Part shown: positions 1-23,413 of the stretch, one piece after another
Layout: every line of letters starts with the position of its first letter
Position numbering within the stretch: the first letter of the stretch is position 1
Source of the DNA: a virus
IMG/VR virus record: IMGVR_UViG_3300034175_000104
Location: 1-23,413 of that record
DNA length: 23,413 nucleotides
Strand: one strand, 5' to 3'
Translations under genes and position numbers: made by a program
Notes under the pieces: model-generated
Told to the model about the DNA's origin: nothing
The model's input: the letters and a program-made list of their open reading frames with translations, nothing else
Databases searched by the model: none

Positions 1-568
1 GGAGAGTGCCGATTGCGCGCAGTTGCACCGGCCCCAGCAGCGGCTCCATCGATAGAAACCGTTTCGCGGCTGGGATCAGCAGCAGCTTAGGGATGTCGCG
101 ATTCGCCTCCTGCTGATTGACGATCGTCGCGCCTAGCCAGACGCCGAGCGGCAGTTCCGGCCGTCCGATTTCCTCAAGCAGCCCCTGCACGTTGCCGACG
201 CGCTTTGTGAGCAGTAGCCAGTCGAGGTTCGGCGTCTGGTCGACCAGCGCGAAGAGATCCGACCGCCACGCCGGGTCTATGGCGTTGTCAAAAACATCCG
301 CGAGGCTGGCGCAGAACACGCGCTGCCGCCGCCCATGCTTTTCCGCGAAACCGGCCGCGTCCTCGTTCCACTTGAGGGGCTTCCGCCAGTTGGCGGGGCT
401 GGTACGCCGGCGAGCCGCTCCCGGCCCCCAATTAGGGGGAGCGCCGCCGCCGAACCGCGCGTTGCGCGCCTCCGCGTAGCAGTTGTCGCACCCCGGCCCG
501 ACCTTCTGGCATCCCTCCCAAGGGTTGAAGGTGTGATCTGCCCATTCGATTTTCGTCTGCTCAACCAT
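1..568 (-). CDS. Phage Gp37/Gp68 family (DUF5131) protein, 3' end outside the window
   Basis: The reading frame starts at ATG 568 and is open to the window edge (189 codons seen); the C-terminus is missing. The start has a good ribosome-binding site (AAGGAG, about 7 bases upstream). The N-terminus begins MVEQTKIEWADHTFNPWEGC and carries a C-X6-C-X2-C motif (Cys20, Cys27, Cys30), followed by NWRKPLKWN and a WLLLTKR segment. These are hallmarks of the phage Gp37/Gp68 family. From family knowledge, this three-cysteine motif suggests a metal or iron-sulfur site, and members often sit beside a TcmP partner protein; the biochemical activity is not established to my knowledge. It is the last visible gene of the leftward operon, so a partner would lie left of base 1. 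Family assignment is confident; function is not. Confidence 0.85.
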   Translation of the reverse strand, partial: MVEQTKIEWADHTFNPWEGCQKVGPGCDNCYAEARNARFGGGAPPNWGPGAARRRTSPANWRKPLKWNEDAAGFAEKHGRRQRVFCASLADVFDNAIDPAWRSDLFALVDQTPNLDWLLLTKRVGNVQGLLEEIGRPELPLGVWLGATIVNQQEANRDIPKLLLIPAAKRFLSMEPLLGPVQLRAIGTL

Positions 569-591
569 GCCCGTGCTCCTTATTCGAACGA

Positions 592-624
592 TGGCGCCGC
601 GATCTAAAGCCGACCGCGGCGCCA
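592..624 (-). other. Hairpin between HU-like gene and DUF5131 gene
   Basis: A perfect 10-bp inverted repeat (TGGCGCCGCG at 592-601 and CGCGGCGCCA at 615-624) encloses a 13-base loop. It fills the 61-bp gap between two leftward genes. No U-tract follows on the minus strand, so it is not a classic intrinsic terminator; it could attenuate transcription, stabilise mRNA ends or bind protein. Confidence 0.5.
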
Positions 625-629
625 AGGCT

Positions 630-890
630 TCATGCGCCGGTCGACGGCTTGAACGCGATCACGTCCTTCGCGAGCACTTGGATCTGCTCGCCGGTGCGCG
701 GATTGCGGGCCATCCGGCCTTCGCGGTGCTTCTTCTTGAAGGTGCCGAACCCCGGCACTCGCGCTTCGCCGTCCCGGTGAACGACCTTGAGGATTGCGGC
801 CGTCACGGTCTGCAATGCACGCTCGGCTTCGACCTTCGTGGTGTAGCCCGGATGATCCTCTTGGATCTGGGCGATGATGCTGCTCTTCAT
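630..890 (-). CDS. HU/IHF-family DNA-binding protein (first of two)
   Basis: An 86-residue protein, close to the usual 90-residue length of HU/IHF. It has the N-terminal helical dimerisation part, the conserved GFGTF turn (residues 47-51) and the beta-arm segment RNPRTGE (62-68) whose proline normally intercalates into DNA. Members bind and bend DNA as dimers and help recombination, replication or packaging complexes form. The start ATG at 890 follows AGGAG with about 9 bases spacing. It lies late in the leftward early operon, 27 bp after a small unknown gene and before a hairpin. The sequence is quite different from the second HU-like protein at 5578-5832, so the two could form a heterodimer like IHF; that is inference. 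Confidence 0.93.
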   Translation of the reverse strand: MKSSIIAQIQEDHPGYTTKVEAERALQTVTAAILKVVHRDGEARVPGFGTFKKKHREGRMARNPRTGEQIQVLAKDVIAFKPSTGA

Positions 891-917
891 GCTTTCGTGC
901 TCCTATGCGGGGGTAGT

Positions 918-1109
918 TCAGTTGCTGGTGTCGGCCCCCGCGCCGACGTCAGCGATCTTTTCTAATTCGCGAGGCAGGCAGACGCGCGGGCGCTCGCGCG
1001 GCATCGGGCCTGCGTCCCATTCGACAGACACCCATTCGAAGTCCGACACGCGCTTGACCGTGCCGCGGTGTTCAAAGCCTCGTTTAAGGACGCGATCACC
1101 GGCCTTCAT
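918..1109 (-). CDS. Small phage protein, possibly SH3/KOW-like fold
   Basis: A 63-residue protein whose first part (MKAGDRVLKRGFEHRGTVKR, then EWVSVEWDAG) has the alternating short strands of small SH3-like barrels such as KOW or DUF-type phage proteins. This is a resemblance only. The start ATG overlaps the stop of the upstream gene (ATGA at 1106-1109), which supports it being a translated member of the operon through coupling; no strong ribosome-binding site of its own is visible. No function can be named. Confidence 0.65.
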   Translation of the reverse strand: MKAGDRVLKRGFEHRGTVKRVSDFEWVSVEWDAGPMPRERPRVCLPRELEKIADVGAGADTSN

Positions 1110-1501
1110 CGGGCTGACCCTAGGGCGGTGCGGGCGGCATGCAGGCGCCTCTCGACGCTCGCCGCGATGTCCTGATCGTATAAGCTGTCATCTGGCACCA
1201 CGCCCTTCGGCGAACAGATCGCTACGTGATAGGCGATGACCGCAGCAGCCCCCCTCGCCCGAAGCGAGTCATTCTCCTCTCGCAGCCGCGCTAGTTCGGC
1301 CTCTGTGGTGATGCGGGTGTTCCATTGCTCGACTTGCCTGGGGTCCTCGACCGTTATGCCAATCATGCGTTCGTGCATCCAACAGCCGACCGTCTCGCAT
1401 CTTGCACTCGGGTTTACGCCGCGTGTGATGTAGAGATCATCGCCGCAGAACGGGCACGGCTTGAGCTCCGCTTGCTGTTCGACCGTCAGCTCACTGGTCA
1501 T
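1106..1501 (-). CDS. Lar-like restriction alleviation family protein
   Basis: A 131-residue protein read from ATG 1501; an upstream in-frame extension exists but the ATG at 1501 begins a natural N-terminus (MTSELTVEQQ) with GGAGA about 10 bases upstream. Residues 15-50 hold a zinc-ribbon-like pattern: KPCPFCG, then C..xxC and the closing WNTR. This is the signature of the Lar family, named after the Rac prophage protein that weakens type I restriction. The C-terminal half (EAELARLREENDSLRA) is a predicted coiled coil, then an unknown segment. Many phage proteins share this zinc pattern without proven anti-restriction activity, so the role is inferred. It overlaps the upstream gene by 11 bp and the downstream one by 3 bp. 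Confidence 0.75.
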   Translation of the reverse strand: MTSELTVEQQAELKPCPFCGDDLYITRGVNPSARCETVGCWMHERMIGITVEDPRQVEQWNTRITTEAELARLREENDSLRARGAAAVIAYHVAICSPKGVVPDDSLYDQDIAASVERRLHAARTALGSAR

Positions 1502-1856
1502 GGCTGGTGTTCTCCAAGATGGTGCGCGAGCCGGTATCGTCGCGAAGCGCGGCCTCAACCATATCCAGCGCGGCATTGAAGGCGGCTGTGTACGGAGGGT
1601 CCATCGTCGGCTGCGAGCGGCGCTTGAGTGCCATCTTCACCCGATCAAGCGCGCGCTCGGACTCCTGCCGAGCAAGGTACATAGCGTCCCGCTTTGCTAT
1701 GGCGTCGTCACGCAGGTAGCTCGACCATTCGAGTTGCCCTTCCTGCTCGGCGAGTTTCGCCTCGGCGTCGTCCGCGCGCTTGGCGTTCATCCGGGCCAAG
1801 GCGTTGTTGGCCTTCGCCAGCGTGTAAAGGCGCGCGATCTCTTCGTTGTCGGTCAT
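1491..1856 (-). CDS. Coiled-coil protein of unknown function
   Basis: A 121-residue protein from ATG 1856 (MTDNEEIARLYTLAKANNAL). Residues 1-75 are rich in Ala, Glu, Lys and Arg with heptad-like spacing, suggesting a long coiled coil; the tail (AAFNAALDMVEAALRDD) resembles the C-termini of other small phage proteins. I do not recognise a family. A longer reading from an upstream start is possible, but the extra residues are Arg/Gln/Ser-rich and overlap the upstream gene, so the internal ATG is preferred. The 11-bp overlap with the Lar-like gene indicates co-translation in the early operon. Confidence 0.7.
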   Translation of the reverse strand: MTDNEEIARLYTLAKANNALARMNAKRADDAEAKLAEQEGQLEWSSYLRDDAIAKRDAMYLARQESERALDRVKMALKRRSQPTMDPPYTAAFNAALDMVEAALRDDTGSRTILENTSHDQ

Positions 1857-1881
1857 GGCTGCTCGCCCTTTCGCTCGCGCG

Positions 1882-2115
1882 TCACGAGTTTGGTGCCTTC
1901 GCTGGCTCTGGCGACCACATGCACTCGGTTGTGAGCACATAACGGCCGTCGTCGAGCGCGATAATGGACCGTCCCGGTTCTTCCGCGTCGTCGCGAACGA
2001 CCGTGCCGCCGATCTGATTGCTTGTGTCGTAATTGAAGCAGACGCGTGCGCGCACCCCCAGCCAAGATCCCTGCTTCGGGAACTTGTCGTGCGATATGTT
2101 TGTCACGATGCCCAT
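1882..2115 (-). CDS. Small phage protein of unknown function
   Basis: A 77-residue protein from ATG 2115, preceded by AGGAG 8 bases upstream; a GTG immediately before the ATG is an alternative start. The protein has several strand-like stretches (GTVVRDDAEEPGRSIIALDDGRYVLTTECMW is the core, described here by position 38-68) and looks like a compact beta domain. Similar short proteins occur in alphaproteobacterial phages, but no function is known to me. It sits 25 bp before the coiled-coil gene on the same strand. The competing frame on this strand is Arg-rich and less protein-like, so this frame is chosen. Confidence 0.65.
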   Translation of the reverse strand: MGIVTNISHDKFPKQGSWLGVRARVCFNYDTSNQIGGTVVRDDAEEPGRSIIALDDGRYVLTTECMWSPEPAKAPNS

Positions 2116-2132
2116 CACTTGAACTCCTGTGG

Positions 2133-2393
2133 TTACGACTCGGTCGGGGGTTTGATCCGCGCGAGCACGCGGTGCGCGAGCGGCAGTCCGCGGTACTGCG
2201 ATCGCTCGCTATTCTTCGGATCTTGCCGCCGCTGGAATAGCTTGCGGCTCACGAGCTCGTGCATCACGCCGCCGTTCAAATTGAAATCGGCCGCGACGAA
2301 CCAGTCCATCGGCACGCCCATTCTGCGGAGCGAGACCTTCTGAATCTCCGACATGCCGGCGAGCATCTGGCGGGCCTCCTCGTCGTCATCCAT
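2133..2393 (-). CDS. Hypothetical phage protein
   Basis: An 86-residue acidic-to-neutral protein (MDDDEEARQMLAGMSEIQ...). It contains a plausible helical bundle and a segment around residues 29-55 (MDWFVAADFNLNGGVMHELV) that could be a helix-turn-helix-like or dimer region, but I recognise no family. Its start overlaps the stop of the upstream gene (2386-2393), which supports translation by coupling. The downstream gene begins 17 bp later. The internal Met14 is an alternative start. Confidence 0.6.
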   Translation of the reverse strand: MDDDEEARQMLAGMSEIQKVSLRRMGVPMDWFVAADFNLNGGVMHELVSRKLFQRRQDPKNSERSQYRGLPLAHRVLARIKPPTES

Positions 2394-2586
2394 CGCTCTG
2401 GCCTGTCGAGCAGATGTCGGCTGCGGCCCACTGGTGTTCGTGGATCACGAACGGGTGAGCGCCGCGCCGACGGCACACGGCATAGCCCTCGACGATGCCG
2501 AGCAACCTGGCTGGCAGAAGCGTCGTGCTGCGATCTGTCGGGACCATGCGCCACTCCTGCGGCGCGCTGCGCCTGCGATCATTCAT
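2386..2586 (-). CDS. Small hypothetical phage protein
   Basis: A 66-residue basic protein. Residues 14-55 run from RMVPTDRSTTLLPARLLGIV through a VCRRRGAHPFVIHEHQW segment, a layout seen in short beta-sheet phage proteins, but no family or function is recognised. ATG 2586 has AGGA about 9 bases upstream, overlaps the preceding stop (2579-2586), and its own stop overlaps the next start. That chain of overlaps is the main support for reality; a competing frame over the same bases is Arg/Pro-rich. Confidence 0.55.
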   Translation of the reverse strand: MNDRRRSAPQEWRMVPTDRSTTLLPARLLGIVEGYAVCRRRGAHPFVIHEHQWAAADICSTGQSDG

Positions 2587-2779
2587 CGCCCGGTCCTACG
2601 CTGCGATAGGTGAGGTTGCGCAGCGCGGTGCGGACCTTCTTCAGCGCCGCCTTGCGCTCCGGCCCGGCCTCCATTGTCGCCATGATCTCCGCGCGCCTCG
2701 CCTCGAGACCCTCGCGCGTGTGGATTCGCCGCCCGACGCCGCTGAGGCGGCCGGTTTCGCCGCGCACGCCCCCGATCAT
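2579..2779 (-). CDS. Small basic helical protein
   Basis: A 66-residue protein from ATG 2779 with GGAGG about 6-7 bases upstream. The same frame is open much further upstream, but that extension lies over the 201-aa gene and is Arg/Ala-rich, so the internal ATG, which forms an ATGA overlap with the upstream stop (2776-2779), is preferred. Residues 22-55 (REGLEARRAEIMATMEAG, then ERKAALKKVRTALRNL) are two amphipathic basic helices, which could bind nucleic acid or a partner. No family is recognised. Confidence 0.65.
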   Translation of the reverse strand: MIGGVRGETGRLSGVGRRIHTREGLEARRAEIMATMEAGPERKAALKKVRTALRNLTYRSVGPGDE

Positions 2780-3381
2780 ACCCGGCCTCCGATGGAAGAC
2801 ATGAGCGCGGCCCTTCCGGCATCCCAGACCGGGCGATCCAGACGGACGATCTCGCGCGCATGCTCTACCGCATCGCCAATCTGGTGCGCTTCGAAGCCGG
2901 AAACCTGCACGAGCACCGCCCGGGGCGATAAATCCTTCGCCATCGACACCATCGGCACCGGCAAGCCGGTCACCCCGTGGAAGTGCGTGGTGATGTCGAA
3001 GTGCAGGGCCATGCCGACGCGCAGCTCGATCACGCCGAGCCCGAACGGCTGCGACACCTCCGTCAGACCGAGCACCGGCGGCGTGTTGTTCTCCGTCGCC
3101 GCCGCGGTGAGCACCGCTGGGCGGTTTTCGGTCTCGAGCACGAAGTGGAAGAGCGCCCCGCCGGCGTCGTCCAGCCCGACGCTGTCGATATGGACCGGAA
3201 CGTGCCCGCCGACGATCGCATAGGCGACGCCTGTACCCTTGCCGTCGCGCCGGATGCTCGAGACCGCCAGCGGCCACGCCTTGTGCCGGATCGGCACCGC
3301 GCGCTTCAGCCGCTTCGTGAGATAACCAATGTCGTGGTTGAAGAGCGCTGGATCGAACCAGCCTATTGATACGCCCGTCAT
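2776..3381 (-). CDS. Hypothetical phage protein, 201 aa
   Basis: A 201-residue protein with a strong ribosome-binding site (AGGAGG a few bases before ATG 3381). It starts MTGVSIGWFDPALFNHDIGY and has a mixed sheet-rich sequence with His-containing stretches (HFDITTHFHG near residues 127-136) that could hold a metal, but no family motif is recognised and no catalytic assignment is justified. No signal peptide or membrane segment is seen. It lies 9 bp after the 116-aa gene and overlaps the next gene by 4 bp, so it belongs to the same leftward transcript. Confidence 0.7.
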   Translation of the reverse strand: MTGVSIGWFDPALFNHDIGYLTKRLKRAVPIRHKAWPLAVSSIRRDGKGTGVAYAIVGGHVPVHIDSVGLDDAGGALFHFVLETENRPAVLTAAATENNTPPVLGLTEVSQPFGLGVIELRVGMALHFDITTHFHGVTGLPVPMVSMAKDLSPRAVLVQVSGFEAHQIGDAVEHAREIVRLDRPVWDAGRAALMSSIGGRV

Positions 3382-3390
3382 ATTTTCCTC

Positions 3391-3741
3391 CTACTTCTCT
3401 CGCGTCCAGCCGCTCGGCCAGACGAGTTTCGCGTCGCCGATTGGCGAGATGACTTTGATGCGTGGATCCCGGCGCCCGATCACCGGGCAGGGGATGAGCC
3501 TGTGCGGCGTTGGGCCGGTGGGCCACCACATCTGCCGGCTGGTGACCTTGATCTTCACGTCCAGCCGCTCGACGGTGGCGGGATCGATGTCGAGCGCCTT
3601 GAGTGCGCGCAGCTGCTGCACGGTGTAGAGCCCGTCGTGCTCCCACTGTCCGAACCACGGGGACGGATTCGACGGAGTGAAGGTGCGCGACGCGCGCAGT
3701 TGGAGCTCCATCTCGGCGCTGATTGGCTGCGACTCAGCCAA
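3391..3741 (-). CDS. Hypothetical protein with probable TTG start
   Basis: A 116-residue protein. I place the start at TTG 3741 because GGAGA stands 6 bases upstream and the start overlaps the stop of the ATPase gene by 8 bp; an ATG at 3711 is the alternative and has a poorer ribosome-binding site. The body (SPWFGQWEHDGLYTVQQLRA, then a Lys/Arg segment, then WWPTGPTPHRLIPC and a basic C-terminus) looks like a true small domain, with a helix at residues 38-55 and strands after. I do not recognise it. Tight coupling to the HerA-like ATPase upstream hints at a related job, but nothing in the sequence shows one. Confidence 0.65.
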   Translation of the reverse strand: MAESQPISAEMELQLRASRTFTPSNPSPWFGQWEHDGLYTVQQLRALKALDIDPATVERLDVKIKVTSRQMWWPTGPTPHRLIPCPVIGRRDPRIKVISPIGDAKLVWPSGWTREK

Positions 3742-5533
3742 CGGAGTTCTCCATGATCTCAGGTGCGAGGCGGATACCGCTATCGACGCGTTCGATGAGC
3801 TCGAGCGTGGAAAGCGGGGCAAGGTAGCCGCGGAAGGTGCTCGAAGAGGGAGTGGTCTCGAGCAAATCCGCCAGCCGCCATCGATCAATCGGGTTGGGGT
3901 GCGCTCCGGCGATTGCGCGCAGCGCCCGCGCGGCGCCGGATGGCAGTTCTTCAGCCCAATGCTCGATCAGCTCCTTACCGCTCCGCGGATACCTCGGCAG
4001 TTCTGGGAACAAGCTGTACGCGCGCTGCAGAGGACTGACGCGCTGGCCCTCCTGTTCGAAGTATGCCCGCAGCTTGGCCTTGTACCCACGCCACGTCGAC
4101 GACTTGCGGTGGACGCGCGCCTGCATCGCCCACGCCTTCTCGGTGACGCTGCGGCCAGGTTCTGTCATGCCGCAAAGAATATCGAGCACTTCGAGCGCGC
4201 GCCCGGTGGGAGCATCGCCAGCCGGGGGAGCTTCCCCACTACCCCGGCTGGACGGCGGCGCTGCGGCGGGGGCAACGGTCCCGCGCGCGCTGTCCCCGGT
4301 GCCTGCGGGTGCCGGGAAGGGCGAAACGTCGCTTGAAACGGGCTCCGCGTCAACATTGGGGACGCTGGGATCACCCCACGGATTCGAAAAGTCCCACGAA
4401 CCGCCGGACTCTAAATCGGATCGCAGCACCCAAGGGTGAACATCCGTCGATAGGCGGCCGTCAAAGAAATCGTCTCCGGGCTCGTCCAGCTTTGCCAGCG
4501 CGGCAATATTGCCCAAGCGGCTACGCAAAAGCGCCCGTTTGCGCTCCGAAATCTCCAATTTCCGGCTCAAATCGGCGTTTTCGGCCTGTTTTTCGGTCAA
4601 TTCGCGCAAAATCGCTGGATTCGGGTCAATTTGCCCCGAAATGGGGGTAAGAGCGCCATCTGCGGCTTGTTCAGCGGCGGCTGGCGCGGCGAGGCCCGCC
4701 ATGATCTCGCGCAGCGCTTCGGGCGGCGGCGGCGTCGGTAGCTTCGCTTGGCCGGGCCGAACGGGCGTCGTTGACACCTTGCTGACGAAAAACTTGACCG
4801 GAACCTCGCTTAAAGCGGGGCCAAATGACCAGAAAACACGCTTCGGCAGCGCCTGCAGCTCGCGCGCTTCGTCCGAAGCCGGGCGGAAGCCTAACTGCTT
4901 CGCCGTGTTGTCGCGATCGAGGGACTGGCCGACCTTGCCGAGCATCCAGTTGTTCACCAGCCCGCGCACGCCCGGGTCGACCTCTGAAATCCGCAAGCTG
5001 GCGAGCACCGCGGTGAAGCCGCGCTTCCGTCCGCGCTGCAGCAGCGCCCTGATCGCCGACGTCGCGTCGGTCGAGCCAGAGCTCGGCGCGAATCGCTGCG
5101 TCTCGTCGATGCCCACGAGCAGCGGCCGCCACTGCTCGCGCGGCACGCTCATCAGCGCGTCGAGGAACAGGCGCACGAACGCAGGCGCGTCGTCGCCGAG
5201 ATCGTTGAGCTGGACGATGAGCGAGAAGCCATGATCCATCGCCGCGCGCGCCAGCCCGGCGGCGGTGGCGAGCGTCGCCGGCACGTCCGCGCCATCTCCG
5301 CCAGCGATGACATAGTCGTACTGCTGGCGCAGCGTGTAGAACTCGTCCTCGACGTCGAGGATGATGTGCTGGACGTGACCGTGCGTCTGTTCGAACAGGC
5401 GCCGTAGCAGGCCGGATTTGCCGAACCCGCTGTTCGCGATCGCGAGAAGGTGCGATCCGATCAGCGCGTCCAGGTCGACGCAGACGTCACCGCCTCCGTT
5501 TATGTCGGTTCCCAACTTCGCGTGCATGCCCAT
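3734..5533 (-). CDS. HerA/FtsK-type P-loop ATPase
   Basis: A 599-residue ATPase read from ATG 5533. The frame is open to 5665, but that would overlap the HU-like gene by 88 bp, so the first ATG after that gene's end is chosen. Walker A is ANSGFGKS (residues 33-40), Walker B is LLVGIDE ending at Asp143-Glu144, and residues 167-181 (RGRKRGFTAVLASLR) match the HerA-family segment after Walker B. A coiled coil lies near 325-360, then a Pro/Ser-rich linker, then helical regions at about 460-595 resembling winged helices. The family pumps or translocates DNA as hexamers, often with a nuclease partner; here the neighbours are RecT and HU-like genes, pointing to DNA processing in recombination. No nuclease partner is recognised in the window. 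Confidence 0.85.
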   Translation of the reverse strand: MGMHAKLGTDINGGGDVCVDLDALIGSHLLAIANSGFGKSGLLRRLFEQTHGHVQHIILDVEDEFYTLRQQYDYVIAGGDGADVPATLATAAGLARAAMDHGFSLIVQLNDLGDDAPAFVRLFLDALMSVPREQWRPLLVGIDETQRFAPSSGSTDATSAIRALLQRGRKRGFTAVLASLRISEVDPGVRGLVNNWMLGKVGQSLDRDNTAKQLGFRPASDEARELQALPKRVFWSFGPALSEVPVKFFVSKVSTTPVRPGQAKLPTPPPPEALREIMAGLAAPAAAEQAADGALTPISGQIDPNPAILRELTEKQAENADLSRKLEISERKRALLRSRLGNIAALAKLDEPGDDFFDGRLSTDVHPWVLRSDLESGGSWDFSNPWGDPSVPNVDAEPVSSDVSPFPAPAGTGDSARGTVAPAAAPPSSRGSGEAPPAGDAPTGRALEVLDILCGMTEPGRSVTEKAWAMQARVHRKSSTWRGYKAKLRAYFEQEGQRVSPLQRAYSLFPELPRYPRSGKELIEHWAEELPSGAARALRAIAGAHPNPIDRWRLADLLETTPSSSTFRGYLAPLSTLELIERVDSGIRLAPEIMENSVG

Positions 5534-5577
5534 GCGCCTTCGGTGTGCCAGCAGCGCGCGCGCCGCCGGACTGTGGA

Positions 5578-5832
5578 TCAGAATACGTCCCTTGCCCGGA
5601 AGGTCAGGACGCGTTTTTCGGGAAGATCCCGCATCTCCCCCGTCTTCGGGTTCTTGAACGTCCAAGCCTTGCGCGGCTTCGCCTCAAACGTGCCGACTCC
5701 GCGGATCTGCACTCGTTTGCCGGAGCGCGTGATCTCGAGGATGCCGAAGAGCACCGCGTCGATCGCTCGCTCGGCCGCGTCCTTCGATTTGAAGCGCGTC
5801 GCGAGATGGTCGATCAGCCTCTGCTTGCTCAC
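5578..5832 (-). CDS. HU/IHF-family DNA-binding protein (second copy)
   Basis: An 84-residue HU-like protein that begins at GTG 5832, with AAAGGA about 7 bases upstream. It shows the N-terminal helices (KQRLIDHLATRF), the GVGTF turn at 45-49 and the DNA-binding arm NPKTGE at 61-66. HU proteins bend DNA and organise nucleoprotein complexes. It lies between the RecT-like gene and the HerA-like ATPase, so it may shape DNA for recombination, though it could equally serve replication or packaging. It differs clearly from the other HU-like protein at 630-890, so this is not a recent duplication. Confidence 0.93.
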   Translation of the reverse strand: MSKQRLIDHLATRFKSKDAAERAIDAVLFGILEITRSGKRVQIRGVGTFEAKPRKAWTFKNPKTGEMRDLPEKRVLTFRARDVF

Positions 5833-5860
5833 GGACGTTCCTTTCCGGCGGCGTGGGGTG

Positions 5861-5892
5861 CGTCGCGCGGCGGCCGCCAGCGCCGCGCGACG
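5861..5892 (-). other. Strong hairpin between RecT-like and HU-like genes
   Basis: A perfect 12-bp inverted repeat (5861-5872 and 5881-5892; CGTCGCGCGGCG arm) with an 8-base loop occupies most of the 64-bp gap after the RecT-like stop. There is no following U-tract on the minus strand. It may reduce read-through from recT into the HU/ATPase genes or protect an mRNA end. The position parallels the hairpin at 592-624. Confidence 0.55.
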
Positions 5893-5896
5893 AAAC

Positions 5897-7312
5897 TCAC
5901 GCTTGGCGTAGCTGCTTTCGCCGCTCGTCGAACGCCGCCCAGCACAGTGCCTGCGTCGGCTCGTCCTGTTTCGCGATCATCGCCTTCTCCGCCGACTCCG
6001 TGCTGTTGAGATCGACCATCGTGTCGACGTCAGCCAGTCGCATGCGGAGGTTGCGCAGATAGGGCGGGGTGTCGGCTGCGCTCGCCGCCGGAGCAGCGTC
6101 GGGCGCTGGCCCCCGCGCGCGCTCGGCTTCCTCGTCGGCCTGTCGATCCAGATCGTCATCGACGGCGTCGACTTCGGGAGGGATGTCGCCCGGCTGGTCG
6201 TCGTGGAAAACGGCATCCTCGGGTTCGGCCTTGTCCTGCGTTTCGGGCTGAGGCTGTGGCTTCTCGCCGAGTCGCTCGCGCGCGGCGGACACGTAGCCAT
6301 CGAACAGATCGCGGTCGGCGTCCGGCAGGGTTGGGTAGAGCTCCCTCTCGTGATGGCGGAAGGCAGCCTCCACCGCGCGCAGACTTTTGGCGCTCGCGAA
6401 ATACTCTCGAGCCGCGGACATGAAGTCCTCGAGCTCGCCCGAATCCCAGCCCGAGTCGTCATCGGTGCGATCGCGCGTCGGCTGCTCGGCCTGCGGCTGG
6501 CTGTCGGCCGCGGCTGTAGCGCCTGCGTCGCCGGTAGGCTGCGCGTCGTTGTCCACCACGGTCGCATAGGCGGCTGGATCGGCGACGCCGCGATAATCCT
6601 TCCCCTCCATCTCGTCAGACGTCCACGAATCGCCGAGCTCTTCGGGGAAGGCGCGACGCAGCGCGGCGGCCTCGGCGCACTTCTCGAGCATGCCGAAGGG
6701 CGACTGCTGCCAGCGCTCGTTCGGTACGCGCAGACCCTTCTGGCCTGAGAAGATCTCGGTGAAGCGGACCTTCGGGCCTTTGAACGCGCAGCGCTGGCCG
6801 CTCACCAGCTTGTAAACGGTGATCTGCGCCCATTCGGGAAAGTCGAACTCGTCGCACTTCGCGGTTGTCGAGCTCGGCTGACGATCGCCGCGGCCGGCGA
6901 ACGACTTCGTGGCGGTGAACGCCTGCCGGCGCGTTGGGCCGAACTCGCAATCGTCTGTGCCCGCCCATTGCCCGGTCCGCGACGCCGTCGTGCGCTGCTC
7001 GCCGATTCCCGGCCAGACGGTCTCGACGTTACGCTGCAACGCGCTGTTCCACATCGGCACAATGTGGACGACGCGCTTGAACGGATCGAGATTGCGCGCC
7101 TTGCAGTAGCTGAGCGCGAGCAGCACGCCGTCGACGCTCGTTGCGGACGGATAGACGGCGTCGATCAGCGCGTGCCACTGCGTTTCGCTGGTGACGAGCC
7201 CCTGCGCCTTCGCCTGCACCGGCATCGGCATGCGCGGCTCGCTGACCACGGTCAGCGCCCGCTGCTCCTGCTCCTGCTTGCGGCCGTCGTTGTAGCCGTT
7301 CCCGCGGCCCAT
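5897..7312 (-). CDS. RecT/Bet-family single-strand annealing protein
   Basis: A 471-residue recombinase. Residues about 40-235 match the RecT/Bet superfamily: an ALSYCKARNLDPFKRVVHIV segment near the start of the domain, then WPGIGEQR, an ITVYKLVSGQR strand, and the family's closing helix FGMLEKCAEAAALRRAFPEE. Such proteins coat single-stranded DNA and anneal complementary strands during phage recombination and replication. The C-terminal half (about 250-471) is acidic, with repeated Asp/Glu/Pro/Ala tracts, and makes this protein much longer than the 260-270 residues of lambda Bet or Rac RecT. The start ATG shares its A with the upstream stop (TGATG), showing coupling to the 143-aa gene. No 5'-3' exonuclease partner was found nearby. 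Confidence 0.88.
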   Translation of the reverse strand: MGRGNGYNDGRKQEQEQRALTVVSEPRMPMPVQAKAQGLVTSETQWHALIDAVYPSATSVDGVLLALSYCKARNLDPFKRVVHIVPMWNSALQRNVETVWPGIGEQRTTASRTGQWAGTDDCEFGPTRRQAFTATKSFAGRGDRQPSSTTAKCDEFDFPEWAQITVYKLVSGQRCAFKGPKVRFTEIFSGQKGLRVPNERWQQSPFGMLEKCAEAAALRRAFPEELGDSWTSDEMEGKDYRGVADPAAYATVVDNDAQPTGDAGATAAADSQPQAEQPTRDRTDDDSGWDSGELEDFMSAAREYFASAKSLRAVEAAFRHHERELYPTLPDADRDLFDGYVSAARERLGEKPQPQPETQDKAEPEDAVFHDDQPGDIPPEVDAVDDDLDRQADEEAERARGPAPDAAPAASAADTPPYLRNLRMRLADVDTMVDLNSTESAEKAMIAKQDEPTQALCWAAFDERRKQLRQA

Positions 7313-7743
7313 CAGGAGACCTTCACCGAAGATAGCGGATGCGGGCAGGCCACGACGGCGGCGGCGGCATTCTTCCGGGCCTCGTCGGGATGCGCCATGC
7401 GCGAGCGCTCGATCTCGTACACGCGGCAGAACACCTCAGCCGTGATGTCCGCCACGCTGATCGATTTCTCGCCCATCGTGACGGTACGTTCCGTGCCACG
7501 AATCGGGCGCGGTGGTTTGCCGTTCGTGCGATCGCGAGCCGTGTCCAGCATCAGGCGTCCGATGAACGTGTCGATCGCTGGCGAGATGCCAGGCGTCTCA
7601 AATGCGTCGGCGATCGCATCGTAAATCTTCTCGATCGCGTCATTCGTATGGATGCGGGCTGTATCGTGATCGACGAGCAGCCCTCGCAAGCGTCGTTCAA
7701 ACAAAGGGGGCGACACCGTCGCCGCTTCGGCCTTCTCAACCAT
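7312..7743 (-). CDS. First gene of the leftward operon, unknown function
   Basis: A 143-residue mostly helical protein (MVEKAEAATVSPPLFERRL...). It contains an acidic segment and a helix HTNDAIEKIYDAIADAF near residues 32-48, then a basic middle (TARDRTNGKPPRPIRGTERT) and a helical tail (EVFCRVYEIERSRMAHPDEA). No family is recognised; it is not an evident exonuclease. It is the promoter-proximal gene of the early operon, with GAGG-type ribosome-binding sequence before ATG 7743, and its stop overlaps the RecT-like start. Position next to recT suggests a recombination accessory role, but that is only context. Confidence 0.7.
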   Translation of the reverse strand: MVEKAEAATVSPPLFERRLRGLLVDHDTARIHTNDAIEKIYDAIADAFETPGISPAIDTFIGRLMLDTARDRTNGKPPRPIRGTERTVTMGEKSISVADITAEVFCRVYEIERSRMAHPDEARKNAAAAVVACPHPLSSVKVS

Positions 7744-7869
7744 GTCCTACCTCGCCCGTGCTGCGGCGAGTCGACTCGCCGGTTCCGCCTCATAGGCTCG
7801 CAATTCCGTTGGTTACAAGTTGATTTATATTTCACAACCTGTGTTGCAGTCCTTGTCGGGATGTGAAAC
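7744..7869. promoter_or_regulatory. Divergent control region between early operon and HTH regulator
   Basis: This 126-bp gap separates the leftward operon from the rightward HTH gene, so it must contain at least two divergent promoters or overlapping ones. Its right half (7801-7869) is AT-rich for this window, including TTATAT at 7825-7830. I could not find a convincing -35/-10 pair on either strand. It contains an 18-bp palindrome (7764-7781), the short inverted repeat CAAC-CTGT-GTTG (7835-7846) and TTTCACA/TGTGAAA half-sites at 7830-7836 and 7862-7868. Confidence 0.7.
7764..7781. promoter_or_regulatory. 18-bp perfect palindrome, candidate operator
   Basis: CGGCGAGTCGACTCGCCG reads the same on both strands. 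It begins 21 bp upstream of the start codon of the leftward operon, where a repressor or a Cro-like protein could block early transcription. The dimer-sized palindrome and the adjacent HTH gene make an operator the simplest reading; an mRNA leader hairpin for the leftward transcript is the alternative. Confidence 0.6.
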
Positions 7870-8064
7870 ATGAAGGGCATGACATCATCAGAAATCATCG
7901 TTGCCCTGGGGGACACCGCCGCCGTTGCCGGAGCGCTTAATCTCAAGCTGGCGCGTGTATCGAATTGGAAGAACCGCGGCATCCCGTGGCGCTTTCGACC
8001 GAGGGTCAGCGACTTGGCGCGGCGCAATCGGGTGACGTTGCCGCCAGAGTTTCTCAAGGGGTGA
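7870..8064 (+). CDS. Short HTH regulator (Cro/carph-isopro-like)
   Basis: A 64-residue protein. Residues 4-40 (MTSSEIIVALGDTAAVAGAL, then KLARVSNWKNRGIP) match the layout of short helix-turn-helix proteins that bind operators with one HTH, as in Cro/YdaS-like and carph-isopro-domain regulators: a first helix, the turn AVAGAL and the recognition helix around ARVSNWKNR. It faces the early operon across the control region, the typical place of a phage switch gene. No larger CI-type repressor is visible in this window. ATG 7879 (Met4) is a possible alternative start; the ribosome-binding sequence of either is weak. Confidence 0.75.
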   Translation: MKGMTSSEIIVALGDTAAVAGALNLKLARVSNWKNRGIPWRFRPRVSDLARRNRVTLPPEFLKG

Positions 8065-8119
8065 TCCCCGCCCCGACGATCCACGACATTCGCCGCTTCC
8101 CCGCGGCCCCGAAGCACAA

Positions 8120-8149
8120 AGCGGTCTGACCGCTGCGCGCCGTGCGCGC
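8120..8149 (+). other. Two adjacent small GC-rich inverted repeats
   Basis: AGCGGT-CTG-ACCGCT (8120-8134) is followed at once by GCGCGC-CGT-GCGCGC (8135-8149). They lie in the 119-bp non-coding gap between the HTH gene and the GapR-like gene. No T-run follows, so termination is uncertain. The rest of the gap shows only the ribosome-binding site AGGAG before 8184. Confidence 0.35.
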
Positions 8150-8183
8150 CGACGGGCGCGCGCGTTCACCACAGGAGTCTCCT

Positions 8184-8771
8184 ATGCCTCAGACCGAAGA
8201 CATTCCGCCCGAACCGCGGATGAAGCCCAACATCAACGAAGTCCTCGTGCTGCTCGCCGCGGGCGGTGAGATCGAGAAGGGCGAGAAGAAGCAGCAGGAC
8301 GGGATGTCCGAGCTCGGCGGCATTTACCGTCGGGTCGAGAAGACGCATCACGCGAATCGTGCCGCAGTCAGCTTCATCCGCCGGATGCAGAAGATGTCGG
8401 ATGATAAGCGCAACGACCTGATCCGCACCCTTGAGCCGCTGATGGTTCGGTTGGGCTACACGATGGACGACATCGAACCCGACTTGGCCGACCAAGCTGA
8501 GTCGCAGGCCGCCGCGCCCGGAAAGACGGACGATGGCGACGCCGGTGATGAGGACAACGGCGACGCTGGCGATGCCAGTGAGGCCGATGCTGAAGACGGC
8601 GAAGAGGAGAAGCCGCTCAGCGCGATGGGGGCGGCGCTCGCCGAAGCCCGCTCGCATCTGAGCGGCGGTGCGCAAAGCGAGGATGAGGCGAACACCGTTG
8701 TTCGCAACATCGCCAGCGCGCCGAAGAAAAAGCTCGGCATCGGCAAGTCAGCGCCGGCGGGCACGCACTGA
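8184..8771 (+). CDS. GapR-like (DUF2312-like) DNA-binding protein with acidic tail
   Basis: A 195-residue protein from ATG 8184, with AGGAG (8173-8177) well placed upstream; the frame extends 5' but without a better start. Residues about 30-95 follow the pattern of GapR/DUF2312: EKKQQDGMSELGGIYRRVEK, then FIRRMQKMSDDKRNDLIRTL and LMVRLGYT. GapR is an alphaproteobacterial nucleoid protein that clamps overtwisted DNA ahead of replication. I infer this relationship from motif layout, not from a search. After residue 105 comes a long acidic, Gly/Ala-rich, disordered region (DDGDAGDEDNGDAGDASEAD), absent in GapR, then a basic tail (APKKKLGIGKSAP). First of the replication cluster; its stop overlaps the next start. 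Confidence 0.65.
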   Translation: MPQTEDIPPEPRMKPNINEVLVLLAAGGEIEKGEKKQQDGMSELGGIYRRVEKTHHANRAAVSFIRRMQKMSDDKRNDLIRTLEPLMVRLGYTMDDIEPDLADQAESQAAAPGKTDDGDAGDEDNGDAGDASEADAEDGEEEKPLSAMGAALAEARSHLSGGAQSEDEANTVVRNIASAPKKKLGIGKSAPAGTH

Positions 8772-9370
8772 TGGAGGGCCGGGCCGTCCTCCAATATGAC
8801 CTGTCGGGCAATTCGGGCTGGGCGGTCTATTCGCCCGAGCTCGACGAGCCGGTGTTCGGTGTTCTGCGCCTGCCACCAACGTCAGAAACAGGGAGCGTCG
8901 GCCCGGCCTACCGCCTGCTATGCGAGCACATCGAATGGGCGAACCAGCGCTGGCCGCTTCGTGCCATCGGCTACGAGGACTTCCTCGTGCCGACCGGCGG
9001 CAAGAAAGACGCTGAAACGCCGTTCGTGACGTCGCCGAAGACGATCAAAAAGCTGCTCGGCCTGATCGCGATCGTCGAGCTTTGCGCCGCGCAACTCGAG
9101 ATCCCGGTTCATCCGCTGCACAACGCCAGCTGGCGCAAATACTGGCTCGGCTCGCAGAAGCGCGGGACGAAGCGCGAGGACTGGAAAGAGCTATCGGTCG
9201 GCAAGGCCCGCGGTTTGGGCTGGCCGGTGAAGGGCGACGATGACGCCGACGCGCTCGGCCAGTTGCACTTCCTGCTCGCCAAGCTCGAGATCCGTCCGCG
9301 GTACGGGCGCAATCCGTCGCGCGAGCTCGCTATGCTCGGCGTAATGCGCGGGGTGCCCGTCGGTGTCTAA
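8771..9370 (+). CDS. RuvC-like Holliday junction resolvase
   Basis: A 199-residue RNase H-fold nuclease. The acidic residues expected of the RuvC active site are in order: Asp10 in QYDLSGNSGWAVY, Glu69 in IGYEDFLVP, and the C-terminal acidic cluster Asp157/Asp160 in DDDADALG. Between them lies KTIKKLLGLIAIVE, matching the helix that precedes the third carboxylate in phage RuvC relatives. The likely role is cutting branched DNA from recombination or replication before packaging. Start ATG shares its A with the preceding stop (TGATG). It overlaps the next gene by 8 bp. The family is well supported; the exact substrate is inferred. Confidence 0.85.
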   Translation: MEGRAVLQYDLSGNSGWAVYSPELDEPVFGVLRLPPTSETGSVGPAYRLLCEHIEWANQRWPLRAIGYEDFLVPTGGKKDAETPFVTSPKTIKKLLGLIAIVELCAAQLEIPVHPLHNASWRKYWLGSQKRGTKREDWKELSVGKARGLGWPVKGDDDADALGQLHFLLAKLEIRPRYGRNPSRELAMLGVMRGVPVGV

Positions 9371-10007
9371 GGCCGCGCTCCCCCTTGCGCCCGCACTGCT
9401 CAGCCCGCTCCCGACGGTCGACGGCGGCTATCAGGTCGTGCTCGCCGATCCGCCGTGGCACTTCCGTTCGTACGCCGCCGTACCGAACCACGATTCGAGC
9501 CGCGCCGTCGAACGCCACTACCGCACCATGCGTCTGCCGGAGATCGTCGACATGCCGGTGCGCGACGTGATCGCGCGCGACTGCCATCTCTTCCTGTGGA
9601 CGACGGGGCCATACCTCGAGAAGTGCTTCGCCGTCGCTAAGGCATGGGGCTTCCGATATTCGGGATCCGGCTTCGTGTGGGTGAAGCTCACGCAACGCGC
9701 CGGCCGCGCGCAGATCGAGCTGCGCACGATGTCGGAGTGGCTCATGCTGCTCCACACGGGCTTGGGCTTCACCACGCGGAAGAACGCTGAGTTCTGCCTA
9801 CTCTTCCGCCGCGGTAACGCGCGCCGGATCGCGAAGGACGTCCACGAGATCATTATCTCCCCGCGGCGCGAGCACAGTCGCAAGCCAGACGAGGCCGCCG
9901 CGCGCATCGAACGCTACTGCGCCGGGCCGCGTCTTGAGCTCTTCGGCCGCCAGTCGCGCGCCGGATGGGATGTCTGGGGCAACCAGACGAGTCTCTTCGA
10001 TGAGTAG
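9363..10007 (+). CDS. MT-A70 family DNA N6-adenine methyltransferase
   Basis: A 214-residue protein starting at GTG 9363, inside the end of the resolvase gene. The catalytic motif DPPW is at residues 29-32, as in MT-A70-type adenine methyltransferases (D-P-P-W), followed by a HLFLWTT segment, a SGFVWVK strand and the SEWLMLLHTGLGF region typical of phage and mobile-element members. It transfers a methyl group from S-adenosylmethionine to adenine in DNA, protecting phage DNA from restriction or setting its own methylation. No target-recognition domain is seen and no cognate endonuclease lies nearby, so it is an orphan enzyme. The target sequence cannot be predicted here. Confidence 0.92.
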   Translation: MSKAALPLAPALLSPLPTVDGGYQVVLADPPWHFRSYAAVPNHDSSRAVERHYRTMRLPEIVDMPVRDVIARDCHLFLWTTGPYLEKCFAVAKAWGFRYSGSGFVWVKLTQRAGRAQIELRTMSEWLMLLHTGLGFTTRKNAEFCLLFRRGNARRIAKDVHEIIISPRREHSRKPDEAAARIERYCAGPRLELFGRQSRAGWDVWGNQTSLFDE

Positions 10008-10013
10008 GCGGAC

Positions 10014-11648
10014 ATGAGAGACCGCCAGCGCAACGGGCGGCGCGGCGGACGACGTGACGACCTCCCTCTCGGATATTTCGACGCGCGCGAGGCCGCGTAT
10101 GAGACGCAGGAAATCCGCGATCTCATGGAGTTCTCGCCGAGCAACTTCGAGGCGGAAGCCGCGCTGCTCGGCGCGCTGATGATCGACAATCGGCTGGTCG
10201 AGAACGTCCAGACGATCGTGAAGTCAGAGCACTTCTTCGAGCCGGTCCACGGCCGCATCTACGGGCTGATCCTGACGCTCACGGGCAAGGGGCGTCTGGC
10301 GACTCCGGTCACCCTGCACCCGTATTTCGAGGGTGAGAGCTTCGAGTATCCCCAAGAGAACGGCGACATGGTGGCGTTCTCACTGCCCGCCTATCTCGCG
10401 AAATGCACCGGGTCCGGCGCTGGCCTGATCGGCTGGCGGCAGTTCGCCGAGCAGATCCGCGACCTGGCGCTCACCCGCGACATCATCACGATGGCACGCG
10501 ACATGATCCTCAAGGCGAAGGACACCGCGGAAAGCATCGAGCCGCAGCGCATCATTGCCGACGTCGAGGAGCGCATTTTCGAGTTGTCGCAGGGCATCGC
10601 GACCGACGCGGCGTCGACGAGCACACCCATCGGTGCGGCCTGGGATGACACGATGGCCGAGCTCGACGGGATCGCGTCTGGTGGCCCGGTGCCGGGATTC
10701 GAGATCAACGGGTACGAGGACTTCAATCAGGTCTGCGGCAGGCTCGAGGAAGAGGATTACATGCTGCTCGGCGGTCGGCCGTCGATGGGCAAGACGGGCG
10801 TCGCGTGCGCGATTGCCGTCGGCGCCGCGGCGGCTGGTGAGGCGACCGAGTTCCTGTCGCTCGAGATGACGAAGCGACGCATCACGCGCCGCATCATCGC
10901 CAACGTCATCTATCGGCAGAATGTGACGTCGGGCTATTCCGCGCTGTCCACCGGCAAGCTCACGAAGGTCGATCGGGAAGAGATCGCGCGCGCTCGCGAC
11001 ATGCTGGCGAAGGCGCCGTTGAACATCGCGGACCCCGACGAGATGAACGTCGAGGAGTTCTACGGCTTCCTGATGCGCCGCAAGCGCTATTGGGCAAAGC
11101 GCGGCAAAGTGCTCAAGCTGGTCGTGGTCGACTATCTTGACCGCTTCGGGACCGCCAAGCCGTTCCGCACCGACACCGAGCGCGTGAGCTACATCTCGCG
11201 CACGATCAAGGGCGCGTTGAAGAAGGCGAAGGTCGCGGGCGTCGTCCTCGTTCAGCTCAGCCGCGCGGTTGAGCAGCGCGACGACAAGCGCCCGCACCTC
11301 TCGGACCTTCGCCAGTCGGGATCGCTCGAGCAGGACGCCGACATCGTCGCCTTCGTCTATCGCGACGAATACTACCTGCGGCAGAGCGAGCCGCCGGCGT
11401 CGAACGAGAAGAAACACGGCGCTTGGCAGGACGAGATGATCGCCGCGCGCGACCGGCTCGAGTTCTACTCGACGAAGCGCCGCGAGGGCGCGCTGTCCAA
11501 GCGCACCGGGTACTTTTTCGCCGACGCGCAGGCCGTCCGGCCCAGCACTTTCTACCGCTCCGATCTCTACGGTGATGAGAACGGGCGCTTCGACTTTGGT
11601 AAGATGACCGTGCCCGGTTCGGACGGGTTCGGGGGGATGGAGGGGTAA
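10014..11648 (+). CDS. dnaB: Replicative DNA helicase, DnaB family
   Basis: A 544-residue helicase with both DnaB domains. The N-terminal domain occupies about 42-150 (SNFEAEAALLGALMIDNRLV). The RecA-like motor has Walker A GRPSMGKT (254-261), Walker B ending at Asp373 (LVVVDYLD), motif H3 VLVQLSRAVEQR (411-422) and motif H4 DLRQSGSLEQDADIV (431-445). It is somewhat longer than host DnaB (about 470), mainly from an extended N-terminus (residues 1-40) and a long C-terminal tail. It unwinds DNA ahead of the phage fork. The next gene encodes a winged-helix protein that may recruit it to the origin. No separate loader such as DnaC is recognised. Confidence 0.95.
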   Translation: MRDRQRNGRRGGRRDDLPLGYFDAREAAYETQEIRDLMEFSPSNFEAEAALLGALMIDNRLVENVQTIVKSEHFFEPVHGRIYGLILTLTGKGRLATPVTLHPYFEGESFEYPQENGDMVAFSLPAYLAKCTGSGAGLIGWRQFAEQIRDLALTRDIITMARDMILKAKDTAESIEPQRIIADVEERIFELSQGIATDAASTSTPIGAAWDDTMAELDGIASGGPVPGFEINGYEDFNQVCGRLEEEDYMLLGGRPSMGKTGVACAIAVGAAAAGEATEFLSLEMTKRRITRRIIANVIYRQNVTSGYSALSTGKLTKVDREEIARARDMLAKAPLNIADPDEMNVEEFYGFLMRRKRYWAKRGKVLKLVVVDYLDRFGTAKPFRTDTERVSYISRTIKGALKKAKVAGVVLVQLSRAVEQRDDKRPHLSDLRQSGSLEQDADIVAFVYRDEYYLRQSEPPASNEKKHGAWQDEMIAARDRLEFYSTKRREGALSKRTGYFFADAQAVRPSTFYRSDLYGDENGRFDFGKMTVPGSDGFGGMEG

Positions 11649-11651
11649 GCA

Positions 11652-12608
11652 ATGTCGATCGACATCATGAACAGACTTTGGTGGCGGGACATGGACGCCG
11701 ACGTCGCGGCGCTCGATCAAACGCGATACCCGGGCTCAGGTAGGAACCTGTTCTGGACGCTGATCGCGTTGGCAGACTCGTCGACGGATGAGGGGTTTGC
11801 GTGGCCGGCGGTGGCTACGCTGGCGCGCAAGTCGCGGCTCGGCAAGCGGGCGGTGCAAATGGCGCTCAAACAGGCGGAGGCGCTCGGCATGCTACGCAGG
11901 CGCGAGCGGCTCGACGCTTCCACGCAATACCTGTTCGTGTTGGAGCGCCTACCTCACGTGGCGCGACCGAAGAGGCCGAAGGAGCGAGGCCCGATCGAGT
12001 ATTTCGAAGAGGCCGAGAGCGACTTGTTCGAAGGGGATGCACAGGATGCACCCCATAAGCCAGCACCCGTGCATCCCACGACACTGACGGGTGAATCCCA
12101 CGACACTGACGGGCGCATGGGATGCACCCAGAATCATCATAGAATCATCAAGGAACCGTCATCTCTTTCGAGCGAAGACATCGCTCGAGAGTTTGCAGCC
12201 CGCTGGAATGCTCTGCACGACGAGGTTCCGAAGATCCCCGGCACGACGCAGTTCAGCGAAAGGCGTCGCAACCTGCTGCTCCGCCGCGTCGACGATCACG
12301 GCGAGTCGCCGACGCGCAAGCCAGCCAACGTCGAGGCGCTGTTCGACAAGCTGTTCGACGCGATCAGGGCGTCACGGTTTCTGCGCGGCGAGAAGAAAGA
12401 TTGGGCGATCAACGGCGTCGACTGGATCCTCAACGCGACCAATTTCACCAAGGTGATGGAGGGCTATTATGGCCGAGACTACAGCGCTGACGCTCACTCA
12501 GCCGACCCACATAATCGTAGCCACGTGGCGGCAGGACAGGAGGCTGTCCGTATTTTGCGCGCTCGCCGAGGAAGCGCCGGAGAGGGCGAAGGCGGACTTG
12601 CCCGCTGA
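11652..12608 (+). CDS. Winged-helix phage replication protein (origin-binding candidate)
   Basis: A 318-residue protein just 3 bp after the helicase gene, with GGAGG-type ribosome-binding sequence before ATG 11652. Residues about 25-100 are a winged-helix domain: FWTLIALADSSTDEGFAWPA, VATLARKSRLGKRAVQMALK, then a wing to residue 96. Such domains occur in phage replication initiators (lambda O type) and bind origin repeats. Residues about 100-170 form a Pro/His/Thr-rich linker whose DNA contains repeated motifs (12035-12150). The C-terminal part (170-280: FAARWNALHDEVPKIPG ... WILNATNFTKVMEGYYG) resembles C-terminal domains of phage replisome organisers. Role: binding the origin and recruiting the DnaB-type helicase, by inference. 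The end overlaps the next gene by 140 bp. Confidence 0.8.
   Translation: MSIDIMNRLWWRDMDADVAALDQTRYPGSGRNLFWTLIALADSSTDEGFAWPAVATLARKSRLGKRAVQMALKQAEALGMLRRRERLDASTQYLFVLERLPHVARPKRPKERGPIEYFEEAESDLFEGDAQDAPHKPAPVHPTTLTGESHDTDGRMGCTQNHHRIIKEPSSLSSEDIAREFAARWNALHDEVPKIPGTTQFSERRRNLLLRRVDDHGESPTRKPANVEALFDKLFDAIRASRFLRGEKKDWAINGVDWILNATNFTKVMEGYYGRDYSADAHSADPHNRSHVAAGQEAVRILRARRGSAGEGEGGLAR
12035..12150. repeat. Clustered repeats, candidate replication origin
   Basis: Inside the linker-coding part of the replication gene: GGATGCAC twice in direct tandem (12035-12042, 12044-12051), inverted GTGCATCCC (12069-12077), two identical 19-bp direct repeats ATCCCACGACACTGACGGG (12073-12091, 12095-12113), GGGATGCAC again (12119-12127), then two direct AGAATCATCA copies (12130-12139, 12141-12150). 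The last pair is AT-rich. This iteron-plus-AT-rich layout resembles the lambda origin, which lies in its O gene. Confidence 0.6.
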
Positions 12609-12951
12609 TTTGCGCGCCGCGTTGCCCGCGCTGATCGCCGACGCGCGGATGCGCTGCGGCCCGGCCGATGAGATGAAGTTGGCGTCGGAGCTTACGCAGA
12701 CGCTGTCGATGCTGGGCGGCCCGATGTCGCACGCCGAGCGGATCGAGTGGCAGGTCTCGATGCAGGACGACTTGCGCGACATCCCCGGCGATCTGGCGAT
12801 CGAGGGCGTGCGCGACGCGCGGCGCACGTGTCGCCGGCGTGAGGAAGTGCTGCCGCACGTGCGCGAATATGCCGAGGACTATCCCGCGCGCCGCCGCGCG
12901 CAGCTGCAGCGATTGATGACGCTCGCCACCGTGGCGGGGGTGCTCGCGTAA
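12469..12951 (+). CDS. Hypothetical phage protein, 160 aa
   Basis: A 160-residue protein from ATG 12469, with GGAGGG upstream at good spacing. It overlaps the 3' end of the replication gene by 140 bp, so 12469-12608 would encode two proteins. Residues about 30-155 are mostly helical (SVFCALAEEAPERAKADLPA, then a Met/Leu-rich segment and a basic helix RRTCRRREEVLPHVREY). It is in the right place for a replication accessory protein (such as a primase helper), but I do not recognise a family. The stop shares its last A with the methyltransferase start (TAATG). The start could be later in this frame; the ribosome-binding site favours 12469. Confidence 0.6.
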   Translation: MAETTALTLTQPTHIIVATWRQDRRLSVFCALAEEAPERAKADLPADLRAALPALIADARMRCGPADEMKLASELTQTLSMLGGPMSHAERIEWQVSMQDDLRDIPGDLAIEGVRDARRTCRRREEVLPHVREYAEDYPARRRAQLQRLMTLATVAGVLA

Positions 12952-14432
12952 TGGAGATGTTCAATGACATGGATCTACGTGCCCGGCCTGCCGACTGGCG
13001 ATTCATCGAACTCTGCGCAGGATCAGGCGGGCTCGGGCTTGCCCTCAAGCTCGCCGTGCCTGGAGCGCGTTGCGTCGCTTACGTGGAGAGGGACGCAGGA
13101 GCCGCCGCGCTTCTGGCTGCGCGCATGGAAGCGGGTGACTTGGCTCCGGCGCCTATCTGGTCTGACCTTGCCACCTTCGACGGTCGACCGTTCCGTGGCC
13201 GCGTTCATTGCGTCGCTTCCGGTGATCCGTGCCAGCCCAACAGCGTGGCCGGCAAACGAGCCGGTGCCGACGATGATCGGTTCCTCATCGAGCATGTTGC
13301 TCGAATCGTCGCTGAAGTCGGGCCTCCTTCTTTCTTCCGAGAGAACGTCACGGGGAATGCCGACGGGCAAATCGCCGCGCTCATCCCGCTTCTGGAAGCA
13401 ATGGGCCGACGCATTGCGGGCGGAATATGGAGCGCGAAAGGCTCTGGGAATAGTCACAACCGCGAGCGACTTTTCATCCTCGCCGAACTCGACGAGTTGG
13501 TCTCGAGCGGACTGGCGGACGCCGACGGCATTGGAAGTGCTGCATGGCCCGATGTCGCCGGAGATGCGCAGCGCGGCTGGGCAAACGGTGGCGCTGCAGG
13601 ATCAAGCGACCTATTGGGCCACGCCTCGCGAGGCGATGTGGCGCGCGCTGGGGAACGAGCGCTACATCACAACGAAGCGCGGGCAGGGCAATCTCGAAGA
13701 TCAGTCGACGGTGTGGCAGACGCCGGGCACGGACAGCTTTCGGTGTCGGGGCGGCGATCGGAAGGACGAGCAGGGTCTCGACCAGCAGGCGCGAACGTGG
13801 CCGACGCCGTCGGTGATGATGACCGGGGAGCGCACCTCGCCAGAGACGTTCGCCCGGCGGCAGGCATCGCTGAAGGCGAAGCACGGATCGAAGACGGGCA
13901 ACGGCGCGGGGCCGGATCTAGCGATGATCGCGAAAACATGGCCGACGCCGACGACCCGCGACTTCAAGGGGACGAACTCGAGCGAGCACGTGACGACGAA
14001 CAGCACTGGCGCGATGCACATGGATCAGTTGCCGAACTTCGTCGAGCATGGCGACCATTACGCGCGCCCGCTCCCAACGACCCTCTCTGGGCCGACGTGC
14101 TTGACGCCAATCCCCTTCTCGCCCCTGCCATCGGAAACCTCGACCAATGGGCCATTGCTCGCCGAGCTGCAGGCTTACCGGCGCTGGGCGGAGCGATCGG
14201 GCGGCGCGGCGGGATGGCGCGGGACTTGGACGCGCAGACCACGGCGCGTCTTAAATCCGTGGTTCGTGGAGTTGCTGATGCGCTGGCCGGCAGGGTGGAC
14301 CGATTACGCAACCTTGGGAACGGGGTTGACCCTGTGGCTGGATGCGACGCGTTCGTTCATCTCTCGGCTCTACTCGCAGAGGAGCGCAAGCGTTCGGCAG
14401 GGCAGTTTGTTCTGACAGAGACGGCGGAGTGA
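12951..14432 (+). CDS. DNA (cytosine-5) methyltransferase
   Basis: A 493-residue enzyme with class I C5-methyltransferase motifs in order: motif I FIELCAGSGGLGLAL (18-32), YVERD (44-48), motif IV GDPCQPNSVAGK with catalytic Cys94, motif VI ENV at 131-133, motif VIII RERLFILAE at 171-179, and near 455 the motif-X-like LRNLGNGVDPV. It would methylate cytosine C5 in a DNA target set by the variable region between motifs VIII and X. That region (about 185-430) is unusual: low-complexity, Asp/Ala/Gly/Arg-rich, with repeated ADA units (LADADG, VADAGHG, VADAVGD, MADADDP). The whole gene lies over a second long frame. Start at 12951 is coupled to the upstream stop; 12957 is an alternative. No cognate endonuclease is seen. 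Confidence 0.82.
   Translation: MEMFNDMDLRARPADWRFIELCAGSGGLGLALKLAVPGARCVAYVERDAGAAALLAARMEAGDLAPAPIWSDLATFDGRPFRGRVHCVASGDPCQPNSVAGKRAGADDDRFLIEHVARIVAEVGPPSFFRENVTGNADGQIAALIPLLEAMGRRIAGGIWSAKGSGNSHNRERLFILAELDELVSSGLADADGIGSAAWPDVAGDAQRGWANGGAAGSSDLLGHASRGDVARAGERALHHNEARAGQSRRSVDGVADAGHGQLSVSGRRSEGRAGSRPAGANVADAVGDDDRGAHLARDVRPAAGIAEGEARIEDGQRRGAGSSDDRENMADADDPRLQGDELERARDDEQHWRDAHGSVAELRRAWRPLRAPAPNDPLWADVLDANPLLAPAIGNLDQWAIARRAAGLPALGGAIGRRGGMARDLDAQTTARLKSVVRGVADALAGRVDRLRNLGNGVDPVAGCDAFVHLSALLAEERKRSAGQFVLTETAE
12964..14415 (+). CDS. Overprinted ORF with W-x-T-P repeats (possible second gene)
   Basis: A 483-codon frame, +1 to the methyltransferase, open over almost its entire length. 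Its ATG follows GGAG (12953-12956) by 7 bases, a better site than the methyltransferase has. Five W-x-T-P motifs occur: WRTP at residue 184, WATP at 218, WQTP at 251, WPTP at 279 and at 326. C-terminal features include LNPWFVELLMRWPAGWT. I recall similar W-P-T-P proteins in phages, but cannot verify this here. In ten sampled 60-base stretches, this frame had G/C at 83 of 100 third positions in the centre and right (73 of 100 in the left), against 58 of 95 and 62 of 95 for the methyltransferase frame. No function is known. Translation is suggested, not proven. Confidence 0.5.
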   Translation: MTWIYVPGLPTGDSSNSAQDQAGSGLPSSSPCLERVASLTWRGTQEPPRFWLRAWKRVTWLRRLSGLTLPPSTVDRSVAAFIASLPVIRASPTAWPANEPVPTMIGSSSSMLLESSLKSGLLLSSERTSRGMPTGKSPRSSRFWKQWADALRAEYGARKALGIVTTASDFSSSPNSTSWSRADWRTPTALEVLHGPMSPEMRSAAGQTVALQDQATYWATPREAMWRALGNERYITTKRGQGNLEDQSTVWQTPGTDSFRCRGGDRKDEQGLDQQARTWPTPSVMMTGERTSPETFARRQASLKAKHGSKTGNGAGPDLAMIAKTWPTPTTRDFKGTNSSEHVTTNSTGAMHMDQLPNFVEHGDHYARPLPTTLSGPTCLTPIPFSPLPSETSTNGPLLAELQAYRRWAERSGGAAGWRGTWTRRPRRVLNPWFVELLMRWPAGWTDYATLGTGLTLWLDATRSFISRLYSQRSASVRQGSLF

Positions 14433-14593
14433 GACTCCCGCCTCGCGTCGAGCGTCCGGCCTACATCGCCGAGGCGTACCGCGTGATGATGATCCGCTGT
14501 CCGTGCCCGACGTGCCGGCGGCTGGACGCTGAGTTCCCTGACGAGGGCTATCAGCTTGCCCTGTTCCCCTATCGAATCGGAACCCGCCTATGA
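14429..14593 (+). CDS. Small Cys-rich protein, 54 aa
   Basis: A 54-residue protein. I place the start at GTG 14429, which overlaps the methyltransferase stop; the frame is open further upstream into that gene. Cys24, Cys26 and Cys29 form a CPCPTC cluster, perhaps one half of a zinc site or a dimer-stabilising knuckle. The stop overlaps the ATG of the next gene by 4 bp (ATGA), so translation is likely coupled. No family is recognised. Confidence 0.55.
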   Translation: MRLPPRVERPAYIAEAYRVMMIRCPCPTCRRLDAEFPDEGYQLALFPYRIGTRL

Positions 14594-15105
14594 TTGTCAA
14601 CGACGAGTGGATCGTGCGCCGCCGCGGAAGCGAATACCCGATTTACATCAGTTGCTGGGCCAACGTGTCCAGCTGGCTCAGTTGCCGTCGCGAGATGGGC
14701 CAAGACGTTAACGCCCTGTACGAATGGACGCAGCCGGCGGCGTGCGGCTGCTGCGCCCGCTGGCGACCGAGGGATGCGGTGCGCGAGGTGGCGTCGGGAG
14801 TGCATCGCTGCGAAAAGCACGTCGGCCGCCAGCCATGCTGCATAGTCGGCTGCGGCAAGACTTTCGCGATCCGGCCCGGCGACGATTACGAGGGTGAGAT
14901 GATGTGCGGCCGCCACTGGCGCCAAGCTCCGAAGCCCATGCGCGATCTCGAGCGACTGATCCGCCAGCGCGCCAAGCGCAAAGGGTGGAATGAGAAGCTA
15001 GTCCGGCAGCACTACTGGATCTGGCAACGCGCGCGCCGAGCCGTTGAGAAAGGGCACACCTTCGACATTACCGCGGTGAACAAGCTATTCGGGTGGGACG
15101 ACTGA
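14590..15105 (+). CDS. Cys/His-rich putative zinc-binding phage protein
   Basis: A 171-residue protein with about ten candidate metal ligands: Cys52, Cys54, Cys55, Cys74, His77, Cys83, Cys84, Cys88, Cys106 and His109, the last pair in MCGRHW. This suggests one or two zinc fingers or ribbons. The C-terminal part (about 112-171) is basic and helical (LERLIRQRAKRKGWNEKLVR), suitable for nucleic acid binding. I do not recognise a named family. It starts within the end of the 54-aa gene (ATGA) and its stop overlaps the Dam-type start, so it is co-translated with its neighbours. Confidence 0.7.
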   Translation: MIVNDEWIVRRRGSEYPIYISCWANVSSWLSCRREMGQDVNALYEWTQPAACGCCARWRPRDAVREVASGVHRCEKHVGRQPCCIVGCGKTFAIRPGDDYEGEMMCGRHWRQAPKPMRDLERLIRQRAKRKGWNEKLVRQHYWIWQRARRAVEKGHTFDITAVNKLFGWDD

Positions 15106-15980
15106 TGGCGAATATCCATCCTCGAAAGCACCGCCCGCTGATCCGCTACCACGGCGGCAAGTGGAAGATCGCGCTGTGGGTGCTCAGCTTTATCAACGCG
15201 ATGCGACATCGCATCTACACGGAAGCGTTCGGCGGCGGAGCGTCGGTGCTGATCCGCAAGCCGGCGATGAGGAACGTCGGCGAGATCTACAACGACTTGG
15301 ACGACACGCTCGTCCATCTGTTCCGCACCCTGCAAGATCCCGCGAAGGCCGCAGCGCTGGTGCGCGCGATCGAGCTTACGCCGTTCGCTCGATCGGAGTT
15401 CGATCTCGCCTACGAGCTCTGCGACGATGATGTTGAGCGCGCGCGGCGCACGCTGATCCGATCGTTCATGGGCTTCGGCAGCGACGGCACGACGGGAGAA
15501 TACAAGACGGGCTTCCGGCGCAATGTGACGTCGAACATGAAATTGCCGGCGCAGGAATGGGTGTCGTATCCGTCCGCGTTGCAGTTGATCGTGCAGCGTC
15601 TGAAGTCGGTAGTGATTGAGCAGACCGACGCCTTCGATCTGTTGCTCGAGACTGATAACGTCGAGACTCTGCATTACGTCGACCCGCCCTACCTGCCGTC
15701 GACGCGATCGCAGGGCAACCGCCGGCGCGGAGCCGGCTTCCATGTCTATCGTCACGAAATGACGGAGGAGCAGCACGTCCAGTTGCTTGCGCTTCTGCGA
15801 TCCCTCACCGGCATGGTCGTGCTGAGCGGCTACCCATCCGAGCTCTACGACGACACGCTGGCGGGCTGGGAGCGCGTAACGCGCGACGCACACGCCGATG
15901 GCGGCCGACCGCGCGTCGAAGTCCTGTGGTTCAACCCCGCAGCGATGGAGCGACTGCGTGAAGGAGCACGGCTATGCTGA
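15105..15980 (+). CDS. Dam-type (D12 class) DNA N6-adenine methyltransferase
   Basis: A 291-residue protein from ATG 15105 (an upstream GTG at 15093 is possible but unneeded, since TGATG couples it to the previous stop). Conserved motifs include the SAM-binding YHGGKWK (15-21) and EAFGGGASVL (40-49), the EIYNDLDD segment (60-67), and the catalytic DPPY (193-196). The family methylates adenine, often in GATC or a related site; the site cannot be read from sequence alone. With MT-A70 and the C5 enzyme it is the third methyltransferase of the window. It overlaps the GNAT-like gene by 7 bp. No matching restriction enzyme is encoded nearby. Confidence 0.93.
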   Translation: MANIHPRKHRPLIRYHGGKWKIALWVLSFINAMRHRIYTEAFGGGASVLIRKPAMRNVGEIYNDLDDTLVHLFRTLQDPAKAAALVRAIELTPFARSEFDLAYELCDDDVERARRTLIRSFMGFGSDGTTGEYKTGFRRNVTSNMKLPAQEWVSYPSALQLIVQRLKSVVIEQTDAFDLLLETDNVETLHYVDPPYLPSTRSQGNRRRGAGFHVYRHEMTEEQHVQLLALLRSLTGMVVLSGYPSELYDDTLAGWERVTRDAHADGGRPRVEVLWFNPAAMERLREGARLC

Positions 15981-16441
15981 GCATTCGTCCGATCACGCTG
16001 CGCGCCGCGTGCGCGTTCATCGCCGAGCACCATCGGCACAATAAGCCGCCGCGTGGGCACAAGTTCAGCGTGGCGGTGCATGACGATGATCGGCTCGTCG
16101 GCGTCGCTACCGCCGGCCGCCCGATTGCTCGTGCCTTGGACGACGGGTTCGCGATCGAGGTCAACCGGACCTGCACGGACACGACGCGCAATGCCAATTC
16201 CATGCTTTACGGTGCCGTGTGGCGGGCGGCGAAGGCGATGGGCTACCGCCGCGCATACACCTACACGCGTGAGGACGAGAGCGGCGACTCGCTCCGCGCG
16301 GCGGGCTGGCGCGTCGACAGGGTTCTGCCGTCGCGCGCGGGCTGGGCGGAGTCGACGAAAGACGATCGGCTGACTGCGATGCGCGATCCGGTTGGTGACG
16401 GTGGCGTCGCACGCATTCGCTGGATTATCGATCGAGCGTAG
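15974..16441 (+). CDS. XF1762-type GNAT-like protein
   Basis: A 155-residue protein. The sequence ITLRAACAFIAEHHRHNKPP, then VGVATAGRPIARALDDG and a YGAVWRAAKAMGYRRAYTYT segment match the XF1762 family, a GNAT-like fold found in phages and bacteria. GNAT proteins transfer an acyl group from acyl-CoA, and the strand-turn near residues 75-100 is in the expected place; the substrate is unknown. The gene is read directly from the end of the Dam-type gene. Similar proteins lie close to phage methyltransferases, so the role may concern DNA or host protein modification, but this is inference. Confidence 0.8.
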   Translation: MLSIRPITLRAACAFIAEHHRHNKPPRGHKFSVAVHDDDRLVGVATAGRPIARALDDGFAIEVNRTCTDTTRNANSMLYGAVWRAAKAMGYRRAYTYTREDESGDSLRAAGWRVDRVLPSRAGWAESTKDDRLTAMRDPVGDGGVARIRWIIDRA

Positions 16442-16481
16442 AGATCCGCGCCGGCGGTTTCCGGCAACAAGGAAGACGGGC

Positions 16482-16868
16482 ATGAATACGGTAATCAACA
16501 CTGCGATTCCTCGAAAGACGCTCCACGACGCTCTTGACCATGCGCTCGACCTGCGTGTGCAGGGGGTGGCGGTGGACGTGATGATACAGGTCAACACCGA
16601 TCGGGTGACGGTCGAAGACTACACCGATCGCTCCGCGGCGCCGAGCGCTGGCGGCGAGCCAGCTACCGCCAGCGCACTCGCTCAAGACGGCGAGGACCGC
16701 GACAGTCTCCAAATGACGTTCGGCGAGATCAAATCGTTCGAACCGACAGCCGGCTTTGCGGAGCACCTCGCGGAAATGGCTAAGCGGCAGAATGCGCATG
16801 TCGCGTTCACCGTGACCATTGATGGCCGACCAAGCCAGCCGGACTTCGACGACGAAATGGCGAAGTAA
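16482..16868 (+). CDS. Hypothetical phage protein, 128 aa
   Basis: A 128-residue protein from ATG 16482, with AAGGA upstream. The N-terminal part (MNTVINTAIPRKTLHDALDH, then VDVMIQVNTDRVTVEDYT) suggests alternating helix and strand. A Ser/Ala/Gly-rich segment (55-75) joins it to a second part with a FGEIKSFEP strand, a helix (FAEHLAEMAKRQ) and a final strand VAFTVTIDG. No family is recognised. It is the last gene before the strong hairpin, so it likely ends the replication and modification operon. The start could only extend upstream into the preceding gene, which is why 16482 is chosen. Confidence 0.65.
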   Translation: MNTVINTAIPRKTLHDALDHALDLRVQGVAVDVMIQVNTDRVTVEDYTDRSAAPSAGGEPATASALAQDGEDRDSLQMTFGEIKSFEPTAGFAEHLAEMAKRQNAHVAFTVTIDGRPSQPDFDDEMAK

Positions 16869-16876
16869 AAATCGGG

Positions 16877-16903
16877 CGAGGCGGAGCGTGACGCTCCGCC
16901 TCG
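16877..16903 (+). terminator. Strong hairpin terminator
   Basis: A near-perfect 13-bp inverted repeat around one central base: CGAGGCGGAGCGT-G-ACGCTCCGCCTCG (a few central pairs must open into a loop). It begins 9 bp after the previous stop. Only three T residues follow, so release may be weak or need factors, but it clearly marks the operon boundary before the late genes. As a palindrome it could work on both strands. Confidence 0.75.
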
Positions 16904-16950
16904 TTTCGGCTCGCTTCCCGTAACCGAGGCGAAGCGATATACCCCGGCAC

Positions 16951-17670
16951 GTGCCAACTCCGATTGACCCCAAGCGCCTGCCAGGGCTGAAGAAAGCGTT
17001 AGAGGGTTACAGCGACGGCGACTGGCTGGCGCAGCGGCAACTCGCCGAGCTCTACGGCGTGTCGAATGCGCGGATGACGACGCTCATCAAATCGCGCTTC
17101 CCCGATTTCCCCGCGCACGAGCGCCGCGACGATAAAACGCACTGGTATCCGGCGCGTGCATCCATCGCCTCGATGATCGCGTACATGGAGAACAGCAGCG
17201 CCGAGAAGCAGGCGCAGGCCCGCCGCCACACCGCCGTGATGTCCGGCGTGGCTGCGGTGCGCGAGGAAGTCGCCGCCGTCGAGCCTGCCGCGCCGCCCGC
17301 GCTGAGCGCCGGCGAGCTCGACCGCCTCGCCTCCGCGCAGACCCGGCTTTGGAAGCTGCAGCGCGAGCAGGGGATGTTCGTGCCTCGAGACCATGTCGTG
17401 CAGACCGTTCGCGGCGGCATGGCGATCATCACCCGCAACATGATGGGCCTCGAAAGCACGATCGATCCCAACGGCGAGCTCCCGCCCGACGTCCGCGCGC
17501 GCATCGCGCGGCGTGCTCGAGATCTTCTGATGAAGCTGAACGAGCAGCTCGCCGCCTACCTAGAGGACGATCACGATGAGCCACCATCAGCAGCTGCTCG
17601 AGCTCGAGCGGGAGCTGACCCTGATCGCCGGCGGCGGACAGTTCGCGAATCCGCGGCGGCTGTGGGCTGA
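16951..17670 (+). CDS. Terminase small subunit, Nu1-like
   Basis: A 239-residue protein beginning at GTG 16951. It lies directly upstream of the gpA-type large terminase, as Nu1 does in lambda. Residues about 20-60 (WLAQRQLAELYGVSNARMTT) form a winged-helix or HTH DNA-binding part; residues about 130-205 (LSAGELDRLASAQTRLWKLQ, through MMGLESTIDPNGELPPDVRA) are the helical assembly region seen in Nu1 relatives. It recognises the packaging site and assembles with the large subunit. A weak GATATA box (16936-16941) is 9 bp upstream; the ribosome-binding site is poor. Its last 95 bp lie within the large-subunit gene. Confidence 0.82.
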   Translation: MPTPIDPKRLPGLKKALEGYSDGDWLAQRQLAELYGVSNARMTTLIKSRFPDFPAHERRDDKTHWYPARASIASMIAYMENSSAEKQAQARRHTAVMSGVAAVREEVAAVEPAAPPALSAGELDRLASAQTRLWKLQREQGMFVPRDHVVQTVRGGMAIITRNMMGLESTIDPNGELPPDVRARIARRARDLLMKLNEQLAAYLEDDHDEPPSAAARARAGADPDRRRRTVRESAAAVG

Positions 17671-19675
17671 CCAACTCGACGCGCTCTGGCCGACCGAAGA
17701 CATCTCCACGCACGATGTCGCCGTGCAGTATCGCGTTCTGCCGGCCGATGGCGGCACCGAGGAAGTCCCGTACCGCGAGGATCTGACGCCGCACCTCAAG
17801 GGCGTCCACGACGCGTTCGACGATCCCACCAAGCGCATCATCGCGATCAAAGGCCCGGCGCGCGCGGGTAAGACGATCGCCGCCGAGAACTTCCTTCTCA
17901 AAGTCGGGATGTACGGCCCGCCGCGCAACGTGCTCTGGTACATGCACAGTGAGCCGGACGTCCGGCGCTACGTCGACGAGCGCGTCGACTTCTTCCTGAG
18001 ACACCACGGCGATCTCTGGCACAAGCGCGACCGCGCGAAGGCACCGAAGTGGAACCTGCGGCGCGTCGACGGCGGCCTGTGGGAGTGGCTGGCGGCCAAC
18101 GATTCGACGACACGCGCTCGCTCCGCCGCGCTCATCATCGCCGACGAAGTGGACGCGATGCGCCCCAAGATCCGCGACGCGTGGGTGACGCTCGCGAAGA
18201 ACCGCCAGCGCGAATACGGCAACCAGGCCAAGATGTTCATCGCCTCCCACCCCGACGCCGGGCCGCTGTTCGGGATCGACAGCATCCTCGTCGATTCGGA
18301 CATGCGGGTGAGGATGGGTATCTGTCCGTCCTGCGGGCACAGGATCGGCGCGGCACGAGAGGTCGCGGTCGAACGGCGGATGGTGTGGAACATGGCCGAC
18401 CTGATGAAGCGCGGCGAGGACATGCCCCGCGACGAGTTGCTCGACTTCATCGCCGAGCAGGTTCGGCTCGTCTGCCCGTTGTGCAAAGGGCTCATCACCA
18501 ACGACGAGCGCCTGCAGATGCGCTTCGACGCGGAGTGGATGGGTCGCGGTCAGTCCATTGCGCCCGACGAGACGATCATCGGAGATCTCGAGCCGCGTGA
18601 GATTGCGGGCTTCGTGTTCCACGCCGTCGACGCGCCGTTCGACAGCTTGGGCGAGATTGCGAAGCAGTGGGCGGGCGCCAAGATCGAGGCCGACGAAACC
18701 GGCAGCACGGCCAATCTCAAGGAAGTGACGGTCAAGACGATCGGGGAGACGTTCCTCGAAGACGACGTCGCGTCACGTCCGCGCATCTGGAAAGAGGTGA
18801 AGGCGCGGCTGGTCGACACCGGCTATGCGATGCGAACCGTTCCGCGCGGCGTCGACTTCCTCGTGGCGTTCGTCGACGTGCAGGGCGATCGCTTCGAACC
18901 GGGGATCATCGGGTTCAGCCGCAACATCGAGTCGTGGCTGATCGACCGCTACTCGGCACGCCAGATGGAAGGCTTTCACGACATCCGCCCTGGCGACCGG
19001 CTGGGCGATTGGGATGTGCTTGAGGAGGTGCTGCGCCAGACCTATCCGCTGAACGACGGTAGCGGGAAGCATCTGGGCATCGCGAAGCTCTGCGTCGACA
19101 CCGGCGGTGTGCCGGGCGTCACGGACAATGCGCGCAAGTGGCTGGCGAACATCCAGTCGCGGCCTGTCAATCCGATCGCGCCGTGGCGCATCTCGCTGCA
19201 GAAGGGCGACGCTCACACGAAGGGCGAGTTCATCGGCCCGTATCGCAAGATCGAGGCGGACGCCGCCGGCCGCCCGCTCCCGGTCGCGGTGGGCGAGCGC
19301 ACGGTGAACGTGACCGAGGTTAAGAAGCTGATCGCGAACCGCATGGAAATCGAGGAGCCGGGACCGCTGCGCATGCACCTCCCCTCCGACGTGACCGACG
19401 CGATGGTGCGCGAGCTCGTCGCCGAGACGTACGTCAACGGGCTATGGATCTCGCGCGGCCGAAACGAGCTTTGGGACATCTGGGTTGGCGCGGAGGTCGG
19501 GCGGCGGCTGCTTGCCCCGGAAAACCGTCAAATCGATTGGGAGAACGACCGGCCCGTCTGGGCGACACCGTTCGACCCTTCGCAGAACGGCACGTCCGGT
19601 GGTATGGCGGCCGCGCCACAGGATTTCTTCAGTCGCTTGCGCGACTTCAACAAGCGGCGCGGGAGGCCACGATGA
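17576..19675 (+). CDS. Terminase large subunit, lambda gpA family
   Basis: A 699-residue packaging motor. The ATPase has Walker A GPARAGKT (93-100) and Walker B ALIIADEVD (185-193). Two CXXC pairs (Cys250/253 and Cys300/303) suggest a zinc finger, as in gpA. The C-terminal nuclease shows acidic residues in VAFVDVQGDRFEP (Asp434) and LCVDTGG (Asp508). It is close to lambda gpA in length (641) and layout. It cuts concatemeric DNA and drives it into the procapsid. ATG 17576 has GAGGA about 10 bases upstream. Its stop overlaps the gpW-like start, consistent with the lambda Nu1-A-W-B gene order. Confidence 0.96.
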   Translation: MSHHQQLLELERELTLIAGGGQFANPRRLWADQLDALWPTEDISTHDVAVQYRVLPADGGTEEVPYREDLTPHLKGVHDAFDDPTKRIIAIKGPARAGKTIAAENFLLKVGMYGPPRNVLWYMHSEPDVRRYVDERVDFFLRHHGDLWHKRDRAKAPKWNLRRVDGGLWEWLAANDSTTRARSAALIIADEVDAMRPKIRDAWVTLAKNRQREYGNQAKMFIASHPDAGPLFGIDSILVDSDMRVRMGICPSCGHRIGAAREVAVERRMVWNMADLMKRGEDMPRDELLDFIAEQVRLVCPLCKGLITNDERLQMRFDAEWMGRGQSIAPDETIIGDLEPREIAGFVFHAVDAPFDSLGEIAKQWAGAKIEADETGSTANLKEVTVKTIGETFLEDDVASRPRIWKEVKARLVDTGYAMRTVPRGVDFLVAFVDVQGDRFEPGIIGFSRNIESWLIDRYSARQMEGFHDIRPGDRLGDWDVLEEVLRQTYPLNDGSGKHLGIAKLCVDTGGVPGVTDNARKWLANIQSRPVNPIAPWRISLQKGDAHTKGEFIGPYRKIEADAAGRPLPVAVGERTVNVTEVKKLIANRMEIEEPGPLRMHLPSDVTDAMVRELVAETYVNGLWISRGRNELWDIWVGAEVGRRLLAPENRQIDWENDRPVWATPFDPSQNGTSGGMAAAPQDFFSRLRDFNKRRGRPR

Positions 19676-19932
19676 GCTGCATTCTCTACGGCGACCTGAC
19701 CGACGCAGAGCTTGCCGCGAAGATCAACGAGCTTCGCACGAACGTCGAGAAGGTCATTGGCGGTGGAGTTGCAGTCGTGGTGGCCGGCGAAGGACGCCGG
19801 ATCGAATACAGCCGCGCCAACGGCGGCGGCCTCGAGGCTTTGTTGAAAGCAGCCTGCCGGGAGCGCGACCGCCGCGCCGGTGTCCAGGTGAGCGGCGCAC
19901 TTCGGGTGAGGTATCTCTATGCAGGCATCTGA
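19672..19932 (+). CDS. Head-tail joining protein, gpW-like
   Basis: An 86-residue protein from ATG 19672, preceded by GGGAGG at good spacing. It has an N-terminal helix (LTDAELAAKINELRTNVEKV), a small beta part (GGGVAVVVAGEGRRIEYSRA) and a basic C-terminus, the layout of lambda gpW (68 aa). Its position between the large terminase and portal genes is the strongest support. gpW stabilises packaged DNA and joins heads to tails. Its start overlaps the terminase stop and its end overlaps the portal start by 14 bp. It is longer than gpW, so the fit is approximate. Confidence 0.75.
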   Translation: MSCILYGDLTDAELAAKINELRTNVEKVIGGGVAVVVAGEGRRIEYSRANGGGLEALLKAACRERDRRAGVQVSGALRVRYLYAGI

Positions 19933-21589
19933 GATCCCGGCCGGCACGATCAGCGTGCCCGCGCCGCGCGCCGACACGCTCGAGCCCACGTTCGTCGTGC
20001 CCTATCGTCAGTATGCGTATCGCGACGCCGCGCCGACCAACGGGGGCTACTCGCTTGGCCCGATGAACGTCGGCTTCCGGCTAAGCAGCGCGAACAAGGA
20101 CATCGTGCGTGAGCGCAGGGCGGCGCTGGTCAATGCGCGCGAAGCTGATCGCAACAGCACGGCGATCCGCTCGGGGATCACGAAGCGTGCGATCGACATG
20201 GTGGGCAAGAACCTGCGGCTGCAGTCCATGCCCAACTTCGAAGCGCTCGGCTTGACGGAGGATTGGGCCGCCGAGTTCGCGAACCAGTGGGAGAACGAGT
20301 TTTCGCTGTGGGGCGACGACCCGCGCAAGCTGAACGACGCGTCGCGGCACAACAACTTCGGATCGCAGATGTTCGAGGTGTGTCGCAACACCTATGGCGC
20401 GGACGGCGAGGCGGCGCTCATCATCCGCTACGACGAGCGCCGGCAGGATATGTATCGCGCGCACATGGCGACGTTCGTCGAGGTCATAAACCCCGTCCGC
20501 ATTTCGAACCGTGAAGGGCTGCGGGATGGCCTCGACTATTGCCAAGGCAAGGTGCTCGACGAGTGGGGCGCATACACCGCGCTCGACATAGAGGTCGAGG
20601 ATCCGAGCGCTGTCGCTCATCGGCTTCGGTGGGAGCGCGTCATGCGCGAGACGGAGTGGGGCCGCCCGATCGGCGTTCACTGGTTCCCCCGGTATCTCGC
20701 CGGTGCGCAGCGGGCCATGCCCGCGATCTTGGGCATGCTGCGCGGCAACCGCATGCTCGACACGTTCGACGACAAACTGCTCGAGCAGGCGGTGAAGGCC
20801 GCCTTCATGTCGATCTACATCAAGACGGACGCGACGTCGGCGGAGGCTCTGGCGAAGCTGCAGCCTGCACCATCTGGCGCGACCGATCCCTTCCTCGCCG
20901 CGATGAACGCGCGCTTCGGTCTGTACGACGAGCTCAACGTCGAGGGGCAGTCGCTCCCGGTGTTGGCGCCCGGCGATGACATTGCGGTCGCGGACGCGAA
21001 GAACACGACGCCTGACACCGACAGCTTCCGCTTCGCATTCGAGCGCAAGTTCGCGAACCATCTAGGGCTCGGCTACGCGCGCTATTCGAACGACTATTCG
21101 AAGACGAGCTTTGCGAGCATCCGCGCCGAGTTCATCGACGCTTGGCGCATGACGTACGCCGATCGCTACGACTTCTGCCAGTCGGTGCCCGCGCAGATTG
21201 CGCTGGCGCATCTCGAAGAGTGCATCGTCCGCAACAAGATCATCCTGCCGCCGAATGCGCCGCCGTTCTACGAGAACATGACCGCCTACGCGCAGTGCGA
21301 GTTCCGCGGGCCGGGCATGGGCTGGGTCGACCCTGTGAAGGACGTGAAGGGCGCGAACCTGCGAATCGCAGGCGGCCTGTCCAGTCCGCAGGCGGAGGCG
21401 GCTGCTCAAGGCTCCGATTATTACGACAACATCGCCGCGACCGCGCGCGCGCAGAAGTATGCGAAGGAGAAGCTCGGCCACGAGATCGACTATGCGTCGG
21501 ACGGCGCGGCGGTCGAGGAGTTGCCGGAGCCTGACGAAGAGGCTCTCGACGCCGCCGCCGCTGCAGCCGCCGCCAACCAGCCGGAGTGA
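19919..21589 (+). CDS. Portal protein, lambda gpB family
   Basis: A 556-residue portal, close to lambda gpB (533). Supporting segments include SSANKDIVRERRAALVNARE near residue 56, TAIRSGITKRAIDMVGKNLR, an EVINPVRISN segment, the EWGRPIGVHWFPRY stretch typical of this family, and a FRFAFERKFANHLGLGYARYS region. Twelve copies would form the ring at a capsid vertex through which DNA enters and tails attach. The C-terminus is Ala/Asp/Glu-rich (DAAAAAAAAN). Position between gpW-like and protease genes fits the lambda order. ATG 19919 is inside the preceding gene. Confidence 0.95.
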   Translation: MQASEIPAGTISVPAPRADTLEPTFVVPYRQYAYRDAAPTNGGYSLGPMNVGFRLSSANKDIVRERRAALVNAREADRNSTAIRSGITKRAIDMVGKNLRLQSMPNFEALGLTEDWAAEFANQWENEFSLWGDDPRKLNDASRHNNFGSQMFEVCRNTYGADGEAALIIRYDERRQDMYRAHMATFVEVINPVRISNREGLRDGLDYCQGKVLDEWGAYTALDIEVEDPSAVAHRLRWERVMRETEWGRPIGVHWFPRYLAGAQRAMPAILGMLRGNRMLDTFDDKLLEQAVKAAFMSIYIKTDATSAEALAKLQPAPSGATDPFLAAMNARFGLYDELNVEGQSLPVLAPGDDIAVADAKNTTPDTDSFRFAFERKFANHLGLGYARYSNDYSKTSFASIRAEFIDAWRMTYADRYDFCQSVPAQIALAHLEECIVRNKIILPPNAPPFYENMTAYAQCEFRGPGMGWVDPVKDVKGANLRIAGGLSSPQAEAAAQGSDYYDNIAATARAQKYAKEKLGHEIDYASDGAAVEELPEPDEEALDAAAAAAAANQPE

Positions 21590-21593
21590 TGAC

Positions 21594-22514
21594 ATGACGA
21601 ACCGCCCACCTCTCGTCCATGTCGCGCAGCACATGCTCAACCGGCCGCTGGCGGTGACGGAACGGCACGCGCCCGTCGTTCTCTCTGCGATACGGTCGCG
21701 CCTCAACCTCAACCTGATCTACGACGTCGAGGGCCATCCGCTCGACGCGGGCGCGATGGATCACATCGCCGCCGCTGGCCGCAACGCCTATGACATCCGC
21801 TCTGAGCGCCGCAGCGAGAGCAAAATCTTCACCGAAGATCAGGGCGTCGCCATCATCCCGATCACCGGCACTCTGACGAGGACATGGGGTCTGGATCCCT
21901 ATTCGGGCATGACGGGCTACGACGGCATCAAGGCGAAGCTGATCGCCGCGCTCGAGGACGACTCAATCGACGCCATTCTGCTCGACATCGATTCGCCTGG
22001 CGGCGCGGTGTCGGGGTGCTTCGACTTGGCGGATCTGATCTTCGCGTCGAATGAGACGAACGGCGGCAAGCTCATCTGGTCGATAGCGAATGAACAGATG
22101 TGCTCGGCAGCATTGGCGCTGGGCTGCAGCGCCGATCGTGTGTTCGTGCCGCGCACCGGCGAGGTCGGTTCTGTCGGCGTCATCTGGGTTTACTTCAACG
22201 AGCAGGAGTCGCTCACGCAGGACGGCATTCAGGTCCGCGTTTTTCGCAATCGGAAGTCGCCGCGGAAGGCGGAGGGCAACCCGTACGAGCAGATGTCGGA
22301 GGAAGCGGAGGCTCGCATCTTCGACGAACTGGACGAGATGTTCGAGTTCTTCGTCGAGACCGTGGCGCGCGGCCGGGGCATGTCGAAAAAATCTGTTCGC
22401 GATACGCAGGGTCTCACGTATATGGGCCGGCACGCACGGGATGTTAAGTTCGCCACCGATGTTGCGTCCGACGATCAGGTCTGGGCGCAGTTGATGCAGC
22501 GGCTCGGCCGCTAG
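21594..22514 (+). CDS. S49-family head maturation protease, lambda gpC-like
   Basis: A 306-residue protein from ATG 21594, 4 bp after the portal stop; the frame is open further upstream over the portal gene, which is not protein-like. The ClpP/SppA fold is clear: ILLDIDSPGGAVSG (128-141), the serine in EQMCSAALALGCSADRVFVP (Ser171 as likely nucleophile), GEVGSVGVIWVY, and Lys225 in RKAEGNPYEQM as the likely general base of the Ser-Lys dyad. It cuts scaffold and other head proteins during procapsid maturation. It ends right after the protease domain, without the long C-terminal scaffold part of gpC, which is in a separate gene here. Confidence 0.93.
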   Translation: MTNRPPLVHVAQHMLNRPLAVTERHAPVVLSAIRSRLNLNLIYDVEGHPLDAGAMDHIAAAGRNAYDIRSERRSESKIFTEDQGVAIIPITGTLTRTWGLDPYSGMTGYDGIKAKLIAALEDDSIDAILLDIDSPGGAVSGCFDLADLIFASNETNGGKLIWSIANEQMCSAALALGCSADRVFVPRTGEVGSVGVIWVYFNEQESLTQDGIQVRVFRNRKSPRKAEGNPYEQMSEEAEARIFDELDEMFEFFVETVARGRGMSKKSVRDTQGLTYMGRHARDVKFATDVASDDQVWAQLMQRLGR

Positions 22515-22527
22515 GGAGCGATTTACG

Positions 22528-23097
22528 ATGTCCAAGCGCTTTGCCTCTGTCCGCAGTCTCTTCGCCGGAACCGCTCTCGCTGCACCAGCAGAGGATGATG
22601 AAGCGCCGGCTCCCGTGATCGCGCCCGGCAATGCCGCCGCTACCGCCGGTCCAACGCAGGCTGCGGTCGAGGCCGCTGTCGCCGCCGAAGTCGACGCTGC
22701 GACGAACGCTGCCACCGCCGCTGCGAACACCCGTTGGAACACGGTGATGACCGCCGACGCTGGCATCGCCAACCCGAAGGCCGCCGCCCGTTTGCTGAGC
22801 AGCACCCCCATGTCCGCCGATGACATCGTCGCCACGCTCGGCGATCTCGGCCAGCCAGCCGCCGCCGCGCCGCGCGGCAACCGCGAAGCCACCACCGAGA
22901 ACCGCGAGCGCCTCGCGACCGAGCCAGCGACGAACCCGCGTACCGGCGGCAACGGCGGCGACCCGGCGACGGCACGCGGCGAGGGCGGCTCCGCATCGGC
23001 GACCAACCTTGCTGAGCACCGCGAGAAGCGGAGCAAGGAGCGTAACGCTGCGGCGCTCACGAAGGGCGGCAAGCAGGTCAACTCGATCACCGGCTAA
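22528..23097 (+). CDS. Probable scaffold protein (Nu3-like), Ala-rich
   Basis: A 189-residue protein 13 bp after the protease gene. It is rich in Ala, Thr, Asn and Glu with little globular core. Residues about 66-110 (NTRWNTVMTADAGIANPKAA, then LLSSTPMSADDIVATLGDLG) match in layout the conserved helical segment at the C-terminus of phage head proteases, where the scaffold is usually fused or nested as lambda Nu3. The C-terminal tail is basic (HREKRSKERNAAALTKGGKQ), as expected for scaffold contacts with the coat. The role is inferred from composition, this segment and position between protease and decoration genes. No signal peptide or other domain is seen. Confidence 0.65.
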   Translation: MSKRFASVRSLFAGTALAAPAEDDEAPAPVIAPGNAAATAGPTQAAVEAAVAAEVDAATNAATAAANTRWNTVMTADAGIANPKAAARLLSSTPMSADDIVATLGDLGQPAAAAPRGNREATTENRERLATEPATNPRTGGNGGDPATARGEGGSASATNLAEHREKRSKERNAAALTKGGKQVNSITG

Positions 23098-23129
23098 GCC
23101 GGTCGTCATCGTTTCAGGGAGTTTTCCAC

Positions 23130-23413
23130 ATGGTCACCAAGACTTACGCCCGCATCCTCGACGGAGAGCACGTCATCGAGGAGGCTATCGGCCTGATGTC
23201 GCGCGAGCAGATCCTGCTCGAAGCGTCAGCCACGCCGTACCTCGCGGGCACGATCCTCGCCAAGCGCACCGCTGGCGCGAATGCCGGGCAGTGGACGAAG
23301 TTCAACCCCGCGGGCGCCGACGGCGCGGCGACGGCGAAGGGCGTGCTGTTCGCGCGCCGTCCAGCTTCGACCGGCACTCAGCGTGCCGTCGCTCACGTCC
23401 GCGACAGCGACAT
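23130..23413 (+). CDS. Head decoration protein, lambda gpD-like, cut at right edge
   Basis: A frame starting at ATG 23130, with AGGGA upstream, open to the window end (94 full codons seen). The residues (MVTKTYARILDGEHVIEEAI, then ILLEASATPYLAGTILAKRT and KGVLFARRPASTGTQRAV) match the decoration protein family of lambda gpD, which binds the expanded capsid at threefold sites to stabilise it. The C-terminus is missing. It is next in the lambda order after protease and scaffold; the major coat protein gene is expected just outside the window. Confidence 0.88.
   Translation, partial: MVTKTYARILDGEHVIEEAIGLMSREQILLEASATPYLAGTILAKRTAGANAGQWTKFNPAGADGAATAKGVLFARRPASTGTQRAVAHVRDSD

Follow-up and report, generated by a model that had tools for sequence, protein, structure and literature searches.

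A phage C5-cytosine methyltransferase probably encoded as two overprinted chains, one catalytic and one for target recognition

In C5-cytosine DNA methyltransferases the variable region and motif IX belong to the small domain, which makes the specific contacts (PMC3404938). M.EcoHK31I (YGGCCR) is made of two polypeptides, the large chain carrying motifs I-VIII and X (PMC3404938, citing Lee et al. 1995) and the small chain motif IX alone (PMC3404938). M.AquI is another split C5-methyltransferase, with its catalytic and recognition halves on two chains (PMC3404938). A multispecific case is provided by BCE_0393, an enzyme of prophage origin that modifies about seven sequences (PMC3459991). The second frame of a phage methylase gene may itself be coding, since the ShiLan-domain is an HNH endonuclease hidden in such a frame (PMC11855218). 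In the open-licence literature we found no account of an overprinted methyltransferase arrangement of the type described here in phages. Annotated genomes contain few cases of long same-strand overprinting in which selection on both frames is strongly supported.

The present locus lies in a phage fragment of 23,413 nucleotides (IMG/VR record IMGVR_UViG_3300034175_000104, positions 1 to 23,413), the whole of which is referred to as the window. It consists of two overlapping frames, F1 and F2 (Table 1), and we consider it quite likely that together they encode one C5-methyltransferase as two overprinted chains, F1 being the catalytic one and F2 the one for target recognition. Re-reading of the window sequence confirmed the extents given in a first-pass annotation of this DNA, i.e. 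two frames on the same strand with starts 13 nt apart and ends 17 nt apart. The higher G+C content at third codon positions claimed for F2 was also recovered, at 83.6% against 58.6% for F1 between 13561 and 14220, and at 74.3% against 64.3% between 13021 and 13440 (true genes in the window have 74-87%), as was its better ribosome-binding site, the GGAG of Table 1. One DNA repeat indeed gives repeats in both frames: GTGGCCGACGCCGACGG is read as VADAD in F1 and as WPTPT in F2, and the VADAD repeat of F1 is the shadow of WPTPT. The position of the pair beside replication genes would fit a role in shielding phage DNA from restriction.

Table 1. Features of the F1/F2 locus and other genes of the window (positions in the window)
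Feature	Position	Strand	Remarks
F1, C5-cytosine DNA methyltransferase catalytic half	12951..14432	+	493 aa, ATG start
F2, overprinted partner, frame +1 of F1	12964..14415	+	483 aa, ATG start
Shine-Dalgarno-like GGAG	12953..12956	+	7 nt 5' of F2 ATG, inside first F1 codons
Motif I, LCAGSGG (F1)	13011..13031	+	sequence motif
Motif IV with catalytic Cys, GDPCQPNS (F1)	13221..13244	+	sequence motif
Motif VI, FRENV (F1)	13335..13349	+	sequence motif
Motif VIII, NRERLF (F1)	13458..13475	+	final ordered F1 part before linker
F2 module array	13513..14050	+	WxTP starts 13513, 13615, 13714, 13798, 13939
Motif IX, RRVLNPWFVELLMRWPAGW (F2)	14242..14298	+	profile comparison, actinophage and canonical motif IX
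Motif X, GNGVDP (F1)	14316..14333	+	sequence motif; region 461-480 pLDDT 93-94
DnaB	10014		window gene, upstream of pair
D12-class adenine-N6 DNA methyltransferase	15093-15980		close downstream of F1/F2 pair
GpA-type terminase	17576		window gene
Portal	19919		window gene
S49 protease	21459		window gene

M.EcoHK31I, set beside F1 and F2 by description and motif layout, is the nearest precedent. Its small chain is reportedly encoded in another frame inside the large one; if so, the principle dates back to 1995, and the novelty of the present case lies in how widespread it is among phages, in an overlap that is complete, in the modules and in the signs of selection. The likeness lies in motif IX being on the second chain and motifs I-VIII and X on the first (here by sequence motifs). 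The differences are that F2 overlies nearly all of F1, has a constrained N-terminal third and carries variable WxTP modules, that the cases found here are mostly phage or prophage genes, and that the target-recognition domain, predicted on the large chain of M.EcoHK31I (PMC3404938), is here apparently on F2. M.AquI resembles F1/F2 in having its halves on two chains, but its small chain carries both IX and X, like the actinophage pairs Kampy 78/77 and Float294 62/61 and unlike the window. The multispecific phage C5-methyltransferases (those of Bacillus phages, BCE_0393) are similar by arrangement, with several recognition units between motifs VIII and IX that would give several targets; these enzymes, however, are known with the recognition part in frame with the catalytic part. 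The ShiLan-domain shares with F2 its location in a second frame inside a phage methylase gene, but it is a local, mobile HNH insertion of patchy occurrence, whereas F2 covers the whole gene, is family-wide and has no HNH match. Phage ShiLan itself has, in one genome, both gp65, the methylase with the hidden HNH insertion (PMC11855218), and gp70, a frame-fused relative of the pair studied here. Paracoccus prophages have m5C enzymes of relaxed specificity that came into question as active relatives; they were set aside as probably of another family, since homologues are described as ~700 aa long.

The motifs I, IV, VI, VIII and X that the first-pass annotation had assigned to F1 were all located in that frame. 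F1 has what is expected of the large part of a C5-methyltransferase, namely motif I, motif IV with its PCQ, motif VI with ENV, motif VIII with RxR, and a fold of the large-domain type; this chain contains neither the variable region nor motif IX. Accordingly, its match to PF00145 (E 1.6e-19) covers only profile positions 2-165 of 324, i.e. motifs I-VIII; full-length chromosomal C5 enzymes of the same genomes match the profile to about 322. The AlphaFold2 (AF2) model of F1, computed with 90 relatives, is confident at about residues 12-190 and at motif X (RVDRLRNLGNGV), which is present and ordered; residues 193-367 have pLDDT <50 and form a linker predicted to be disordered. This model aligns with M.HhaI over 209 residues (Z 19.7, rmsd 3.9), and on this basis F1 is predicted to be a large domain without a small domain. 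The DNA of the F2 module array, when read in F1, gives the ADA-rich, predicted disordered linker.

F2 is made up of an N-terminal region of its own, the WxTP modules and motif IX. It contains exactly the five WxTP motifs first noticed, at residues 184, 218, 251, 279 and 326. Between these motifs lie segments ~30 residues long, and 380 such segments from 101 F2 proteins group into recurring families, some of the clusters being loose. An example is the family WGTPRASDxEKGGPNQxFGAGGxPLPAQAAQ, present at 28 loci. Module families are found at differing positions, pairs of families in both orders, and the number of WxTP motifs per F2 protein ranges from 0 to 8; related modules of variable number and order thus stand between motifs VIII and IX. 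Judged from their sequences, the WxTP segments would look like interchangeable target-recognition modules. Against PHROGs, the window F2 matched phrog_27243 (5e-16) and phrog_1008 (1.4e-7), the latter being matched by all 103 F2 proteins scanned. In Pfam none of the 103 had a match, on which ground an HNH endonuclease hidden in F2 was ruled out, and a PDB sequence search with the F2 profile gave chance hits only. The AF2 model of F2 alone (101 relatives) has a mean pLDDT of 58 and no confident fold; its comparison with the PDB gave two Foldseek candidates, neither of which reached Z >=2 with VIA-align.

Motif IX, which the first-pass annotation did not list, is in F2 and not in F1: a strict pattern scan of the window F1 did not find it. 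The consensus of the F2 C-terminus is RxLNPxFVEWLMGWPxGW. Pfam and PDB searches with the isolated C-termini returned nothing, and profile-profile comparison was required. With hhalign, F2 C-termini matched the C-termini of actinophage methyltransferases (probability 98%, P 6e-14), and these in turn matched Dcm and other canonical enzymes through motifs IX and X (probability 84%, P 7.6e-6). Compared directly, F2 and the canonical enzymes match weakly (P 0.007) in the same register (RRVLNPWFVELLMRWP with RRLTPRECARLMGF), so that the homology of motif IX in F2 to that of canonical enzymes is drawn through the actinophage bridge. Two actinophage proteins, gp70 of Mycobacterium phage ShiLan and gp5 of Gordonia phage MelBins, have the motif-IX segment in frame with motifs I-VIII, together with LPTP repeats and motif X; the first repeats remain in +1, as after an indel inside the array. 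Other actinophages have the two halves as separate annotated genes (Kampy 78/77, Float294 62/61, Lilbooboo 32/33, Dylan 7/6), and in several the catalytic half ends just past motif VIII, the remainder, including motif X, being in +1. When the strict motif IX pattern was scored in 236 methyltransferase loci, 171 had it in the +1 frame and 23 in F1, 42 being unscored. Most of the 23 are canonical enzymes whose +1 frame is short, the group medians for this frame being 401 codons when motif IX is in +1 and 85 when it is in F1; the remainder are frame-fused loci plus at least one probably spurious match (L050).

Indel-fused loci, in which the catalytic half is in frame with the F2 motif IX, are L168:796-1962 (ShiLan gp70), L164:613-2097 (MelBins gp5), L026, L058 and L060. 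In ShiLan and MelBins, where motif X is in that frame too, they amount to a natural single-chain version. At L060:2368-3357 the frame switch occurs at a CA-type microsatellite (HTHTHT), which suggests slippage, possibly phase variation or a recent mutation.

The overlap of F1 and F2 is not due to chance. When the synonymous codons of F1 were reshuffled 1000 times, 6.8 stops were expected in F2 and 0 were observed (p < 0.001); for the third frame the same reshuffling gave 19.5 expected and 18 observed. Over 120 nonredundant loci a mean of 4.1 F2 stops was expected and 0 observed, but these loci were pre-chosen for open frames, and the window itself and the annotated phages are therefore the cleaner tests of F2 openness. 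Site-class rates were estimated from 27 independent pairs. As in the logic of OLGenie, each possible change was assigned to a class according to whether it is silent in F1, in F2, in both or in neither; collinear neighbour genes served as the control. The ratio dSN/dSS, that of F1-silent but F2-altering changes relative to changes silent in both frames, was over all pairs 0.44 (0.35-0.55) across motifs I-VIII as compared to 1.02 (0.84-1.30) in the control; for the repeat and C-terminal regions it was 0.41 and 0.56, respectively. In the repeat region of close pairs it fell to 0.11 (neighbour genes 0.87), F2 dNN/dNS was 0.16 (neighbour genes 0.83) and F1 dNN/dSN was 0.78; differences at F1 codon positions 1, 2 and 3 were 0.173, 0.052 and 0.039, as expected of a gene whose reading frame is F2. 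Purifying selection thus restrains nonsynonymous change along the whole length of F2, a test that the first-pass annotation had proposed.

For F1, dNN/dSN indicates strong constraint over motifs I-VIII (0.18), moderate constraint in the C-terminal region (0.54) and hardly any in the repeat region (0.83), the control being 0.29: F1 is under purifying selection outside the repeat region and only weakly inside it. Shuffles synonymous in F2 predicted 458 F1 stops over 119 loci and none was seen, partly by construction, these being open-frame loci. Since the F1 linker is free of stops yet also nearly free in amino-acid sequence, its importance seems to lie in connecting F1 to motif X and not in its sequence. 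Both frames are thus open beyond chance and under purifying selection, with the exception of the F1 repeat region, which is kept open. The earlier reading of an overprinted gene pair is supported by these restrained F2 changes and by homologues free of F2 stops.

Searches with F2 gave 80 loci in IMG/VR and 69 in GTDB genomes, in prophages or phages of Alphaproteobacteria, Myxococcus, Acidobacteria, Chloroflexi and others; Sphingomonas and Rhizobium strains are among the carriers. At 158 of 158 loci (some of them redundant) the methyltransferase frame was on the same strand with an offset of exactly +1, and at all loci selected by F2, F2 was accompanied by F1 and never alone. Because the 158 loci were selected by F2, a selection by F1 only was added as a counter-check. 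Among L171-L195, the F1-selected viral loci examined had an open +1 frame with xTP in nearly all cases, the exceptions being L189 (motif IX without xTP) and L187 (both frames short). Annotated phages picked by F1 similarity had an open +1 frame in 9 cases out of 10; in Klebsiella phage BUCT711, gut phage C75C1, Paenibacillus phage Lilo and ct2t2046 it is open at 45-50% GC, with 13-35 stops in the third frame. The tenth, Streptococcus phage Bonnie, keeps motif IX in F1, its usual place, and its +1 frame contains 7 stops, which makes it a natural negative control. At ~15 loci a single ORF is matched by both profiles, which is consistent with single indels moving both frames, and F1 is broken by stops in only ~7 of all loci. 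Judged by sequence, the overprinted layout is common and recurs in phages of many hosts.

At the seven F1-broken loci (L053, L070, L098, L100, L105, L119 and L128) the F1 stops lie between motifs VIII and X and F2 is open; in 5 of the 7 the fragment with motif X comes with its own ATG.

In the window, the best-spaced GGAG belongs to the F2 start at 12964. The F1 ATG at 12951 shares bases with the stop codon of the gene upstream (TAATG), and alternative ATGs are present at 12957 and 12969. This upstream gene (12469-12951, 160 aa, no Pfam match) ends on the first F1 start, an overlap whose sequence suggests that translation may be coupled. Shine-Dalgarno-like sites precede the F2 start at 80 of 120 loci. 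A candidate start for F1 lies between -13 and +11 nt from that of F2 at 78 of 110 loci, and in 27 of those 78 exactly 4 nt upstream (GTGA or ATGA directly before the ATG). The start candidates of both frames commonly stand behind one Shine-Dalgarno-like sequence.

The first-pass annotation left F2 without a known function; motif IX and the module repeats now allow a specific inference, and these sequence features make F2 the probable target-recognition half of the enzyme to which F1 belongs. One messenger with two nearby out-of-frame starts would yield both chains. F1 would be the large catalytic domain, its motifs I-VIII joined to motif X by the disordered linker, and F2 would provide the small DNA-recognising part, in which exchangeable WxTP modules end in motif IX, together with an N-terminal region of its own overlying F1 motifs I-VIII. 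The two would assemble into an enzyme methylating phage DNA, whose target sequences, probably several, would be set by the F2 modules. Translation of both chains, their assembly, methylation and the role of the modules as target-recognition units are what we infer from the arrangement. Against this reading stands the constrained N-terminal third of F2, which is absent from the split actinophage versions and which the reading leaves without explanation, as does the weakness of the motif IX homology when F2 is set directly against canonical enzymes; moreover, F2 alone is modelled without a confident fold, a result that in itself tells neither way, and its model is without a match in the PDB. These same features, i.e. 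a constrained N-terminal third of its own and no confident fold, together with the lack of a Pfam match, would be accounted for if F2 were a real overprinted protein with a job other than methylation, e.g. anti-restriction or host control, using the methyltransferase DNA as a platform. We hold this to be unlikely, because F2 carries the motif IX that F1 does not have, because ShiLan gp70 and MelBins gp5 have the corresponding C-terminal segment within the methyltransferase chain itself, and because F2 is never found without F1.

Another possibility is that ribosomes shift from F1 to F2 after motif VIII, giving one chain from both frames, as the actinophages whose catalytic half stops there might suggest. 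But such a product would make no use of F2 over motifs I-VIII, where F2 is constrained; F2 owns a start codon, close to that of F1 at most loci; motif X returns to F1; the F1 linker stays free of stops, where ~4 per locus would be expected from F2 coding alone; and inspection of the F1 stops of split loci, by eye only, revealed no conserved shift site. A frameshift is thus improbable. It could also be argued that F2 is an untranslated by-product of high G+C content and F1 codon bias, a long second frame being not rare within one G+C-rich sequence. This has very little probability, since F1-synonymous changes that alter F2 are suppressed, and since F2 is open at moderate GC where the third frame is full of stops and is intact where F1 is broken. 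Finally, the ~15 loci with an ORF matched by both profiles could evoke a sequencing frameshift that splits one gene into an apparent two; the same +1 offset in finished phage genomes and in isolate genomes of several bacterial phyla makes such an artefact scarcely credible.

Returning to the enzyme of two overprinted chains, we lean slightly towards a broader proposal, in which it represents a large phage family crossing phyla, with fully overprinted subunits, modules shuffled in F2 and an F1 linker that is merely open. If true, this would be a specificity-switching enzyme encoded at double coding density and unrecognised as a system. If the two-chain reading is right, a large class of 'hypothetical' phage proteins acquires a role, the absence of motif IX from many phage C5-methyltransferases is explained and mislabelled families are corrected; cloning of the annotated frame alone may then yield an inactive enzyme. 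The pair would also be a natural test of how two overlapping proteins share constraint on one DNA.

In databases, the second half of the pair is called 'hypothetical' or is mislabelled. The suggestion of the first-pass annotation that gene callers would miss one gene of the pair does not hold entirely: for E. coli phage K1ind2 both are listed, ORF29 as a C-specific methylase and ORF28, which overlaps the methylase at +1, as 'Mte8-like'. PHROGs places F2-type proteins under phrog_1008, whose label is 'DNA methyltransferase', and under phrog_27243. These labels and 'Mte8-like' come without a stated role, unlike the link to motif IX made here for F2, and as far as we searched this link is new for the proteins concerned. 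The label 'DNA methyltransferase' is also borne by phrog_31772 and phrog_10223, which, like phrog_1008, match F2-type proteins, and it seems to have passed to them from the overlapping gene. It is the F2 frame that has been annotated as the CDS at L009:3004-4137 (Acidovorax phage Alfacinha1 gp46), L230:1176-2150 (Cronobacter phage JC01) and L163:1614-2567 (Salmonella phage SLP-22); Alfacinha1 gp46 and the SLP-22 gene are named methyltransferase, and the catalytic motifs are actually in the other frame.
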